DNA of 64,000 nucleotides from Planctomycetia bacterium (GTDB lineage: Bacteria; Planctomycetota; Planctomycetia; Pirellulales; UBA1268). The translations under genes were made by a program, and so were the position numbers. The stretch lies in NCBI GenBank assembly GCA_014192425.1, contig BJHK01000008.1:62001-126000 (forward strand), in the 5' to 3' direction. Shown here piece after piece: positions 1 through 64,000 of the stretch (position 1 is the stretch's first letter; each line of letters begins with the position of its first letter). The notes beneath the pieces were generated by a model. It was given only the letters and a program-made list of their open reading frames with translations. It searched no databases and was not told the DNA's origin.

Positions 1-297
1 AGCAAGCCGGCGCTGAGCGGGCGCACGGCGGCGGCCGCGATCATTCGCGAGGTTCTCGACCGCCTCTCAGCCGCCGCCGAGACGGCATCGGCCGGGGGCA
101 TGCTCGTCGACGAGGTGCTCCACGGCATCGCCTGCAAGGCGGCGATCAAGGCCGGCGACCCGCTCTCCCAGGCAGAGGTGGACGCCCTCGTCCGCGACCG
201 ACGCATCGTGCCGGATTCCCACCACTGCCCCCACGGGCGGCCGACCTCGCTGACGTTCTCCAGGCAGGAACTCGATCGCCAGTTCCGCCGCACCTGA
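1..297 (+). CDS. mutL: DNA mismatch repair protein MutL, C-terminal end (5' truncated by window)
   Basis: The reading frame is open from base 1 and ends at TGA 295-297, giving 98 residues. The tail carries two hallmarks of the MutL C-terminal dimerisation/endonuclease domain: an ACKAAIKAGDPLS-like segment and a CPHGRPT motif followed by a short basic end. MutL couples MutS mismatch recognition to strand incision. The ATPase domain lies outside the window. The gap to the next gene is 30 bp on the same strand. Confidence 0.85.
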   Translation, partial: SKPALSGRTAAAAIIREVLDRLSAAAETASAGGMLVDEVLHGIACKAAIKAGDPLSQAEVDALVRDRRIVPDSHHCPHGRPTSLTFSRQELDRQFRRT

Positions 298-327
298 CCT
301 CGCGCCCCGATCACGGAATAGCATCGC

Positions 328-1827
328 ATGATCTGCGTCAGCATCGGCCGCGGCCGTCATCGGCACATGATCGCCGAGCATCGGTTTCTCGCCGAGGCCG
401 GCATCCGCCTCGTCGAACTGCGGGTGGACTACATCCAGGGGCCCGTGCAGATGAAGCGGCTGCTTCGCGACCGCCCCTGTCCGGTGATCGTCACCTGCCG
501 GCGGAGCAGCGATGGCGGGCGTTGGGAGGGGACCGAGGAGGCCCGGCAGCTTCTCCTCCGGACGGCGATCGTCGAGGGCGCCGACTACGTCGATCTCGAG
601 GACGACGTGGCGGGATCGATCCCGCGGTACGGAAGCACGAGGCGGATCGTCAGCCACCACGACTTCACGCGGACGCCCGCCGACCTGACCGTGCTGCACA
701 AGCGGCTCGCCGGACTCGACGCCGACATCGTCAAGGTCGCGGCCATGGCGAACCACCCGCTCGACAACCTGCGGATGCTGGAGATGGTGCATGCCAGCCG
801 TTGTCCGACGATCGGGATCTGCATGGGTGAGATCGGTGTTCCCACGCGAGTCCTGTCCGGCCGGGCCGGCTCGCCCTTCACCTTCGCCCCGTTCCACGAG
901 GACCGGCTGCTGGCGCCGGGGCAGATCGGCTGGCGGCAGATGCGGGACGTCTTCCGCTACGACACGATCACTCCCGCGACGCGCATCTACGGGGTCGTCG
1001 CCGACCCGGTGGCGCACAGCCTCAGTCCGGTCGTCCACAACGCGGCCCTCGCCGCGGCCGGCATCGACGCCGTCTACATCCCGTTCCGCGTGCCGGCCGA
1101 GCAGATCGACGATTTTCTCTCCAATGCCCGCCGCTGGCCGCTGGCCGGGCTGAGCGTGACGATTCCCCACAAGGAGACCGTGCTCCGGCACTGCAGCGTC
1201 GAAGATGAACTCGTGCGCTCGATCCGGGCCGCCAACACCCTGTCCTTCTCCCCCGCAGGCATCGCCGCCGACAACACCGACGCCACGGCCGCCGTGGAGA
1301 GTCTGGAGGGGGTGCTGCGGGATCATGATTCCGCGTTCGACGGCGGGGGGCAGCGGGTCAAGACGGCCCTCGTGCTCGGTGCGGGGGGGGCGGCACGGGC
1401 GGTGGCGTTCGGTCTCCGGCAGCGCAACGTCGACGTGACGGTCGCGGCCCGCACGCTGGAGCGGGCCCGGAAGATCGCCGCCGACGTGGGCTGCAAGGTC
1501 GTCGACTGGGGCCAGCGGTATCGGCTCGAGTACGACTGCCTGGTCAATGCCACGCCGCTGGGCATGCACCCGAACGTCAACGACACGCCGTACGCGGCCG
1601 AGCAACTCCGTCCCTACATGGTCGTCTTCGACACCGTCTACAATCCGGAATCGACGCTGCTCGTGAAGCAGGCCCGCGAGATCGGCTGCCGGACGGTGAC
1701 GGGCGTCGACATGTTCGTTCGGCAGGCGGCCATCCAGTTCCGGATCTGGCATGGCCGCGACCCCGACACGCAGGTGATGCGCGACGCGCTGAAGCGATCC
1801 ACCGCATCCGCAAAACAGCCCGACTGA
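328..1827 (+). CDS. aroDE: Bifunctional 3-dehydroquinate dehydratase (type I) / shikimate dehydrogenase
   Basis: A 499-residue fusion catalysing two successive shikimate-pathway steps: dehydration of 3-dehydroquinate, then NADPH-dependent reduction to shikimate. Residues 1 to about 210 are a type I DHQ dehydratase, with VTCRR, a DLE segment, SHHDF and the Schiff-base lysine in DIVKVAAMA (about residue 136). Residues about 220-490 are AroE, with the shikimate site HSLSP (about 230-234), an ADNTDA motif, the nucleotide-binding loop LGAGGAARA and NATPLGM. The fused order is known from plants and planctomycetes. aroK follows 9 bp downstream, so the genes probably form an aromatic-biosynthesis operon. 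Confidence 0.95.
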   Translation: MICVSIGRGRHRHMIAEHRFLAEAGIRLVELRVDYIQGPVQMKRLLRDRPCPVIVTCRRSSDGGRWEGTEEARQLLLRTAIVEGADYVDLEDDVAGSIPRYGSTRRIVSHHDFTRTPADLTVLHKRLAGLDADIVKVAAMANHPLDNLRMLEMVHASRCPTIGICMGEIGVPTRVLSGRAGSPFTFAPFHEDRLLAPGQIGWRQMRDVFRYDTITPATRIYGVVADPVAHSLSPVVHNAALAAAGIDAVYIPFRVPAEQIDDFLSNARRWPLAGLSVTIPHKETVLRHCSVEDELVRSIRAANTLSFSPAGIAADNTDATAAVESLEGVLRDHDSAFDGGGQRVKTALVLGAGGAARAVAFGLRQRNVDVTVAARTLERARKIAADVGCKVVDWGQRYRLEYDCLVNATPLGMHPNVNDTPYAAEQLRPYMVVFDTVYNPESTLLVKQAREIGCRTVTGVDMFVRQAAIQFRIWHGRDPDTQVMRDALKRSTASAKQPD

Positions 1828-1836
1828 GGCCGTCCC

Positions 1837-2403
1837 ATGCCGTGCATCTCCCTGATCGGTTATCGCGGCAGCGGCAAGTCGACCGTGGCCGCGCTGATCG
1901 CCGAGCGGCTCGCCTGCGGCTGGATCGATGCCGACCTCGAACTGGAGGCGGACGCGGGCATGTCGATCGCCGACTTCATGGCCGGGCGCGGGGAGGAGGC
2001 CTTTCGGGATGCCGAGGCGGCGATCCTGGAGCGGCTCGTCCGCGAATATCCGGGCGTGCTGGCGACGGGCGGGGGAGCGATTCTCCGGCCGGGAAACCGG
2101 GACCTGTTGCGGCGTCATGGACGGCCGGTGGCGTGGCTAGCCGCATCCGCGGCCGTGCTCCGCGGGCGGATCGCCGCCGATCCCTCCTCCGCGACGCGGC
2201 GGCCCGCGTTGGGGGGGCGGGATCCGCTCACCGACGTCGAGCCCGCGCTCGCCGAACGCGAGCCGTTCTACCGGGAGTGCGCCGATGTCGTCGTGGACGT
2301 CGCCGACGAAGCCCCGGCGCAGATCGCCGACCGGCTCGTGCGCTGGCTCGGGCAACGCTCCACTGATCGGACTGGCGAACAGGCGGGGCCTGCATCGGTA
2401 TGA
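1837..2403 (+). CDS. aroK: Shikimate kinase
   Basis: 188 residues. Phosphorylates shikimate at the 3-hydroxyl with ATP. The P-loop GYRGSGKST is at residues 8-16, the shikimate-binding DADLE segment is near 31, and the GGGA motif near 80. The gene follows aroDE directly. Its TGA overlaps the ATG of the prepilin peptidase gene (ATGA at 2400-2403), which indicates translational coupling. The length is typical of the family. Confidence 0.93.
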   Translation: MPCISLIGYRGSGKSTVAALIAERLACGWIDADLELEADAGMSIADFMAGRGEEAFRDAEAAILERLVREYPGVLATGGGAILRPGNRDLLRRHGRPVAWLAASAAVLRGRIAADPSSATRRPALGGRDPLTDVEPALAEREPFYRECADVVVDVADEAPAQIADRLVRWLGQRSTDRTGEQAGPASV

Positions 2404-3644
2404 CACCCCTGCTCTGGTCATCAGCGTCGTCTACCGGACCGATCGCCGCCTTGGCTGCCGCTGCATGGACCTTGGCTGCCGCTGCATGGACCTTGGCTGC
2501 CGCTGCATGGATCGGCCCGATCACCTGGGCCATGGTCGTACTGATCGGGGTCGTGCTCGGCCGGCTGTTGACGGCCGGGCTCGACCGGATCCTCGGGCAG
2601 CCCTTTGGTCCAGGCGAGGAATCGGGCTCGTCGCGGCTTCACTCGCCGGACCGCTGGATGCTCCAGGGGGCGGCTCTGGCCGCGGCGGTCGCGACGTGGT
2701 GGTGGGAGGTTCATCAGGCCGCGATGCTGCCCGCGGACGTCGTTCCCGACAGGGCCGTGCTCGCCGGGCGCTGGGTGGGGCATGCGGTCTTGTTCGCCCT
2801 GCTGGCGGCCGCCTCGCTGGTGGACCTGCGGCATCGTGTGATTCCGGATCTGGTGACGGTCCCCGGCGTCGTCCTCGGCATGCTCTGGGCGTTCCTCGCG
2901 CCCTGGGCGCTGTTGCCGATCGTGGTCACGGTGCCGCGGACATTCGCCGCGGCGCTCGACGTGCCCGATGTGCTCGGGGTCGCCGGTGGTCTGCATGCGG
3001 TCGGCCTGCCCGCCTGGCTCGGCGCGGGCACGGTGTCCGGCCTCGCCGTCGTGCTGACGATTTGGATTGGCTGGTGGTCGGTCTGCACGGCACCGTTCCT
3101 GGGGAGCGGCACACCGGCGACCACGCGGCTGATCCGTGAGCCGCGGAACGTGATCCTTCTCGGCGGAGCCCTGCTCCTGTGCGCCGCCTGGTGGCAGGGC
3201 GGGGATCGCTGGGCCGCCGTCGTAACCGCGGCCGTCGGCCTGGCGGTCGGCGGCGGAATGATCTGGGGCATCCGTGCCGCGGCCTCCGTGGCGATGGGCC
3301 GTGAGGCGATGGGCATGGGAGACGTCACCCTGATGGCGATGATCGGCACCTGGCTCGGCTGGCAGCCCTGCCTGCTCGTTCTTTACTGCACGGTCTTCGT
3401 CGGGCTGGCATCTGCGCTCGTGCACCTCGTCCGCCACGGGGAGACCGAGTTTCCCTTCGGCCCGAGCCTGTGCATGGCGACGGTTCTCGTGCTCATGTTC
3501 TGGAGGCCGCTGTGGGAGGTGGCCGGTGTCTACCTGGAGGACCCGCCTTTGGTCGCGGGACTTGCGGTGTTCGTGATCGTGGGCACGGCCGGCTTCCTCT
3601 GGATGCTGCGGATCGTCCGGGAGCGGCGGGACGGGCGTCGCTGA
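2400..3644 (+). CDS. Prepilin peptidase-like A24 aspartic protease, no N-methylase domain
   Basis: 414 residues and very hydrophobic. It has the two type IV prepilin peptidase aspartate motifs: an Asp in SLVDLRHRVIPD (about residue 142) and the GMGD motif (about 306). The family cleaves class III leaders of pilins and pseudopilins at the inner membrane. The four-cysteine N-terminal methyltransferase domain of PilD is absent. A variable N-terminus, including a triplicated 7-codon repeat at 2449-2511, stands in its place. The start overlaps the aroK stop. The first residues are poorly conserved in character, so the true start could lie a little downstream. Confidence 0.8.
   Translation: MTPLLWSSASSTGPIAALAAAAWTLAAAAWTLAAAAWIGPITWAMVVLIGVVLGRLLTAGLDRILGQPFGPGEESGSSRLHSPDRWMLQGAALAAAVATWWWEVHQAAMLPADVVPDRAVLAGRWVGHAVLFALLAAASLVDLRHRVIPDLVTVPGVVLGMLWAFLAPWALLPIVVTVPRTFAAALDVPDVLGVAGGLHAVGLPAWLGAGTVSGLAVVLTIWIGWWSVCTAPFLGSGTPATTRLIREPRNVILLGGALLLCAAWWQGGDRWAAVVTAAVGLAVGGGMIWGIRAAASVAMGREAMGMGDVTLMAMIGTWLGWQPCLLVLYCTVFVGLASALVHLVRHGETEFPFGPSLCMATVLVLMFWRPLWEVAGVYLEDPPLVAGLAVFVIVGTAGFLWMLRIVRERRDGRR
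2449..2511 (+). repeat. Three perfect 21-bp tandem copies inside the peptidase gene
   Basis: The 21-bp unit occurs at 2449-2469, 2470-2490 and 2491-2511 without a mismatch. It encodes LAAAAWT-type heptapeptides in frame, so copy-number change would alter only the length of the N-terminal hydrophobic segment. Confidence 0.97.
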
Positions 3645-3750
3645 CCGCGGGCATCGAGCGTCTGGGGGGAGGTTTCCCGGGCGGCAGCGATCTTGCCCGG
3701 GGCGTGCTGCGACCCTACCATCCGGCCTCCCTGGAGTCCGGAGTGAGCCC

Positions 3751-4590
3751 ATGATCCCGCGGGCCGTCGGAGTCGCGACCTGCTGGGCGGCAACGCTGTC
3801 GCTCGCCTGCGGCTGCGCGAACAATCCGTTTCGCACCGCCCCCCCGGCGGCACCTTCGCTCGAGCCGCCCCTCGGCGTAGCGGCACCGGCCCATACCCTG
3901 CCCGTGCCCTCCCCCGCGCGGCCCTCGTATGCGGACGTCGATGGCCGGCAGTTGCAGGCCGCGCTCTCCCGCAGTCGGCAGGAGACGGATGTCATGCAGG
4001 ACGAGATCACGGCGCTGCGGGACCAGTTGGCGAGCACGTCCTCCCAGCTCGCCCGCCTCCGGTCCGGCAGCATGGCCGCGGCCGGCACGGCCCCGCCCCC
4101 TGCCGGGATGGTCGACGCTGTCGCGCCGCCGTCGAGCCCGGCCGCGATGCAGGCGGCGGTCGCCCAGCTCGCGATTCCCGGGGTGGATGCCCGCGTCGAC
4201 GGGGCGGTTGTGCGGATCGACGTTGCCGCCGAGCGGCTCTTCGAGCCCGGCACGGCCGCGCTGGTGCCCGGCGGCGCTGCCATCCTCACGCAGGTTGCCG
4301 GAGAACTCGAGCGGGTGTTCCCCGGCCACTTCATCGGCATCGAGGGGCACCTCGACACGGAGCCCCTGCAGAACGCATCGTGGGGCTCGGCGCACCAGTT
4401 GACGGCCGCCCGATCCGCGGCCGTGTTCGACTTCCTCACCGCCCGGACGCGGATGCACGAGGGGCAATTGTTCATCGTCGCCCACGGGGCCAACCATCCG
4501 CTCGTCTCCAACGCCACGGCGGCGGGCCGGTCCCGAAACCGGCGAATGGAACTGGTCGTCTACCCCGAGCGGGCGGCGGCGCAGCGCTGA
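3751..4590 (+). CDS. OmpA-family outer-membrane lipoprotein
   Basis: 279 residues. The N-terminus is a lipoprotein signal (hydrophobic stretch, then ACGC with cysteines at 20 and 22). A Pro/Ala-rich linker and a short coiled-coil-like stretch (about 65-110) follow. The last 120 residues resemble an OmpA/MotB peptidoglycan-binding domain, with IEGHLDTEP in place of the usual GHTD, LTAARS and a closing SRNRRMELV. It probably tethers the envelope to peptidoglycan. It may share the upstream transcript, since the gap is 106 bp. Confidence 0.75.
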   Translation: MIPRAVGVATCWAATLSLACGCANNPFRTAPPAAPSLEPPLGVAAPAHTLPVPSPARPSYADVDGRQLQAALSRSRQETDVMQDEITALRDQLASTSSQLARLRSGSMAAAGTAPPPAGMVDAVAPPSSPAAMQAAVAQLAIPGVDARVDGAVVRIDVAAERLFEPGTAALVPGGAAILTQVAGELERVFPGHFIGIEGHLDTEPLQNASWGSAHQLTAARSAAVFDFLTARTRMHEGQLFIVAHGANHPLVSNATAAGRSRNRRMELVVYPERAAAQR

Positions 4591-4638
4591 CGGGCCGCCC
4601 CCCTCGCCCCTCCCGGGCCACGGCCGTACACTGCCGCC

Positions 4639-5247
4639 ATGACTTCGATCGCCATCGTCGATTACGGCAGCGGCAATCTGCGCAGCGTGCAGAAAGCCTT
4701 CGAGCGGCTCGGCGCCGCGGCGACGATCACCAGCGATCCCGACGTGGTCGGCGCCGCCGAGCGCGTGGTGCTGCCGGGCGTGGGGGCGTTCGCCGACGCC
4801 ATCGCGGCGCTGGCCGCCCGCGGGCTCGTGGCTCCGCTGGTCGCCCACGTCGCGGCCGACCGTCCGTTCTTCGGGATCTGCATGGGGCTGCAACTGCTCT
4901 TCGAGACGGGCTGGGAGGGGGGGCGGCAGGCCGGGCTCGGCGTGCTGCGCGGCGAGGTGCGGCGGTTCGATCTCCCCGCACCGCTCAAGGTGCCCCACAT
5001 GGGCTGGAACACGGTCCGCTGGCACGGGGCCGGCACCCGCTGGGGCGACGACGACGACTCGTTCTACTTCGTGCACGCCTATCACGCCGTGCCTGCCGAC
5101 CACACCGTGGTGGCTGGCACGGCCGACTACGGCGGGCCGTTCTGCGCGGCGGTCGCCCGGGGCCGCCTGTTCGCCACGCAGTTCCATCCGGAGAAGAGCC
5201 AGGCCGTCGGCCTGCGACTCCTGCGCCGATTCCTCGACACCGACTGA
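4639..5247 (+). CDS. hisH: Imidazole glycerol phosphate synthase, glutamine amidotransferase subunit
   Basis: 202 residues. Releases ammonia from glutamine for HisF in histidine biosynthesis. It begins IVDYGSGNLRSV and carries the nucleophile elbow GICMGLQ (Cys about 82), PHMGWN, and the catalytic His/Glu in FHPEKSQ near residue 184. hisA follows 22 bp downstream. hisF is not in the window. Confidence 0.95.
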   Translation: MTSIAIVDYGSGNLRSVQKAFERLGAAATITSDPDVVGAAERVVLPGVGAFADAIAALAARGLVAPLVAHVAADRPFFGICMGLQLLFETGWEGGRQAGLGVLRGEVRRFDLPAPLKVPHMGWNTVRWHGAGTRWGDDDDSFYFVHAYHAVPADHTVVAGTADYGGPFCAAVARGRLFATQFHPEKSQAVGLRLLRRFLDTD

Positions 5248-5269
5248 TTCCCTCCCGGAGGCGTGCAGC

Positions 5270-5992
5270 ATGGATCTCTGGCCGGCGATCGACCTGCGTG
5301 GTGGCAAGTGCGTGCGTCTCCTGCAGGGGGACTACGATCGCGAGACGGTGTTCGGCGCCGATCCGGTGGCAATGGCCGCGGACTTCGTCGCCCAGGGGGC
5401 GCGGCGGCTGCACATCGTCGACCTCGACGGTGCCCGGGCCGGCGTGCCGGTGCAGGCCGAACTCGTGGGCAGGATGGTGCGGGCAGCGGGCGTGCCCTGC
5501 CAGGTGGGAGGTGGAATCCGCACCCGCGACACGGTCGCGGCGTATCTCGACGCCGGGGTGCAACGGGTCGTGCTCGGCAGCGTGGCGATCGAGCAGCCGG
5601 ACATGCTCCGGGCCGTGGCCGGCGAGTTTCCCGGGCGGGTCGTTCTCGGGCTCGACGCCCGCGAAGGGAAGGTCGCGGTGCGCGGTTGGCTGGAGACGAG
5701 CCCGCTCCATGCCGTGGACGTGGCCCGCGCGCATGCCGACGTGCCGCTGGCCGGTATCGTCTATACCGACATCGCCCGCGACGGCATGCTCGCCGGGCCG
5801 AACCTCGAGGCGCTCGAGGCGATGATCGCGGCCACGCCGCTCCCCGTGGTCGCCTCGGGGGGCGTGGCGACGGCCGACGACATTCGCCGGGTGGCCGGGA
5901 TCGGGGCCGCAGGATGCATCGTTGGCAAGGCGCTGTACGCCGGCGCCGTCACGCTCGCCGCGGCGCTGGCTGCGGCCGGCGAGCGGGGATGA
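5270..5992 (+). CDS. hisA: Phosphoribosylformimino-5-aminoimidazole carboxamide ribotide isomerase
   Basis: 240 residues, a (beta/alpha)8 barrel acting in the fourth step of histidine synthesis. The first catalytic Asp is in PAIDLRGGKCVRL. Further motifs are HIVDLDGA, QVGGGIR, YTDIARDGML with the second Asp, and ASGGV for phosphate binding. A GGAGG-like site lies just upstream of ATG 5270. Length is standard. Confidence 0.95.
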   Translation: MDLWPAIDLRGGKCVRLLQGDYDRETVFGADPVAMAADFVAQGARRLHIVDLDGARAGVPVQAELVGRMVRAAGVPCQVGGGIRTRDTVAAYLDAGVQRVVLGSVAIEQPDMLRAVAGEFPGRVVLGLDAREGKVAVRGWLETSPLHAVDVARAHADVPLAGIVYTDIARDGMLAGPNLEALEAMIAATPLPVVASGGVATADDIRRVAGIGAAGCIVGKALYAGAVTLAAALAAAGERG

Positions 5993-6190
5993 CGCGGTCC
6001 CACGGCGCATGAGCCGGCGGGCACGCCTCCGGCACAGACTGCCCGGTTTTCCGAGGCTGCCGCCCGGGGCGGAAAACGGCCGTGGCGCGGCGAGGAACCC
6101 TCAATTTCGGCCCGGCCCGCCGCCGACCGTACCGAGGCCGATCCGCCGGCCTGTTTGCCGGCGCTACAGGGCCACCCTACGATCCACCTC

Positions 6191-7192
6191 ATGGCCACAG
6201 ACGTCCGCATCAAGGAGCAACTGCCCGAGCTCACGCGGCGGATCGTGGAGACGTACCAGGACGTCCCGACGATCCACTACCTCGGCCACTGCCCCCTGCC
6301 CAACTACGAGTCGATCGTGTCGGCCTGCGAGGACCTCAAGGAGATCCTCTACCCCGGCTATCGGCGGCGCGAGAACCTGCATCTCGGCAACGTCACCTAC
6401 CATGTCGGCGACCTGATCGACGGCCTGCATGACAAGCTGACGACGCAGATCGGCCGCGCCCTGCGGCACAGCGTCTCCGCCCAGCGGGCGGCACTCGAGC
6501 AAGGCGTCGAGCCGCCGGCCGTCCCTGAGGCTGCCCAGCACTGCACGGAGGAAGCCGATTTCGAGGCCCTCGGCCAGGCGAAGGCGGTGGAGTTTCTGGA
6601 GCGGATTCCCGACCTCAGGCGGGTGCTCGCCACCGACGTGCAGGCGGCGTATGACGGCGATCCCGCCGTGCGGACGCTCGACGAGGTGATCTTCTGCTAT
6701 CCCGGCCTGGAGGCGGTGACGATCCACCGGCTCGCGCATCTCCTCCATCGCCTGGAGGTGCCGCTGATCCCGCGGATGATGGCGGAGTGGGCCCACGCCC
6801 GCACCGGCATCGACATCCATCCCGGGGCGACGATCGGCGACCACTTCTTCATCGATCACGGCACGGGCGTGGTGGTCGGTGAGACGTGCGAGATCGGCAG
6901 CCACGTCAAGCTCTACCAGGGCGTCACGCTGGGTGCGGTGTCGTTTCAGACCGACGGCGAGGGGAATCTCGTGCGCGGCACGAAGCGGCATCCGACGATC
7001 GAGGACTTCGTGGTGATCTACGCCAATGCGACGGTGCTCGGGGGGACGACCCGGATCGGGCATCACTCGGTGATCGGCAGCAACGTCTGGCTGACGCGGT
7101 CGGTCGATCCGCACACGACGGTGGTGCTGGAGAAGCCGAAGTTGCGCATGCGCGGCGAGGCTCCCGAGATGGGCAACGACTGGCAGATATGA
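6191..7192 (+). CDS. cysE: Serine O-acetyltransferase
   Basis: 333 residues from the ATG at 6191. A TTG at 6155 extends the frame, but the extra residues look like translated intergenic DNA. It acetylates serine with acetyl-CoA as the first step to cysteine. The C-terminal half is a left-handed beta-helix, with [35 protein letters not shown] and a long run of hexapeptide turns. The N-terminal alpha-helical domain is long, as in the bacterial EpsC/SAT-like form. Confidence 0.9.
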
Positions 7193-7338
7193 CCGTCGCG
7201 CCTGCGAGGCTCGCCTCGTTGGTCAACGCGCCGCACCGGCTCGGGAGCGGCAAAAGTCGCGTCGCTGAGGCGAGGATACGCCCACGGTCCGCGAGCTTTC
7301 GCCGACTCCCGAGCCTCGTTCAGTCGTCTTGCCCCACC

Positions 7339-7356
7339 GGCCGCCGAGAGGCGGCC
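7339..7356. terminator. GC hairpin between convergent cysE and hydrolase genes
   Basis: A perfect 7-bp stem (GGCCGCC / GGCGGCC) with a 4-nt loop abuts the hydrolase stop codon and sits 150 bp beyond the cysE stop. No T-run follows on either strand, so assignment as a terminator is tentative. Confidence 0.35.
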
Positions 7357-8154
7357 CTAGGGGCGCGGGCGTGAGTCCGCCGCGACAGCAAGGAAATGGG
7401 CGATGTCACGCAGATAGTCGGTGTCGAGCGAGACGTCGTTGTGGCCCGCGTTGGGAAACCCGCGCTCCGTCACGATCCCCGGCGGAAACGCTTTCACGAG
7501 CAGGCGGGTGTGGGCGGCAGTCACGACCTCGTCGCGGCCCGCCGCGATCACCAGCGTCGGCACGGTTACCCGCGGAGCGTCCCGAACCGACTCGAACCGG
7601 TCGGCGAGCAGGAGCCGCACCGGCAGATAGGGAAACAGCCGCCCGGCGATCGCCAGGATGCTGTCGAAGGGTGTCACCAGCACGAGCCGATGGACGGGCC
7701 TCGTCGCCGCCAGCCTCGTCGCCAGCGCCGAGCCCAGGCTCCGGCCGACGACGTCGATCTCTCCGTGCTTCCGCGCGACGAAGTCAAAGACCGCCGCGGC
7801 GTCCCCGTGGAGCGCGGCCTCCGACGGCCGGCCGCCGCTGCCGCCGTAGCCGCGGTAGTGCAGCGCATAGATGGCCCGGTCGGGAAAGGCGGCCGCCAGT
7901 TCGGGCACCGTCCGCGACACGTCCTCGGCATTGCCACCGAAATACAGGATCGCCCGCGGGCCGTCATGCGGCTGCGTTGCGATCCGCAGGCCGACGCCGG
8001 CCACGTCGATCGAGGTCACCATGCCGCCGCCTGCCGCCGGCACTGGGTGGAAGAGCAGCGACCGCTGCACGAAGAACAGCACGCCGCAGATCACGACATA
8101 GATCCGCAGCAGTGACCGCGCGGCGGCCGTCACGACGCGTTTCATGGGCTGCAT
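7357..8154 (-). CDS. Alpha/beta hydrolase (serine hydrolase, BEM46-like), membrane-anchored
   Basis: 265 residues. One N-terminal membrane segment (about residues 12-30) is followed by an alpha/beta-hydrolase fold. An oxyanion YFGGNAED-like motif is near 75. The nucleophile elbow GRSLGS is near 130, the acid is Asp in AGRDEVV near 207, and the His is in AGHNDV near 240. The substrate is unknown. It begins 62 bp downstream of atpC on the same strand and could be read through from the ATP synthase operon. A second ATG lies three codons in. Confidence 0.75.
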   Translation of the reverse strand: MQPMKRVVTAAARSLLRIYVVICGVLFFVQRSLLFHPVPAAGGGMVTSIDVAGVGLRIATQPHDGPRAILYFGGNAEDVSRTVPELAAAFPDRAIYALHYRGYGGSGGRPSEAALHGDAAAVFDFVARKHGEIDVVGRSLGSALATRLAATRPVHRLVLVTPFDSILAIAGRLFPYLPVRLLLADRFESVRDAPRVTVPTLVIAAGRDEVVTAAHTRLLVKAFPPGIVTERGFPNAGHNDVSLDTDYLRDIAHFLAVAADSRPRP

Positions 8155-8216
8155 TCCCGGTCCACGGGCCGCCCGAATCGCCCGGCTGCCACGGCCTGCG
8201 GCCGATGGCCCTCAGT

Positions 8217-8642
8217 CTAGCGAGACCGGCCCGCGGTGCGAACGACGGCGCGGGCGGCCTCCTGGGCGGCGAGCCTGGCGGCGATCGCCTCGTCGCCCAC
8301 GGCCTTCGTGCGGGAGAGAGTCTCCAGCTCGGCACGGGCGGCGGCTGCATCGAGCTTGTCGGCCGGCACCGCCCGCTGCGTGATCACCGTCACCGCGTCG
8401 TGCCCAACCTCCACGAATCCCCCCTCGACGAACGTGCCCCGGGCATCACCCCCGGATTCGGCCGTGATCCGCACCTCGCCGGCGCCGAGCCGGCCGATGA
8501 ACGGGGCATGCCCGCGGCCCACGCCCCGCTGCCCGTCGAACAGCGGCAGGGACACGAACCGGGCCGGCATGTCGAGGACGGTCGCCTCCGGCGTCACGAT
8601 GACGCAACGAACCGTGCCGGCGGTGCGGGTGGACTCGGCCAT
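8217..8642 (-). CDS. atpC: ATP synthase F1 epsilon subunit
   Basis: 141 residues. Central-stalk subunit of F1, involved in coupling and in autoinhibition. The N-terminal beta-sandwich shows VTPEATVLD, the characteristic LPLFDGQRGVGRGHAPFIG and GGFVEV. The C-terminal part is a helical hairpin. It is the last gene of the atp cluster, 33 bp after atpD. Confidence 0.93.
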   Translation of the reverse strand: MAESTRTAGTVRCVIVTPEATVLDMPARFVSLPLFDGQRGVGRGHAPFIGRLGAGEVRITAESGGDARGTFVEGGFVEVGHDAVTVITQRAVPADKLDAAAARAELETLSRTKAVGDEAIAARLAAQEAARAVVRTAGRSR

Positions 8643-8675
8643 GATGGAGAACGTCCTCGGGCGTCAGGGGCTGGG

Positions 8676-10244
<1,569 letters not shown>

Positions 10245-11126
10245 TCATTTTTTCAGGGCCTCGACGCCGCCGAGGATCTCCATGATCTCACCGGTGATCT
10301 GCGACTGCCGGGCCCGGTTGTACTGCCGCGACAGGCTCTTGATCAGTCCGCCGGCGTTCTCGGTGGCCGCCTTCATGGCGACCATCCGCGCCACCTGCTC
10401 GCTGACCGCCGCGTCGAGGAAGCACTTGAAGAGCCGCGACAGAAAACTCGCCGGCAGGATCTCCTCGAGAATGCTCGCCGCCGACGGGTAGAAGTCGTAT
10501 TCGTCTGAGGCGAGCCGGGCCTTCGCGCCGTCGGCCGCGGCCTGCGGTGGGGCGAGCGGCAGCAGCGTCTCCGTCACCGCCTCCTGCCTGGCGATCGAAT
10601 GGAATTTCGTGTACACGACGTCGAGCCGGTCGATCTCGCCGGCCACGTACGCTTCAAGATACGCCCGTCCGATCGGGGCCACGGCCGCGAACTCGGGCTT
10701 GTCCTCGAACTGCGTGTACCGCTCGGCGATCTCCACGCCCCGAAACCGGAGCGCCGAGATGCCCCGTTTGCCCGACACGCTGACGTGGGACGGCACGTGC
10801 TCGCTCCGCCACTGCCCGAGCAGGGCCACCGACTGCCGGACGATGTTGGAGTTGTAGCCGCCGCACAGGCCGCGGTTGCCGGTGAGCACCAGCGTCGCCG
10901 CCCGGCGGGTTGGCCGGCTCTCGAGGAGCGGATGGGCGACGTCGGCGCCGACGCTGGCGATCTTCTCCAGGATCGTGGCGAGGTGCTTCGTGTAGTCCCG
11001 GGCGGCCACGGAGCGGTCCATCGCCTTTTTGAACCGCGCGGTGGCGATGAGCTCCATCGTCCGCGTGATCTTGCGGATGTTCTTCACCGACTTGCGGCGG
11101 CGATCGAGTGCCCGGGCTTTTGCCAT
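10245..11126 (-). CDS. atpG: ATP synthase F1 gamma subunit
   Basis: 293 residues. Rotor shaft of F1. The N-terminal helix reads MAKARALDRRRKSVKNIRKI followed by TRTMELIATARFKKA. The C-terminal helix carries the conserved MKAATENAGGLI segment and NRARQSQITGEIMEI. The gene sits between atpA and atpD, as in standard F1 operons. Confidence 0.96.
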   Translation of the reverse strand: MAKARALDRRRKSVKNIRKITRTMELIATARFKKAMDRSVAARDYTKHLATILEKIASVGADVAHPLLESRPTRRAATLVLTGNRGLCGGYNSNIVRQSVALLGQWRSEHVPSHVSVSGKRGISALRFRGVEIAERYTQFEDKPEFAAVAPIGRAYLEAYVAGEIDRLDVVYTKFHSIARQEAVTETLLPLAPPQAAADGAKARLASDEYDFYPSAASILEEILPASFLSRLFKCFLDAAVSEQVARMVAMKAATENAGGLIKSLSRQYNRARQSQITGEIMEILGGVEALKK

Positions 11127-11162
11127 GGTCTGCGACTTTCAGCGTGCGAGTGCGACGGATTC

Positions 11163-12697
<1,535 letters not shown>

Positions 12698-12710
<13 letters not shown>

Positions 12711-13327
12711 GAGTACTCCCCGTTTTGGATGGCGTTGATGTTTCGTTCCCGCAGGCGGCCGCCGAGGCGGGCCAGGCCCGTGGCGACCGATTGGTCGTAG
12801 ATGGTGTCGCCGACGCGGACGACGAGGCCGCCGATGATCGCCGGATCGACGACGAACCGGGGCACGAACCTGGCGGCGAGGGCCTTCTCGGCCTCGGCGA
12901 CGACCCGGGCCTGTTCGGCGGCGTCGAGCGGCACGGCGCTGGTGAACGTCGCCTGGCGACGGCCGTCGCGCTCCTCCGCGAGCCGTTCGGCGGCCGCGAC
13001 GACGGACCCGAGGAGGCCGAGGCGACCGTGGCGGGCGAGCACGTGGAGCACGTTGGTGGTCGTGGGCTGCATCCGGCCGGCCGTCAGGCGGTCGATGATC
13101 CGGCTCTTCTCCTCTGGGGAGACCTTCGGCGAGGCGAACACGGCGGCTGCCTCAGGGACCTGCGGCAGAACCTCGCGGGCGATGAGGCCGAGCTCGGCGA
13201 GCACCTCGCGCCGGCAGCCGGCTGCCTCGGCGGCCTCGTCCACCGCCCGCGCGTAGATGCGGGCCACCTGATCGGCGGCGATGTCCACGTGGGACGACTC
13301 GGCGTCTCGGGGAGCGGAGGAGTTCAT
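12698..13327 (-). CDS. atpH: ATP synthase F1 delta subunit
   Basis: 209 residues. Peripheral-stalk subunit linking F1 to the b subunits. An [10 protein letters not shown] segment near residue 23 and the C-terminal [20 protein letters not shown] match the delta/OSCP family, where the latter is the most conserved part. It overlaps atpA by 13 bp. Confidence 0.92.
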
Positions 13328-13366
13328 GGAACCGGGTTTCGTGGTCTGGGTGTCTCGTTCACTCGG

Positions 13367-14053
13367 TCAGTTGAGGCTCGGCCGGCTGGAAAGGCCGGCC
13401 ACCGATTCACGGACCAATCGCGACTGGTCTTCCGCACCGAGCTTCTCGCGGAGGAACTTCCCAGCCACCTCGACGGCCAGGTGGCCGGCCTTCTCGGCGA
13501 TCTGTGCGAGGGCGTCGTCCTTGGCGAGCGAGATCTCGTACTTGGCCCGCGACTTCTCTTCGTCGGCCGCCTTGCGGGCCTCGGCGACGATCGTCTGCCG
13601 GGTGCTGTCCGCATCGCGCCGGGCCTCGTCGAGCATTCCCCGGACCTCGTCGGCAGCCTCGGCGAGCCGCCGTTCGTAGGAGGCGAGCATCCGCTTGGCC
13701 TCGTCGTTGGCGGCCTTCGTTTCGGCGATCTGCCGGGCGATCCCCTCCTCGCGCTTCTCGAGTCCCGCCATGATCGGCTTCCAGGCGAACTTCGTGAGCA
13801 GCGCGAGCAGGGTGAGGAACACGACGAACGACCACACCGCGAGGTCCTTTTGGAACCAGGCGGGGCTCTCGAACTCCTTCTGGGAGACATCCGCCGGCGC
13901 GCGATGGCCGATGGCCGGATGGTGGTCGTGACCATGGCCGTGGTCGTCGGCGGCGACCGCCGCCGACACGACGGACGCGGGGCTGGGAACAAAACCGGCG
14001 CACGCGAACGCAGCCACAACGCAGGCGATTTTCAGCAGGCGATTGGTGAACAC
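13367..14053 (-). CDS. atpF: ATP synthase Fo b subunit with signal-like, His-rich N-terminus
   Basis: 228 residues from a GTG at 14053, which has GGAG eight bases upstream. An ATG-like extension to 14146 lacks such a site. A signal-like hydrophobic stretch (about 5-30) is followed by a histidine-rich stretch (DDHGHGHDHH), the single membrane helix with FAWKPIM (about 75-95), and a long charged coiled coil. The b subunit forms the peripheral stalk. The extra N-terminal leader is unusual compared with E. coli AtpF and is shared in kind with atpE here. Confidence 0.9.
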   Translation of the reverse strand: MFTNRLLKIACVVAAFACAGFVPSPASVVSAAVAADDHGHGHDHHPAIGHRAPADVSQKEFESPAWFQKDLAVWSFVVFLTLLALLTKFAWKPIMAGLEKREEGIARQIAETKAANDEAKRMLASYERRLAEAADEVRGMLDEARRDADSTRQTIVAEARKAADEEKSRAKYEISLAKDDALAQIAEKAGHLAVEVAGKFLREKLGAEDQSRLVRESVAGLSSRPSLN

Positions 14054-14216
14054 GGGCAAACTCCGAAACGCGTGACGGGAGACGGGAAAGGCCCAGGGGA
14101 TCCGCCGGTGATCCGGGCGGATGCGGCCCTGGGGCTTCATCCGCAAGCCGACCGGCAGATTCCCGCACGGCAGGCGTCGGGGACGCCTGCCGTGCGGCTG
14201 CTCGGATCGACTCGGA

Positions 14217-14534
14217 TCAGGGCTTCCCCGAGCAGATGAACAGCGCGTAGAAGGTGAAACCTTCGATGAGGGCCGCCGCGATGATCATCGCCGTCTGGAT
14301 GCTGCCGGCCACCTCGGGCTGACGCGACATGCTCTCGTAGGCGGCCGACGCCAGTTTGCTGATGCCGTAGGCGGCGCCGATGACGACGAGCGCGACGCTG
14401 AAGGCCGACGTGAGGTCGATCAGCGAGCGGCCCGCGGCGGCCTCCTGGGCGCTGGCGACGTTGGCGGTGAGGGCCACGACCGCCAGAACGGCGAGGCTGA
14501 CGAACGAGCGGGAGGTGAACAGCGAACGGATCAT
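14217..14534 (-). CDS. atpE: ATP synthase Fo c subunit with N-terminal signal peptide
   Basis: 105 residues from ATG 14534, preceded by AAGGAG at good spacing; a TTG one codon earlier is also open. Residues 1-30 form a signal peptide ending ASA. Then come the two c-ring helices, with a polar RQPE loop and the ion-binding Glu in AALIEGFTFYAL. The residue after Glu is Gly and the sodium-type Gln/Ser-Thr ligands are not apparent, so proton coupling is favoured. An extended c-subunit precursor is atypical for most bacteria. Confidence 0.93.
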   Translation of the reverse strand: MIRSLFTSRSFVSLAVLAVVALTANVASAQEAAAGRSLIDLTSAFSVALVVIGAAYGISKLASAAYESMSRQPEVAGSIQTAMIIAAALIEGFTFYALFICSGKP

Positions 14535-14766
14535 CAAACAAACTCCTTACGAAAAGAAAAAGGGACCGGGTTCGATAAACGGACCGGGCTCGCGCCCGGA
14601 TACGGGGAAAATTGGAACGGAGGGGACGTCTCTCACGAGCCCCGGCGGCCGTGCCTGAACGCGGCTGCCGAGGCCATGTTTGTATCGTTGATGCGGTTGA
14701 TGGGGAACGTCTCGTGTGTGCTGCGGATTGTAGGCGGTTTCGGGGCCAGCCATGGTGCTGGCGAGC

Positions 14767-15804
14767 TCAGTGCTGGTGGACGGCCGCGCCGATGAACAGC
14801 GCCGACAGGAACGTGAAGATATAGGCCTGGAGGAACGCTACGAACAGTTCGAGCACGCTGAACAGCGTGCAACTGACGACGCTGATGCCGGTGACGGTCG
14901 CCCACATTCCCATGGAGTACGAGGCGGCGGCCGAGATCATTCCCATGATGCCGAGCAACACGAGGTGGCCGGCGACCATGTTCGCCAGCAGACGCACGGC
15001 GAGGATCAGGTGCTTGATCGCCAGGCCGACCATTTCGATCAGGAAGATCATCGGCTTGAGAATCAACGCCAGCGGCAGCGGCAGGTCCATCGACGGGACC
15101 TGATTGAAGAAGAAGCCGAGGAACCCGAATTTCCGCATCCCGGCCACCACGACGGTGGCCAGCGTGACGCCGGCCAGGGCCAGCGTCACCGAGAACGACG
15201 CGGTCGGCGACCCGGCCCACGGCACCATGCCGAGCAGGTTGCAGCCAAGGACGAAGAAAAACAGCGTCAGCAGCAGGGGCACGAACCGGTCGCCGTCGTG
15301 GGCGGCGAGCAGCGCGCGGGCATGGCCGGGGGCGGCGTGGCCGTGGCCATGATCATGCTCGCCGTGGCCGCCGTCGTGGTGGTCATGATGGTCGTGGCTG
15401 TCGATCGCCGGCCGGGCGATCTGGTCGCGGACGAAGAGGATCATCGCCTCGAAGAGGTTGGCCAGGGCGCCCTTGGCGGGTTCGCCCGATCGGAGTTTGC
15501 CCGCCAGCCGCGAGAACACCCAGCAGAGAATCGCCGCGAGGACGACCTCGAGGATCATGTACTTCGAGATCCCGAATCCTGATTTGACGGCGTACAGGCT
15601 CTGCAGCGTGGCGAACGGCTGCGGGATCATGATCTTGCCGTCCATCGCCTTCGTAAACTCGGCGACGTCCGTCACCTCGGGATGGGCCTCGCGGAGCCAC
15701 GAGGGCACGTCGTCGAGGGTTTTCCAGCCCTGGCGCCACATCGCCTTCGGCACCTCGAAAAAGTAGGCGTCCTTGAGGTGGTAGATCGGGTTGTGGTCGG
15801 ACAT
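14767..15804 (-). CDS. atpB: ATP synthase Fo a subunit with His-rich loop
   Basis: 345 residues from the ATG at 15804; a more upstream ATG at 15849 would add 15 residues. The family signature with the essential Arg is HLILAVRLLANMVAGH, and the C-terminal helices match a subunits. A strikingly His/Asp-rich stretch (about 135-160, nearly 20 His and acidic residues) lies between the first membrane segment and the core. The a subunit forms the proton half-channels against the c ring. Confidence 0.94.
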   Translation of the reverse strand: MSDHNPIYHLKDAYFFEVPKAMWRQGWKTLDDVPSWLREAHPEVTDVAEFTKAMDGKIMIPQPFATLQSLYAVKSGFGISKYMILEVVLAAILCWVFSRLAGKLRSGEPAKGALANLFEAMILFVRDQIARPAIDSHDHHDHHDGGHGEHDHGHGHAAPGHARALLAAHDGDRFVPLLLTLFFFVLGCNLLGMVPWAGSPTASFSVTLALAGVTLATVVVAGMRKFGFLGFFFNQVPSMDLPLPLALILKPMIFLIEMVGLAIKHLILAVRLLANMVAGHLVLLGIMGMISAAASYSMGMWATVTGISVVSCTLFSVLELFVAFLQAYIFTFLSALFIGAAVHQH

Positions 15805-15894
15805 CGGTGGCTCGATTCTCGGCTGTCGGCGACGGACGAGTGAGTCCATCCGCCGACGCGGGCCGCACAGTCTGCGGGACGACTCCCGAATTCG

Positions 15895-16329
15895 TCAATT
15901 CGAAGAGTTTCTCCCGCTGTTTTTCCTCGTCGCCCGCTCCCCCATGATGTGCAGGAAAATCTCGACTGCAAGGAGCGACAGGTAAAAAACTAGCAGGCAC
16001 TCCCCTGCCCCGGCCTGCCGCAGTTCCGGTGCGGCTGCCTGGATCCAGCCGAGGGCCAGGAGCGGCGTAAAAAGCCGGACGCCCGCCCCGCCGAGGCCGT
16101 GGGCCACCCGGCGGGCCGGGATCGACACCGGCCACCGCGACAGCAGCCATCCTGCGATGGCCCCGACCAGGCAGACGGCCGCGGCGAACGCCACCGCCTT
16201 GGCCCCCGCGGGCCGCCGTGTCGCCCCCAGCAGGATGGCGAGCCCGGCGACGACGCCGGCCGTTGCCACGAGGGCGACCACCCCAACGAGGGTCCAGGCC
16301 CGGTTCGGTGCCTGCGTCGAACGGTTCAC
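15895..16329 (-). CDS. AtpI-like four-helix membrane protein of the atp operon
   Basis: 144 residues from a GTG at 16329 that overlaps the stop of the upstream small gene (GTGA). Four hydrophobic segments are visible, with no catalytic motif. Position, between atpZ-type and atpB genes, suggests the role of AtpI/subunit I, an assembly factor for the c ring. Sequence similarity itself is weak, so the call rests mainly on context. The open frame continues far upstream of the GTG, but that part is antisense to corA. Confidence 0.6.
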   Translation of the reverse strand: MNRSTQAPNRAWTLVGVVALVATAGVVAGLAILLGATRRPAGAKAVAFAAAVCLVGAIAGWLLSRWPVSIPARRVAHGLGGAGVRLFTPLLALGWIQAAAPELRQAGAGECLLVFYLSLLAVEIFLHIMGERATRKNSGRNSSN

Positions 16330-16541
16330 CCCGGCTTCCTCCGCGACAAGTGGATGAGCCAAGAGAGGCCCGCCACGAATCCGACGACGAGGCCCAGCGG
16401 GCCCAGGAACCCGGTCCCCATCCGTGTGTCGAGCCACCTTCCGGCCACGGCCGGGAGAAACATCGCGCACCCCATGGCGATGATGCGCGATGCCCAGCCG
16501 AGCGCTTCTCCGACCGGCGATGGATGAGGTTCGCGTGCCAC
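16326..16541 (-). CDS. atpZ: AtpZ-like small membrane protein (F1Fo-associated)
   Basis: 71 residues from GTG 16541, with GGGGAGG about 13 bases upstream. Two membrane helices are separated by the family-like turn WLDTRMGTGFLGPLG. It ends LIHLSRRKPG. AtpZ/AtpI two-helix proteins sit at the head of many F1Fo operons and are linked to assembly or cation transport. Here it is the first gene of the operon, divergent from corA with a 40-bp gap. The start codon is uncertain. Confidence 0.65.
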   Translation of the reverse strand: MAREPHPSPVGEALGWASRIIAMGCAMFLPAVAGRWLDTRMGTGFLGPLGLVVGFVAGLSWLIHLSRRKPG

Positions 16542-16581
16542 GCGGGTAGGATACCCTCCCCGTCGTCCAGGAACCCGCTGC

Positions 16582-17685
16582 GTGGCCGCCCGCAAGCATC
16601 GTCGTCGCCGTCGCCACCGCCGCCCCGACCTCGGGCCGGTCGCTGCCCAGGTCGGCCCGCCGGCCGCGGTTGAAGCCACGCCGGCCACGCTGCGGATGCT
16701 CGCCTGCGACGGGACGACGATCGAGGAGTCGACGATCCTCAGGCCCGAGGAACTCGCCAGCGCCCGGGAAAAGTGGCCCCTCGTCTGGATCGACGTCGAG
16801 GGCCTCGACGATCCCGCCTCCGCCGCCCTGATCGGTCGCGTGTTCGAGATCGGCGAACTGGCGCTGGAGGACGCGGTCACGCCCGACGAGCGTCCCAAGG
16901 TGGAAATCTTCGGCCACCAGGTCCTGATCGCCGCCCGCACGGTGCGGTTCGACGGCGAGGCGATCGTCACCGACCCGATCTGCATCTTTCTCGGTGACCG
17001 CTACGTGATCACGTTCCGGGAGCGGCAGGCCGGCGATCCCTTCGAGTCGGTTCGGCGGCGAATCCGCCATGGTCGGACGCGGATCGGCAGCGAGGGGGCC
17101 GATGCGCTCTGTTCGCTTCTCCTCGACGTGCTCATCGATGGCTACTTCCCCGTGCTCGAGCAGTTCGGCGACCGACTGGAGACGCTCGAGGAGGAGGCCC
17201 TCGACCGGCCCAACCGCCGCACCCTGCTCACGATCCACGACGTCCGCAACGACCTGATGACGCTGCGGCGGGCGCTGTGGCCGACCCGCGACCTGCTCCA
17301 CGCCCTCGGCCGCGAGCCGACGCCGCTGGTCGGCGAGCACGCCCGGGCGCACTTCCGCGACTGCTACGACCACACAATGGAACTGCTCGACCTGATGGAA
17401 AATTACCGCGAGATCGGCAGCGACCTGCGCGACATCTACCTGGCGAGCCTCAACAACCGGATGAACGACGTCATGAAGGTCCTGGCGGTGATCGCCACGA
17501 TCTTCATGCCGCTGACGTTCATCACCGGCTACTACGGGATGAACTTCGACACCGGCTCGCCGTGGAACATGCCGCTGTTGCGGTTTCCCTTCGGCAGCCT
17601 CGTCGCCGGCGGCATGATGCTGGCGACGACCGTCGGCATGGTGGTGTTCTTCTGGCGCCGCGGCTGGCTGAACCGCTGGCATTGA
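16582..17685 (+). CDS. corA: CorA-family magnesium/cobalt transporter
   Basis: 367 residues from a GTG with AGGA nine bases upstream. The cytoplasmic alpha/beta domain (about 40-280) leads into a long helix. Two C-terminal membrane helices follow, and the first ends with the selectivity motif GMN (YYGMNFDTG). A basic N-terminal stretch of Arg/Lys/His precedes the domain. CorA is a homopentameric Mg channel of the inner membrane. Confidence 0.93.
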   Translation: MAARKHRRRRRHRRPDLGPVAAQVGPPAAVEATPATLRMLACDGTTIEESTILRPEELASAREKWPLVWIDVEGLDDPASAALIGRVFEIGELALEDAVTPDERPKVEIFGHQVLIAARTVRFDGEAIVTDPICIFLGDRYVITFRERQAGDPFESVRRRIRHGRTRIGSEGADALCSLLLDVLIDGYFPVLEQFGDRLETLEEEALDRPNRRTLLTIHDVRNDLMTLRRALWPTRDLLHALGREPTPLVGEHARAHFRDCYDHTMELLDLMENYREIGSDLRDIYLASLNNRMNDVMKVLAVIATIFMPLTFITGYYGMNFDTGSPWNMPLLRFPFGSLVAGGMMLATTVGMVVFFWRRGWLNRWH

Positions 17686-17808
17686 CCCCCATCCGGCGGC
17701 ATCGTGCCGCGGCGGCCGTATGGCCGCAGCACGGAATCCATCTGATTTTATGGATCAATCGGCCGTCGCGACTGCGAGATAAGCCCCGCGGCGCCTGAGA
17801 GATGAAAA

Positions 17809-17879
17809 CTGGGGAACTAGGATTCGAACCTAGACTAACTGGTTCAGAGCCAGTCGTGCTACCGTTACACCATTCCCCA
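17809..17879 (-). tRNA. tRNA-Gln (CTG)
   Basis: A 71-nt cloverleaf on the minus strand. The acceptor TGGGGAA pairs with TTCCCCA, the anticodon stem ACTGG/CCAGT holds loop CTCTGAA (anticodon CTG), and the T-arm has TTCGAAT. CCA is not encoded; TTT follows the discriminator G. Confidence 0.95.
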
Positions 17880-18148
17880 ATCGAAGGGTCCGCCGGGCCG
17901 CGGTTTGGCCGCGGCGTGGCGGATATGGTGGACGCCGCCGCCACCAGTCCGCGAGACTACACACCCGGTATCGAATCGGCAATTCCGCCGTGCCCGGCAC
18001 GGTTTTCCACGGCGGCCCATCCTTCCCAGGGGCCGGAGCCCATATCCGCTGGCCTGGCCAGCGACCGGCGGCGTCCCGCTGCCGATACGTCCTCTCGAGA
18101 GCCGGGGCGACCGGACGCGCGACGAGCAGGGCACAGGAAGGCAATCCA

Positions 18149-18391
18149 ATGACGTTCTTCAACTGGCTGCGGGAAGGGGTGCGGCAGGCCGTCGTGCTCG
18201 GCCTCGCCGATGCGGTCGATGACATCGGCAACCGGAGCAAGGAGGAGGATTTCGGGCCGGCACTCGCGCAGTCGCTGCGCGAGCGGCTGACGGTTCAGAC
18301 CGAGCCTACCGTCCTCGAGTCCGCCGCGCCGCAGGTGGGTGCGCGGCGGCGGCTCGGCCGGTCGCTCGACGGCATGCGCAAGGCCGCCTGA
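18149..18391 (+). CDS. Small conserved-looking protein of unknown function
   Basis: 80 residues from ATG 18149, preceded by AGGAAGG at good spacing. It begins MTFFNWLREGVRQAV, has an amphipathic helical N-terminal half and a basic C-terminus (RRRLGRSLDGMRKAA). There is no recognised domain. The strong ribosome-binding site and codon pattern support it as a real gene. It converges with the histidine kinase gene, 28 bp away. Confidence 0.6.
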   Translation: MTFFNWLREGVRQAVVLGLADAVDDIGNRSKEEDFGPALAQSLRERLTVQTEPTVLESAAPQVGARRRLGRSLDGMRKAA

Positions 18392-18419
18392 ACGGCAGAC
18401 GCCACCGGCCGGTCCGTTG

Positions 18420-19490
18420 TCACGCCGGCACCGGCAGCGACACCTCGATCGTGGTGCCCGCTCCCGGCGCGCTCGTGATCCGCAGGTCCCCGCCGAACAG
18501 CCGGGTCCGCTGCCGGATGCCCTCGAGCCCGAACCGGTCCGCGGGCACCGTCCGCTGGTCGAACCCCGTCCCGTCGTCGCTGACGACGACCAGCAGCCGG
18601 CCTCCGGCGCGGGTCACGTCGACGCTGGCCGACCGGGCCCGGGCGTGCTTGCGGACGTTGGTCAGCGATTCCTGGACGATGCGAAAGACCGCGGTTTCCA
18701 TCTGCGGGGGAAGCCGCGGTCCCGGAATCGCATGGCAGAACGTGACCATCGGGATGTCGGCCCGCGCGTCGGTCACCAGCGTCTCGATCGCCTCCGCGAT
18801 GCCGAGTTCGTCGAGCGCGGGGGGCCTGAGGCCGCCGATCAGCCGCCGTGACTCGTCGGTGGCCATTCGCACCAGCCGCATCGCCTCGTGGAGTTCGGGC
18901 ACGACAGCACAGCCCGGGTTGGCGTGCGCGAATGCCTCGAGGTGCATCAGCGCGCCCGCGACGTACTGGGCGACGCCGTCGTGGATCTCGTACGACACCA
19001 TCTGCCGCTCCCGCTCCTGGACCTCGAGCAGGTGCCCGAGGACGTGCCGTTCATGCCGCAGCTGCTCCTCGCTCGTTCGCAGCGGCAGGGTGCTCACGCA
19101 GCAGGCGAGCAGGGCGACGACGCGGCCTGCCCGGACGATCGGCCCGATGCGCAGCGAGAAGTAGTTGAGCTCGCCGTTCAAACGACGGATGGTCGTCTCG
19201 ACGGTCCGCTCCGCGCCCGTCGCGAACACGTCGTCGAGCACCCCGCGCAGGGCCGCCGTCGAGTCGGGGAGCGTGAACATCGTGAAGTCGTGACCGACCA
19301 CCTGGTCGAGCGTGAAGCCGTCCTCGACCCGGTTGCAGAACCGGATCACCCCCTCCCGGTCAACGATCGCGACGTACTCGCCGCTCGTGCGGCAGACGGC
19401 GTCCCACAGGCAGGCCTCGTCGGCAAGGACGGCCTCGAGCGCGATCTCTCGGCGACCGGTCGCCGGCAGCGCGGGGTGTGGGGTGCTCAT
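18420..19490 (-). CDS. PAS-domain sensor histidine kinase (NarL/DegS-type, HisKA_3)
   Basis: 356 residues. A PAS-like domain (about 35-140; YVAIVDREGVIRFCNR) is followed by a HisKA_3 dimerisation helix with the phosphoacceptor in YEIHDGVAQYVAGA (His about 185). The HATPase domain has FRIVQESLTNVRKHA (N box), DDGTGFD and GLEGIRQR. There are no membrane segments, so it is a cytosolic sensor. No response regulator lies next to it. It follows uvrB on the same strand with a 38-bp gap. Confidence 0.88.
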   Translation of the reverse strand: MSTPHPALPATGRREIALEAVLADEACLWDAVCRTSGEYVAIVDREGVIRFCNRVEDGFTLDQVVGHDFTMFTLPDSTAALRGVLDDVFATGAERTVETTIRRLNGELNYFSLRIGPIVRAGRVVALLACCVSTLPLRTSEEQLRHERHVLGHLLEVQERERQMVSYEIHDGVAQYVAGALMHLEAFAHANPGCAVVPELHEAMRLVRMATDESRRLIGGLRPPALDELGIAEAIETLVTDARADIPMVTFCHAIPGPRLPPQMETAVFRIVQESLTNVRKHARARSASVDVTRAGGRLLVVVSDDGTGFDQRTVPADRFGLEGIRQRTRLFGGDLRITSAPGAGTTIEVSLPVPA

Positions 19491-19528
19491 GCCATCATCG
19501 TACGCCAGCGCCGGCGGGAAGCCGCCGC

Positions 19529-21597
<2,069 letters not shown>

Positions 21598-21601
<4 letters not shown>

Positions 21602-21978
21602 GGCGCGGTGCTCCGCGCGGCGAGCGGCCGGAGGTGCGGTCGCATCCCGGCCAGCGTCGCCGGCCCGATGCCGGGCACGTCGAGGAGCGATTCGATGGTC
21701 GCGAACGGCCCGTGCCGGTCGCGGTGCTCGACGATCCGCCGGGCCGTGGCCGGACCGAGGCCGGGCAGCTGGGCCAGTTCCTCGGTCCCGGCCGCATTGA
21801 CGTCGACCGTGAACGTGGCCGATGGGAGGGGGGGGGCGTCGTGGTGGACGAGCCCGGCGCGGCCTCCGGCCAGGGCCCACCATCCGGCGATGGCGACCAG
21901 TGCGGCCGCGACAAGCGCGGCGAGCAACGGCTGCGTGGACGGGGCGAACTGGCGCGGGCCGGAGTCGGTCGGGGCCAT
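21598..21978 (-). CDS. ComEA-like helix-hairpin-helix DNA-binding protein
   Basis: 126 residues. One membrane anchor (about 15-35), a short linker, then DVNAAGTEELAQLPGLGPATA and LLDVPGIGPATLAGM. These are the paired HhH motifs of the ComEA/SLBB-less family, which binds dsDNA outside the inner membrane in competence. The 4-bp overlap with uvrB suggests one transcript. It is divergent from nadC with 90 bp between starts. Confidence 0.78.
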
Positions 21979-22068
21979 CGGGAGCCCTGTGCGGGGAGGG
22001 ATGCTGCACTGCTGGTACCATACCCGATCGATCGCCGGCGACCGCCGGCCGATCGGGATGTGCCCGCC

Positions 22069-23013
22069 ATGACCGCCGCGAATCCAGACCAGCGATCCCC
22101 CTGCCCCGACTTTCGCCAGTCGGCCTGGGACGACCATCTCGCCGCCCACGTCGCCCGGCTGGCGGGCGACTGGTTCGCGGAGGATCTCGGCAACGAGTGC
22201 GACTGGACGAGCGTCGCGGTCGTGTCCGCGGCGGCCACCAGCGAGTTGCGCGTGGTGGCGCGCCGGCCGGGCGTGGTCGCCGGCCTGCCGGCCGCCGCCG
22301 TCGTCGCCGCGGCCGCCGGGACTGGGCTCGTGCTCGTGCCGCAGGTCGCCGAGGGGACGGCCGTCGCGGCCGGCGACACGCTGGCGATGCTGACCGGACC
22401 GACCCGGGGCATCCTCGGCGCCGAGCGGGTGATCCTCAACCTGCTCGGCAGGATGTCCGGCACCGCCACGGCGACCCGCCGGCTGGTCGATGCGCTGGCC
22501 GGGACGCGCTGCCGCGTCTACGACACCCGCAAGACGGTTCCCGGCTGGCGGCTCCTCGACAAGTACGCCGTCCGGGCCGGCGGCGGCTGGAACCACCGCA
22601 TGGGGCTCTACGACGCGATCCTCATCAAGGACAACCACCTCGCCGCGGCGGCGGCCGCCGGCCTGTCGCCGGCCGATGCCGTGCGGCGTGGCCGGGAGTT
22701 CGTCCGCGGCTCGTTCCCGCCGGCCCGGGCGGCGCGGATGATCGTCGAGATCGAGATCGACTCCGAAACGCAACTCCCCGACGTCCTCGCGGCTGAGCCC
22801 GACGTCGTCCTCCTCGACAACATGCCGGTCGAGGAACTCGCCCGCTGCGTGGCGGTGCGCGACACACGGGCGCCGCGGGTCGTGCTGGAGGCCTCGGGGG
22901 GCATCCGTCCCGAGACGGTGGCGGCGATCGCCGCCACGGGCGTCGATCGGGTCAGCACGGGCTGGCCGACGCACGATGCCCCGTGGCTCGACATCGCACT
23001 CGACTGGGGCTGA
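22069..23013 (+). CDS. nadC: Nicotinate-nucleotide pyrophosphorylase (quinolinate phosphoribosyltransferase)
   Basis: 314 residues. Converts quinolinate and PRPP to nicotinate mononucleotide in NAD synthesis. Motifs are RVILNLLGRMSGTAT, YDTRKTVPGWR, KYAVRAGGGWNHRMGLYDAILIK (given here in parts), EIEIDS and LLDNM, all in the usual order. The ATG start at 22069 keeps the expected N-terminal length; open frame before it is intergenic. Confidence 0.95.
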   Translation: MTAANPDQRSPCPDFRQSAWDDHLAAHVARLAGDWFAEDLGNECDWTSVAVVSAAATSELRVVARRPGVVAGLPAAAVVAAAAGTGLVLVPQVAEGTAVAAGDTLAMLTGPTRGILGAERVILNLLGRMSGTATATRRLVDALAGTRCRVYDTRKTVPGWRLLDKYAVRAGGGWNHRMGLYDAILIKDNHLAAAAAAGLSPADAVRRGREFVRGSFPPARAARMIVEIEIDSETQLPDVLAAEPDVVLLDNMPVEELARCVAVRDTRAPRVVLEASGGIRPETVAAIAATGVDRVSTGWPTHDAPWLDIALDWG

Positions 23014-23067
23014 AGACATCGGCCCCGCACGCCGTGCGCTCCGCGGGGCGGCGCGGAGGCAGCGGGT

Positions 23068-23262
23068 TCAGACGCCGAGGAGGCGGTTTCGCTTGGTGCG
23101 CCGCTCGGCACGGAGGCGGGCCCGACGCTTCGTCTCGCTCGGCTTTTCGAAGAACTCCCGGCGACGCATCTCCTTCTTGATGCCGCTCCGCTCGACCAGT
23201 TTGCGGAAGCGACGCACCGCCTCCTGAATGCTCTCGCGTTCCCGTACCGTCAACTTGACCAT
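23068..23262 (-). CDS. rpsU: 30S ribosomal protein S21
   Basis: 64 residues, highly basic, starting [19 protein letters not shown]. It contains the S21 pattern of ERSG, a basic linker and an R/K-rich C-terminal helix. GGAG lies 6-9 bases upstream of the ATG. The leader contains a tandem repeat (23273-23326). S21 binds the 30S platform and takes part in initiation. Confidence 0.93.
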
Positions 23263-23646
23263 GCGTTCTCCGAAACCTGAATGAAACCTGAGACCTGGAA
23301 TGGAACCTGGAATGAAATCTGGAATGCCCCGAACCGGTGGGCGGGGTGCCAAACAGCCAAGAGAAGAGTATATGAATCCCCTCGCCCGGCGTCCACAGGG
23401 GTCGCCGGGCGTCGATGGCGTGTCGTTGCCGGCCGCCCGATTGCCGACCGGGGCCCGGGCGGACAGGGCGCCCTTTTTGGGGCCCGGGCAGGAGGTTCCG
23501 ATCCCTGCCGCGTCGAACCGAGACCTTTCCGTCCGACACCGGCCCCACGGAGGCGTTCTGGGGGCCGGCCGCCCCCCTGCCCGCGGCTCCGCGCCGTGTT
23601 CCTCGAGGTGCGTTTTCCCAATCGCCATGCCGGGCGGGCCGCCGAG
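23263..23646 (-). promoter_or_regulatory. rpsU leader and typA-rpsU intergenic region
   Basis: No gene is seen here. Reading the minus strand, a GC hairpin (stem 23384-23391/23403-23410, 8 bp) lies 240 bp after the typA stop. A TATACT box at 23372-23367 is a possible -10 element for rpsU. The roughly 100-nt leader after it contains degenerate 12-bp repeats up to the Shine-Dalgarno. No good -35 is visible, so the promoter call is weak. Confidence 0.35.
23273..23326 (-). repeat. Degenerate 12-bp tandem repeat in the rpsU 5' leader
   Basis: About four copies of a unit close to ATTCCAGGTTTC (minus strand), with one- or two-base variants and one shortened copy. They end directly before the GGAG ribosome-binding site of rpsU. 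They would be transcribed as part of the leader. Confidence 0.8.
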
Positions 23647-25494
<1,848 letters not shown>

Positions 25495-25730
25495 GGGGAG
25501 GGCGCGGGGCTCGAGGGAAGGGAAACCTTTGATTATTCAGGATTGTGGCGGCGTTGCCTAGCAGGCTGTGGAACACGCCTGCCGGAGCAGGATGCGAGGA
25601 ATGCCGACCGTGGAAACCCTCGGCGTTTCCACCGGTCGGCCACGTGGAGAAAGTCCATGGAGGGCCTTGTCCACGGACAGCGAGAGCCGCGCGGCCTGGA
25701 TCGCGGCCCAGATTTAGATCGCGAACCAGA

Positions 25731-25804
<74 letters not shown>

Positions 25805-25848
25805 AACAAACGAACCCCGGGGCGGCGAGCGCCGCGCCGAAGTCGAAA

Positions 25849-25922
25849 TGCGCGCGCCAAGATTCGAACTTGGGACCTCCACCTTATCAGGGTGGCGCTC
25901 TAACCAACTGAGCTACGCGCGC
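25849..25922 (-). tRNA. tRNA-Ile (GAT)
   Basis: 74 nt on the minus strand, 45 bp upstream of tRNA-Ala. Acceptor GCGCGCG/CGCGCGC, D-arm TAGCTCAGTTGGTTAGAG, anticodon stem CCACC/GGTGG with loop CTGATAA (anticodon GAT), T-arm CCAAG/CTTGG. CCA is not encoded. Ile then Ala is the order found inside many rRNA operons, but no rRNA gene flanks this pair. Confidence 0.95.
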
Positions 25923-26114
25923 CCGCGGAACGGGGGAATCTCCGGGAAATTCCCGCGACTCTCCGACGATACTCCGGCATCCGGCTCGGTTGCAAGGGTT
26001 CGGCCCTGCGGGCCGGTCTGCGCCGGTCTGGCGTGGAAATGGCGCTGGCGCCGGACGGCGTTCCGGATAGGTTTGAGCGTCGCATCGAGGACCATTCACG
26101 GAAGGAGCCCGCCC

Positions 26115-28040
26115 ATGTCGCTGCGTCGTCGCGTCGTCGTTTCAGCCCCCCATCCCGCCCTCGTCGCCGCGCTCGTCGCGGCCTGCGGCGCAGTTGGGAA
26201 CGGGCAGGCGGCGGGGCCGACCGTCGACGACGCGCTCGCGCAGGTGCCGGCGCAGAAAGGGGTCGATTACGACCGGCCGACGGCGGCCGAGGCGAAGACG
26301 TGCACGATCGGCAAGGAGCGCGAGGGCACGATCAACGCGCTCGTCGTCCGTGCGCCTTCCGGGGACGTGCTCCGCTCGTTCGCCGACACCAACGGCGACG
26401 GCACGGTCGACCGGTTCAGCTACTACAAGGACGGCATCGAGGTCTATCGCGACATCGACTCCGACCACGACAAGCGGGTCGATCAGGCGCGCTGGCTGAA
26501 CTCCGCCGGGAGCCGCTGGGGCGTGGACGAGGATGGCAACGCCACGCTCGACACGTGGAAGACGATCTCCGCCGAGGAGGCGAGCGCGGAGATCGTCGAG
26601 GCGATCAAGAACCGGGATGCGACCGCCTTCGCCCGGCTCCTGCCTACGAAGGACGACCTCAAGGCGGCCGGGTTCGAGGGGGAGCGGCTGGCGGAGTTGC
26701 TGGCCCGCGTTGCCGCCGCGCCCAAGGCCTTCGCCGCCGTCGCCGCGACCCAGAAGCAGCTCGGTGCCGACGCCCGCTGGGCGAGCATGCTCACGCCCCA
26801 GCCGCCCGGTGTCCTGCCGGCCGGACAGCCCGGCGTGGCCAGGGACGTCGTCGCCTACGACAACGTCGTGGCGATCGTCGATGGCAAGGGGGGCGGCGGG
26901 CAGGTGTTCGTCGGGTCGCTCGTCCGCTGCGGCGACTGCTGGCGGCCGATCGACGCGCCGCAGGTGGCTGGCTCCGGGGGGGAGCTCGGCGAGGCCCTGG
27001 GCTTCTTCACGCCACGGCCGAGCGGCCGGGCGACGGGGGGGGCGGGACCGCTCGCCGATGATCGCCTCAAGCCGCTGTTCGCGCAGTTGCGGGAGGTGGA
27101 GACCAAGCTCTCCACCGCCGCCCCCGCGGCCCGGCGCGAACTGGCCGCGCAGCAGGTAGCGATCATGGATCAAGTCTTGGCTGCCGCCGCCGACGCGGAT
27201 CGGCCGTTCTGGGTCCGGCAGATCGCCGAGACCCTCGCCGCCTATGTGCAGGGGGATCTGGTTCCCGACGGCATCGGCAGGCTCGACAAGCTGGCCGCGG
27301 ACGTGGCCGCCGATCCGACGCTCTCGGCCTTCGTGACGTTTCGTCTCATCCAGTCCCGGTACGCCCTCGGCGCGCAGCAGTCCGGAGCCGACGGCGAGAA
27401 GGCGGAGAAGGCCCGGGCCGCGTGGCTGGCCGAGCTGGCCGCCTTCGTCGACAAGCATCCGGCCTCCCCGGATGCCGCCGAGGCGATGCTGCAACTGGCC
27501 ATCGAGGACGAGTTTTCGGGCCGCGAGAAGGAGTCGCTCGCCCGCTACGCCGAAATCGTGGCCAAGTACCCCGACTCGGTCCCGGCCCGCAAGGCCCGCG
27601 GGGCCTCGCGCCGGCTGGAGAGCGTCGGCAAGCCCCTCGCGCTCTCCGGCACCACGCTCGACGGCAAGACGTTGGCGATCGAGTCTCTCAAGGGCGTTCC
27701 GGTGCTCGTGCACTACTGGGCGACGTGGTGCGAGCCCTGCAAGGTGGACATCGCGCAGATCCGGGAGTTGCAGGCGAAGTACGGGCCGAAGAAATTCGTC
27801 GCCGTCGGCATCGCGCTCGACAACGACAAGGCCGCGCTGGCGAAGTTCCTCCAGGCGAAGCAGCTCGGCTGGCCGCAGCTCCATGACGCCGGCGGGCTCG
27901 ACGGCCGGCTTGCCGAGGAGCTCGGCATCCTGACGTTGCCGACGATGCTCCTCCTCGACGCCGAGGGGAAGGTGGTCGATCGGAACCTCGTGATCACCGA
28001 GCTCGAGAAGAAGCTGGAGGCGCTCGTCGGCGGCAAGTGA
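26115..28040 (+). CDS. Secreted TlpA-family thioredoxin-like protein with long N-terminal region
   Basis: 641 residues from ATG 26115, with GAAGGAG upstream. A signal-like segment opens the protein (about 1-33). Around 90-150 there are Asp/Asn/Gly-rich turns (DTNGDGTVDRF, DIDSDHDKRVDQ, DEDGNATLDTW) that look like calcium-binding EF-hand-type loops. A helical middle part with TPR-like character (about 400-500) follows. The C-terminal 140 residues are a TlpA/AhpC thioredoxin fold with the redox motif WATWCEPCK (near 540) and a cis-Pro segment LTLPTML. It is probably an exported thiol-disulfide oxidoreductase. Confidence 0.82.
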   Translation: MSLRRRVVVSAPHPALVAALVAACGAVGNGQAAGPTVDDALAQVPAQKGVDYDRPTAAEAKTCTIGKEREGTINALVVRAPSGDVLRSFADTNGDGTVDRFSYYKDGIEVYRDIDSDHDKRVDQARWLNSAGSRWGVDEDGNATLDTWKTISAEEASAEIVEAIKNRDATAFARLLPTKDDLKAAGFEGERLAELLARVAAAPKAFAAVAATQKQLGADARWASMLTPQPPGVLPAGQPGVARDVVAYDNVVAIVDGKGGGGQVFVGSLVRCGDCWRPIDAPQVAGSGGELGEALGFFTPRPSGRATGGAGPLADDRLKPLFAQLREVETKLSTAAPAARRELAAQQVAIMDQVLAAAADADRPFWVRQIAETLAAYVQGDLVPDGIGRLDKLAADVAADPTLSAFVTFRLIQSRYALGAQQSGADGEKAEKARAAWLAELAAFVDKHPASPDAAEAMLQLAIEDEFSGREKESLARYAEIVAKYPDSVPARKARGASRRLESVGKPLALSGTTLDGKTLAIESLKGVPVLVHYWATWCEPCKVDIAQIRELQAKYGPKKFVAVGIALDNDKAALAKFLQAKQLGWPQLHDAGGLDGRLAEELGILTLPTMLLLDAEGKVVDRNLVITELEKKLEALVGGK

Positions 28041-28177
28041 GCGGGCGGGATGCGGCGCCGAGGCAGGCTGCGTGGACCGGAGCCGGCGTGGGGCTGGGTT
28101 TGCGTCGCCGCCGGCTGGTCGGTACGGTCCGCCCCGTCGTTCCCGCTGATCCCGTTCCCGCTCGCTCGAGGCCTTCC

Positions 28178-28444
28178 ATGCTGCTCGCCGTGGCCGTCAG
28201 TCCCGTGTTCTGCGCCTTCGGTGCCCTGCAGGTGCTGGGAGTGGCTGCGGCCGGGTTTGCCAGGCTTGCCGAAGGGACACGGCACGAGCGGTTCGGCCAG
28301 TGGACCTGTTTCGGGGCGATCCTTATCGTCGGCACGCTCTGCGGGGCCGCGATCCCCTTCGGCCCGGACACGGCCGCCGCCTGTGCCGTGACGCTCGCGC
28401 TCATGACGCTGATCGCCGTCGCTGACTTCTCCCCGCGACGCTAG
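28178..28444 (+). CDS. Small membrane protein of unknown function
   Basis: 88 residues with three hydrophobic segments (about 1-30, 43-60 and 66-83) separated by the charged stretch RLAEGTRHERFGQ. No family is recognised. It lies 137 bp downstream of the thioredoxin-like gene on the same strand. There is no convincing Shine-Dalgarno, so reality and start are moderately supported. Confidence 0.45.
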   Translation: MLLAVAVSPVFCAFGALQVLGVAAAGFARLAEGTRHERFGQWTCFGAILIVGTLCGAAIPFGPDTAAACAVTLALMTLIAVADFSPRR

Positions 28445-28698
28445 CCGCAGGTCGATCGCTGACCCCCGTCCGCTGCATGGCCGGTGTGTCGGTCAGTCGG
28501 CAGATTTTGCCCGGCTTGCCTGGAATGACGCGCCAGGCGCCCGATCCGGTCGATTCGGAAAAAAACTCCCCCCCGGCACGACCGCCAGCCGAAGAACAGA
28601 AGGACCGGGGAGGCGGCTGACGACGCCGCACGTTCTCCGAGGCCATCGCCGGCCGCACGGCGGGAACCAACCGGGATCGATCCCAGGAGCGAGAAGCA

Positions 28699-29775
28699 AT
28701 GTCCATGTCGAGATCCAGGTTTCTACTGGCCCTCGTGGCCTCGTCGATGCTCGTCGCGCCCGCCTTCGCCGAGGAACTCGCGAAGACCGTTGCCGCCAAG
28801 CTCAAGGAGTCGGGCGCGCTGGCCGGTTACCGTGTCAACGTCAAGGCGAAGTCCGGCACCATCTGGCTGGAAGGCACCGTCTCCGACGAAAAGCAGTTGG
28901 CCGCGGCGCTCGGCGTGGCCGAGGCGACGCCGGGCGTCGAACGGGTGGTGAACCGGCTCGTTGTCGAGCTTCAGCAGGCCCCCGCCGCCGCAGCGCCGCT
29001 CGGCATGCCGGCGGCCGCCTGGAACATGGCCGGCGTCCCCGAGCCCGTCCAGCCTGCGGAGCCGGCCCTCGAGGCGGCCCCGGAGAAGAAGCCGACCCGG
29101 AACCCGTTCACCGCGATGGCCGAGACGCTGTTCTTCAAGCAGCCGGTCGACGAGCAGCCGGCTGCCGATCAGGTGCAGTTGGTGCAGGCGACGGCCACCG
29201 CGGGCCGCGTTCGCACGCCCGCCGGCCGCGGCCCCGCCGCCCGCCAGCCGGCTGGCCGGCCGCCGCTCGGCGTGCCGCAGCAGGCCGGGCGGCCGATGCG
29301 GTCGCCGTATGCGGCCCAGGCCGGCAATCGCACGGCGATGCGGACGAGCGGGGGCGAGACGCTAACGCTGCCGGCACCGGGCGGGTTCGAGGGTACGGTC
29401 GCCGACGGCCAGATCGTGCCGGGCAGCATGCGATACAGCGAGGGCATGCCGGCCAACGGCGTGCCTGCCAACGGCATGCCGATGGCTGGCGGCCCGATGC
29501 CGATGGGAACGACGGGCGTCGGCATGCCGCCGGTCCCGATGCGGGGTGACGGGCCGAACATGCCCAACTACGCCTGGCCGAGCTACGCCGCCTCTCCCAA
29601 CTATGCGGCCCTCCAGTATCCGACCCAGTACTCGCCGACCGCGTGGCCGTACATCGGTCCTTTCTATCCCTACCCGCAGGTGCCCCTCGGCTGGCGCCGG
29701 GTGTCGCTGGAATGGGACGACGGCTGGTGGTTCCTCGACTTCGACGAGCGGCACTACCACTCGCATCATCGTTGA
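28699..29775 (+). CDS. Secreted BON-domain protein with Pro/Gly/Met-rich tail
   Basis: 358 residues with AGGAG upstream of the ATG. Signal peptide 1-24 (ending AFAEE). Residues about 25-95 form a BON domain (LKESGALAGYRVNVKAKSG, then VSDEKQLAAALGVAEATPGVERVVNRL, each quoted in part), a fold linked to membrane or phospholipid binding. The rest is low-complexity: Gly/Met/Pro-rich with repeated NGVPANGMP-type turns, then an aromatic C-terminus (YPYPQVPLGWRR, HYHSHHR). The 5' leader of about 250 bp shows no other gene. Confidence 0.7.
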   Translation: MSMSRSRFLLALVASSMLVAPAFAEELAKTVAAKLKESGALAGYRVNVKAKSGTIWLEGTVSDEKQLAAALGVAEATPGVERVVNRLVVELQQAPAAAAPLGMPAAAWNMAGVPEPVQPAEPALEAAPEKKPTRNPFTAMAETLFFKQPVDEQPAADQVQLVQATATAGRVRTPAGRGPAARQPAGRPPLGVPQQAGRPMRSPYAAQAGNRTAMRTSGGETLTLPAPGGFEGTVADGQIVPGSMRYSEGMPANGVPANGMPMAGGPMPMGTTGVGMPPVPMRGDGPNMPNYAWPSYAASPNYAALQYPTQYSPTAWPYIGPFYPYPQVPLGWRRVSLEWDDGWWFLDFDERHYHSHHR

Positions 29776-29847
29776 GATCGGAGCAGCGGCTCGGGGAACC
29801 GCGCGGCCCGCGACGGGCCCTCCCGAGCCCGGCTCCAACGCGAATCC

Positions 29848-29880
29848 GACCGCCCTCCGGCCCCGGCCGCGAGGGCGGTC
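29848..29880 (+). terminator. Hairpin downstream of the BON-domain gene
   Basis: A perfect 10-bp stem (GACCGCCCTC / GAGGGCGGTC) with a 13-nt loop lies 73 bp past the stop. It is followed by CTCGTTTCTG, a weak T-rich tail. Confidence 0.6.
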
Positions 29881-30050
29881 CTCGTTTCTGGGGGCTGGTT
29901 CGGGACGCGGGCCTGTCCGGGGGGGAGGCGGCTGCGGCGGGCCGTCCGGAGAGCAGGCAAAAAATCCGCAAGTTGCACCGCCGGCAGGGTCGATACATCC
30001 GTTACGACCGGCAGGCGCCGGCCTGGTAGACCCGTCGGAGGACTCGACCC

Positions 30051-30629
30051 ATGGTGCAGCGGACGCGGTTTCTTGTGACGGCCCTGATCCTGGCCGTCGG
30101 GGCATCCACGCAGACCGGGTGCTTCTGGCTCGCCGCCCAGGGGCCGAACATCGGGCCGCTCGCCATCCCGATCCCCGTGCCGGTCGGCATCCAAAAGGCC
30201 AAGGAAGACCAGTTCTGGAACTACGAGCGGTATGAGCGGGCCCCGGTGCTCGGCCCGCTGCAGGCCGGCGGTCCCTGCGAGGCGCTCGACGAACCGAGCG
30301 ACGACGAGGTGATGCGGGCCCTGGAGAAGGCCCGGCCCGTGCAGGGCAACTGGCCGTTCCTCTACGAGGTGCAGCGCAATCGGGTGCGGATCTCGAAGTG
30401 CAAGATCTCCGACTACATCGATCCGCCGCGGCACCTGCCGCTGGTCGGTCCGGTGCAGGTGCATCATGCCCACTACAAGTGCACGGTCTACTTCCAAGAG
30501 GTGAAGCGGATCGGCTGGCCGGTGCCGCACACGCTCGTGGACGAGGACTGCCAGGAAGTCGTGTACATCGACCACGACCATATGCACATGGTCGGTGACG
30601 TCTGCACGGGGTGCGACGCGAACTTTTAA
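30051..30629 (+). CDS. Putative lipoprotein of unknown function
   Basis: 192 residues. The signal ends in a lipobox-like TQTGC (Cys about 24). After it come a proline-rich segment (IPIPVPVGIQ) and a compact domain with conserved-looking Trp/Tyr and Cys. The C-terminal half is rich in His and Cys (VQVHHAHYKC, DHDHMHMVGDVCTGCD), which could bind metal. No family is recognised. A strong hairpin follows within 10 bp of the stop. Confidence 0.6.
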   Translation: MVQRTRFLVTALILAVGASTQTGCFWLAAQGPNIGPLAIPIPVPVGIQKAKEDQFWNYERYERAPVLGPLQAGGPCEALDEPSDDEVMRALEKARPVQGNWPFLYEVQRNRVRISKCKISDYIDPPRHLPLVGPVQVHHAHYKCTVYFQEVKRIGWPVPHTLVDEDCQEVVYIDHDHMHMVGDVCTGCDANF

Positions 30630-30636
30630 GTAGAGC

Positions 30637-30666
30637 GCTAGCGAGGCCATCCTGGCCCTCGCTAGC
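30637..30666 (+). terminator. Hairpin after the lipoprotein gene
   Basis: A perfect 10-bp stem (GCTAGCGAGG / CCTCGCTAGC) with a 10-nt loop starts 8 bp past the stop codon. It lacks a clear T-run. Confidence 0.6.
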
Positions 30667-30670
30667 TTGG

Positions 30671-30831
30671 CTCGGCGGGGCGAAGCCAAGGTTCGCCGCG
30701 CCGAGCCGCCCGGCCTCCAGCCGGGCGATGGTGCTGTGGGGGGCATCCGCCCAACTGGCCCCGACAGGCTTGCGCTCGGCGGGGCGAAGCCAAGGTTCGC
30801 CGCGCCGAGCCGCCCGGCGTCCGGCCGGGCG
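30671..30831. repeat. Two copies of a 57-bp double-hairpin (REP-like) element
   Basis: Copies at 30671-30727 and 30775-30831. Each consists of an imperfect palindrome (14-bp arms CTCGGCGGGGCGAA / TTCGCCGCGCCGAG, 7-nt loop) and a second hairpin with perfect 8-bp arms CGCCCGGC / GCCGGGCG and a 5-nt loop. The first 44 bp are identical between copies. The rest of 30630-31192 holds no gene that I can support, only further GC-rich partial palindromes. Confidence 0.85.
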
Positions 30832-31192
30832 TTGCCGCTGTGGGCGCGGGCACGCGGCGCGGCCTTTGGCCGCTGCGTGGGGTTGGGCGTGCCCAACTGG
30901 CCGCCTCGAGGGCGGCCTTGCGTGATCACACCGCGGAGGCTCGCCAAGGCTTCGCCGGCCACGACGGCGGAGATGCCGCGAACATTGCCTTGCCATGCCG
31001 ACTGATGGAGCCGGTCCCCGGCGGCGCGGGCGAGATGCCCACGTGACACGCCCGACCGTGACGGTTGCGACGGTCGCGGCGGCCCGCACGATGAAGCAGG
31101 TCGTCCGACGTCACGGACGCCGATGATGTTCGGTGCGAACGGGGCTTCCAGGGACCGGAAGCCAGGGCCGCGGCCCAGCCAGGCGGGACTGC

Positions 31193-32104
31193 ATGACGTC
31201 GAGGAGAAGGATCTCCGGCGCCGATCGAACGCCGCGGCGCAGCGCCAGTCGCGTTGCGGTCACGGCGGTCGCACTCCTCGCCCTGGCCTCCGTGGTGGTG
31301 CACGGTGCGGCCCGCGGCCAGTCCCCCACCGCCTGGACGGGAGGCGACGACGCGGCGCGGAAGCCGCTGCGGGTCGCCGACCTGCCACCGGCGGCCGCTA
31401 CCCCCTCCCCCGCCCCGGCCGAGAGCCTGATCCCGACCGGCAACCTGCTGGCCGTGATCCGCGACGGCGGCATCCTCATGGTGCCCCTCATCGGCTGCTC
31501 GTTCGTGCTCGCCGTGTTCGCCATCGAGCGGGTGGTGAGCCTGCGGACAGGCCGCGTCGTGCCCAGGCTGTTCGTCACCCGGTTCATCGAGCAGGTGCAG
31601 GCCCGCGAACTGGCCCGCGGCGCCGCCCTCGACGCCTGCGATGAGAACGGCAGCCCCGCCGCCCGCGTCTTCGCGGCCGCCGTGCGGCGCTGGGGCAAGC
31701 CCGCCGTGGAGATCGAGCAGGCGGCGATCGACGCCTGCGAACGCGAGCTCAACCACCTGCGCCGCTACCGCCGGGTGTTCAACGGCGTGGCCACGATCGG
31801 TCCCCTGCTCGGCCTCCTCGGCACCGTCTTCGGCCTGATCCGGGCGTTCAACGACGTCGCCGGGGCCGGGGCGATGGGACGGCCCGACCTGCTCGCCCGC
31901 GGCTTCGGCGAGGCGCTGATCACGACGGCGATGGGCCTGCTCGTGGCGATTCCGGCGATGGTCCTCCACTGGGTGTTCACGAGCCGCGTCGACCGGCTGG
32001 CGATGCGGCTCGACGAGACCTGCCAGCAGGTGATCGACGAGATCTCGCAGGAGTCCCTCTCCGAGCCGCGACCGGCCGCCGCCGCTCGCCGCCGGGCGGG
32101 GTGA
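31193..32104 (+). CDS. exbB: MotA/TolQ/ExbB-family proton channel protein
   Basis: 303 residues from ATG 31193; an upstream ATG at 31133 lacks a site. An N-terminal signal-like segment and Pro-rich stretch precede three membrane helices: about 85-107, then two near 195-220 and 235-265. The family core is GVATIGPLLGLLGTVFGLIRAF and GFGEALITTAMGLLVAIPAM (each quoted in part). It works with ExbD to convert proton flux into work on an envelope partner. exbD follows 3 bp later. Confidence 0.85.
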   Translation: MTSRRRISGADRTPRRSASRVAVTAVALLALASVVVHGAARGQSPTAWTGGDDAARKPLRVADLPPAAATPSPAPAESLIPTGNLLAVIRDGGILMVPLIGCSFVLAVFAIERVVSLRTGRVVPRLFVTRFIEQVQARELARGAALDACDENGSPAARVFAAAVRRWGKPAVEIEQAAIDACERELNHLRRYRRVFNGVATIGPLLGLLGTVFGLIRAFNDVAGAGAMGRPDLLARGFGEALITTAMGLLVAIPAMVLHWVFTSRVDRLAMRLDETCQQVIDEISQESLSEPRPAAAARRRAG

Positions 32105-32107
32105 GCG

Positions 32108-32569
32108 ATGCCACTGGTCCGCCTCAGCGACGACGAGGAGCCGGCGCCGAACCTGGCGCCGATGATCGACGTCATCCTCGTGCTCACGATCTTCTTCATG
32201 TGCGCCACGAAGTTCTCCGGCGATGAGCGGAAGTTCGACCTCGACCTGCCCACGGCGGGGGGCGCGGTGGCGGGGGATGCGACGCGGCCGGAGATCGTCG
32301 AGGTCCAGGCCTCGGGCGCCGTGCGGCTCGGGGCGGCGGACGTGCCGGAGGGGGAACTCGCAGCGCGGCTCGAGGCGCTCCGGGCCGCACGGCCGGAGAT
32401 GGCGGTCATGATCCGCGGGGAGCGGAGCGTGCCGCACGGACGGATGGCAGAGATTTACGAGGCCTGTCGCACGGCCGGCGTGCGGAACGTCGCCATCTCC
32501 GTCCGGCCCCGGCAGGACCGTGACCGCGAGCAAGCCGGCGGGCTGGATCAGGGCACGCGGCAACGCTGA
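32108..32569 (+). CDS. exbD: ExbD/TolR-family proton channel subunit
   Basis: 153 residues. It has the cytoplasmic N-terminus, PNLAPMIDVILVLTIFFM with the proton-carrying Asp, and a periplasmic TolR-like domain with ERSVPHGRMAEIYEACRTAG (quoted in full, 20 residues). It directly follows exbB and stops 13 bp before the toroid protein, so the three genes probably form one operon. Confidence 0.85.
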   Translation: MPLVRLSDDEEPAPNLAPMIDVILVLTIFFMCATKFSGDERKFDLDLPTAGGAVAGDATRPEIVEVQASGAVRLGAADVPEGELAARLEALRAARPEMAVMIRGERSVPHGRMAEIYEACRTAGVRNVAISVRPRQDRDREQAGGLDQGTRQR

Positions 32570-32582
32570 AGCACGGTCTGCC

Positions 32583-34238
32583 ATGCATGTGCTGTGGATC
32601 GTCTGGGGCGTGGTCGGCGTGGCGGCGGCCGCAGGGCTGGCGGCGCTTGTGCGCACCCGCTGGCTGCAGTCGCACACGCTCTCGAAGTGCGTCCTGCTTT
32701 CGGTCGTGCTGCACGCCGTGCTGGCCGCGATCTGTGCGCTCGTCGGCGGCATTCGGCCGGCCTCGTGGGGCGCGAACGACGAGGGCCGGATGTCGCTCAC
32801 GGTCGCCCTCTCCACCGACCCGGCCGACGACGAGGTCCGCGCTGCCCCCGCACTGCGTGACGTCGCCGACACGACGCCCTCGACGCCGGTGGACGAGACG
32901 GCGGCCGTCGAGCCCGCGCCGGTCGAGCCGACTCCGCTCCCGGCGCCTGCCCCCGAGGAAAACCTGCCGCTCTTGGAAGTGAAGGTCGCCGCGCCGGAGC
33001 CGGCGCCGCGCGAGACGGCACTCGCGGACACCGACGTGACGCCGACGACCGCCGACGCTGTGCCGACCGCGGCTGACGCCGCAGCGTCGGCGACCGCCGC
33101 GGCGACGATCGGGACGGCGCCGGCTGCCACGCCGGCGCAGCCCCACGCCGTCCCCGCGGCCTACGCCGATCGGGCCGACGGCCGCCGGGCCGCGGCGGCG
33201 GCCGCCCGCGGTGGCTCGGAGGAGACGGAGCGGGCGGTGCGTGCGGCGCTCGCCTGGCTGGCGGCTGCGCAGTCGGGCGACGGTCGCTGGGCTGCGGCGC
33301 GGCACGGCGCCGGCGTTGAGCGGTCGGTGCAGGGACAGCACCGCCAGGGGGCCGGCGCGCGGAGCGACCATGGCGTCACCGGGCTGGCACTGCTCGCGTT
33401 TCTGGGAGCCGGACAGACGCATCGTGACGGACCGCACGCGGAGCACGTTCGCCGTGGGATCGATTTTCTGGTCGCCCGGCAGCGGGCCGATGGGTCGCTC
33501 GCCGGCGACGCCGAGTTCTTCGCGGCCCTCTACTGCCACGGCATGGCGACGATCGCGCTGGCGGAGTGCGCCGCCCTGACCGGCGATCCGCGGCTTGGCC
33601 CGCCGCTCGAGCGGGCGGTGCGACACACGCTGGCGATGCAGAACCTGACCACCGGCGGCTGGCGCTACGCGGCCGGCGATCGAGGCGACACGAGCCAGCT
33701 CGGCTGGCAGTTGATGGTGCTGTCGAGCGCGCGGAATGCCGGCCTCGGCGGCGTCGAGCCAGCCGAGGCACGGGCCCGGCATTTTCTCGCGACTGTCTCG
33801 TCGGGATCAGCCGGTGGCCTGGCGGCGTATCGGCCCGGGGAACGGCCGAGCCTGACGATGACGGCCGAGGCGGCGTTCTGCCGGCAGTTGCTCGGGGCTG
33901 CGCCGGACGAGCCCGCGGTGCGCGAGGCCCTCGACCTGATCGCCCGCTCGCCTCCCGATCGCAGCCACCCCAATGCCTATACCTGGTACTACGCGACGCT
34001 GGCGTCGTTTCACGCCGGCGGCCCGCAGTGGGACGACTGGAACGCCCGGCTGCAGGCTGCGCTCCTGCCGCTGCAGCGGCACGACGGGACGTTCGACGGC
34101 AGTTGGGATCCCGATCCGGTCTGGGGCGGGCACGGCGGCCGCGTCTATGCCACGGCCCTGTCGGCGATGACCCTCGAGGTCTACTACCGTCACCTGCCGA
34201 TGCACCGGCAGCCGCGGCGAATCGCGGCATCGCGCTGA
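32583..34238 (+). CDS. Membrane-anchored alpha/alpha-toroid (prenyltransferase/squalene cyclase-like) protein
   Basis: 551 residues. Two N-terminal hydrophobic segments (about 1-22 and 35-58) are followed by a Pro/Ala/Thr-rich linker (80-190). About 330 residues of alpha/alpha-toroid repeats come next, with QSGDGRW, QRADGSL, TTGGWRY, HDGTFDGSWDP. Such QxxxGxW-type repeats occur in squalene-hopene cyclases and prenyltransferases, but no catalytic DxDD motif is visible. The domain is therefore more likely structural or binding. Its place after exbB-exbD suggests it is the energised partner of that motor. Confidence 0.65.
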   Translation: MHVLWIVWGVVGVAAAAGLAALVRTRWLQSHTLSKCVLLSVVLHAVLAAICALVGGIRPASWGANDEGRMSLTVALSTDPADDEVRAAPALRDVADTTPSTPVDETAAVEPAPVEPTPLPAPAPEENLPLLEVKVAAPEPAPRETALADTDVTPTTADAVPTAADAAASATAAATIGTAPAATPAQPHAVPAAYADRADGRRAAAAAARGGSEETERAVRAALAWLAAAQSGDGRWAAARHGAGVERSVQGQHRQGAGARSDHGVTGLALLAFLGAGQTHRDGPHAEHVRRGIDFLVARQRADGSLAGDAEFFAALYCHGMATIALAECAALTGDPRLGPPLERAVRHTLAMQNLTTGGWRYAAGDRGDTSQLGWQLMVLSSARNAGLGGVEPAEARARHFLATVSSGSAGGLAAYRPGERPSLTMTAEAAFCRQLLGAAPDEPAVREALDLIARSPPDRSHPNAYTWYYATLASFHAGGPQWDDWNARLQAALLPLQRHDGTFDGSWDPDPVWGGHGGRVYATALSAMTLEVYYRHLPMHRQPRRIAASR

Positions 34239-34384
34239 GCGCAGGGGGCCGCAGAAGACCCGGCACGGGCCGGCCGCCGGTTTGACCGGCCCTTGGACGG
34301 GGGTAGACTTGGAGTGGCCCAAAAAGGTCGTCAGACGCGGCGGTTGTTCCGCGGCGGCCCGCCTCAGGCCAGGGAGACGTGACC

Positions 34385-34588
34385 GTGCCACTCTTTGGGA
34401 TGTTCGGACTCGGGCCGACTGAGTTGCTGATCGTGGGCGTGATCGTCCTTCTGCTGTTCGGCAGCCGCCTGCCCAAGGTGATGCGGTCGCTCGGCGAGGG
34501 GATCGTGGAGTTCAAGCGGGGCGTGCAGGGCATCGAGGACCACGGCGCGGCCGGCGGCCGGGATGCCGGTGGATCCGACACCCGCTGA
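34385..34588 (+). CDS. tatA: Sec-independent translocase protein TatA
   Basis: 67 residues from the GTG at 34385, which has AGGGAG eight bases upstream; the GTG at 34379 is too close to that site. One membrane helix (FGLGPTELLIVGVIVLLLFG) leads to the hinge, with FGSRLPKVMRSLGEGIVEF and a charged tail. TatA forms the pore for folded proteins with twin-arginine signals. A related gene follows and no tatC is in the window. Confidence 0.9.
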   Translation: MPLFGMFGLGPTELLIVGVIVLLLFGSRLPKVMRSLGEGIVEFKRGVQGIEDHGAAGGRDAGGSDTR

Positions 34589-34640
34589 GAGCCAGGGCCG
34601 GGCCACGTTTCTTGCGGGCCGGCCGGAATGAGGTGCCACG

Positions 34641-34925
34641 ATGTTCGGGCTCGGCCCCCTTGAAATCGTCGCGATCGGCGCGATCGCCGTGATGCTCTAC
34701 GGCAAGCGTCTCCCGGAAGTGGGCCGGTCCGTGGGCAAGAACATCGCCGAACTGCGTCGGCAGTGGGCGACGATCTCCCGTGATCTCGACGTCGCCGGTC
34801 ACATCGAGGGCCGGGTGTCGCAGTCCGAGCGGCGGGTCGTCCGCCGTGACGACGAGGCCGACTACGGCGGGTCCTCCTCCTCCGCCCCGCCCCGGTTTGA
34901 CCCGCCGGCCGTGGTCGACGGGTGA
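34641..34925 (+). CDS. TatA/TatB-family protein
   Basis: 94 residues with GAGG upstream. It begins MFGLGPLEIVAIGAIAVM, followed by YGKRLPEVGRSVGKNIAELR, the Tat hinge and amphipathic helix, then a charged tail that is Ser-rich at the end. The longer amphipathic part and YGKRLPE allow either TatA or TatB. It lies 52 bp after the first tatA. Confidence 0.85.
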   Translation: MFGLGPLEIVAIGAIAVMLYGKRLPEVGRSVGKNIAELRRQWATISRDLDVAGHIEGRVSQSERRVVRRDDEADYGGSSSSAPPRFDPPAVVDG

Positions 34926-35045
34926 GGCTTCGCGCGTGCGGTCGACGAGGATAGGTTCGCGGGTTCGTTCGCGACCGTCGGCGAAAGTTGGCCGCAGCCG
35001 GGCCGGCGCGTCGTGGATGATCTGACCGCGTTGGAGATCACATTC

Positions 35046-35924
35046 GTGAGCACGCCCGCGTACCCTGCGACATCGGTGATGCCCAGCCGGTCGGCCGTGC
35101 CCGATGACGTGGCATGGTGGGCGCGATACGCACCGATGATCGTGCTGACGGTAGCGTGTAGCGTTGCGGTAGGCGCTGATGAGTTGCCCGCGGACACGAA
35201 CCAGATCAAGAGCCTGACGGTTGAGCAAGCGAAGCATTTGATTGCGAGCAATGCATGGCGAAATCTGTCCCTCAATGGCTTGGCCGCAGTGACATGCGAC
35301 GTGGCTAAAGTCCTTGCGCAGCACCAAGGCGACCACCTGCACCTTGACGGCCTGACCACGCTGTCTGACGAGGCGGCCAAGGCGCTGGCGCAGCACAAGG
35401 GACCATGCCTGCACCTCAACGGCCTGACCACGCTTTCTGATGAAGCGGCCAAGTCGCTATCGCAGCACAAGAGGATTTGCCTGAACCTCAACGGCCTGAC
35501 CACGCTCTCTGACAAGGCGGCCGAGGCGCTTGGGCAGCACCAGGGACTTCTACTGAACCTCGACGGCCTGACCACGCTCTCCGACGAGGGGGCCAAGGTG
35601 CTCTCGCAGCACAAGGGCAGACTGTCGACCGACGGCCTCACATCGCTCACAAATGCTGAGTTAGCGGCAAAGTTGGCGCAAAAATCCGTACTACGACTCA
35701 ACGGCCTGACCACGCTAACTGACGAGGTGGCTAAGGCGTTGGCGCAACACAAGGGCGGATTGGACCTCGACGGCTTGACCACGCTTTCTGATGAAGCGGC
35801 CAAGGCGTTAGCGCATCACGAGGGCTTACTAGACCTTTCCGGCCTGCACACGCTCTCGGAAGCGGCTGCCAAGGCGCTCCGTGCCAATCCCGACATTTAC
35901 TTGCCTCGCAAGTTCGAGCAGTAA
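35046..35924 (+). CDS. Secreted solenoid-repeat protein (LxGLxxLxxxxAxALxxHxG repeats), paralogue 1
   Basis: 292 residues from a GTG with GGAG nine bases upstream; ATGs at 35079 and 35136 are alternatives. A signal-like hydrophobic stretch (about 31-44) ends near VGADE. About nine repeats of 23-25 residues follow, consensus LxLNGLTTLSDEAAKALAQHKG. This is a leucine-rich-repeat-like pattern with a strand (LxLxGL) and a helix (DEAAKALAQH). Two related proteins occur at 44772-46175 and 46415-47584. Base composition is visibly lower in GC than the neighbours. The repeats are nearly identical in DNA, so the array may have expanded recently. Confidence 0.75.
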   Translation: MSTPAYPATSVMPSRSAVPDDVAWWARYAPMIVLTVACSVAVGADELPADTNQIKSLTVEQAKHLIASNAWRNLSLNGLAAVTCDVAKVLAQHQGDHLHLDGLTTLSDEAAKALAQHKGPCLHLNGLTTLSDEAAKSLSQHKRICLNLNGLTTLSDKAAEALGQHQGLLLNLDGLTTLSDEGAKVLSQHKGRLSTDGLTSLTNAELAAKLAQKSVLRLNGLTTLTDEVAKALAQHKGGLDLDGLTTLSDEAAKALAHHEGLLDLSGLHTLSEAAAKALRANPDIYLPRKFEQ

Positions 35925-36320
35925 CCGCCCGACCATGCGTACCCCATCTGCCGTGATCCTGTCGTGTGTGGCCGCTGCCGGCGTCGCAGCCGACCCGCAG
36001 GCGCTGACCGGCAAGGTAGTGGCCGTGGCGGACGGCGGGAGGCGTCAGTCGTCGCCGCCAACCTTGGTGAACGGCTCCATCCCAAGCCGCTTGGTCCGCC
36101 GCGACCGTCTGCCAAGCCCGACCGGCGTTGGATGGCTGCCGGGAGTTTTGCCGCAGGATTCGTGGCCGATTCAGCACGCCCCGTTTGCGCCCCGATTGAT
36201 CCCCGTTTGCGTGGCGCGTTGGGCACTTTGCGCACGCTCTGCGCAAGTGTAGGATTCGTGCAGTTGATGTTGATTCCGTTCGGGGAAAAGCGGCATTGTT
36301 GATCGTCCGCGACCCGATCC
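35925..36320 (+). other. Intergenic region with a possible degraded nuclease start
   Basis: From ATG 35935 a frame encodes a signal-like start (MRTPSAVILSCVAAAGVA), then ALTGKVVAVADG, which resembles the opening of a thermonuclease-like (SNase) domain. Right after that the match is lost, and the frame runs on without family features to 36252. It looks like a decayed or recombined 5' fragment. No other gene is seen before the tRNA. Confidence 0.3.
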
Positions 36321-36394
36321 GGGCAGCTAGCTCAGTTGGTTAGAGCGCTACGTTCACACCGTAGAGGTCACAGGTTCGAATCCTGTGCTGCCCA
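36321..36394 (+). tRNA. tRNA-Val (CAC), integration target
   Basis: 74 nt: acceptor GGGCAGC/GCTGCCC, D-arm TAGCTCAGTTGGTTAGAG, anticodon stem CTACG/CGTAG with loop TTCACAC (anticodon CAC at 36355-36357), T-arm ACAGG/CCTGT with TTCGAAT. CCA is not encoded. The integrase reading frame on the other strand ends inside the anticodon loop. Confidence 0.95.
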
Positions 36395-37694
36395 CCTTGA
36401 AACCTCGTTTTCCCCGTGTTTGCGGGGGAAACGAGGTTTTTCGTGCGCCGCTTTCTGCGCCGTGCGAGCCATTTCTGCCAGTTGCTGCGCCGCTTTCTGC
36501 GCCGCTTTGGACCGGCCCCTCCGCCGCCAGCCCGGCCGCGTCGCGGAAGTGTGCGTCGCGAACCTGTAGGTAGTGCTGGGCCGCGATCGTCGGCGAGTGG
36601 CCAAGCCACTTGGCGCAGACATGGGCCGGGTACTTCTGGACCCAATCGGTTTCGCATGATGCCCGGAGATTCTGGAACAGCCGCGGCCACGGTTCCGCCC
36701 CGGCCCTCACGATGATCTTCTCCGCCGTGGTCCGCAGGTTCGCCCCGACCCTCGCGGCCATCGGCACCACCAGCGATTCCCCGTCGTCGGCCTCGTCGAA
36801 AGCATCCGCGAGTACCTCCCGTAGTCGCGGCACCATCGGCACGAGCCGGACCGCGTGCCCGCCGCCGTGGTGTTCCGTCTTCGGACTGCGGACCGTGAGC
36901 CGGCCATTCTCCCAATCGACGTCGCCCCAGGTCAGCCCGCCGACCTCACTCGGGCAGCGCAACCCGGCCAGCCGGCAGACGGCGAACAGCGATCGCCATT
37001 CGGCCCCCGGGCAAGCCGACAAGACCGCCTCCAGGGTTTCGGGGCCGACATATGCCGCCCGAGCCGGATTGGCCTGGGAGCCGGCCCGCAGGGCCGCGAA
37101 TGGGTTCTTCGTCAGCCAGCCCCACGAGACGGCCTTCCCGAAGACTTGCTTGGCGATATGCACACGCTTGGCGATCGTGGCCGGGGCGAGCCGGTTGTCG
37201 GCGGTCGTTCGGGCCTTCTTCCGTTTCCCTTCCCCCTGCCGGGCCGCGGCGATCGCCACCCGCCATTCGTCCGCGCTGCCAGGCTCGATCTCCGTGATCG
37301 GCTTCCCTGGCCCGTAGAAGGCGATCAGCGAATCGACTGCCTGAGCGTAGGTTGCCGCTGTCCCCGGCTTCACCGCCGCCCGGGCCTTGAATGCGGCGCA
37401 GAGTTGATCGAGCGTCACAACCTCCGGGGCGACGTCTTCCGCCCTCCGGGCCACGAGCCCCACCCGCACAAGCCGCCGGTAGAGCGGCGCCGGCACGCTC
37501 GCCAGCCAGGCGGCCAGATCAGGGGATTCCGACGTCCCCGCGATCCTGCACGCCATGATCTCCTCCACCCGGCGGAGTACGGTCTCGGCCGTCTTCACCG
37601 GCACGCGGCCAAGCCGAACCGCCCGCCGGGCGCCGTCGGGGCCGATGAACTGAATCCGCCGCGTGCCGTTGGCGTCTTTCGACAAACTGGCCAT
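36354..37694 (-). CDS. int: Tyrosine recombinase (integrase); 3' end formed by tRNA sequence
   Basis: 446 residues. A phage-type core-binding domain (about 95-210) is followed by a catalytic domain with Arg in AGLRCPSEVGGLTW, Lys in RSPKTEHHGG, NLRAS where HxLR is usual (the His is replaced by Gln), WLGHS, and the nucleophile Tyr in AAQHYLQV. The last residues (VGSTGFEPVTSTV) are read from antisense tRNA-Val, and the stop overlaps the anticodon. In the excised circle the same frame would continue through the att core into 42889-42680, adding a tail of about 70 residues. Confidence 0.9.
   Translation of the reverse strand: MASLSKDANGTRRIQFIGPDGARRAVRLGRVPVKTAETVLRRVEEIMACRIAGTSESPDLAAWLASVPAPLYRRLVRVGLVARRAEDVAPEVVTLDQLCAAFKARAAVKPGTAATYAQAVDSLIAFYGPGKPITEIEPGSADEWRVAIAAARQGEGKRKKARTTADNRLAPATIAKRVHIAKQVFGKAVSWGWLTKNPFAALRAGSQANPARAAYVGPETLEAVLSACPGAEWRSLFAVCRLAGLRCPSEVGGLTWGDVDWENGRLTVRSPKTEHHGGGHAVRLVPMVPRLREVLADAFDEADDGESLVVPMAARVGANLRTTAEKIIVRAGAEPWPRLFQNLRASCETDWVQKYPAHVCAKWLGHSPTIAAQHYLQVRDAHFRDAAGLAAEGPVQSGAESGAATGRNGSHGAESGARKTSFPPQTRGKRGFKVGSTGFEPVTSTV
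36374..36395 (+). other. attL (tRNA side)
   Basis: The 3' end of tRNA-Val, GTTCGAATCCTGTGCTGCCC plus AC. The counterpart is 42889-42910. On the minus strand it encodes VGSTGFE within the integrase frame. Confidence 0.85.
36401..36441 (+). terminator. Element-borne intrinsic terminator just downstream of tRNA-Val
   Basis: 15-bp arms (AACCTCGTTTTCCCC / GGGGGAAACGAGGTT, one mismatch), 8-nt loop, then TTTTT on the plus strand. It lies inside the integrase coding region but is oriented to end the tRNA transcript, and it sits 6 bp beyond the tRNA. Confidence 0.75.
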
Positions 37695-37748
37695 TCGTGG
37701 GGCCTCCAGGGTATGCCGGGAACCTACCTCAATCGTCGGATCGTCACC

Positions 37749-37804
37749 GCTGCGACAGTGACGGAACTTCGTTTTCTTCGGGAATGGCGAACTTCCGTCG
37801 CAGC
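37749..37804. repeat. Palindromic element, left copy
   Basis: About 56 bp starting GCTGCGAC and ending GTCGCAGC, with inner arms GGAACTTCG / CGAACTTCC. It lies 55 bp upstream of the integrase start. An inverted relative lies at 42640-42690. Confidence 0.8.
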
Positions 37805-37811
37805 CGACGGG

Positions 37812-40076
37812 CTATTTCAGCCTCACCGCATCCGCCGGCCGGCCGCCCGTCGGGGCCGCCGACCATTCGGCCGCGCCTGATCTCGCGAGCCGTTGGAGCG
37901 CCGCCTCAGCCTGGCCGGGGCCGCGGTACTGGGCCAGCCCCCGCGCGACGTCGCGCGGTGTGGCCACGCCCCCGCGGGCGGCGATCCACCGGCGGAGCGC
38001 CCGGTCGTCGGCCTCGATGCCGCCGAGCTGCATCCCCCGGTACACCCGCCGCCACTCCCGGGCCGCCCACCGGGCCAGCCCGATGCCGCGCTCGATCGAA
38101 TCGGCGTCGATCCGGTTGTCGAGTGTCGGCTCGCCCCCGGCCTGGCGGATCATGTGGCAGACGAGCGCCAGCCTGGCGGCCCACGAGCGGGCCTTGCCGA
38201 TCATCGCCGCTTCGGCCCCGCTGGCGGTGAACTGCTCCGCCGCGTTCTCCTGCCACCACTCTTTCCAGACCTCCAGGGCATCCGGCACCAGATCGAGTAC
38301 GGCCGCCCCGCCGTCGGGGCCGGGAGCGATCGCGAACAGCATGTCGAACATACTCGCCATGTCGGCCGCGGTGCTGAATCCGGCGCCGCCCGTCGGCATC
38401 GTCATCATGCGGCGCGGCGGGGCCGCCATGATGAACCGCGGCACGAGCCCGTTCTCAAAATGCCGGGAGCCGGCCACCCGGGCGAGTACACCCGGTTGAA
38501 TCCCGCCGGCGATCGAAACGTGCGCGGCCTCGACGTAGACCGTGCCGGTCTGCTTCCGGTCTACGGTCACCGGCCCGGCGTTGTAGATCGTCAGCCACCG
38601 CGCGGCCTCTGCCCCACCCTGCCCCCCGGAGCGGTACTGATCGAAACCGCCAATCCATCCCGACAACTCATCGCGATCGAGGAGTACGCCCCGCGGGTTG
38701 TCCGCGAGGATCGGCGCCACACTCTCGATCGTCAGGTCATCGACGGCGAACCGCTCGGGCCGGGGGCGGTCGCCGGCAGGCGCGGCCGACCTCGATCTCC
38801 GGTCGGCCTGGCCCTCCCGCTCCCATTCGGCCAGCGCGGCCCGATGCTCGGTGAATGCCGCCCGCTGCCGCTCCCGGGTAAACCGCAGAGCAGCATCCGC
38901 GGCGGGCGTCTTCATGCTGCCGCTCTCCGCCACGGCAATCGCCCACACGATCGCGGGCTCCTGCCAGCCTGGCCACAACTCGATCCGCCGGCGGTTGCCC
39001 ACCGCGGCCGCCACGGCGGCCAGCATCGGCAGCGCGATGAACGTGGCGTCACAACCCAACCCGGCCGCGGTTTCCGCCACGAACGTACCCACGGGATCGG
39101 GCAGGAGCGCGACCGGGAACGGTTCCCATTCCAGCAGATCGGCCGGCGAGTCTGCGGCCGCCACCGCCACCGCCACCGCCGCGGCCTCAATCGGGGCCGG
39201 TTCGACGTCTGCCACAAGCCGCTCGATCGTCGCCCGAAGGTCTGCGGGCTCGGTAGCGTCGTGAGCCTCAATCCAGTCGAACGCATCCCCGCCGGCCGGC
39301 ATGGCAGGCCATGCGTCCACCAGCCGCACCACGCGAACGCTCGCGGCCCCGGCCGCGGTTGCAAGCCGCACTACATCGGCGGCGTACCGCTCGCCGGGGT
39401 CGTCGCGATCCGGGAGTACCACAACGTCGCGGCCGGCCAGCGGTGACCAGTCGGTGCCACTGGCGGCCTGGGCCCCGTGGGCGGATGTGGTACATGTCAG
39501 ATCCAGTGACCGCACCGCATCGGCGGCCTTCTCCCCCTCCGTGACGTAGACCATGCCCGCGGCCTGGAGAACGGCTGGCAGACCGTAGACCGGTCGCGGC
39601 GTGACCATGCCAGCCGCGGCCCACGCGCCGTCAGCTTGCCGGGCGACCGGGCGAACGTCCTTGCCGCCGCCAGGCCGAGCCCACCGTGCCACGACCCCTA
39701 CGACCTCACCCGCAACGTCGTGGTAGTGCCACACCCGCGCCGGCGGCCCACGGCGGCCCGCGATCGAGCTGACCGCCTGTTCCCATGTGGAAAACGTGGT
39801 CGCGGTTTTCGTGGCGGCCGGTTGCCGGCGACCGACGGGGCCAGGCTCCGCGAACGTGTCGCGAGGGTCGATCCCCAGCGCGGCCACGATCGAATCGAAC
39901 GGACATCCGGCGTGACATGTCAGCAGGACGCGCCCGTCGTCCCCCGTGCCGATCGATAGGGATGCGTTGCGGTCCTCGTGGGCCGGGCACCTGCACGACC
40001 AGCCCTTTCGGGTTTGCTTGGGGTCATGCCCGGCGGCCTGGAGCCGTGCGAGTACGAGCATGGTAGGGGTGGTCAT
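37812..40076 (-). CDS. DUF3987/TOPRIM primase-like replication protein
   Basis: 754 residues from ATG 40076, which overlaps the stop of the excisionase gene (ATGA). Near the N-terminus is a primase-type zinc ribbon (CRCPAHEDR near 30, TCHAGC near 55). A TOPRIM-like part (about 180-260) has VTEGEKAADAV and VVVLPDRDDPGERYA, supplying Glu and the Asp pair. The C-terminal two thirds match the DUF3987 type found in phage and plasmid primase-helicase proteins (LDRDELSGWIGGFDQYRSG; GIQPGVLARV). It probably starts replication of the excised element. The usual GKT is not evident (GSMKTPAADAAL). Confidence 0.8.
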   Translation of the reverse strand: MTTPTMLVLARLQAAGHDPKQTRKGWSCRCPAHEDRNASLSIGTGDDGRVLLTCHAGCPFDSIVAALGIDPRDTFAEPGPVGRRQPAATKTATTFSTWEQAVSSIAGRRGPPARVWHYHDVAGEVVGVVARWARPGGGKDVRPVARQADGAWAAAGMVTPRPVYGLPAVLQAAGMVYVTEGEKAADAVRSLDLTCTTSAHGAQAASGTDWSPLAGRDVVVLPDRDDPGERYAADVVRLATAAGAASVRVVRLVDAWPAMPAGGDAFDWIEAHDATEPADLRATIERLVADVEPAPIEAAAVAVAVAAADSPADLLEWEPFPVALLPDPVGTFVAETAAGLGCDATFIALPMLAAVAAAVGNRRRIELWPGWQEPAIVWAIAVAESGSMKTPAADAALRFTRERQRAAFTEHRAALAEWEREGQADRRSRSAAPAGDRPRPERFAVDDLTIESVAPILADNPRGVLLDRDELSGWIGGFDQYRSGGQGGAEAARWLTIYNAGPVTVDRKQTGTVYVEAAHVSIAGGIQPGVLARVAGSRHFENGLVPRFIMAAPPRRMMTMPTGGAGFSTAADMASMFDMLFAIAPGPDGGAAVLDLVPDALEVWKEWWQENAAEQFTASGAEAAMIGKARSWAARLALVCHMIRQAGGEPTLDNRIDADSIERGIGLARWAAREWRRVYRGMQLGGIEADDRALRRWIAARGGVATPRDVARGLAQYRGPGQAEAALQRLARSGAAEWSAAPTGGRPADAVRLK

Positions 40077-40363
40077 GCGGCACCTCCTTCCTGGCCGGCA
40101 TCGTCGGGCCGCTTCACGGGCGGGTTGGCGGCGAGCCGATCGAGCCACGCGAGGATTGCCGCCGTCGGGTAGACCACGGAGCGGCCGATCCTCGCGTGCG
40201 GCACCTCACCGCGCTTCGTCAGGCTCCAGAGCGTGCGAGGGGAAACACCGATCGCTTTGGCGGCCACCACCGGCTTCATCGCGAGGGGGAGCGGGGGAAG
40301 ATCATGCCCGGGACGGATCGGCCATTGGGGCGACCGTGCGGGCTCGTGGTATGCTTCGGTCAT
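40073..40363 (-). CDS. AlpA-like excisionase / MerR-type HTH protein
   Basis: 96 residues. Residues about 32-75 form an HTH_17 (excisionase-type) winged helix: KPVVAAKAIGVSPRTLWSLT, then KRGEVPHARIGRSVVYPTAAI. A GAAAGGA site lies before the ATG. It is coupled to the primase gene by a 4-bp overlap. Likely roles are directing excision or activating int. Confidence 0.82.
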   Translation of the reverse strand: MTEAYHEPARSPQWPIRPGHDLPPLPLAMKPVVAAKAIGVSPRTLWSLTKRGEVPHARIGRSVVYPTAAILAWLDRLAANPPVKRPDDAGQEGGAA

Positions 40364-40440
40364 CGACGAATCCTTTCTTCGCGGGAGGGATTGGGAGATT
40401 CGCGGCCGCGGGGATTGCGCCCCCGCGGCCGTCTTCGTTT

Positions 40441-40701
40441 TCACTGGCGGCGCCGCGGCCCCTTCGGCGGCGCGGCCGGCTTCACCACCCGCCACGAGCG
40501 CGCCGCGCCTGGCTCGCGAGTCATCGCCCCCTTGGCCTGGGCGGTGCGGGCGAGTTGCCCGACCCGGGAGAAGCAAACTCCCATCGCGGTCGCGGCCTCC
40601 CGGAGTGTCGGCGGAAAGCCGCGCTCGCGGGTGAGCCGTTCCACGGTTTCAACCAATTGCTGTTGCCGCTTGGACAGCAGCGGAACCTTCGTCGTCTGCA
40701 T
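40441..40701 (-). CDS. LexA-type winged-helix repressor (DNA-binding domain only)
   Basis: 86 residues from ATG 40701 with AAGGA nine bases upstream. LSKRQQQLVETVERLTRERG, then FPPTLREAATAMGV match the LexA N-terminal wHTH. The SOS-type peptidase domain is absent, so it cannot self-cleave. A perfect palindrome lies 29 bp upstream of the start. It is probably the element's regulator. Confidence 0.75.
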   Translation of the reverse strand: MQTTKVPLLSKRQQQLVETVERLTRERGFPPTLREAATAMGVCFSRVGQLARTAQAKGAMTREPGAARSWRVVKPAAPPKGPRRRQ

Positions 40702-40729
40702 GGCACAATTCCTTGTCGTGAACGTGCCC

Positions 40730-40746
40730 GTGTGGAGCATCCACAC
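40730..40746. promoter_or_regulatory. Candidate operator of the LexA-like regulator
   Basis: A perfect inverted repeat GTGTGGA-GCA-TCCACAC (7+3+7) lies 29 bp upstream of the LexA-like gene. Spacing and symmetry fit an autoregulatory operator; this is inference. Confidence 0.5.
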
Positions 40747-40855
40747 AGGTCACCTCCGCAAAAGAGCAGCCCCGCCCCCTCCCGGGAAAGTTTGCGTCGC
40801 GATTTTTTTTGGCCAGGCCAGGGGAGCGTCGGAAGCCCGTGATTTCCGGCCTCGA

Positions 40856-41185
40856 TCACCAGCCGGCGCGGCCTGGCCGGGGGCCGGGGGCCGGGAGGTC
40901 GATTCCCCATCGATCGTCGCCCCAGGCTCGGCGCAGCCCGGCGGCCACGACGGCGATCTCCTCGGGGGAAGGGTCGGCTTGTCGTCGGGGGCCGCCGCCG
41001 CGACCGCGGCCGACCTTCGCGTCGGCCAGTTGATCGCCAAAGCGAGTGAGGAGCCGCCGGTAGGTCACCCCGATCGCCTGGGCAACGTCGCGGTGCCCGG
41101 CCCCGGCGGCGAGCATCCGCCGGGCCGCCTGCTCCTGCTCAGGGGACAGGAGTTGTTTTTCGGTGCGACCGTGGGAGGCCTTCAC
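40856..41185 (-). CDS. Small helix-turn-helix protein
   Basis: 109 residues from a GTG that overlaps the stop of the preceding gene (GTGA). LSPEQEQAARRMLAAGAGHR, then DVAQAIGVTYRRLLTRF form a homeodomain-like HTH of the kind seen in resolvases and small terminase subunits. The C-terminus is Gly/Arg/Pro-rich. Role unknown; a DNA-binding function for element control or packaging is possible. Confidence 0.6.
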   Translation of the reverse strand: MKASHGRTEKQLLSPEQEQAARRMLAAGAGHRDVAQAIGVTYRRLLTRFGDQLADAKVGRGRGGGPRRQADPSPEEIAVVAAGLRRAWGDDRWGIDLPAPGPRPGRAGW

Positions 41186-41952
41186 CGATAGACCTCGGCA
41201 GCGCGGTGCGACGCGGCGACCGTCGCGGCAATCTGCCGGTTCCGCTCGTCGTCGGTGCCTGGGCGGTCGCGGAACAACCTCGCGACGGCCCCGCGGTATG
41301 CGGCTCGGGGCACCAGCGCGACATGGATCAGCATCCCCTTGGCGACGAGCGACGCGCCGTTGGCGTCGATCCGCTTCGTCGGAAGAAACTTCGCGGAGCA
41401 TCCGTGCCCGGCCTCGATCAGCCGCAGGGCCTCGACATGATCCGGCCGCGCCAGGTCCGGCAACCATTCGACCGCGAGACCGGCATCCGTCTCGATCGCC
41501 CGCAGGCGCGGCCCGGCGAGTTGCAGGAGCGGCCCCTCGCGGTGCCCGTGGCCGATCCGCAGGAGCCAGCCCGATGACCGATTCAGTTCGTCCACGGACC
41601 CGAAGCATCCTCGCACGAGCCGCTCGGGCCTCATGAGGCCCGTGGTCCAGGCTGGAGCCTCCCCGCCGGCCACGATGAGGATCGCCCGCGTGCAGGTCCG
41701 GGGCGGCGCCTCGAAGGGCCAGAGCCCCCCGCGCGGCGGCGTGCCCTTGGGCGCGATCCGCGACCGCGGGTCGATCCACACCCCCGGCCTGGCCGGCGGG
41801 GGCGCCGCCGCGACGGGGGCCGCCCCTGTCGCGATTTCGCGGAGCCCCTGCCGGCGACGGTTTCGGTTGATCGCGGCCAGCGTCCGGGGCGGCAGCGCGG
41901 CGAGCCGCTCCTCGGTTCCGGTGCGGCCGGGCATGGCATGTTCGATGATCAC
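41182..41952 (-). CDS. Prohead-protease-like protein (HK97 U35 fold, tentative)
   Basis: 256 residues from GTG 41952 (GTGA overlap with the upstream stop). The stretch about 128-222 follows the order of phage prohead proteases: WLLRIGHGHREGPLLQL (possible catalytic His), GLAVEWLPDL, EALRLIEAGHGCSAKF (compare IEAGxxxGLSVGF; possible catalytic Ser), and MLIHVALVPRAAYRGA (compare LxEVSLVPxPAYxGA). The N-terminal 90 residues are Pro/Ala/Arg-rich. The match is by pattern only. If right, the element encodes a capsid-maturation-type factor without a capsid gene. Confidence 0.4.
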   Translation of the reverse strand: MIIEHAMPGRTGTEERLAALPPRTLAAINRNRRRQGLREIATGAAPVAAAPPPARPGVWIDPRSRIAPKGTPPRGGLWPFEAPPRTCTRAILIVAGGEAPAWTTGLMRPERLVRGCFGSVDELNRSSGWLLRIGHGHREGPLLQLAGPRLRAIETDAGLAVEWLPDLARPDHVEALRLIEAGHGCSAKFLPTKRIDANGASLVAKGMLIHVALVPRAAYRGAVARLFRDRPGTDDERNRQIAATVAASHRAAEVYR

Positions 41953-42407
41953 GATACCCCCTCCGCGAACAGGCGGTCAGCGCCGCGCCGCAGGTTGTGA
42001 AGCCTGTTTTTCCAGAACTGGGTGCTGCCCCCGTCGCCCCATGTCTGGTAGAGCGCCTTAAGCCGCTCCACTTCGGCCTGGGCGGCGGCCACCGCATCGG
42101 CGAGCCCCTCGGCCGATCCGCCGAAGGGCGCGAGCGCCGCCGCGGCAGTTTCCTGGCACAGTTCGATGTTCTTCTCAGCCTGCGACATTTCCGTGAGCGT
42201 CGCGGCATCGGCCTCCAGGGCCGCGGCGGGCTCTGCCAAGCCGAGGATCGCGCCAGCCTCCAGAATGTCGCGAGGGGCCGGCCAGTCCCCGCCGGCGGCG
42301 ATCGCGGCGGCCCACGCGCGCCATCGGCCGCGGGCCTCGCGGATCATCCGCGCGTGAGCCTTTTTGAACGGATTCGGGGAAGGCGTTTTGGCGGTCGCGG
42401 TCGGCAT
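41949..42407 (-). CDS. Element protein of unknown function
   Basis: 152 residues from ATG 42407 with AGGAGCC upstream. The basic N-terminus (NPFKKAHARMIREARGRW) is followed by a mostly helical, Ala/Glu-rich body with coiled-coil character (about 60-130). It ends WKNRLHNLRRGADRLFAEG. It is the first gene of the minus-strand run and is coupled to the protease-like gene. Confidence 0.6.
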   Translation of the reverse strand: MPTATAKTPSPNPFKKAHARMIREARGRWRAWAAAIAAGGDWPAPRDILEAGAILGLAEPAAALEADAATLTEMSQAEKNIELCQETAAAALAPFGGSAEGLADAVAAAQAEVERLKALYQTWGDGGSTQFWKNRLHNLRRGADRLFAEGVS

Positions 42408-42679
42408 GGATCGGCTCCTGGGGGTGAGTTGGCAGGATTGCCGATCGAGCCTCCGAATCAATTCTGCTCAGGCGTGTAACTCCCCCCTTATGAAAAGCGC
42501 CGGGCGCACGCGCAGAGCGGCCGTGGGGTCATGGACCAAGTTTTGAAATTCAAAATCGAAGCCACCTGGGGGGGGCCGTCGGCCCCTGCCCGCCGGGGCG
42601 GGACACTGGCCGATCCGGCCACGGGCGGCGCCGGCCGCGGCGACGGAAGTGCGCCGATCGCGGGCGAAACGAACTTCCG
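42408..42679. other. Non-coding right part of the element
   Basis: No gene is supported here. It contains the upstream region of the minus-strand operon and the right palindromic element (42640-42690). A long minus-strand open frame across it has no family features and is judged a high-GC artefact. Confidence 0.5.
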
Positions 42680-42690
42680 TCACTGTCGCC
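42640..42690. repeat. Palindromic element, right copy (inverted)
   Basis: Read on the minus strand it begins GGCGACAGTGACGGAAGTTCG and ends CACTTCCGTCGCC, matching the left copy at 37749-37804 over most of about 50 bp (arms conserved, centre diverged). Confidence 0.75.
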
Positions 42691-42888
42691 GGTGAGCGGC
42701 GGCGCCGGGGCGGCCCCCGACGGCGGCGATGATCTCCACCACCGCGAGCCGCTGATCGGCCGGCAGCGACGGCCACGCCTCCACCACCATCGCGAGGAGC
42801 GGATCGGCCCCCGGCCAGGCCGGAAGTGCGCCGGATTCTGCGCCGCCCGGTTCCTCGATCGTCGTTTTTCCCGGGGAAGACTGGGGCA
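42680..42888 (-). pseudogene. int: Stranded C-terminal tail of the integrase frame
   Basis: From the att core at 42910 the minus strand is open as VGSTGSELPQSSPG up to a stop at 42680. The opening VGSTG is in the same frame as VGSTG at the integrase end (36374-36395). Joining the two att sites therefore gives one continuous integrase gene with this tail of about 70 residues, including MVVEAWPSLPADQRLAVVEI, a helical segment. In the integrated state it has no obvious start of its own except ATG codons near 42795. Confidence 0.7.
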
Positions 42889-42910
42889 GTTCGGACCCTG
42901 TGCTGCCCAC
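42889..42910 (+). other. attR
   Basis: A near-copy of the tRNA-Val 3' end with two mismatches in the first eight bases and 14 identical bases after. Host sequence with a terminator follows at 42911. Confidence 0.85.
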
Positions 42911-42926
42911 TACCCTTCCGCGGAGA

Positions 42927-42967
42927 GCCTCGGGAATCGAGCGTTCCCGGGGCTTTCGACATTTTTT
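42927..42967 (+). terminator. Displaced original tRNA-Val terminator
   Basis: Arms GCCTCGGGAA / TTCCCCGGGC-type (42927-42936 and 42944-42953, one G-T pair), 7-nt loop, then TTTCGACATTTTTT. It lies 17 bp beyond attR, so before integration it would have ended the tRNA-Val transcript. Confidence 0.65.
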
Positions 42968-42974
42968 GGGTTTC

Positions 42975-43222
42975 GCAGGTGAGTCCTTCTGACGACCAAA
43001 AATGAGTCCTGACGCCAGATGAGGAGTCAGGAAATGAGTCCCGAACCAGCAAAGAGTCCTACCGGCTTCAGCGAAGATACTCGCGAAGCTGTTCCGGCGT
43101 GTAGGCGGGCGGTTGTTGACGGCGGTTGAAAACGGCGGCGCGGGGCGGTCGAAAATGGGGCGATGGATGGTGTCTGATCTCCCTGAGTCCGTGGGGGTGT
43201 CGCGGTTGGTCCGATCCCCTTG
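42975..43222 (-). mobile_element. Probable IS21-family end with GGACTC direct repeats
   Basis: On the minus strand, several copies of a GGACTC motif (two followed by ATTT) lie at 42980-43060, downstream of the istB remnant. Multiple terminal repeats are typical of IS21-type ends. No gene is seen here. Confidence 0.4.
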
Positions 43223-43456
43223 TCAGTCCGACCGTCGTCGTCGCCGCTTGGCGTCCTGCAGACGGTAGCTCTCGCCCTTCGTCTCCAGAATGTGGCAGCG
43301 GTGCGTGAGCCTGTCCAGCGCTGCTCCCGTGAGCCGTTCGCTGCCGAGGACTTCGGTCCAGTTCTCGAAGGGCAGGTTCGTCGTCACGATGAGGCTGTTG
43401 CGTTCGTAAGCCGTGGCGATGACGTCGAAGAGGAGCTCAGCTCCAGTCTTGCTCGA
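43223..43456 (-). pseudogene. istB: IstB (IS21 ATPase) C-terminal fragment
   Basis: The last 75 or so residues of IstB: ELLFDVIATAYERNSLIVTT, NLPFENWTEVLGSERLTGAA, LDRLTHRCHILETKGESYRL, ending RRRRRSD. The ATPase motifs upstream are missing. The homology stops near 43456, where an oppositely oriented IS256 fragment begins. Confidence 0.8.
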
Positions 43457-43715
43457 GGAGAACGTCTCAGAAGCCCTCACCGTCCTTCGGGTGCCAGCCG
43501 CCCACCGGCGGCGGCTCCGAACGACCAACGGGCTCGAGCGACTCAAACAGGAGATCAAGCGACGGACACGGGTCGCAACGCTCTTCCAGAACGAGGCCTC
43601 GCTCCTGCGACTTGCCGCTGCCGTACTCTCAGAAATCAGTGACGATTGGGAAACCGAACGTGCCTACCTGACCATGGAAGCCAGATGACCCACCTGTGAA
43701 AACCCGGATTTACAG
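43457..43715 (+). pseudogene. IS256-family transposase C-terminal fragment
   Basis: On the plus strand to the stop at 43688: RRRLRTTNGLERLKQEIKRR, TRVATLFQNEASLLRLAAAV, then LSEISDDWETERAYLT. These are the C-terminal hallmarks of IS256/Mutator transposases. The catalytic N-terminal two thirds are gone. A few AT-rich bases after the stop may be the element end. Confidence 0.8.
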
Positions 43716-43916
43716 AAGGGGTGTTGCTTTATCGGCCGGGAGAGGGCATGTGCGGTCGGCTGATGGCGAGCGCTGAACACGGTAGAGAATATGCCCGGGT
43801 TTTGGCGGAGATTGAGGGCCGGGCGTCAGTCGCGGGCTGCTGCCGCAGCCTGAGCGAGTGGCGACGAACCCATGCAGGCTTTGCAGCGGTCGTTACGACA
43901 CCGTAAAATCCATCCC

Positions 43917-44147
43917 ATGGACGCCACTTTCGCCAATCGCATCACCATTGAGCCGGGAAAACGCAGCGGGAAGCCGTGCATTCGTGGCCTTCGGATCACG
44001 GTGTCCGATGTGCTGGAATATCTCGCGTCCGGAATGACAGAAGCCGAGATTCTGGCCGACTTCCCGGAATTGACGATTGAGGACATCCGCGGCTGCTTGG
44101 CCTTCGCGGCAGAGCGGGAGCGGCGCCTTCTCGGGTCGGTCGCGTGA
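43917..44147 (+). CDS. DUF433-family antitoxin
   Basis: 76 residues. ITIEPGKRSGKPCIRGLRIT, VSDVLEYLASGMTEAEILAD and FPELTIEDIRGCLAFAA are the DUF433 signature, a VapB-like HTH antitoxin. Its stop overlaps the GTG of the next gene (GTGA). This is the usual antitoxin-first order. Confidence 0.9.
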   Translation: MDATFANRITIEPGKRSGKPCIRGLRITVSDVLEYLASGMTEAEILADFPELTIEDIRGCLAFAAERERRLLGSVA

Positions 44148-44482
44148 AGGTCCTTCTCGACCAGAACCTTTCGTTCCGGCTTGTCGAGTTGTTCCTGTCG
44201 CGTTTTTCGGGCAGTCGTCATGTGCGTGATTTCGGGCTCACGGGCGACGATGACGAGCGCATTTGGGCTCTCGCGAAAACCGAGGGATTCGTCATCGTCA
44301 CAAAAGACAATGACTTTCTGGCTCGGGCTCTGGTCCGAGGGCATCCGCCGCAAGTCATTCAGGTATGCCTTGGCAATGCGTCGACCCAGCAAATAGCCGA
44401 CCTGCTTGCGGCTCGGATGGATGACATCGATCGCTTCGTTGCAGAGAGCACAGAGTCGGTTTTCATGCTGCGGCCATTGTGA
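44144..44482 (+). CDS. DUF5615 PIN-like toxin (VapC-type)
   Basis: 112 residues from GTG 44144. KVLLDQNLSFRL carries the first acidic residue. VRDFGLTGDDDERIWALA, VIVTKDNDF and the C-terminal helical part match DUF5615 PIN-like proteins, predicted RNases paired with DUF433. Asp in LDQNLS, DDDE and KDND would form the acidic site. Confidence 0.9.
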   Translation: MKVLLDQNLSFRLVELFLSRFSGSRHVRDFGLTGDDDERIWALAKTEGFVIVTKDNDFLARALVRGHPPQVIQVCLGNASTQQIADLLAARMDDIDRFVAESTESVFMLRPL

Positions 44483-44609
44483 ACGCAATGGGTCCGATGA
44501 CAGCGTAGAACCCCGTCAAGCCTGCCCATGCCCAACAACACCCCGCAGACCGGCACGGCCCAAGCAGCCCTCGGCCAGCACCAGTTGAGATAGAAATGTC
44601 CCCGGCTCG

Positions 44610-44770
44610 TCACCGTTTCGCCACCAGCCAGTCTTTCTCGGCCCGGCGCAGCCCCTTGATGGCCGCCTCCCGCTTCAGGGCCGCCGATTTCGACCGCTGG
44701 GGATCGGAATAGGCCAGCCGCACGGGAAGCCGGCTGCGGGTGTACTTCGAGGCCTTGCCGGCAGCGTCCA
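44610..44770 (-). pseudogene. GIY-YIG nuclease C-terminal fragment
   Basis: Minus-strand frame AGKASKYTRSRLPVRLAYSD, then SAALKREAAIKGLRRAEK, ending LVAKR. This is the C-terminal half of small UPF0213-type GIY-YIG proteins. The N-terminal half with GIY/YIG is missing. It starts within a few bases of the stop codon of the neighbouring repeat protein. Confidence 0.65.
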
Positions 44771-44771
44771 G

Positions 44772-46175
44772 TCAGGGGGCGACGAGCGCGGCGGGCAGCG
44801 CGATCGTGGCGTTCGACCGGAGCGCGGTGATGGCCGCCGGCGCCGCCTTTTCCAGTGCCGTCAGAACGACCGGGCCGGAGGCCTTGGCGAGCGATTGGGC
44901 GGCCGCGTCGGAGATCTCGCGGAGGCCGGAGAGGTCGATCTTGCCCTTGTGGGTGGCGAGCGCGGCAGCCACGTCGTCGGGAATCGTGGCCAGTTTCTTG
45001 AACACGAGGTCGCCGGGCTGCGCGGCGTACTTGGCGGCGAGGGGAGCGCTCGTCAGCACCGTCAGGCCCGGCAGCGGGTTGAGATTCTCCTTGCACTCGG
45101 CAATCGCCGCGGCGACTTCGGGCGTGATCTCGTAAACGCCGTTGAGCGTGCTGTGCGGGCCGTTTCCGTAGCGGCGCAGGGCCGCGACGGCGAGCGCCGG
45201 CGACGAGAGTTTCTTCAGCCCGTTGAGGTCCACCATCCGGCACGGACCCGTCTGCATCTGCCCGGCGAGGGCCGCAGCCGTCTCGTCGCTGAGCTCGGGG
45301 CCAAAAAGGCGGATGTCGAAGATGCCCGAGCCCTTCGCCAGCGAGGCGGCGGCCGCGGGCGACAGGGTCTTCAGGCCAAACAGCCGGATGTTGGCGAACG
45401 GCCCCGCCCAGGCGGCCGCCGCCTCGTCGCTGATCGCCTCCAGGCGGTTCGCGGAGATGTGCCCGCGGCCGGCCATGATCGCGGCGGCGACGTCGGCGGG
45501 CAGTTCGGTGAGATTGATGTCGAGCATGACGCGGTCCTTGAACTTCACCCGATTGGATGGGGGGCAGAGCGCCGCGGCGATTGCCGGCGTCAGCCGAACG
45601 ACCCCGATGGACAACGACTCCTCGCGGCCGAGTCGCTCGGCGAGCGGCAGCGATGTCAGGGTCTGGAGGGATCCGAGCGTCAGCGAGCCACCGTGCTTGG
45701 CCAGGGCGGCTGCGGCCGCATCGGACAGATCGGTGACCCCGAGCTGGAGTTTTCCCGAATGCGTCGCCAACGCCTCCGCCACGTCGGGCGTGAGATCCTT
45801 GACCGCCGGCAGGGAAAGATTGTGCTTGTGGGCCGCCAGCGCCTGGGCAACGGCGGGCGTCAACTGGGCAAGTTTCGGCAGGTCGAGATCGCCGGCCCGC
45901 GTGGCGAGGGCGGCGGCAGCCTCCGGTGTGAGCGCGGCGAGCGACTCGAGACGCAGGTCCCCCTTGAAGCCGGCGAGCACGGCGGCCACGTCCGCCGATG
46001 TCAGTTCGGTGACCGCCAGACGCAGCGCCCCCTTGCGCTGCGCGAGGGCCGTGGCCTGCTCGACGGTGAGGGTCTTGGCACGCGTGGGGTCATCGCTGGC
46101 CCGGCTGCTCAGACCGTCGATGCCGACGCTCAGCAGCACCGCGAGGACAAGGGGTCGGCCGAACGATGGAGTCAT
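44772..46175 (-). CDS. Secreted solenoid-repeat protein, paralogue 2
   Basis: 467 residues from ATG 46175. A signal peptide (about 1-28) is followed by KTLTVEQATALAQRKG, the same opening as in paralogue 1 (SLTVEQAKHLI). Around 15 repeats of 23-25 residues follow, of the LxLxxLxxLTPxVAxALAxHxG type, more divergent than in paralogue 1. The tail ITALRSNATIALPAAL corresponds to KALRANPDIYLPRKF. It is divergent from paralogue 3 with a 239-bp gap. Function unknown; likely an exported binding scaffold. Confidence 0.75.
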   Translation of the reverse strand: MTPSFGRPLVLAVLLSVGIDGLSSRASDDPTRAKTLTVEQATALAQRKGALRLAVTELTSADVAAVLAGFKGDLRLESLAALTPEAAAALATRAGDLDLPKLAQLTPAVAQALAAHKHNLSLPAVKDLTPDVAEALATHSGKLQLGVTDLSDAAAAALAKHGGSLTLGSLQTLTSLPLAERLGREESLSIGVVRLTPAIAAALCPPSNRVKFKDRVMLDINLTELPADVAAAIMAGRGHISANRLEAISDEAAAAWAGPFANIRLFGLKTLSPAAAASLAKGSGIFDIRLFGPELSDETAAALAGQMQTGPCRMVDLNGLKKLSSPALAVAALRRYGNGPHSTLNGVYEITPEVAAAIAECKENLNPLPGLTVLTSAPLAAKYAAQPGDLVFKKLATIPDDVAAALATHKGKIDLSGLREISDAAAQSLAKASGPVVLTALEKAAPAAITALRSNATIALPAALVAP

Positions 46176-46414
46176 GGAGGACGCTGCCTGCGCGGGGGTT
46201 CGATCTGGAGACCGGTTTCGATCACCCTGATTAGCATACGGAGCCGCGTGATTCGCCGGCAAGAAGTGCCGACAGGGCGTTGCGGCGTGGATCCACCGGC
46301 CGTGGGCTCGGTTTCTCGCGTGCGGTCCGCCGCGGCGATGGCTACACTCCAGACCGCTCGGCCTGATCTCACCCCGGGGGCGGAATGCCGGTCTCCTGCA
46401 GGAACGAGGACGCC

Positions 46415-47584
46415 ATGAACCGCATCCAGGCATTTCGCGCCGCAGGCCCGGCAGCCGGGACGATGCTCGTGCTCATCGGCGTGTGTCTCGGCGGCAGTGT
46501 CCGCGCCGACGAGACTGCTCCGCTGCGGGAGCTGACGGTCGAGACCGCCCGCGGGCTCGTCGGAAAATCCCAGCCGCTCGATCTCGACGGCGTCACCTCC
46601 CTCGCCGCGGACGTCGCCGCGGTGCTCGCCGCACACCCCGGCACCCTCAGGCTGAATGGCCTGCGGTCGCTGCCTGACGACGTCGCTGTCGCGTTCGCCG
46701 CCCGGAACGGTGAACTCCACCTCGATGGCGTGACTGCGGTCTCGCCCGCAGCCGCAGCGGCGCTCGGTCGGCACCGCGGCCGGCTCCTGCTTCGCGGGCT
46801 GCAGACGCTCGCACCTGCCGACGAGGCGGAACTCGCCCGCCACGACGGCCCGCTCTGGATTCGCGACCTGACGACGGTCACGACGCCGCGAATCGCGCAG
46901 GACATCCTCGTGCGCACCGACGGCGCACTCGATCATGTGACCCTGCTCTCGGTCGAGGCGGCGCGGGTGTTGGCGCGTCATCAGGGGGTCGTGAGTCTCA
47001 ACGGGCTGCCGGAGGTTTCCGCTGACGTGGCGACCGTGCTCTCGGGCTATGACGGGCCGCTCCAACTCAACGGGGTCGTGTCGCTGGGCGCCATGCAGGC
47101 GGCGGCCTTCGCGCGCCACCGTGGCGTATCCCTGTGCCTCGACGGCCTGCGCCGACTCGCTCCCGACGTGGCCCGCGGGCTGGCCGGCCATGCTGGCGGC
47201 CTGTCGCTCAACGGGCTGACCACGCTGTCCCCCGAGACGGCGGCCGCGCTGGCGACGCATCGGGGCCGCTACCTTTCGCTCGACGGCCTCGCCGACGTGA
47301 CCGACGCCGTGGCGGACGTGCTCGTCGACTATCCCGGTGGACTGTCTTTCAACGGTGCGCGGCAGGTGTCGGACCGGGCGATCGCCGGCCTCGCCGGCCG
47401 GCCGCTGGGCTGGCTATCGCTCGACCGGTTGCCTACGATCTCGCTCCAGGCCGCGCAGGCGGTGGGCCGCAGTGGCCGGGAGATCCGCCTCCGGGGGCTC
47501 GGTCCACTGCCCGCCGAGACGGTGGCCGCTCTACGGGCGAATCCCGCGGTTCGCATCGGTTCGGGCCAGGGGCAGGACCGCTGA
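46415..47584 (+). CDS. Secreted solenoid-repeat protein, paralogue 3
   Basis: 389 residues from ATG 46415 with GAGGA upstream. Signal peptide about 1-32 (ending VRADE), then RELTVETARGLVGKSQPL and about 14 repeats such as LSLNGLTTLSPETAAALATH, closing VAALRANPAVRIGS. The shared LTVExA start and LRxNP end show one family with the two genes nearby. GC is high here, unlike paralogue 1. Confidence 0.75.
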   Translation: MNRIQAFRAAGPAAGTMLVLIGVCLGGSVRADETAPLRELTVETARGLVGKSQPLDLDGVTSLAADVAAVLAAHPGTLRLNGLRSLPDDVAVAFAARNGELHLDGVTAVSPAAAAALGRHRGRLLLRGLQTLAPADEAELARHDGPLWIRDLTTVTTPRIAQDILVRTDGALDHVTLLSVEAARVLARHQGVVSLNGLPEVSADVATVLSGYDGPLQLNGVVSLGAMQAAAFARHRGVSLCLDGLRRLAPDVARGLAGHAGGLSLNGLTTLSPETAAALATHRGRYLSLDGLADVTDAVADVLVDYPGGLSFNGARQVSDRAIAGLAGRPLGWLSLDRLPTISLQAAQAVGRSGREIRLRGLGPLPAETVAALRANPAVRIGSGQGQDR

Positions 47585-47666
47585 TTTTCCCTCCCGGCTC
47601 GGCCGGCCGGAGCCGACCGGCCGTGGTCGGGGCGCGGTCCGAGGCCCCGTCGGCCCGGGCCCGGTG

Positions 47667-47695
47667 TTGTGACGCCGGGCCGCGGATGCTACAAA
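47667..47695 (+). promoter_or_regulatory. Candidate sigma70-type promoter for the RRM gene
   Basis: TTGTGA, 17 bp, TACAAA, followed by T. This would place transcription about 125 nt before the ATG and give a long leader, as is common for cold-responsive RNA-binding protein genes. Confidence 0.45.
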
Positions 47696-47825
47696 TATGT
47701 CGGTTCGACAGACCGCGTCAGCACTCCAGTCCGTTCGGGAACTGTGGCTCTTGTGCAACCGGCGATGGTCGTTCAGTCGAGTGTGTTTTCGATCCAGTTC
47801 CCGACCCCCCGAGGTTTGATTTGCC

Positions 47826-48236
47826 ATGTCCCGGAAGATTTACGTGGGGAACCTCCCCTGGTCCACCACGTCGCAGGATCTTGAAGCGATGTTTGCCCCG
47901 CACGGTCCCGTGCGCAGCGCCGAAGTGATTTCCGATCGCGAGACCGGACGTTCACGCGGTTTCGGTTTCGTCGAGATGGATACGGATGAGGGTCTGCAGG
48001 CGGCGATCTCGGCCCTCAACGGGCACGAGATCAACGGTCGGCCGTTGACCGTCAACGAGGCGCGCGAGCGGACGCCCCGTTCGGGTGGCGGCGGCGGCGG
48101 CGGTGGTGGCCGTGGCTACGGCGGTGGCGGTGGCGGTGGCTACGGCGGTGGCGGTGGCGGTGGCGGCCGCGGCGGCTACGGCGGTGGCGGTGGCGGTGGC
48201 CGTGGTGGCTACGGCGGCGGTGGCGATCGTTACTGA
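47826..48236 (+). CDS. Glycine-rich RRM RNA-binding protein
   Basis: 136 residues. One RRM (1-80) with RNP2 IYVGNLPW and RNP1 RGFGFVEM. A tail of Gly with interspersed Arg and Tyr follows (RGYGG, GGRGGYGG repeats). This resembles cyanobacterial and plant cold-inducible glycine-rich proteins, probably an RNA chaperone. The tail DNA is a GGTGGC-rich repeat, so its length may vary. Confidence 0.92.
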   Translation: MSRKIYVGNLPWSTTSQDLEAMFAPHGPVRSAEVISDRETGRSRGFGFVEMDTDEGLQAAISALNGHEINGRPLTVNEARERTPRSGGGGGGGGGRGYGGGGGGGYGGGGGGGGRGGYGGGGGGGRGGYGGGGDRY

Positions 48237-48275
48237 TCGTCCCGTCCCTCCCCCTTGTTGTGCACATGACCTCGC

Positions 48276-48306
48276 GGGAGCCGGCATGGTGAGCCGGCCG
48301 GCTCCC
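48276..48306 (+). terminator. Hairpin after the RRM gene
   Basis: A perfect 10-bp stem GGGAGCCGGC / GCCGGCTCCC with an 11-nt loop lies 40 bp past the stop. No T-run follows. Confidence 0.5.
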
Positions 48307-48425
48307 CGAGGCAGTTTGAAGAGCCACTCCAGGCCAGTCGCGGAAGCACTGTCCTTCGGTTCAACCTTCGATTCATTCACGTTCCGTTCCAGTCAGACCT
48401 CCGCACGAGCAGAAACCCCACGCAG

Positions 48426-48710
48426 ATGAGCATCGCCGGTCCCAAGTCGAAGTTCGCCAAGACAGCACGCAAGAAGGCCAAGCCCCGCGCCAAGGTGAAG
48501 CGGCGCGATCCGATCTTCATCGACGGCGCCCGGCCGCGGCCGATGTACGTCGACTACAAGGACCTGGAACTCCTCGGCAAACTTGTCAACCGCCAGGCCA
48601 AGATCATCGGCCGGCGCAAGAGCGGGTGCACCGCGGCCAGCCAGCATGCCGTGACCCGCGCGATCAAGCGGGCCCGGTTCATGGCTCTCCTTCCCTACGT
48701 CGGCGAGTGA
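48426..48710 (+). CDS. rpsR: 30S ribosomal protein S18
   Basis: 94 residues. A basic extension of about 25 residues precedes the S18 core: VDYKDLELLGKLVNRQAKII, GRRKSGCTAASQHAVTRAIK, RARFMALLPYV. S18 sits on the 30S platform with S6. The usual neighbours rpsF and ssb/rplI are absent here. Confidence 0.93.
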   Translation: MSIAGPKSKFAKTARKKAKPRAKVKRRDPIFIDGARPRPMYVDYKDLELLGKLVNRQAKIIGRRKSGCTAASQHAVTRAIKRARFMALLPYVGE

Positions 48711-48755
48711 TGGCGCGGCGACCGGCCGCGTCGCTTCGGCCCCACGGAGCCCCCG

Positions 48756-49181
48756 ATGGCCGCCCTGCTCACCAGTCGCCGCGTCGAGTTCCGTGATACC
48801 GACGCGGCGGGGATCGTCCACTTCTCCGCTTTCTTCTTTTGGATGGAGTCGGTCGAGCACGAGCTCCTGCGGCGGGCGGGCCTGCACGTGATCGAACGCG
48901 CTGCCGACGGCGTCGAGGTCAGCTGGCCGCGGGTCTCCGCGGCCTGCGACTACGTGGCGGCAATCCGCTTCGGCGACGAGGTCGACGTGGCCGTGGCGGT
49001 CGAGGCGATCGGTCGCTCGAGCGTCACGTACGGGTTCACGTTTTCCCATGCCGGTGCGACCGTGGCCCGCGGTCGGGTGGTGGCGGTCCACTGCCGGATG
49101 CACCGGGGGCGAAAGCCGGAGCCGGTCGCGGTGCCCGCCGACGTGGCCGAACGGCTCCGGGCGTTCGCGGCCGAGGGCTGA
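48756..49181 (+). CDS. Acyl-CoA thioesterase, YbgC/4HBT hotdog family
   Basis: 141 residues. RRVEFRDTDAAGIVHFSAFF carries the catalytic Asp and the family signature. HCRMHRGRKPEPVAVP closes the hotdog. It hydrolyses acyl-CoA thioesters; the substrate is unknown. It lies 45 bp after rpsR, with an ABC transporter operon starting 13 bp downstream. Confidence 0.85.
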   Translation: MAALLTSRRVEFRDTDAAGIVHFSAFFFWMESVEHELLRRAGLHVIERAADGVEVSWPRVSAACDYVAAIRFGDEVDVAVAVEAIGRSSVTYGFTFSHAGATVARGRVVAVHCRMHRGRKPEPVAVPADVAERLRAFAAEG

Positions 49182-49194
49182 AAGCGGGGCGGGC

Positions 49195-49860
49195 GTGCTC
49201 GAGGTGGACCGGATCTCCAAGTCGTATCCGACGGCCGGCGGCACGGTCGCCGTGCTCGCCGACGTGTCGTTCGTGCTCGAGTCCGCCGGCCGCATGGTCA
49301 TCATGGGCCCGAGCGGCTCGGGCAAGAGCACGCTGCTGGCGATCCTCGGGGCGCTCGAGCCGCCGACGGCGGGCCGCGTCCTGCTCGACGGCATCGATCC
49401 CAACAAGGTCGACGCTCCCGCGCGGGCCAAATTTCGCAACCGGCGGATCGGCTTCGTGTTCCAGGAGCACCACCTGCTCGCCGGCTGCACCGCGCTCGAC
49501 AACGTGATCCTGCCGGCGCTCGCCGGCGGCCGGGCGCAGGCCGACGTCGTCGCCCGCGCCGAGCGGCTCCTCGATCGCGTCGGGCTCGCCAACCGGCGCG
49601 ACCACATGCCCGCCGCGCTCTCCGGCGGGGAACGGCAGCGGGTCGCGCTGGCCCGATCGCTGCTCCTCGCGCCGCGGCTCGTCCTCGCCGACGAGCCGAC
49701 GGGCCAGCTCGACGGCCGAACCGCCGCCGAAGTCACCGATCTGCTCGTGTCGCTCGTCGATGAGGCGGGGGGCATGCTGATCGTCGTCACGCACGCCGAT
49801 GCGGTGGCCGCCCGCGTCGGCGGCATCCGCCGGCTCGTCGCCGGGCGACTCGAGCCATGA
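49195..49860 (+). CDS. ABC transporter ATP-binding protein (LolD/MacB type)
   Basis: 221 residues from a GTG. Walker A GPSGSGKST, Q-loop FVFQEHHLLAG, signature LSGGERQRVALARSL, Walker B LVLADEPTGQLD, H-loop VVTHADA. The size and the LxTGQLD form place it with LolD/MacB-type exporters. Its stop overlaps the permease ATG (ATGA). Confidence 0.9.
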   Translation: MLEVDRISKSYPTAGGTVAVLADVSFVLESAGRMVIMGPSGSGKSTLLAILGALEPPTAGRVLLDGIDPNKVDAPARAKFRNRRIGFVFQEHHLLAGCTALDNVILPALAGGRAQADVVARAERLLDRVGLANRRDHMPAALSGGERQRVALARSLLLAPRLVLADEPTGQLDGRTAAEVTDLLVSLVDEAGGMLIVVTHADAVAARVGGIRRLVAGRLEP

Positions 49861-52800
49861 CCGGGGCCGCCGACGCGTTTCCGCCGCGGCCGCCGGTCCG
49901 CTCGCTCGGCGGCCTGATCGGGCGGCTCAGCCTGTCGTGGTGGCCCCGGCTCGCCGCCGTCGCCGCCGCGGCGGCCGTCGTCGCCGCGGCGATCGCCGGC
50001 AGCCTCGGCGTCGGCGCCGCGATGCAGCGCGGCCTGCGCGACCTCGCGCTGGCGCGGCTGGGAGCGATCGACGCCGTAGTGATCGGCGCCGAGCCGTTCG
50101 GTGCGGGCATCGCCGCGGCCGTGCAGGCGGCCGGCGCTGCGGATGGCGGACGGCAGGGCATCGTGCCCGCGGTCGTCCTCGAGGTCGCCGTCGAGCACGA
50201 TGCCGGGGGCCGGCGCCAGACCTCGCGGGCAACGCTCCTGGCCTGCGACGACCCGGCCGGTCTCGGCTTCACCCCCGCGCCGCCGCCGCTGGCAGCAGGG
50301 GGCGTGTTTCTCAACGCGCCTTTGGCACGGGGGCTCGGCGCCGACGAGGGGGCCGCAATCGTGCTCCGCGTGCCCCGGCCGTCGGTCGTTCCGGCCGACA
50401 GCCCGCTCGGCCGGAGGACTGCCGAGGCCAGCGGCCGGCGGCTCGCCGTCACCGCCATCCTGCCCGACGCGGGGCTGGGCCGGTTCTCCCTGCGGCCGAC
50501 CCAGGTGACCGGGCCGCTGGTCGTGACGTCGCTTGGCGTCGCCCGCGATCTGCTCGGGAGCGCCGACGCGACGAACGTGGTGTGTGCCGTCGGCGCGGGT
50601 CGTGGGGCGCCGGTCGAGTCGCTGCGCCGGCAGCTCCGTCCCACGCTCGCCGACTACGGGCTCGCGCTCGAGCCGGCGGGCCGCGCGGGCTGCCCACGGC
50701 TCACGAGCCGGCGGCTGATCCTGCCCGCGGCCGTCGACCGGGCCGCCGGCGCCGTCCTCGCGCCGCGCGGCGGCCGGCCGTCGCTCGTGTTTCTCGTCAA
50801 CGCGATCGAACCCGGCGCGGCCGCCGGCGCGGATCGCGCGGCGCGGCCGGCCTCGATCCCCTACTCGACCGTGGTGGGCATCGACACCACGACCCTGCCG
50901 GTCGGTCCGCTCGTCGACGCCTCCGGCCGGCCCCTCGCCCTGCCCGGCGCCGACGAGATCGTGATCGACCGCTGGATGGCCGACGACCTCGCCGCCCAGG
51001 GGCGGCCGGTGGCGATCGGCGACGCGCTCGAACTGCGGTTCTTCGCCGCCGAGACGCTCCACGGCCGCGTCCTGGAGCAATCGGCGCGGCTGCGGATCGC
51101 CGGCATCGCGGCGATGGAGGGGGCCGCCCTGGCCCGCGAGTTCGTTCCCGAGGTCGAGGGCATCACTGACGAGAAGTCGATCGCCGACTGGGATCCCCCC
51201 TTTCCCTTCGACGCCGCCAGGGTGCGCACGACGCCGCCGCACGACGAGGATGACCGTTACTGGAAGGAGCATGGTGCCGCGCCCAAGGCCTTCGTGTCGC
51301 TGCCGACCGCCCGCCGGCTGGCCGGGAGCCGGTTCGGCGCGACCACGGCCTGGCATCTGCCCCCCCTCGAGCGCGAGGAACTCGACGTCGTGCGCGACCG
51401 TCTCGCCGCCGCCATCGCCCCCGAGAGCCTCGGCATCCGCGTCGTGCCGCTGCGGGCCGAAGCGATCGCGGCCGCACGTGGCTCCACACCCTTCGGCGGC
51501 CTGTTTCTCGCCCTCTCGAGCTTCGTCGTCGGCGCGGGGTTGATCCTCGAATGGCTCCTGTTTCGGCTCCTCGTCGCCGCGCGGCGACGCGAGGTCGGCA
51601 TCCTCGCCGCGATCGGCTGGCCGCCCCGACGGCTCGCCCTGCTCCTTGGCGGCGTCGCCGCCAGCGCGGCCGCGGTCGGCGCCCTCGTCGGCACGGCGCT
51701 GGGGCCGCTCTGGACGCGGCTCCTGGTGGCGGGTCTGTCGCGCGGCTGGGAGGCGGACGTCGCGGCCGGCTCCGCGGCGGTGTTTCAGGGCCCCGCTCCG
51801 CCGCTCTCCGCCGTCTGGCCCGGTGGTGTGATCGCGTTTCTCGTGTCGCTCGCCGCGGTGCTGTGGGCGGTCCGCCGCCTGGCTGGAAGTCCCCCGCTCG
51901 TCCTCCTCGGCGGCGCGACCGAGACGATCGGCGGCGGCCGGGGGCAGGCCGGCTGGTCCGTGGTCTGGGCCACGCTGGCGGCGGTGGCGGCCGCGGTCGT
52001 GGCCCTGCTCGGGCGCCGGGCCGGAGGCCAGGCCGCCGTCGGCTGGTTCTTCGGCGCGGGCGGGCTCGCGCTCGTCGCCGCGCTCGGGTTCGTGCGGTCA
52101 TGGCTGTTTGGCGGCCTGCGCGGCGGGCCGCTGCGGTCGCTGGCCGGGCTCGTCGGCCGCGGGCTCGCCCATGCCCCGGCCCGCAGTTTCGCCGTCGCCA
52201 CGATCGTCGCGGTGGCGGAGTTCCTCGTCGTCGCCGTGTCGTCGTTCGCGCTCCGGCCGCCGGCCGATCCGACGGACCGTGCGTCGCCCACCGGGGGCTG
52301 GTCGTTCGTCGTCGGCTTCGGCACGCCCACCGCGGTCGATCCGGCCGCCGCCGAGAACCGGGGCGGGCTAGGCATGACCGAGGCCGAGGAGCGGGCCGTG
52401 GCCGGCTGCACGATCGCGCGGCTGCGCCGTCGCGACGGCGATGCGGCCGACTGCACGAGCCTGTATGCGGCCGCCCGGCCGCCGGTTGTCGGGGTCGGCC
52501 CGGACTTCATCGCCCGGGGCGGATTCTCATTCGCGGATCGCGGCCGCGCGGCGACGCGCCCGACCGGACCCGACATGGAGACGGACAATCCCTGGACGTT
52601 GCTCGAACGTGCGGACGGTACGGCCGGCCCGGTGCCTGCGATCCTCGATCAGGCCACCGCGCAGTGGGCGCTCAAGTACGGCGGTGTGGGGGACCGGTTC
52701 ACGCTCCCCGACGACGCGGGCGCACCCGTCGAGTTCGAGATCGTGGCCCTGCTCGAGCCAGGCATCCTCCAGGGCATGGTGCTCGTCGCCGACCGTGCCT

Positions 52801-53348
52801 TCACGCGCGTCTTCCCCGGCCGTTCCGGGTACGGCATGGCGCTGGTGGACGACGGCCCGCTGCCGCAGGCCGCGCGGACCGCGGCCCGCGCGGGCCTCGC
52901 CGCGGCCTGGGCCGACGCGGCGCCGGAGTTCAGCGGCGCCGTCGATCGGCTGCGCAGCCTGCAAGGAGTGCAGAACACGTTCCTCGCCGCCTTCCAGGCC
53001 CTGGGCACGCTCGGCCTGCTCTTGGGCACGGCGGGCGTGGCCGCGGTGCAGGTGCAGAATGCGCTGGAGCGGGCCGGTTCGCTCGCCCTGCTCCGGGCTC
53101 TCGGGTTCACGCTGCCGCAGGTGCGCCGGCTGCTCGTGGCCGAGACGCTCGTCGCCGTCGGCCTCGGGCTGGTCGCCGGCACCGGCGCCGCCTGCCTCGC
53201 CGTCTGGCCGGCGCTTGCGACCGGCACGGCCGACGTGCCGTTGGGCTGGATCGCGATCAGTGCCGGCCTGGCCATCCTTGCCAGCGCCGGCGCGGCCGTG
53301 GCCGCCGTGCGCCGGACGTCGATCCCGGAGCGGCCGCTCGCGGCATGA
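49857..53348 (+). CDS. Large FtsX/LolC-type ABC permease
   Basis: 1163 residues. The N-terminal membrane helix (about 25-50) is followed by a large extracytoplasmic domain (55-540). A first FtsX module (about 545-680) has ALSSFVVGAGLILEWLLFRL and REVGILAAIGWPPRRLALLL. Further helices follow near 700-760, then a second periplasmic region (about 800-1020). A C-terminal FtsX module has FQALGTLGLLLGTAGVAAVQ and LALLRALGFTLPQVRRLLVAE (quoted in part). It probably exports or extracts lipids or lipoproteins, or acts as a mechanotransmitter. Confidence 0.85.
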   Translation: MTGAADAFPPRPPVRSLGGLIGRLSLSWWPRLAAVAAAAAVVAAAIAGSLGVGAAMQRGLRDLALARLGAIDAVVIGAEPFGAGIAAAVQAAGAADGGRQGIVPAVVLEVAVEHDAGGRRQTSRATLLACDDPAGLGFTPAPPPLAAGGVFLNAPLARGLGADEGAAIVLRVPRPSVVPADSPLGRRTAEASGRRLAVTAILPDAGLGRFSLRPTQVTGPLVVTSLGVARDLLGSADATNVVCAVGAGRGAPVESLRRQLRPTLADYGLALEPAGRAGCPRLTSRRLILPAAVDRAAGAVLAPRGGRPSLVFLVNAIEPGAAAGADRAARPASIPYSTVVGIDTTTLPVGPLVDASGRPLALPGADEIVIDRWMADDLAAQGRPVAIGDALELRFFAAETLHGRVLEQSARLRIAGIAAMEGAALAREFVPEVEGITDEKSIADWDPPFPFDAARVRTTPPHDEDDRYWKEHGAAPKAFVSLPTARRLAGSRFGATTAWHLPPLEREELDVVRDRLAAAIAPESLGIRVVPLRAEAIAAARGSTPFGGLFLALSSFVVGAGLILEWLLFRLLVAARRREVGILAAIGWPPRRLALLLGGVAASAAAVGALVGTALGPLWTRLLVAGLSRGWEADVAAGSAAVFQGPAPPLSAVWPGGVIAFLVSLAAVLWAVRRLAGSPPLVLLGGATETIGGGRGQAGWSVVWATLAAVAAAVVALLGRRAGGQAAVGWFFGAGGLALVAALGFVRSWLFGGLRGGPLRSLAGLVGRGLAHAPARSFAVATIVAVAEFLVVAVSSFALRPPADPTDRASPTGGWSFVVGFGTPTAVDPAAAENRGGLGMTEAEERAVAGCTIARLRRRDGDAADCTSLYAAARPPVVGVGPDFIARGGFSFADRGRAATRPTGPDMETDNPWTLLERADGTAGPVPAILDQATAQWALKYGGVGDRFTLPDDAGAPVEFEIVALLEPGILQGMVLVADRAFTRVFPGRSGYGMALVDDGPLPQAARTAARAGLAAAWADAAPEFSGAVDRLRSLQGVQNTFLAAFQALGTLGLLLGTAGVAAVQVQNALERAGSLALLRALGFTLPQVRRLLVAETLVAVGLGLVAGTGAACLAVWPALATGTADVPLGWIAISAGLAILASAGAAVAAVRRTSIPERPLAA

Positions 53349-53382
53349 CGCCGCCGCGCGGCTGCCGTGTCACGTCACGCCG

Positions 53383-54216
53383 TCACTTCGCCTCGTCGGG
53401 CTTGCCGGCGTTGGCAGCCGGCACCTGGGCGACGAGCTTGCCGATCTCGGACGCGGGCACGATGACGAGAGCCTGGCCCTGCGCCTTGGTGATCCGCACC
53501 GCGCCGATGCCGAGCAGGGTGCCATCGAGCGCGAAGGTCGGGCAGCTGCGGACCATGTTCGTCGTCAGGAAGCAGGCCCGCGGCCGCTCGATCACCGCCG
53601 ACACCTGGCCCATCGTCAGCGCCGGCTCGTTGTTGAAGACGTCGTCGAGCCGCGTCACCGACACCGTCGGATCCGCCGCCGCGGCGCGGCTGCTGCTGGT
53701 CAGGTCGACCGGAGCGAACGTCACCCCCTTGACCTCCGGCGCATCGGCCTTCGGCCGCACGAATGCCAGGTCGGCATCGGCATCCTTGAAGACCATCGTC
53801 GCCGGGATCTCGGTGCCGTCGGCGAGGATGATCTCCAGTTCCTTGACGGTGGCGCTGGCCTCCATCTTCATCGGCCCGGCCGGTGTGTTCGTTTCGCGGC
53901 CGTCGAGCAGCCGCGCGGGATCGATGGCGCTCAGCGACAGGACGACGAGGCCTGTCTTGTCGATGACCGTGGCGTCTGAGCGGACCTTCTGCTCCCGTTC
54001 CGGTATCGACATCCCAGGCCGGTCGGCGGCGGTGAGGCGGAGCGTGGCCACGCCGGTCACCTTCACGATCGCGTCGCGGCTGTTCGCGAAGATGCGCCGG
54101 GCCTGCGCGGCGGCCGAGTCCTCGGCCCGGCCGCTGCGGGCGACGGGGCCAAGCGCGGCGGACAGTGCGGCGAGCAGCAGGATGGCCGACCGCGATGGGA
54201 AGACTGCAGAGGGCAT
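53383..54216 (-). CDS. Secreted HtrA-like pseudoprotease
   Basis: 277 residues from ATG 54216. Signal peptide 1-30. The fold order resembles a trypsin/HtrA protease (KVTGVATLRL, TVIDKTGLVVLSLSAI, DADADLAFVRP, PSCPTFALDG-like segment), but the His of the TNHHV motif and the Ser of GNSGGP are lost; only the Asp segment (DADADLAF) is kept. It sits beside an intact HtrA-type gene on the same strand, so it may be a regulator or substrate-binding relative of it. Confidence 0.55.
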   Translation of the reverse strand: MPSAVFPSRSAILLLAALSAALGPVARSGRAEDSAAAQARRIFANSRDAIVKVTGVATLRLTAADRPGMSIPEREQKVRSDATVIDKTGLVVLSLSAIDPARLLDGRETNTPAGPMKMEASATVKELEIILADGTEIPATMVFKDADADLAFVRPKADAPEVKGVTFAPVDLTSSSRAAAADPTVSVTRLDDVFNNEPALTMGQVSAVIERPRACFLTTNMVRSCPTFALDGTLLGIGAVRITKAQGQALVIVPASEIGKLVAQVPAANAGKPDEAK

Positions 54217-54307
54217 GGCTGAGGCGCTCCTGATTGGGGGGAAGCCGTGATTGGGGAGAAGCCGAGTTCCGGCCGCGCAGCGGACTGGCACGGCGCCGAC
54301 TCGAATC

Positions 54308-56371
54308 CTACCAGCGCGGCTCGACCTCGGCGAACGCCGAGTTGACGCCGCGCCGGATGAAGAACACGACCTGCCGCGGCTTTGTCTCGCGACAGGCCAC
54401 GAGGATCGCCTCGACGTCGGCCGTCGTCTTCACGACCCTGCCGTCGATCGACTCGATGACGTCGCCCGTCGCCAGCCCGGCGAGCGCCGCCCAGCCGTTC
54501 GGCTGCACGGTGCTGATTCGCACCCCCGGGGCGTCGACCGGCATCCGTTCGGCGATCCGTTCGGTGAGCGGCATGTCGCGCACGGTGAACTCGAAGGCGT
54601 CGTCGCGAAACGTCTTCAGGTCGCCGCTGGCGGCCGGGCTGGCGACGAGCGTCGCGCTGAGCTGCAGGGGTGCGCTGCCGCGCAGGCCTTCGAAGGCGAC
54701 CGTGCTGCCGACGGAATAGTCGCGGATCAGGCTGTCGAAGACGTCGGTGTCGGTCGGGGTGCCGGCCGGGATGACGCGGCCGTCGAGCTTGAGGAGCAGG
54801 TCGCCCACCGTGAGGCCGGCGGCGGCGGCCGGTGACTCGGGCACCACGTGCGTCACCCGGACCCCCTTGCGGGCCGTGACGCCGAGAGCCTCGGCGATCT
54901 CGCGGGTCAGGACCTGGGTCTGGGCGCCGAGCCAGGGCCGGCCGGGGGCGGGTACTCGCTCCTCGGCGCCGGTGCTGCCGACGCGGGCCACCGTCACGAG
55001 TTCGTCGGCGGAGCGCAGGAATGTCACGAGCGCCGGCACCGGTTCGCTCGCTCCGGACGCGATCGCCGCCGCCGCCGTTCGCAGGTCGGCGGCCCGTTTG
55101 ATCGGCGTGTCGCCGAGTTTGACGATGATGTCACCCGGCCGCAGGGCCGGCTTCGCCTCCGAGGCTCCGCCGCCGTTCCGCACGCCGACCACGACGGCGC
55201 CGTCGGTCGTGGGCCGCTTGCGTTCCAGGGCGAGGAACCTGGTCACGTCCCGAACGGTGATCCCCAGCGGCTGCACCTCCACCTCCTTCGGCTGCGACGG
55301 CTCGCGGGCCTCCGTGGTGATCGTCCACTCGATCGGGGTGCCATTCCGCAGCCCCTTGACCGGCACGGCGCTGCCGACAGGCACGGTGAAGACGAGCCGG
55401 TTGAACGCCGGCACGTCCTCGGCGGATCGCGCGGCAGGGATGGCGGTGCCATTGAACGAGGTCACGATGTCGCCCGGCTTGAGGCCCGCCCGGTCCGCCG
55501 GGCCGCCCGGAATGACGGACCCGACGACGATCCCGGCGTCGGACAGCTGTGACTTGAGCAGCGGCTGCGTCCCGACTCCCACCCAACTGCGTGCGACGCG
55601 GCCCGTGGCAATGATCTCGGCGGTGACGGCCTTGGCGATCGTCGCCGGGATGGCGCCACCGAGGCTGCCCACCCCGATCTCGTTGACGCCGACGATCTCG
55701 CCGGCCAGGTTGACGAGCGGGCCGCCGCTGTTGCCCGGAAAGATGACGGCGTCGTGCCCGATCCAGCGGATCAGTTCGCCGACGCTCTCGCCGTCGATCT
55801 CCAGCCCGCCGCGCGGCATGACCATGGCGATGTTGGAGACGATCCCCTGCGTGACCGACTGGGAAAGGCCGGCCGGGCTGCCCATGGCGAGAACGACGTC
55901 CCCGACCCGAAGGGCGTCGGAGTCGCCGAACGTGGCGTGCGCGAGCGGTTTGGAAGGATCGCGGCGGGCGGCTGGATCGATCTTCAGGACGGTCAGGTCG
56001 GAGAGCGGGTCGGTGCCGACGAGGGTCGCGGGAAGTTCCTCGCGGTTGGTCATCCGCACGGTGATCCGGCTGCCGCGGCCGGCAACGTGATGGTTGGTGA
56101 CGATGTAGCCGTCGGGGGAGACGATGGCGCCGGAACCGGTGCCGCGCGACTTCTGCATCCGGCCGCCGTCACCCGACTCCATGACGACGTCGATCCGCAC
56201 GAGGGTCGGATAGACCAGTTCGACGGCCTTTTCGATCCGTTCCCGGGAGACGGCGGCGGGGGCCGCGGCAGGCCGCCCCGCGGGCGGCTCCTCGGCGACG
56301 GCGACGAGCGACCCGAAGAGCAGAAAGGCGCACCGCCCCAGTTTGGAGCCCGCGACGTGACGAAGTAGCAT
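54308..56371 (-). CDS. HtrA/DegP-type serine protease with several PDZ domains
   Basis: 687 residues from ATG 56371 with GGAGG upstream. Signal peptide, then a trypsin-like domain with His in YIVTNHHVAG, Asp in DPLSDLTVLKID and Ser in FPGNSGGPLVN. At least three PDZ-like modules follow (about 265-340, 380-450, 480-580), and possibly a fourth at the C-terminus (AGLATGDVIESIDGRVV). It is a periplasmic quality-control protease; it overlaps no neighbour. More PDZ units than the usual one or two. Confidence 0.85.
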   Translation of the reverse strand: MLLRHVAGSKLGRCAFLLFGSLVAVAEEPPAGRPAAAPAAVSRERIEKAVELVYPTLVRIDVVMESGDGGRMQKSRGTGSGAIVSPDGYIVTNHHVAGRGSRITVRMTNREELPATLVGTDPLSDLTVLKIDPAARRDPSKPLAHATFGDSDALRVGDVVLAMGSPAGLSQSVTQGIVSNIAMVMPRGGLEIDGESVGELIRWIGHDAVIFPGNSGGPLVNLAGEIVGVNEIGVGSLGGAIPATIAKAVTAEIIATGRVARSWVGVGTQPLLKSQLSDAGIVVGSVIPGGPADRAGLKPGDIVTSFNGTAIPAARSAEDVPAFNRLVFTVPVGSAVPVKGLRNGTPIEWTITTEAREPSQPKEVEVQPLGITVRDVTRFLALERKRPTTDGAVVVGVRNGGGASEAKPALRPGDIIVKLGDTPIKRAADLRTAAAAIASGASEPVPALVTFLRSADELVTVARVGSTGAEERVPAPGRPWLGAQTQVLTREIAEALGVTARKGVRVTHVVPESPAAAAGLTVGDLLLKLDGRVIPAGTPTDTDVFDSLIRDYSVGSTVAFEGLRGSAPLQLSATLVASPAASGDLKTFRDDAFEFTVRDMPLTERIAERMPVDAPGVRISTVQPNGWAALAGLATGDVIESIDGRVVKTTADVEAILVACRETKPRQVVFFIRRGVNSAFAEVEPRW

Positions 56372-56484
56372 GAAGGCCTCCGGAAAAAGACGGGCCGGTG
56401 ACGCCCGTCGATACCGGGAGTGTAGCCTGCGGCCGACGTTTCTCCCCACGGCTCGATCCCTCCCTTCCTCGCAGGAGCCATGCC

Positions 56485-58752
56485 ATGTCCCCCCTCCGTC
56501 GAAGTGCCGGTCTGTTCACCTCGTCCGTCGTCCGGGTGATGGTGCTGGTGGTGGTGTGTGGGGCCGCGATCGCGGCCGACAAGCCCGTCCAGGATCCGTC
56601 CGTCGGCCCGGCCGCTCCGTCGATCTATCCGCAGGTCCATCTGCAGCAGCCATCGCGTGGCTACAGAACGGCGCCCCTCGCGGTTTCGGCAGCCGAGGCA
56701 CGGGCCAGGGAGATGATCGAGGCGGCCCTGCAGAAGCGGTGTGAGGACGCCCTGGATTTCAGCGACATGCCGCTCCGCGACGTCGTCAGCAGCCTCGGTG
56801 AGACCTGGAATCTGCCGATCCGCATCGATCGAAAGTCCCTCGACGAGGCGGGAATCGATCCCGAGACGTCGATCACCAACGTGGCCGTGAAGGGAGAGAC
56901 TCTTCGCGGCGTGCTGCAGGCTGTCCTCGACGACATCGACCTGACGTGGATCGTGGCGGGAGAACGGCTCGTGATCACGACGAAAGAGGTAGCCGGGGGC
57001 GCACTCATCACCCGGCTCTACCCCCTGCCCTTCGGGACGGCGAAGCAGCCGGTCGATTTCCAGCCAGTGATCGACGCGATCGTGAACACGATCGGCAGCC
57101 CCGCGGCCTGGGCAGACCAGGGAGGCGATGGCCAGATCCGGCCGGCCGAGGGGGGCGAGCCGATGCTCGTGGTCAGCCAGACGGAGGAGTTGCATGCGGA
57201 GGTCGAGGCGCTGCTCCGCGGCATGCACGACCGGGCCCTGGCGGAATTTCTCGACGACGCCGGCCAGCCGCGGCGGACGCCCGTCGTCAGGATTCATCGC
57301 TGTGCAGACAAGAAGACCCGCGACGAGCTCGTCGCCAGCCTCGCCGGCTTGTGCAATGCCGCGCTTGCGGCCGACGGCGACCCGGCGGCGAAGGTCACGG
57401 CGCTCGGGCAGCATATCGTGGTTCAGTCCTCCAAGGCCGACTTTCAGGCGCTGGCGGGGCAGGTCGTCGCCGCGACCGTGGGGGTGCGGCCGCTGCCGTC
57501 GTCTGGCCTCGGCGAGGCTGGTTTCTCCGGGCAGGGGAATGCGGGTTTCGGAATAAGAAATGTCGCCGTGCCGCAGCCGAACCCGCAGCCGGGGAACGCG
57601 AATGAGGCTGGCCAGGGAGCCGGCGCAGGCCCGGCGGCGGCCGGCGCAGGCCCGGCGGCGGCCGGCGCAGGCCCGGCGGCGGCCGGCGCAGGCCAGGCTC
57701 AGGCTCGGGCTCCCGCCCCTGCCGCGGCGCCCCCGGCACCGGCCCCGCCGATCTATCCGCAGGTGCATCTGCAGCACCCGTCGCGCGGCTACCGCGTCGC
57801 GTTGCTCGCCCGGTCGGAGGCGGAGGCTCGGGCTCGCAAGGCGATCGACGCGGCCCTGCGGAAGGGTCTCGACGACGTTCCGGAATTCAACGACAAGCCG
57901 CTCCGTGACGTCGTCAGAACGCTGGAGAATTTGTGGGGCTTGCCAATCCGCATCGATCACAAGTCGCTCGACGAGGCGGGGATCGATCCGGAGACGTCGA
58001 TCACAGCGGTCGGCGCGAAGGAAGAGACCCTGCGGAGCGTGCTGCAGGCCGTGCTCGACGGCATCGACCTGACGTGGGTCGTGAGGGGGGAGCGGCTCGT
58101 GATCACGACGACGGAAAAGGCCGCCGAGATGCTCGCGACACGGCTCTATCCCCTTCCCTTGGGGACGGCCAACCCGCCGGTCGATTTTCAGTCGTTGATC
58201 GACACGATCACGAACACCGTCGGTGGCCCGAGCGTGTGGGCGGATCAGGGTGGCGACGGCCAGATTCGGCCGGCGGAAGGAGGTGAGCCGTTGCTCGTGA
58301 TCCTGCAGACAGAAGCGATTCACGGCGAGATCGAGGCGCTGCTCCGCGGGATGCATGAACGGGCGTTGGCCGAATTCCTCGACGCCACAGGTCAGCCGCG
58401 CCGGACGCCCGTCGTCAGGATGTATCGCTGCACGGACAAGAACGTTCGCGACGAACTCGTCGCCAAACTCGCCGACCTCTGCAATGCCTCGCTGGCCGGT
58501 GACGGTGATCCCGCGGCCAAGGTCGGGGCGCTTGCCGAAAATCTCGTGGTCCAGTCGGCGACAGCCGATTTCCATGCGCTTGCCGCCCAGATCGTCGCTG
58601 CGACCGTGGGGGTGCAGCCCCGGCAGCCGCGGCCGACCGGCAATTTTTGCGGTGGCATGGGCGGCGGCTCGTTCGTCGGCACGCCGCATCCCGTCCCGCA
58701 GGAGGCCACCGAGGGCCAGGGCGGCATGGGAATGGGCAGCCACGCGCCGTAG
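56485..58752 (+). CDS. Secreted protein with two tandem secretin-N-like halves
   Basis: 755 residues from ATG 56485 with GGAG upstream. Signal peptide 1-31. Two homologous halves (about 45-355 and 430-735) each start IYPQVHLQ-PSRGYR and contain LRDVV, WGLPIRID or WNLPIRID, KSLDEAGIDPETSIT, TLRxVLQAVLDxIDLTW and GERLVITT. That last pattern resembles the STN/secretin N0 domain. A minisatellite linker separates the halves. Many planctomycetes carry such proteins; function unknown. Confidence 0.7.
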   Translation: MSPLRRSAGLFTSSVVRVMVLVVVCGAAIAADKPVQDPSVGPAAPSIYPQVHLQQPSRGYRTAPLAVSAAEARAREMIEAALQKRCEDALDFSDMPLRDVVSSLGETWNLPIRIDRKSLDEAGIDPETSITNVAVKGETLRGVLQAVLDDIDLTWIVAGERLVITTKEVAGGALITRLYPLPFGTAKQPVDFQPVIDAIVNTIGSPAAWADQGGDGQIRPAEGGEPMLVVSQTEELHAEVEALLRGMHDRALAEFLDDAGQPRRTPVVRIHRCADKKTRDELVASLAGLCNAALAADGDPAAKVTALGQHIVVQSSKADFQALAGQVVAATVGVRPLPSSGLGEAGFSGQGNAGFGIRNVAVPQPNPQPGNANEAGQGAGAGPAAAGAGPAAAGAGPAAAGAGQAQARAPAPAAAPPAPAPPIYPQVHLQHPSRGYRVALLARSEAEARARKAIDAALRKGLDDVPEFNDKPLRDVVRTLENLWGLPIRIDHKSLDEAGIDPETSITAVGAKEETLRSVLQAVLDGIDLTWVVRGERLVITTTEKAAEMLATRLYPLPLGTANPPVDFQSLIDTITNTVGGPSVWADQGGDGQIRPAEGGEPLLVILQTEAIHGEIEALLRGMHERALAEFLDATGQPRRTPVVRMYRCTDKNVRDELVAKLADLCNASLAGDGDPAAKVGALAENLVVQSATADFHALAAQIVAATVGVQPRQPRPTGNFCGGMGGGSFVGTPHPVPQEATEGQGGMGMGSHAP
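57620..57693 (+). repeat. 21-bp minisatellite in the interdomain linker
   Basis: Three perfect copies (57620-57640, 57641-57661, 57662-57682) and a partial fourth. The unit encodes AGAGPAA-type heptapeptides. Confidence 0.95.
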
Positions 58753-58795
58753 GCCGGCGTTGCGGGAATCCGCTCCCGGCCGCTACCGTCTCGGC

Positions 58796-59866
58796 ATGGA
58801 AACGCCGCGCCGGATCGCCGTGATTCTTCCGCGCTGGGTCGGCGACGTCTGCATGGCGACGCCGCTCTTGCGCGGCCTGCGCGGTCGGTTTGGAGACGCC
58901 CGGATCACGGGCGTGATGCGGCCCCTGTTCGCCGACCTGCTCGCCGGCACGCCCTGGCTCGACGACACGATTTTCTACGATCGCCACAGTCGCGACCCGG
59001 CCGTCGGCTTTCGGGCGGCGGCTCGGGCGCTCGGTCGCCTGCGCGTCGATCTGGCCGTCGTTCTTCCCGGCTCCCTCTCCTCCGCGGCCCTCGCCTGGGC
59101 AGGCGCTGCCCGGCGGCGGATCGGCTGCGGCGGCAACCTGCGCGGACTGCTCCTCACCGACGTCGTCCGCGAGCCGGCCTCCGGCACGCGGCTCACGCCG
59201 CCGCAGGCGTTCGCCCTGCTCGGCCAGGCCCTCGGCCTTCCGGACGAGTCGCTGGACCTCGAACTGGCGACGACTCCGGCTGACGAATCGCGGGCCGATG
59301 CCGTGCTGGCCGAACTCTTTCCACTGGCGGCGTCCCGGGCGGCCGGGCCGCTCGTGGTGGTCAACGACAACAGTTCCAACGGCACGGCCCGGGCCTGGGG
59401 GGCGGCGAACCATGCGGCACTCGCCCGCTGGCTCATTGCCGCGGTTCCCGGCTGCCGGGTTCTCGTGCACTGCGGCCCCGGCGACCGGGAGCAGGCCCGG
59501 GAGATCGTTGCCCGGGCCGGCCACGAGGCGGTTCGCGGGCTGGGTGACGTCGCCGAACTGCCGCTCGGCCTGTCGAAGGCGGTCTACCGCCGGGCCGCCC
59601 TCGCGATCACGTCCGACAGCGGGCCGCGGCACATCGCGGCCGCGTTCGGCGTGCCGACGGTGGCCCTGATCGGGCCGACCGACCCGCTGTCGGGCCGGTC
59701 GGCGCCGGGATCGTGCCGCGAGATCCGCCTCGACCTCCCCTGCGCCCCCTGCGCCGCGGCGGTCTGCCCGCTCGGTCACAACGACTGCATGCGGCTGATC
59801 GGCGTGGAGCAGGTCGGCGCGGCCGCCCTCGACGCCCTCGCCGCCGGCCGACGTATGATTGCCTGA
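58796..59866 (+). CDS. Glycosyltransferase family 9 (heptosyltransferase II-like)
   Basis: 356 residues. The N-terminal domain has ILPRWVGDVCMATPLLRGLR. The C-terminal domain has the donor-binding SDSGPRHIAAAFGVPTVALI and GPTDP. The C-terminal CAPCAAAVCPLGHNDCMRLI is typical of LPS heptosyltransferases of the WaaF type. It likely adds core sugars to LPS or a related glycolipid. The gene lies 43 bp after the duplicated secretin-like gene. Confidence 0.88.
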   Translation: METPRRIAVILPRWVGDVCMATPLLRGLRGRFGDARITGVMRPLFADLLAGTPWLDDTIFYDRHSRDPAVGFRAAARALGRLRVDLAVVLPGSLSSAALAWAGAARRRIGCGGNLRGLLLTDVVREPASGTRLTPPQAFALLGQALGLPDESLDLELATTPADESRADAVLAELFPLAASRAAGPLVVVNDNSSNGTARAWGAANHAALARWLIAAVPGCRVLVHCGPGDREQAREIVARAGHEAVRGLGDVAELPLGLSKAVYRRAALAITSDSGPRHIAAAFGVPTVALIGPTDPLSGRSAPGSCREIRLDLPCAPCAAAVCPLGHNDCMRLIGVEQVGAAALDALAAGRRMIA

Positions 59867-59885
59867 ATTCCACCGGAGCCTTTTC

Positions 59886-60953
59886 ATGCTGCAGTTCATC
59901 GGGATGCTCGCCGCCATCGCCCTCACGGCCTGCTGCTGGGGCGCCTACGGGCCGGTCCTTCACTTCGGCCGCGACGCGATGCATTCGAGCCTCCGGCCGT
60001 TCGTCTGCGTGGGTGCGGCCTACTTCCTGATCGCGGTGCTGTTCCCGGCGGCGATCCTCGCCGTCTGGGGCGAGCGCGGCCAGTGGACGGTGAAGGGAAC
60101 CGTCTGGAGCCTGCTGGCGGGAGCCGCCGGCGCGCTCGGCGCCCTCGGGGTGATCCTCGCCCTCGGCTTCGGCGGCCGGCCGATCTACGTGATGCCGCTC
60201 GTGTTCGGCGGGGCCCCGGTCGTGAACACGCTGCTGACCGCCTTCATGAACCGTGGCTTCTCCCAACTCAAGGCGCCGTTTCTGGCCGGCCTGCTCCTCG
60301 TCGTGACCGGCGCGGTGACGGTGCTCGTCTTCAAGCCGCAGGCGGCCGGGCACGGATCGCCGGCCACGGCCGCGCCGGCCGGCGCGGCGCACGCTTCCGG
60401 TCCGGCCGCCGGTGACACGGCGACCGACGAACCTGCCGCGGCCGTCCGGCCGGTCGAGAAAAAAGCCGAGCGGCTCGTCGAGGTGCTCCTCGCGACGCTC
60501 CTGGCGCTAGTCTGCTGGGGCGCCTACGGCCCGGTGCTGCACCGTGGCCAGGGGGCGATGGGGGGCAGCCGGCTGCGGCCGCTGTTGTGCATCGGCGCGG
60601 CCTACTTTTTGATCGCGGTGCTCGTGCCGCTGGCCCTGCTCGGGCCGATGGGAGATGCCGGAAGCTGGAACGTCGGCGGCACGCTCTGGAGTCTGGCGGC
60701 CGGCTCCCTCGGCGCCCTCGGCGCGCTCGGCACGATCCTCGCGTTCAATCTCGGCGGCAAGCCGTTCACGGTGATGCCGGTCGTGTTCGGCTGCGCGCCG
60801 GTGATCAACACGCTGACCACGCTCGCCCTGACCCGGACGCCGACCACGGCCGTCAGCCCGTTCTTCCTCGCCGGCATGCTCGTCGTCGGCGTGGGCGCCG
60901 CCACGGTGCTGGCCTTCGGCCCGCGCGGGCACGCCCCGGCGAAGCCGGCGTGA
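59886..60953 (+). CDS. Duplicated ten-helix membrane protein (EamA/DMT-like)
   Basis: 355 residues with GGAG upstream. Two repeats (about 1-155 and 200-350) of five or so helices share WGAYGPVLHxG, GAAYFLIAV, LWSLxAGxxGALGALGxILA and FGGxPxxVMPxVFG. A Pro/Ala-rich cytosolic linker (about 155-200) joins them. The arrangement is that of drug/metabolite-type transporters. Substrate unknown. Confidence 0.65.
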   Translation: MLQFIGMLAAIALTACCWGAYGPVLHFGRDAMHSSLRPFVCVGAAYFLIAVLFPAAILAVWGERGQWTVKGTVWSLLAGAAGALGALGVILALGFGGRPIYVMPLVFGGAPVVNTLLTAFMNRGFSQLKAPFLAGLLLVVTGAVTVLVFKPQAAGHGSPATAAPAGAAHASGPAAGDTATDEPAAAVRPVEKKAERLVEVLLATLLALVCWGAYGPVLHRGQGAMGGSRLRPLLCIGAAYFLIAVLVPLALLGPMGDAGSWNVGGTLWSLAAGSLGALGALGTILAFNLGGKPFTVMPVVFGCAPVINTLTTLALTRTPTTAVSPFFLAGMLVVGVGAATVLAFGPRGHAPAKPA

Positions 60954-61037
60954 TGCGGGTATCGGGGTTTCCCGTGCCCTTTCACCGTTCGTTCGCGGCG
61001 CTCTCGACACGCACGGTTCGGGGCTGCCCATGCCCCA

Positions 61038-61052
61038 TCGCCGGACGTTCGC
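61038..61052 (+). repeat. Intergenic repeat, copy 1
   Basis: TCGCCGGACGTTCGC, within a longer weakly matching context (61011-61052). It matches 63189-63203 exactly over 15 bp. The rest of 60954-61227 holds no gene. Confidence 0.6.
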
Positions 61053-61227
61053 GGATGCCTTCCTGGCATCCGCTCACTCAGACCGGCCTGCGCTTCGGCA
61101 TCCGGCCTGCGCTTGGCCGCTCAAGCCGGCTCCTGGGCATGGGCAACCCCTCACGGATTCATCGAGCATGAGGTCAACAAGAACCTGTCCCCGGTAGGAA
61201 CCGGATCGTGACGACGGTGATTCACGT

Positions 61228-61929
61228 TCAGGTGCCGCGGCGGCCGCCGAACCAGAGGATGTGGTGCCGCTGGGCGAGGCGGAAGCCGAGGCGGGCGCAT
61301 TCGCCGGCCAGCCAGGCGGACTGCGCCTGGAGTTCCGCGGCCGTGCGGGCCTGCGGCATGAGGAGCACGCGGCTCCGGTCGATCCCCGGGCCGAGGTCGT
61401 CGACCCAGCGGACCGTCTCCTCGATGTCGGCCGGCGTCTCGACGACGAACTTCAGCTGGTGGTCCGGGGCCGAGGCGACGAGGTCCCGAATCACGTCGTC
61501 GCGGCGCCGGGCCGCCTCGTGCCTGGCCGCCCAGCCTCCCGACGTGTCGGCCGGCGGCGCTGACGATGAGAGCTTGGGGCTGATCGACATCAGGTCGGAG
61601 GCGGGAGGGCCATCCGCCGGAATGACGGTTCCGGCCGTCTCGATCGTGACGTGGTAACCACGGTCCCGCAGGGCGGCACACAGCGGTCCGACGTCGGCTG
61701 CGAGCAGCGGCTCGCCGCCGGTGACCACGACGTGCCGGGGCCCGCATGCCTGCACGGCCGCGAGCACCGCGGGAACGTCCATCGTCTGCCCCTCGGGCTG
61801 CCACGAGGTGAAGGGCGTGTCGCACCATCCACAGCGCAGGTTGCAGCCGCTGGTGCGCACGAACGTGCTCGGCGTCCCCGCCAGCAGCCCCTCCCCCTGC
61901 AGCGACGCGTAGATCTCGGCGATCCTCAC
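61228..61929 (-). CDS. queE: 7-carboxy-7-deazaguanine synthase (radical SAM)
   Basis: 233 residues. SGCNLRCGWCDTP carries the CxxxCxxC cluster of the radical SAM fold. EIYASLQGEG, VVTGGEPLL and FGGRRG mark the QueE type. It converts 6-carboxytetrahydropterin to CDG in queuosine/preQ0 synthesis. The start gives standard length. queC lies upstream on the same strand, 19 bp away. Confidence 0.93.
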   Translation of the reverse strand: MRIAEIYASLQGEGLLAGTPSTFVRTSGCNLRCGWCDTPFTSWQPEGQTMDVPAVLAAVQACGPRHVVVTGGEPLLAADVGPLCAALRDRGYHVTIETAGTVIPADGPPASDLMSISPKLSSSAPPADTSGGWAARHEAARRRDDVIRDLVASAPDHQLKFVVETPADIEETVRWVDDLGPGIDRSRVLLMPQARTAAELQAQSAWLAGECARLGFRLAQRHHILWFGGRRGT

Positions 61930-61948
61930 GGTCCCGTCTCCCAGCCGC

Positions 61949-62731
61949 TCACCGCCACCGGTCCGGCGCGGACCGGGGATCGGTCACGCCGGCGGCGGCG
62001 AAGCCGGCGGCCCGCAGCAGACAGGCGTCGCACGTCCCGCAGGGACGGCCGTCCGCTCCCGGCTCGTAGCAGCTCGTCGTCAGGCCGGGATCGAGGCCGA
62101 GGGCGAGGCCCATGCGGACGATCGCCTCCTTGGAGAGTCCGGCGAGCGGCGCGAGGAACTCGACCGGCCGTCCCTCGACACCGGCCTTCGTGCCGAGCGC
62201 CGCCATGCGGGCGAAGGCCTCCAGGTATTCCGGCCGGCAGTCGGGGTAGCCGCTGTAATCCACGGCGTTGATGCCGATCACGATCGCCTCCGCCCTGCGG
62301 GCTTCGGCCAGCGCCAGGGCGAGCGACAGGAAGACGGTGTTGCGGGCGGGGACGTAGGTGGCCGGGATGCCGTGGGCGATGTCGGCCGCGGAGCGGCCGT
62401 GCGGCACGGCGATCGCCGCGTCGGTCAGCGCGCTTCCGCCGAACGCGGCGAGGTCGATCTTCAGCATGACGTGCGGGGCGATGCCGAGGGCCGCCGCCAC
62501 CTGCCGGGCGGCATCGAGTTCCGCCCGGTGCCGCTGGCCGTAGTCGATGGTCAGGGCGGTCAGCCGGAAACCCTGCGCCTGTGCCCAGCGGGCCGCGGTG
62601 GCCGAATCAAGGCCGCCGGAGAGGAGGGCCACGGCGTGCCGGCCGGCAGCCGGGCCTGTGCCGGGCCCCTGCCCTGCCGGAGAAGGATCGCCTGCCGGAG
62701 AAGGGGCGCCTATCGGTCCGGCTGAATTCAT
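61949..62731 (-). CDS. queC: 7-cyano-7-deazaguanine (preQ0) synthase
   Basis: 260 residues. ATP-dependent conversion of CDG to preQ0. The PP-loop is [10 protein letters not shown] (near 37). [19 protein letters not shown] and [14 protein letters not shown] follow. The zinc site is [10 protein letters not shown]. An unusual Pro/Gly/Ala N-terminal stretch of about 30 residues, coded by an 18-bp duplication, precedes the core; no other start is near the PP-loop. Confidence 0.95.
62673..62708 (-). repeat. 18-bp direct duplication in queC
   Basis: Copies at 62673-62690 and 62691-62708 with two mismatches. They encode GDPSPA/GAPSPA units in the low-complexity N-terminus of QueC. Confidence 0.85.
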
Positions 62732-62749
62732 GGCACACTCGCAACCATC

Positions 62750-63133
62750 ATGAGCACCTTCACATCTCCGTCCCGCGAGCAGTTGGAGACCTTTGCCAAC
62801 CAGTTTCCCGGGCGCGACTACACGATCGAGATCATCTGCCCCGAGTTCACCTCCGTCTGCCCGAAGACAGGGCAGCCGGACTTCGGCACGCTGACGTTCC
62901 GCTACGTCCCGGACCGGCTGTGCGTGGAACTCAAGAGCCTCAAAGTCTACCTGCAGTCGTTCCGCAACGAAGGGATCTTCTACGAGAACGTCAGCAACCG
63001 GATTTTCGACGACCTCGTCGCGGTGCTCCAGCCGCGCCGGATGACGCTCCTCGCCGAGTTCACGCCGCGGGGCGGCATCCGTTCCCGGATCGCGGTCTCC
63101 CACCCTGCTGCCGACCACCTCGGCCCCGTCTGA
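62750..63133 (+). CDS. queF: NADPH-dependent 7-cyano-7-deazaguanine reductase
   Basis: 127 residues, the short (B. subtilis) type. The catalytic Cys is in [14 protein letters not shown], with the substrate Asp nearby. [20 protein letters not shown] matches the QueF motif region. It reduces preQ0 to preQ1. The start is only 18 bp from queC on the other strand. Confidence 0.95.
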
Positions 63134-63188
63134 TACGGGTCAGACTCGAGCCTCGCGCGGTTCGCTGGTCGGGGCCGCCCGCGCCCCG

Positions 63189-63203
63189 TCGCCGGACGTT
63201 CGC
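63189..63203 (+). repeat. Intergenic repeat, copy 2
   Basis: Identical over 15 bp to 61038-61052, in a similar context (63155-63203). It lies between queF and the glycosidase-like gene. Confidence 0.6.
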
Positions 63204-63230
63204 TTCAGCGGCCCCTCTCCGCGACGGTCA

Positions 63231-64000
63231 TCAGCGCTCGCGCCGGTTTCGTTCCTCGACGACGCCGCGAATGGCGTCCAGTTTGGCGGTCCCCTGCCCC
63301 TTGTCGGGAACGAGCCAACCTCCTTCGTCGATCTCGTTCCAGGCGTAGAACAACATCGTCTTCGCCTCAGCGGCATCTGGATTCGCATCGACCCAGGCGA
63401 AGGCCGAGCGGACGTGGGCCGCCAACGCGTCGGGGGTGGGCTGCTGCCTGTCCCCGAGGTTGTCGCGTGGTCCGCCCCAGCCAGCGGTCAGATTCGGCAC
63501 CACCTTCCTGCCGGTCGCCTTCATCCCGTCCCAGTGCCGGGCGTGGGCCTTGCAGAGTCCGGCGTAATCGGGACCGCCGAAGGTGGTGTAGGCGCCCATC
63601 GCGTCCAGGCCCGCGCCCTCGACCGCCGCGGCGCCCGCCGCCGGCGACTGCGTCATCGCCACGAAGTAGGGGTTCTTCTGGCCGGAATCGATGATTCGCT
63701 TGCGCAGGTTCTCGATGTGGGCCCGTGCCTTTTCCATTGACCCGAACACCCTCTCGGGGGATTCGGAGTTGTCCCAGAACATCAGGTACAGGAGTGGACG
63801 GCCGCCGGCGACCTTCTGGTAGTTCGGCTCCTGCATCATGTCGATCCACTCACGGATCTCATCCTCGTTCTGCCGGGGATAGACGATCAGGCAGAAGTTG
63901 ATGTCGGCCTTGTGTTTGCTCTTCAGATACAGCCGCCGCGCCCGATTCAAATTGTCGTGTTCGAACCCGTCGCCCCTGGCTCCCTTCCAGTAGTAGATGA
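63231..64000 (-). CDS. GH99-like/WbsX-type glycosidase, C-terminal part (5' end outside window)
   Basis: The frame is open to the window end. It reads YYWKGARGDGFEHDNLNR, ADINFCLIVYPRQNEDEIRE, then PLLYLMFWDN, PYFVAMTQ, VVPNLTAGWGGPRDN and a final MLFYAWNEIDEGGWLVPD. The TIM-barrel order and the closing WNEIDEGG-type motif resemble GH99-like endo-mannanase or WbsX domains. The catalytic acid cannot be assigned from this fragment. Confidence 0.55.
   Translation of the reverse strand, partial: IYYWKGARGDGFEHDNLNRARRLYLKSKHKADINFCLIVYPRQNEDEIREWIDMMQEPNYQKVAGGRPLLYLMFWDNSESPERVFGSMEKARAHIENLRKRIIDSGQKNPYFVAMTQSPAAGAAAVEGAGLDAMGAYTTFGGPDYAGLCKAHARHWDGMKATGRKVVPNLTAGWGGPRDNLGDRQQPTPDALAAHVRSAFAWVDANPDAAEAKTMLFYAWNEIDEGGWLVPDKGQGTAKLDAIRGVVEERNRRER

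Follow-up and report, generated by a model that had tools for sequence, protein, structure and literature searches.

A tRNA-integrated element of a Planctomycetia bacterium with a predicted self-modifying integrase gene

A 64,000-nt stretch of DNA from a Planctomycetia bacterium (assembly GCA_014192425.1, contig BJHK01000008.1, positions 62,001 to 126,000 of the forward strand), referred to here as the window, was analyzed. Judged from its sequence, the window holds a 6.5-kb tRNA-integrated element with a self-modifying integrase gene (int), in which the recombination site attP is placed, in frame, within the int stretch predicted to code for a disordered linker after the catalytic domain. The same arrangement is the usual one of this integrase family, members of which occur in roughly half of the genomes sampled from the class. 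Taken as a whole, a self-modifying int in a tRNA-integrated element, with a proposed switch of state or directionality, is probably the best explanation of the data.

Results

The features of the element are listed in Table 1. An intact tRNA gene stands at one end and a 3' tRNA fragment at the other, and int adjoins the tRNA, as in tRNA-targeting integrative elements. The two copies of the att core (GTTCGRAYCCTGTGCTGCCCAC) are exactly identical over 14 nt and agree at 20/22 positions overall. Both mismatches (GAAT/GGAC) fall in the T-loop part, with the version of the gene at attL and that of the element at attR; the crossover is thereby located between the T-arm and the acceptor part of the tRNA.

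Table 1. Features of the integrated element, in positions of the 64,000-nt window
Feature	Position	Strand	Basis or remark
tRNA-Val(CAC), target gene, restored at attL	36321-36396	+	ARAGORN; Rfam gives 36321-36394
Short form of int as integrated, its final codons supplied by the antisense strand of the tRNA	36354-37694	-	PF00589, phrog_1 integrase
attL copy of the att core, from the T-arm through the 3' end of the tRNA, in frame within int	36374-36395	+	
Probable replacement terminator of the tRNA, a hairpin with a T run inside int and immediately 3' of the tRNA	36399-36441	+	
Direct repeat, probable Int arm site, int side	36444-36461	-	
Direct repeat, probable Int arm site, int side	36486-36503	-	
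Primase/helicase (DUF3987)	37812-40148	-	Family match
Candidate Xis: HTH_17 protein, excisionase-like	40073-40576	-	Family match
LexA-like DNA-binding repressor	40441-40746	-	Family match
Two ORFs (41182-41952 and 41949-42461)	41182-42461	-	No family match
Detached C-terminal int tail, ending in a two-helix hairpin and sharing the frame of the core	42680-42888	-	
Direct repeat, probable Int arm site, tail side	42827-42844	-	Exact consensus
att core copy at attR	42889-42910	+	

The int ORF (446 aa) has a Phage_integrase catalytic domain (PF00589, E value of 1.2e-8, above the cut-off) with the conserved Arg/Lys/Tyr residues of a tyrosine integrase. The R, K, R, and Y columns are invariant across 20 relatives, and all of these residues are kept in the short form, which retains the N-terminal, core-binding, and catalytic regions. 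The ORF reads through the att core as KVGSTGFEPVTSTV followed by a stop, traversing the tRNA 3' end as KVGSTGFEPV, and the stop overlaps the tRNA-Val anticodon at 36355-36357. At attR, the same phase gives VGSTGSELPQSS...VVEIIAAVGGRPGAAAHRRQ and a stop at 42680, with the core read as VGSTGSE and about 70 open codons; counted from the core, the joined frame of the window has 76 codons. The initial annotation of this DNA had described both ends in this way, with VGSTGFE as the core peptide at attL and a stop in the anticodon, and both readings were reproduced.

Just outside attR (window positions 43872-44482) is a DUF433 and DUF5615 (PIN-like) gene pair, a probable toxin-antitoxin pair. The island is flanked on both sides by like repeat-rich proteins with LTTLSDEAAKALAQHKG-like leucine-rich repeats (35013-35924 and 44772-46433), and two small TatA-like ORFs (MFGLGPTELLIVGVIVLLLFGSRLP and MFGLGPLEIVAIGAIAVMLYGKRLP) lie side by side at 34379-34925.

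Relatives of int, counted at an E value of ≤1e-40, were present in 210 of the 397 genomes sampled from the planctomycete class; others were found in one Phycisphaerales MAG and in further planctomycete MAGs. With tblastn, int had no match in phage records and one weak match in plasmid records. Among the 70 int ORFs examined, 51 stop inside a tRNA called by ARAGORN, of 11 kinds (Val, 26; Leu, 5; Glu, 4; Met, Gln, and Ala, 3 each; Asn and Ser, 2 each; Pro, Arg, and Lys, 1 each), and a few more run through a tRNA or have a like peptide end where no tRNA was called. The reading phase of the 51 tRNA-ended ORFs gives GFEP/GLEP in 45 and IRT in 6. Mapped on the int tree, the target tRNA requires 17 changes (minimum possible, 10), so the core was repeatedly exchanged while the gene stayed open.

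A search upstream of int for copies of the tRNA end, made without use of the tail, gave 16 attR sites judged credible, all within 20 kb. Every one of them extends the int frame, by 60 to 98 codons, and their tails are homologous and mutually alignable. For the planctomycete elements with a mapped tRNA core, comprising 30 verified cores (including tail-profile pairs) plus L070 and L097, the joined frame is open into a homologous tail in 32/32 cases, where chance would give 1/3 for each; G092b, whose repeat is the arm motif and not a tRNA core, and L155, whose repeat is beyond the int stop, were left out. The joined frame stays open for a median of 68 codons, compared with 32 and 19 for the other two. 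The tail profile matches in 233 of the 397 genomes and, on shared contigs, nearly always lies 5' of int on the same strand.

The initial annotation had named an attP outside int, or stops and frameshifts in the joined frame, as what would speak against its reading; neither was found as a rule, and a few frameshifted or early-ending copies were seen. The int ORF ends ahead of the tRNA in L020, L083, L106, and L110, and tails with no detectable core occur in L153 and G101. In L057 (658-927), L087 (718-966), and L240 (8545-9444), int and tail are contiguous in differing frames, with a tRNA-Gln-like stretch between them in L057; these are decayed or misplaced free forms, or frameshifted records. 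The genome of the window element has a second int of the family (G000:C7:146258-147694, equal to L002:1294-2730), which ends in a tRNA-Met as GTGFEPVTSRL and a stop, with a strong hairpin near the tRNA; neither an attR for it, in about 30 kb downstream, nor a second full tail in the genome was found. In L061, L067, L150, and L092/L132, the attL-attR repeat (score, 75-129) continues past the tRNA and covers part of the int linker, as though an earlier occupant had left this tRNA with an int-derived 3' flank. The int ORF of L102 (963 codons) continues into a repeat-containing protein, possibly an insertion in a protein gene with the frame kept.

Free forms, which the initial annotation had predicted, were sought in viral contigs of IMG/VR. 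A single protein as query found nothing; the int alignment yielded 59 loci, and that of the tail varied too much for use on the whole collection. Four circular genomes carry an uninterrupted int-core-tail gene, namely L162 and L163 (both 7.4-kb records, with terminal direct repeats of 123 and 69 bp), L165 (119 bp), and L174 (80 bp). The record of L162 is cut inside int, and closing the circle restores the continuous gene, which is also seen in records without end repeats (L170, L178/L179, and L214). L163, L165, L170, L174, L178/L179, and L214 each have a single int of 479 to 508 aa from the MAS start, reaching well beyond the catalytic domain, and no tRNA. The tail profile matches L165 and L178/L179 clearly, L170 and L174 weakly, and L214 not at all; the tail of L163 was recognized by way of L162, a close relative with a tail match of 6e-11. 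Integrated forms that end in tRNAs are also present in IMG/VR (L164, L173, and L186), and both states thus occur in nature in relatives of the window element. Because 32/32 joins are in frame and the gene is continuous in free circular genomes, the tail in the joined frame is not due to chance. The same data uphold two further claims of the initial annotation, that the halves joined at the core make one continuous int and that the integrase differs between the two states, being long and helical-tailed when the element is free and short, with an end encoded by the tRNA, when it is integrated. By eye, L162 and L163 have prohead-protease-like, HNH, small-terminase-like, and helicase genes, which suggests that they are phage satellites; the 6.5-kb element of the window may be one as well.

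The long form of L163 was modeled in place of the joined protein of the window, whose halves are not contiguous. The AlphaFold model (mean pLDDT, 83) shows order in the N-terminal, core-binding, and catalytic domains, with a bbba domain predicted at residues 1 to 52; a disordered stretch at 386 to 460, which holds the core peptide, is followed by confident helices at 466 to 479 and 482 to 504. Its best structural matches in the PDB were lambda Int and Tn1549 Int. The tail has no family in Pfam or PHROGs. Identity by codon position in its helix part is.48/.61/.37, and pN/pS there is 0.68, compared with 0.88 and 1.34 in the shifted frames; the constraint is moderate, with pN/pS at 0.75 in the single close pair. 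Only in the free form are tail and int linked, and the conservation of the tail therefore suggests that it acts before integration or in the course of it. The same hairpin follows longer tRNA-like peptides in another planctomycete family (f18; L221-L227, L229, and L230), for which the crossover is perhaps in the anticodon loop. The f18 elements have a conserved peptide, LRxxPxxVAxxLPxDxRQ, where GAESGA stands elsewhere, which suggests that L221-L230 are a sister group with an arm motif of its own. In L231, the hairpin ends an int ORF that is not split.

An 18-bp direct repeat, TGCGCCGSWTTCTGCGCC, occurs exactly three times in the window at ≤2 mismatches, all flanking the core. Across elements, the reverse, GGYGCARAAWSCGGYGCA, is commonest at -131 from the core (at times also -154) on the int side and at +65 on the tail side, in direct orientation; 64 copies were counted versus about 8 expected. 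The repeat is usually translated as AQNPxQ on the int side and as GAESGA on the tail side, in differing frames; GAESGA as a purely protein motif was rejected, since the same DNA gives AQNPxQ in another frame on the int side. For 19 repeat pairs read in different frames, the copies within an element are identical at 17.05/18 positions versus 14.71 ± 0.33 after shuffling (p ≤ 5e-5), and this covariation despite differing frames reflects selection on the DNA. The repeats are probable Int arm sites, which the bbba N-terminal domain would bind, a reading based on the arm-binding bbba shape of that predicted domain and on lambda Int as the best structural match; Xis or a host factor may bind them instead.

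A hairpin and T run on the tRNA strand, inside int and ≤90 nt 3' of the tRNA, were found in 25 of the 51 elements, compared with 39/629 control windows (6%) and 4/51 on the other strand. From this sequence pattern, the tRNA appears to receive a new terminator from the element.

Discussion

As read from the sequences, the gene of the circular form runs from the catalytic domain through repeats, core, and repeat to the two-helix tail. On integration, crossover in the T-arm of the tRNA strands the tail at the far end (attR), and the remaining int gains a stop from the tRNA antisense strand, usually 5 to 15 codons beyond the core. The long gene would be regained by excision. As the element encodes only the long form before integration, that form must be integration-competent. 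The locus would yield only the short form after integration, and self-catalyzed excision, if any, would be by the tail-less enzyme, probably with the excisionase-like protein of Table 1 as its partner. The long Int would integrate, and the short Int would be poor at re-integration and favor stable residence or Xis-dependent excision. With the roles of the two forms inferred, we favor the C-terminal swap as a built-in switch of integration state or directionality, at an even level of confidence, over the alternatives of a swap that has no effect and one that kills the enzyme. The fullest version of the idea is held more tentatively: a phylum-wide bacterial class of elements with some 400 bp of int that code several times over, for the linker and tail of the protein, the arm sites of Int, and the 3' end and terminator of the tRNA. 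The tailed Int would be specialized for integration, and the tRNA-ended one would serve excision or maintenance.

That the swap has no regulatory effect, the long and short Int being alike and int with attP being a compact module that travels well, is a less probable reading. The complete catalytic domain of both forms, the placement of the core in a disordered linker, and the only moderate constraint on the tail agree with it, as does the report that Mx8 Int is not inactivated by its swap (PMC6070905). However, a homologous, in-frame, and confidently helical tail is kept in distant elements, including Gemmataceae elements with a different neighboring peptide, and early stops in the free form should remove a useless tail. 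A dead short form, as in the SSV type, would allow no reversal of integration except by a related full-length Int acting in trans; such rescue is possible, since several related copies per genome occur, and a conserved part is indeed lost. This reading is improbable, though, as the short form has every catalytic residue, the elements retain an excisionase-like gene, and the Mx8 enzyme is still active after integration (PMC6070905).

The attR ORF might, at the outset, be an unrelated small gene or a chance open frame, as long open frames are common in GC-rich DNA and other frames near attR are open too. Against the 32/32 in-frame joins and homologous tails, this is barely conceivable, and the free circular forms with a continuous gene refute it. 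If the switch reading is true, the integration state is written into the enzyme, and a directionality switch is made by recombination itself. With its many natural replicates, among them circular examples of only 7 kb, the family is suited to tests of how a gene itself can store the direction of recombination. The findings also suggest that database integrases with tRNA-derived ends (GFEPVTS-like) can be post-integration forms lacking the true C-terminus.

Comparison with known systems

The closest precedent is Mx8, not SSV, and a bacterial C-terminal swap by self-integration was previously known from this single phage type. In work ascribed to Tojo et al. in 1996, the 112-residue C-terminus of the Mx8 enzyme was reportedly replaced by 13 residues. 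The attP of Mx8 lies inside int, and integration creates a new 3' end that leaves the enzyme modified and not inactivated (PMC6070905); the Islander paper gives Mx8 and SSV as integrases extending across attP (PMC4383910). In the Mx8 genome, the free-form Int has a peptide of the tRNA-derived type, ARSTGLEPVLLG (STGLEPVLLG), about 120 codons before its end. As in Mx8 intP, the planctomycete attP is in frame within int, and the C-terminus is replaced with the catalytic domain left whole. Unlike the single phage, the planctomycete family is spread over a phylum, and its coding DNA combines, beyond Mx8, a two-helix tail that is conserved, repeats in pairs, and a probable terminator for the tRNA. 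The two integrases are remote (HMM, 10.2 bits), with no significant match between the tails; the planctomycete int would thus work like that of Mx8, and close common descent of Int and tail is not indicated. A search of open-licence papers found none on the planctomycete integrase family.

Elements of the archaeal SSV type, including pTN3 and pT26-2, also have attP inside int, a tRNA target, and a parted gene, and a 2021 review regards recombinases that disrupt their own gene as exclusively archaeal (PMC8371274). The likeness to SSV noted in the initial annotation holds for these three points and ends there, as SSV int is left in separated pieces, with the catalytic domain parted from the N-terminal domain and the fragments inactive, whereas the planctomycete int loses only its C-terminal tail. 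Membership in the suicidal SSV type was rejected because the catalytic domain stays whole in the short form.

In actinophages of the BPs and Brujita type, attP lies within a coding gene, and the product depends on the integration state. Such integration-dependent systems are mentioned in PMC4929511. There attP is in the repressor gene, whereas in the planctomycete elements it is in int. With a predicted N-terminal arm-type domain in addition to core-binding and catalytic domains, the planctomycete enzyme would resemble the heterobivalent Int of lambda, Tn916, and Tn1549, the C-terminal end of which is not known to be changed by recombination. Together, the planctomycete family and Mx8 make up a bacterial counterpart of archaeal self-disruption, in which only the C-terminus is exchanged.
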